A stretch of DNA of 5,706 nucleotides from Chloroflexota bacterium. Lineage in GTDB: Bacteria; Chloroflexota; Anaerolineae; Anaerolineales; UBA4823. Location: NCBI GenBank assembly GCA_030636125.1, contig DAOVXM010000201.1, positions 1 to 5,706 of the forward strand, given 5' to 3'. Position 1 is the stretch's first letter; each line of letters opens with the position of its first letter. Of the stretch, positions 1-5,706 are shown piece after piece. The notes beneath the pieces were generated by a model. That model was not told the origin of the DNA. It did no database searches and saw only the letters and a program-made list of their open reading frames with translations. Both the position numbers and the translations under genes were made by a program.

Positions 1-25
1 CCAACCCGGTGGTTCGCCCAGACAT
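1..25 (-). CDS. Possible first codons of the next gene in the rpsB-tsf operon
   Basis: An ATG at 23-25 on the minus strand opens a frame (MSGRTTGL) that runs off the window, 5 nt after the TAG at 31-33. In many bacteria pyrH follows tsf, but eight codons are too few to identify the gene. GGAGAG lies about 20 nt upstream, too far for a good ribosome binding site. Confidence 0.2.
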
Positions 26-30
26 GGAAA

Positions 31-96
31 CTATTCAGAGTTGTGCTCTCCAACTTCCCAACGAACGAAACCCCGGATGACGATATTTTCACCAAT
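31..96 (-). other. tsf: Conserved EF-Ts C-terminal segment lying beyond the in-frame TAA
   Basis: Reading on in the tsf frame after the TAA gives 21 codons, beginning IGENIVIRGFVRWEVGE, and ends at TAG (31-33). From memory, Thermus thermophilus EF-Ts ends [20 protein letters not shown]. The alignment is therefore continuous, with the TAA in place of the Lys between IA and IGENI. One A-to-T change in an AAA Lys codon would create it. This segment forms the last core beta-strand in short EF-Ts proteins, so its loss should matter. It is either a degraded end of the gene, a readthrough extension, or a normal end hidden by a sequence error. Confidence 0.85.
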
Positions 97-636
97 TTAG
101 GCAATATTATCTAGCAACAACTTCTCAACGGTCAATTCGTCATCTCGAATATAAGGCTGCCGCAGCAAACATACCTCATCTACAAATTTGGCCAGGCGTC
201 CTTCGACGATGCGGACAATGACATTTTCAGGCTTACCCTCTTCCAGGCCGAGCCTGCGAGCTTTCTCGCGCTCTTGCTCTAATACTTCCTCTGGAATATC
301 TTCTTCCCTAATGTACCGCGGCGCGGCTGCAGCTATTTGCAGGGCAAGCTCATGGGCAAAAGTTCGGAAAGTTTCAGAGCGGGCTACAAAGTCGGTCTCG
401 CAGTTGACCTCGACCATCACACCGACGCGCCCATTGCCATGTGAGTATAGTTCTACCATACCCTCAGAGGATTCTCGGTCCGCACGTTTGGCAGCTGTTG
501 CCAAACCTTTTTCACGTAAAATCTCTTGTGCTTTCTTAAAGTCGCCATTTGTCTTTTCCAGGGCTTTGCGAACTTCCATAATCCCTGCCCCGGAGACTGC
601 GCGCAACTCTTTAATTTGGTCTATCGTAACTGTCAT
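97..636 (-). CDS. tsf: Translation elongation factor Ts (EF-Ts), stopped early by an in-frame TAA
   Basis: EF-Ts is the cytoplasmic nucleotide exchange factor that releases GDP from EF-Tu during elongation. The 179-residue frame has the N-terminal UBA-like domain (about residues 1-50, with VSGAGIMEVRKAL), the basic linker AAKRADRESSEGM, and the core-domain signature NCETDFVAR (78-86), whose Asp82-Phe83 match the residues that insert into EF-Tu in E. coli. The Thermus-type short core follows (EGRLAKFVDEVCLLRQP, about 145-161). The start ATG (634-636) lies 2 nt after the rpsB stop and has a well-spaced GAGGAA ribosome binding site, so the two genes are almost certainly co-transcribed and perhaps translationally coupled. 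The frame ends at TAA 97-99, but 21 more codons in the same frame encode the conserved EF-Ts C-terminus. Full length would be about 201 residues, near the usual short EF-Ts length. Gene identity is very secure; the functional C-terminus is uncertain. Confidence 0.95.
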   Translation of the reverse strand: MTVTIDQIKELRAVSGAGIMEVRKALEKTNGDFKKAQEILREKGLATAAKRADRESSEGMVELYSHGNGRVGVMVEVNCETDFVARSETFRTFAHELALQIAAAAPRYIREEDIPEEVLEQEREKARRLGLEEGKPENVIVRIVEGRLAKFVDEVCLLRQPYIRDDELTVEKLLLDNIA

Positions 637-638
637 GT

Positions 639-1757
639 TTATTCCTCGTTCTCTTCCTGGTCCCCGTCTTCTGCTGCCGGCTCGTCTTCGCTCGGCTGTT
701 CATCCTCTGCATCCTCCGTAGCTTCAGCTTCTTCTACGATCTCCTCGATCTCTTCAGCTTCAACTACCTCTACCTGCTCAACAACCTCCTCGACCTCTTC
801 AACTTCCATCTCCTCTACTTGCTCAACAACCTCCTCGATCTCTTCAACTTCCTCCACCTCTACCTGCTCAACAACCTCTACCGCTTCGGCCTGCTCTTCG
901 ACCCCTTCCTCTTCGACTTGCTCAGCACCTTCTTCCTCCTCGGTGGAAGCGGCCGTACTAAAAGCCAGTTTAGCCAGTGTAGCTTCGCCCAACAACTCTT
1001 CGTCGGACAGTTCGGGCTCATCAGCACCTACCATCTCCATAATTTCTGGAGCAGGCTCGACTTCCTCTTCCTTGCGCATGGCTTTCCCTTCCAGCACAGC
1101 TTCAGCAATCTTGCCAACTAAAAGCTTAATGGCGCGGATAGCGTCATCGTTCGAAGGAATGACATAATCTATATTACGCGGGTCGCAGTTGGTATCCACC
1201 ATAGCGACAACAGGTATATCAAGCAAATTTGCCTCGTGAATGGACGTCTCCTCGCGGCGTACATCTACGACAAAGAGCAGGTCTGGCACACCCGCCATGT
1301 GGCGAATACCGCCCAATAACATTTCTAGGCGATCCATCCGGCGAGTGAGCAACAGCACCTCCTTCTTAGGAAGGCGTTCGAAATCGCCCCCGTCGCGCAT
1401 ACGCTCTAGACCCTCTAATTCATTTATGCGCTGGCGAATCGTGCGCCAATTTGTGAGCATACCACCTAACCAGCGCATGGTTACATATGGCATCCCGCAG
1501 CGAGTGGCCTCCAGGTAGATAGTCTCTTGGGCCTGACGTTTGGTGCCAACAAAAAGCACCGTTCCCTCTTCGGCTACGGTGTCACGGACCAAATTGTAGG
1601 CTTCGTCCAATGCCTTGACCGTTTTTTGCAGGTCGATAATATGGATACTGTTACGCTCGGTAAATATATATGGCTTCATGGCTGGGTTCCACTTGTGGGT
1701 ACGATGCCCAAAGTGCACACCACTTTCCAGAAGCGCTTTCATAGAAACGATGGCCAT
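639..1757 (-). CDS. rpsB: Small ribosomal subunit protein S2 with a long acidic C-terminal tail
   Basis: S2 binds late to the 30S subunit near the head-body junction and is needed for S1 recruitment in bacteria that have S1. The 372-residue protein has a complete S2 core at about 1-228: [32 protein letters not shown] (69-80), [13 protein letters not shown] (95-107), the coiled-coil protrusion (about 105-155), [16 protein letters not shown] (155-170), VDTNCDP (187-193) and [12 protein letters not shown]. Residues 229-372 are a Glu/Val-rich tail with three 15-residue repeats that start VVEQVE. The ATG at 1755-1757 is chosen because the family begins MAIVSMK and AAAGGAG sits 8 nt upstream. An in-frame GTG three codons earlier (1764-1766) overlaps that Shine-Dalgarno and is unlikely. 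It is the first gene of an rpsB-tsf operon, the usual bacterial order. Confidence 0.97.
642..647 (-). promoter_or_regulatory. tsf ribosome binding site embedded in the 3' end of rpsB
   Basis: GAGGAA on the minus strand is the last two Glu codons of rpsB, directly before its TAA stop. It lies 5 nt upstream of the tsf ATG (7 nt from the GAGG core). The layout suggests ribosomes finishing S2 re-initiate on tsf, which is an inference from spacing. Confidence 0.8.
723..902 (-). repeat. 45-bp tandem repeat encoding 15-residue acidic units in the S2 tail
   Basis: On the plus strand, CTCTACCTGCTCAACAACCT (or a close variant) begins at 768, 813 and 858, a regular 45-bp period. A more diverged copy lies next to it at 723-767. 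In the protein this gives units starting VVEQVE at residues 295, 310 and 325, and a degenerate unit at 340 starting IVEEAE. The preserved DNA similarity points to recent slippage or unequal recombination rather than only selection for acidic residues. Confidence 0.8.
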
Positions 1758-1765
1758 TTTAAACA

Positions 1766-1772
1766 CTCCTTT
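1766..1772 (-). promoter_or_regulatory. rpsB ribosome binding site
   Basis: AAAGGAG on the minus strand ends 8 nt before the ATG at 1755-1757. This spacing decides the start in favour of that ATG over the in-frame GTG at 1764-1766, which overlaps the motif. A second purine run (GGAGGCGGAGGAA) lies further upstream at about 1779-1791. Confidence 0.8.
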
Positions 1773-1892
1773 GCGTTATTCCTCCGCCTCCTTCATCCTT
1801 TCCCGGCACCATCCCAGGAATAAAGGCCAATTTAATCCTGAGGCAAACATGGCACGCCCGGTTAAGTCGAGAGACGTGTGAGATAGGGATTA

Positions 1893-1908
1893 GCCCCGCT
1901 CCGGGGGC
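1893..1908 (-). promoter_or_regulatory. Second hairpin in the rpsB leader
   Basis: GCCCC (1893-1897) pairs with GGGGC (1904-1908) around a 6-nt loop. Next to it, minus-strand TAATCC (1892-1887) can pair with GGATTA (1838-1833), closing a larger loop of about 48 nt. Together with the hairpin at 1916-1934 this suggests a folded leader upstream of rpsB. I recognise no named riboswitch or r-protein leader family in it. Confidence 0.35.
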
Positions 1909-1915
1909 ACAATAT

Positions 1916-1934
1916 CTCCCGCCTAAGGCGGGAG
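1916..1934 (-). promoter_or_regulatory. GC-rich hairpin at the predicted 5' end of the rpsB leader
   Basis: CTCCCGCC and GGCGGGAG form a perfect 8-bp inverted repeat around a 3-nt loop. It starts within a base or two of the transcription start predicted from the -10 at 1942-1947, so the rpsB-tsf mRNA would begin with this stem. No T-run follows on either strand, so it is not a standard intrinsic terminator. It may stabilise the 5' end or form part of a leader structure for S2 autoregulation, which is known for E. coli rpsB; the role here is inferred. Confidence 0.5.
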
Positions 1935-1941
1935 CGTGCGA

Positions 1942-1970
1942 AGTATATCATAAGCTGGCAGGTTCGTCCA
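1942..1970 (-). promoter_or_regulatory. Predicted sigma70-type promoter for rpsB-tsf
   Basis: On the minus strand, TGGACG (1965-1970; 4 of 6 to TTGACA) and TATACT (1942-1947; 5 of 6 to TATAAT) are separated by exactly 17 bp. Transcription would start near 1935, giving a 5' leader of roughly 180 nt before the rpsB ATG. The positions fit a promoter for the only minus-strand operon starting here. This is a consensus match, not a mapped start. Confidence 0.55.
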
Positions 1971-1987
1971 GGACTGTTATTGCGCGG

Positions 1988-1993
1988 TACAAT
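1988..1993 (+). promoter_or_regulatory. Predicted -10 element for birA, implying a leaderless mRNA
   Basis: TACAAT (5 of 6 to TATAAT) ends 7 nt before the birA ATG at 2001, so transcription should start at about 2000-2001, at or next to the A of the start codon. No Shine-Dalgarno is visible upstream of the ATG. No convincing -35 exists; the expected position (about 1964-1970) coincides with the -35 of the divergent rpsB promoter. Confidence 0.45.
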
Positions 1994-2000
1994 TTATGTC

Positions 2001-2810
2001 ATGGACCAACCTACCCTTAACAAGCTTTTAGGTGATTTGTCCTTGGGGTCTATACGCTATCTAAATACCGTTGACTCCACCAACAACCTGGCCGCACACT
2101 GGGCCAAAGATGGTGCGCCAAACCTATCGCTGGTGATAAGCGATGAACAAACGGCTGGCCGCGGTCGCTTGAGCCGTCGCTGGTATACACCGCCAGGAGC
2201 AGCATTGGCATTCAGCCTAATCATCCAGGATACCACTCAAGAGACCGTCATGCCCAACAGCAGCTTATCCCGCCTGACAGCGTTAGGGACACTGGCAGTA
2301 TGCGATGCATTGAAACAATCCTTCCCAACACAGCTTCAAGCACAGATTAAATGGCCCAACGACGTCTTAGTGGCACATCACAAGCTGGCTGGGGTGCTCT
2401 CCGAGGCTTTTTGGCAAGGTGAGCAATTACAGACTGTCATCCTTGGCATCGGTATCAATATTGCACCTGAATCCGTGCCATCTGCGGAGCTGCTGGATTT
2501 TCCGGCAACCTGTGTAGAAGCTGCGGTGAAAGAACAAGTTGACCGCTGGGAGTTGTTACACACTGTGTTGGTCAAGTTGTTATACTGGAGATCCCACCTG
2601 ACCTCCCCAGAGTTCATTCAGGCCTGGGAAAAGAGATTAGCCTATCGAGGAGAGTGGGTGCAGGTGATTTTTGAGGGTGAACCATCTCTTGAGGGTCAAG
2701 TAATCGGGCTAAAATCCGATGGTTCCTTAAAAATGCTTACACGGTCAGGGGATCTGGTTGATCTCCAGGCTGGTGAAATCCACGTTAGGCCGCTTGACAG
2801 GCCAGCCTAA
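2001..2810 (+). CDS. birA: Biotin--[acetyl-CoA-carboxylase] ligase, monofunctional (no DNA-binding domain)
   Basis: This enzyme makes biotinyl-5'-AMP from biotin and ATP, then attaches biotin to the biotinyl-lysine of BCCP in acetyl-CoA carboxylase and related carboxylases. The 269-residue product has DSTN (25-28), the adenylate/biotin loop GRGRLSRRW (53-61), KWPNDVLV (117-124) with the downstream Lys128 in KLAGVLSE (the biotin-contacting Lys183 of E. coli), ILGIGINI (147-154), and an SH3-like C-terminal domain (about 213-265). It lacks the N-terminal winged HTH of E. coli BirA, so it is a class I ligase not expected to repress bio genes itself. The loop has Ser58 where GRGRxGRxW has Gly; the family tolerates change there. 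ATG 2001 is preferred; a TTG at 1980 adds seven residues but lies upstream of the predicted transcription start. Confidence 0.93.
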   Translation: MDQPTLNKLLGDLSLGSIRYLNTVDSTNNLAAHWAKDGAPNLSLVISDEQTAGRGRLSRRWYTPPGAALAFSLIIQDTTQETVMPNSSLSRLTALGTLAVCDALKQSFPTQLQAQIKWPNDVLVAHHKLAGVLSEAFWQGEQLQTVILGIGINIAPESVPSAELLDFPATCVEAAVKEQVDRWELLHTVLVKLLYWRSHLTSPEFIQAWEKRLAYRGEWVQVIFEGEPSLEGQVIGLKSDGSLKMLTRSGDLVDLQAGEIHVRPLDRPA

Positions 2811-2811
2811 C
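2784..2811 (+). repeat. Inverted repeat over the birA stop codon
   Basis: GTTAGGC (2784-2790) and GCCTAAC (2805-2811) form a perfect 7-bp inverted repeat around 14 nt, with the TAA stop inside the right arm. No T-tract follows, so it is at best a weak transcript-end or stabilising structure and may be chance. Confidence 0.3.
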
Positions 2812-2938
2812 CAGCAAACTAACAAATTCGAAATGAAAGGCATGGCCCAAGACGGTTACAATTAAATATTACTGCTCAGGCTACAAAGAGAAGTCTCGGG
2901 CCGGCTCCCCCTATCCAAGGCTGGAGTTACAATTACAG

Positions 2939-2944
2939 TATGAT
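2939..2944 (+). promoter_or_regulatory. Possible -10 element for the small membrane-protein gene
   Basis: TATGAT matches TATAAT at 5 of 6 positions and would start transcription near 2951, just before the Shine-Dalgarno at 2953. No acceptable -35 is seen 16-18 bp upstream. The gene could instead be read through from birA, since no clear terminator lies between them. Confidence 0.3.
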
Positions 2945-2952
2945 ACTTTACT

Positions 2953-2958
2953 AGGAGA
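2953..2958 (+). promoter_or_regulatory. Ribosome binding site of the small membrane-protein gene
   Basis: AGGAGA lies 6 nt before the ATG at 2965. It is a strong, well-placed Shine-Dalgarno and the best evidence that the short ORF downstream is translated. Confidence 0.75.
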
Positions 2959-2964
2959 CCTAAG

Positions 2965-3171
2965 ATGTTCGATGACCTGCGCGACGATGCCTCGTCTTAT
3001 TACGATGAAGATGATTTCCAGGAGCTCGCTAAGCCACAGGAAAGCCCCAAGAAATTCTTGGGCATGACCCCCCTCCAACGGTTTGTCATCGCATTGCTAT
3101 TATTATTCGCTACCTGTATCCTTAGCGCGTTTTGCTTACTGGTGACAGAGAGAGTAGTACTATTGTTATGA
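2965..3171 (+). CDS. Small single-pass membrane protein of unknown function
   Basis: This 68-residue product is not a family I can name. Residues 1-20 are strongly acidic (nine Asp/Glu, including YYDEDDF). A short linker with Pro and Lys follows (KPQESPKKF, 23-31), then FLGMTPLQRF and one hydrophobic helix at about 39-61 (VIALLLLFATCILSAFCLLV), ending TERVVLLL. The Lys/Arg residues before the helix favour a cytoplasmic N-terminus by the positive-inside rule, and no signal-peptidase site is evident. A good AGGAGA ribosome binding site and absence of overlap with other genes support it as real. It sits between birA (same strand, 154 bp upstream) and the convergent gyrA, and neither neighbour indicates its role. 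It could be a lineage-conserved small membrane protein. Confidence 0.7.
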   Translation: MFDDLRDDASSYYDEDDFQELAKPQESPKKFLGMTPLQRFVIALLLLFATCILSAFCLLVTERVVLLL

Positions 3172-3209
3172 CGACCAGGAACTCGCCCTCTGATCTCTTA
3201 CCTGCTTAA

Positions 3210-3260
3210 AGTGTTGCGCATTATTACCAAACTATCGAGTCACTTTCGCCGCGCAACACT
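3210..3260. terminator. Candidate weak bidirectional terminator between the small ORF and gyrA
   Basis: AGTGTTGCGC (3210-3219) and GCGCAACACT (3251-3260) are a perfect 10-bp inverted repeat around a 31-nt loop, in the convergent intergenic gap. The right arm overlaps the gyrA TAG stop (3259-3261). In the gyrA direction the stem is followed by TTAAG, so there is only a short T-run, and in the plus direction there is none. It is therefore not a textbook intrinsic terminator, though the location is right for ending both transcripts. Confidence 0.4.
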
Positions 3261-5706
3261 AGGTCACACCCACTCGAAGTAAATCGGCGCGGGCAATGCG
3301 TGCCACAGAGGCAACATTATCCCCTTCCTTTAAATTCATCAACAGCACACCGCGTGTCGCGCGACCTGATCGTGAAATGTTTTCCACTTTGGTCCGTATA
3401 ATCACGCCACCAGCCGACATCATGGTCAGGTCGTCGGCTTCTTGCACCACGCGTGCCGCAGCAATCACACCCACCTTATTAAATGCCTTTTTGTCAATTG
3501 TAAGTATACCTCTGGTAGCCCTGCTCTTTGAGGTATATTCGCTCAATAGTGTGCGCTTTCCATAACCCTTGGTTGTCACCACCAATAACTCACCCTCCGG
3601 TTCGACTACTTCCATGCTGGTGACCCGGTCCCCTTTGTGTAATCGAATCCCGATGACGCCTGCTGCAGTGCGTCCCATCGACCTCACCTCTTTCTCCGAG
3701 AAACGCAACGCCTGACCGTTTTTCGTCACCATAATAATTTCATCCTCACCTCGCGTCAGGCGCACCCACCCCAACTCATCGCCTTCACCTAGGCTGATAG
3801 CGATCAGACCAGAAGGACGCACAGATGCAAATGCAGAGAAGACCACACGTTTGACACGCCCGTTGCGAGTGGCCATCATGCAGTACTCAGCAGCTTCGAA
3901 ATCGGGCACGGGCACAACTGCAGTAACTGTCTCACCAGGCCTTAAAGCCAATACGTTAACAATAGGAATACCTTTCCCTGTACGGTCGGCGTCTGGAATC
4001 TGGTACGCCTTCTCGGAATATACTTTGCCCTTATCAGAGAAAAAGAGAATAGTATCCAGCGTACGCGCCGGGACCAGCATTACGACCTCGTCTTCGTCCT
4101 TGGTGGCGTGACCGGTGACCCCCCGGCCACCACGTCTCTGCGACCTGAACGCTTTAGCCATAACCCGCTTGATATACCCGCGCTGAGTGATACTGATCAA
4201 CACGGCCTCATCGGGAACCAGGTCCTCCTCGTCGAAGTCCCCGCTGGCATCAAATGCAATATGAGTCCGGCGTTCATCCCCATACTTTTCAGCGACCTCA
4301 TTTAAGCCATCTTTGATAACTTTCAAAATTTTCTTCGGGTTCGCCAACAAATCTTCCAGATAAGCAATATTTTTGAGAATCTGGTTCTGTTCGTCCTCGA
4401 TTTTCTGCCGTTCCAAGGCTGCCAGGCGGCGCAGTTGCAAATCGAGAATGGCTTGGGCTTGACGATCGCTCAAGTTAAATCGCGACATAAGGCGTTCCTT
4501 GGCAACATCGGCATCCGGAGACTTACGGATTGTCTGGATCACATCGTCCAGGTTTGCCAGCGCGATAAGCAGTCCTTCTAAGATATGCGCGCGAGCAAGC
4601 GCTTTATTTAAGTCGAATTGAGAACGGCGGATGATCACATCACGCCGGTGCTCGATATACACACGTAACGCTCGCTTCAGCGAGAGTAAGCGCGGTTCTC
4701 CTTCCACCAGGGCCAGCATCTGGGCTCCAAAGGTGGTTTGAAGCGGGGTGAACTTATAAAGCTGGTTGAGCACCTTTTTGGGTTGCGCGCTGCGTTTGAG
4801 TTCGATGATAATGCTCATCCCACGCCGGTCTGATTCATCGCGTAGATCGGAGATTTCGCCCAGCTTGCCGATGCGAGCCAGATGGGCAATCCGCTCGATC
4901 AAGCTGGTTTTATTGAGTTGATAAGGGATTTCTGTGATAACAATACGGTAGCGGCCCCCATTTAACTCTTCAATATGTGCTAGCCCGCGCAGTACAATGC
5001 GACCGCGCCCGGTGCTATAAGCCTGGCGGATACCTTCCGAACCCACAATTACACCACCTGTGGGGAAATCAGGCCCCGGAAGATATTCCAGCAAATCTTC
5101 CACAGTGATTTCATCTACCTGATGGTAGTTATCGATCATATAGGTCAGGGCCGAGATCAACTCACCCAGATTGTGAGGAGGGACATTGGTCGCCATACCT
5201 ACCGCAATCCCAGAGGAACCATTTAGCAACAAGTTGGGCAGGCGGGCTGGCAAGACGATTGGTTCTTGCAAAGAGTCGTCAAAGTTAACCGAAAAGTCTA
5301 CCGTATCCTTGCCAATATCCGCCAGAATATCTTCGGCCATGGACGCCAAACGCGCCTCGGTATAGCGCATTGCTGCGGGCGCATCGCCATCAATGGAACC
5401 GAAGTTGCCCTGCCCATCGACCAAGGTATAGCGCATAGAGAAGTCTTGCGCCAGACGGGCCATAGCATCGTAAACCGACTGATCCCCATGCGGGTGGTAT
5501 TTTCCCAACACTTCGCCAACGATACGCGCAGATTTCTTATGCTGCGTGTTCGAGCGAATGCCCATATCATGCATAGCATACAAAATACGGCGGTGTACTG
5601 GCTTGAGTCCGTCACGCGCGTCGGGCAAGGCGCGCGCAACGATCACGCTCATCGCGTAGTCCAGATAGGCAGATCGCATTTGATCGTCGATGTCTACTTG
5701 TTGAAC
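3259..5706 (-). CDS. gyrA: DNA gyrase subunit A, 5' end outside the window
   Basis: GyrA is the DNA breakage-reunion subunit of the A2B2 gyrase that introduces negative supercoils using ATP hydrolysed by GyrB. Residue numbers count from the Met at 5677-5679. The winged-helix/tower region has [47 protein letters not shown] and the catalytic Arg105-Tyr106 in AAMRYTEAR. The coiled-coil region and C-gate follow to about 480. The C-terminal beta-pinwheel (about 487-800) carries the GyrA box QRRGGRG (514-520), which separates GyrA from ParC. That Met is probably not the start: the frame stays open to 5706 (VQQVDIDDQ), matching the sequence that precedes SYLDYAMS in GyrA, so the gene is partial here. 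Position 67 is Gln where E. coli has Ser83. There is no acidic C-terminal tail. Confidence 0.96.

Follow-up and report, generated by a model that had tools for sequence, protein, structure and literature searches.

An in-frame stop codon in an Anaerolineales-type tsf gene probably reflects a sequence or assembly error at a contig edge

The tsf gene encoding elongation factor Ts (EF-Ts) in this stretch of DNA is interrupted by an in-frame TAA at positions 97-99, which is very probably a sequence or assembly error at the edge of the contig in an otherwise normal gene; most likely, the stop does not exist in the organism. An error at the contig edge is favoured because two odd codons lie near the contig end while near-identical relatives are intact. 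The window, meaning the whole stretch analysed, is an entire contig of 5706 bases, since its own EF-Ts protein is listed on a single contig of just that length, and the TAA is less than 100 bases from its end. The features of the tsf region are the following:

97..636, minus strand: open reading frame of tsf (EF-Ts), made up of codons 1-179 and closed by the in-frame TAA
97..99, minus strand: in-frame TAA at codon 180, a sense residue in 199/199 relatives compared
34..96, minus strand: codons 181-201, homologous in the same frame to the C-terminal strand of EF-Ts (from translation and alignment)
70..72, minus strand: codon 189, Gly where 199/199 relatives have Arg, a second anomaly near the contig end (from alignment)
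31..33, minus strand: TAG closing the 201-codon frame (from translation)

The tsf frame and its interruption

Judged by its sequence, the open reading frame is an EF-Ts gene, with matches above the curated cut-offs of both profile models: Pfam EF_TS (PF00889; E 3.9e-36, 125 bits against a cut-off of 27) and NCBIfam tsf (TIGR00116; 180.3 bits against a cut-off of 104.05). The original prediction had described a tsf frame broken by the TAA and continued in the same frame by the EF-Ts C-terminus. Translation bears out both parts: there are exactly 179 codons before the stop, and the tsf frame is kept for the 21 codons after it (IGENIVIRGFVRWEVGEHNSE) up to the TAG at 31-33. The uninterrupted frame, ending at codon 179, thus lacks the complete C-terminal strand. 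An AlphaFold model of the intact relative P0003, of low confidence (mean pLDDT 68.3, pTM 0.43), contains a helix at residues 170-181 and a strand at 186-193, and it matches Thermus EF-Ts (1aip_C) with E 3.2e-14 and a TM-score of only 0.44-0.46. On this model the strand at 186-193 is predicted to fall after the stop. The window shares with the short Thermus-type EF-Ts (tsf; 1aip, 1tfe) the family match, the rpsB-tsf gene order and a frame of about 200 residues, but differs from it, as assembled, by the stop at 179 and by a Gly at the invariant Arg 189.

Codons 180 and 189 in the nearest relatives

Homologous proteins were searched with the 179-residue form as query, so that a truncated relative was not disfavoured; 8000 candidates were scored and the best 120 taken, the window's own protein among them. 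The window's read-through frame, with an X at the stop, was aligned with the 119 other proteins and with 80 genome loci (the best 80 of 546), which are its nearest relatives and form two sets that are not independent of each other. At codon 180 the proteins (best 120 of 8000) have Ser in 90 cases, Ala in 24, Thr in 3 and Leu and Arg in one each, and in the loci (best 80 of 546) Ala is the commonest, with 52 cases, followed by Ser with 26 and Lys with 2; neither a stop nor a gap is found there in these 119 proteins or 80 loci. The comparison with tsf in related genomes that had been proposed with the original prediction therefore gives a sense residue in 199 of 199 relatives, and none of the 199 compared ends naturally at this codon. 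The interrupted position had also been called conserved, which holds in the sense that every relative compared has a sense codon; the residue itself is not strictly conserved, being mostly Ser or Ala. Lys, given for Thermus in the original prediction and confirmed there by the alignment to 1aip_C, occurs at this position in 2 of the 80 loci and in none of the 119 proteins.

The closest sequences are in fact intact. P0002 and P0003 are identical to the window's tsf over 179/179 residues, and each is 201 aa long with Ser at position 180 (P0003 is counted in 8 contigs); P0004-P0007, at 98-99% identity, are also 201 aa long. Among the closest named proteins, P0003, P0130 and P0242 come from Anaerolineales MAGs; by this protein similarity the contig probably belongs to a member of the Anaerolineales. 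The length of tsf in the 80 loci is 200-208 residues, one locus being cut by its end before the stop. A single one of the 119 proteins is shorter than 190 aa (P0027, 182 aa), and it has its C-terminus and lacks its N-terminus; P0071 (191 aa) breaks off after residue 191. Genome searches, in which genomes without a match are uninformative on internal stops, revealed no internal stop in the tsf matches listed for 32 of the 38 genomes of one family (that of the genome behind locus L001), nor in the matches listed for 111 of 121 genomes of the order, searched with a tsf paralogue as query (two of them, G079 and G143, matched only in part). Viral contigs yielded a single relative, at 36% identity.

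A second discrepancy is found at codon 189 (70-72), where the window has Gly while all 119 proteins, all 80 loci and Thermus have Arg. Over the 201 codons and the 199 relatives, this is the sole window residue that departs from a consensus above 90%. It lies nine codons past the stop and had not been mentioned in the original prediction. Codons 180 and 189 are the only differences between the window's tsf and P0003, both within the last 22 codons and less than 100 bases from the contig end. Because the post-stop tail matches P0003 except at codon 189, the other 20 codons being identical, it does not come from a distant species.

These comparisons bear directly on the possibility that the TAA is read through, in a programmed or leaky manner, to produce a minor 201-residue form. 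Such a mechanism would be in line with a post-stop frame that is EF-Ts-like and open up to the second stop, but it is highly improbable: a functional product should retain the Arg and a programmed stop should recur in near-identical relatives, and neither holds. The Arg present in 199/199 relatives is lost from the post-stop part, and the stop is found in 0/199 relatives, being absent even from P0002 and P0003, which match the window at all 179 residues. A stimulatory RNA structure after the stop has no clear signal in the folding energy, which is unremarkable there (z -1.54, with 16 of 200 shuffles as stable).

Neighbouring genes, divergence along the contig and tsf copy number

The other genes of the window are the following:

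639..1757, minus strand: rpsB (ribosomal protein S2), its product having a long and acidic tail at the C-terminus, directly upstream of tsf on the same strand
1980-2810, plus strand: open reading frame named birA in the original prediction (from the list of open reading frames)
2965-3171, plus strand: 68-codon open reading frame between birA and gyrA (from the same list)
running off the far contig end (5706), minus strand: gyrA, 815 residues present

The S2 tail (700-960, minus strand) is acidic and rich in Glu and Val, partly from a 45-base tandem repeat of 3.1 copies at 741-878, and it varies among close relatives (the whole proteins measure 341-392 aa across the ten best hits, the window's included). 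The 68-codon frame is acidic at its start and hydrophobic over a C-terminal stretch, with no Pfam match at E 0.001. The gyrA gene is cut at 5706 and would need only five more residues to reach the start seen in its nine closest full-length relatives.

An in-frame TAA inside an essential gene could in principle signal a changed genetic code in which the organism reads TAA as sense, an explanation that is hardly credible here. As originally predicted, TAA terminates both rpsB (639-641) and the frame named birA (2808-2810); it also ends tsf in 50 of the 80 relatives (one of the 80 being cut before its stop). Moreover, no in-frame stop interrupts rpsB or gyrA, and both reach the lengths seen in their relatives, except that gyrA is truncated by the contig end.

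How different the window is from known strains can be read from its other proteins. GyrA, over the 815 residues present, shows 0 differences to P0121, 1 each to P0122 and P0123, 2 each to P0124 and P0130 (the latter lacking the first 17 residues) and 6-20 to P0125-P0129, bearing in mind that P0121-P0129 have no shown source and may not be independent of the window's sample. P0124 and P0003 may share one contig, as the longest contig is 17010 for both. The opposite contig end is clean: the first 54 GyrA residues show no difference to 9 of the 10 closest relatives, those that cover all 54. Between the window's S2 and P0242 there are 6 differences in 372 positions, of which four lie in the acidic tail; against P0243 there are 3 in the first 272 positions. 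Residues 62 and 111 of the window's S2 differ from both of these nearest listed relatives. The S2 differences indicate that the window's strain is close, but not identical, to strains in the database. A genome of the same species was found neither in the 38 family genomes (best protein identity 77%) nor, with a DNA query, in 400 genomes of the order of the L001 source, where 369 matched and none of the matches listed exceeded 77% identity.

Differences at the protein level are concentrated at the tsf end, with 2 in the last 22 tsf codons against 2 in 994 positions (tsf core to P0003 plus GyrA to P0124; Fisher p 0.0026), or p 0.010 once S2 against P0242 (6/372) is added; both tests were chosen post hoc and mix relatives, and are indicative only. 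The S2 comparison weakens this clustering a little and leaves our assessment unchanged. None of the listed repeats of at least 18 bases or tandem repeats, which might mark a chimeric edge, involves bases 1-100.

A real and recent nonsense mutation in one strain, accompanied by a second, missense change, would shorten EF-Ts to 179 residues and remove its last strand, perhaps in a variant that is non-growing or compensated. In favour of this, the part of the frame preceding the stop is intact and nearly the same as in relatives, and S2 shows a strain slightly different from the listed ones. Nevertheless, we consider this unlikely: the stop is found in none of the 199 relatives, the tsf matches of the 32/38 and 111/121 genomes (two of the 111 partial) contain no internal stop, and both odd codons lie less than 100 bases from the contig end.

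Compensation is conceivable in so far as some related genomes have a second tsf paralogue. The premise that tsf is single-copy is usually right in this group, but not always: a second full-length paralogue, 51-52% identical to P0003, is apparently present in 2 of the 38 family genomes (G009 and G031), and a third (G014) has a C-terminal tsf fragment. In the 121 order genomes, which do not include G009 and G031, 110 of the 111 that match have one tsf match and G014 has two. Both full-length paralogues are directly downstream of a PadR-type regulator gene and away from rpsB, an unusual arrangement for what would be a regulated spare EF-Ts:

L113, 712-1323 and 1332-1877, minus strand: EF-Ts paralogue and PadR-type gene, paired
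L114, 1337-1942 and 765-1304, plus strand: EF-Ts paralogue and PadR-type gene, paired
L115, 1399-1755, plus strand: C-terminal EF-Ts fragment of the third genome

That the window comes from a real strain with EF-Ts truncated at 179, tolerated owing to a PadR-linked paralogue like that of the two related genomes, is very unlikely.

A probable error at the contig edge and what it implies

In metagenome assemblies, uncorrected errors at contig edges can give spurious premature stops. The window resembles such cases in several respects: (i), the stop is on one contig among those listed; (ii), it lies less than 100 bases from the end; (iii), a discordant codon is nearby; and (iv), near-identical copies are intact. 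Within the best 120 of 8000 proteins and the 80 loci, the anomaly is indeed confined to this contig. We hypothesize that the source is a bacterium of the Anaerolineales type, in which rpsB and tsf form an ordinary pair and EF-Ts is of the Thermus type with 201 residues, and that the odd codons seen in the last 100 bases or so of the contig, at least two in number (180 and 189), are due to low coverage, read errors or strain mixing that escaped correction at the assembly edge. Two substitutions could also arise in a genuinely decaying gene. Of the options listed in the original prediction, a sequence or assembly error, which came first, is the best supported, while a real truncation and readthrough are weakened because near-identical relatives are intact, an invariant Arg is affected and the site is less than 100 bases from the contig end. 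Nothing bearing directly on contig-edge stops or on this question was found in the literature consulted, including excerpts of PMC4545859 and PMC3240657.

Were the stop real, the predicted last strand (186-193 in the low-confidence model), part of the region that aligns to Thermus EF-Ts, would be lost, meaning that a core translation factor could dispense with its last strand or be replaced by a paralogue. Under the far more probable reading of an error at the contig edge, the window calls for caution: a premature stop found in an essential gene close to a contig end should first be compared with near-identical relatives and only then be given a biological interpretation.
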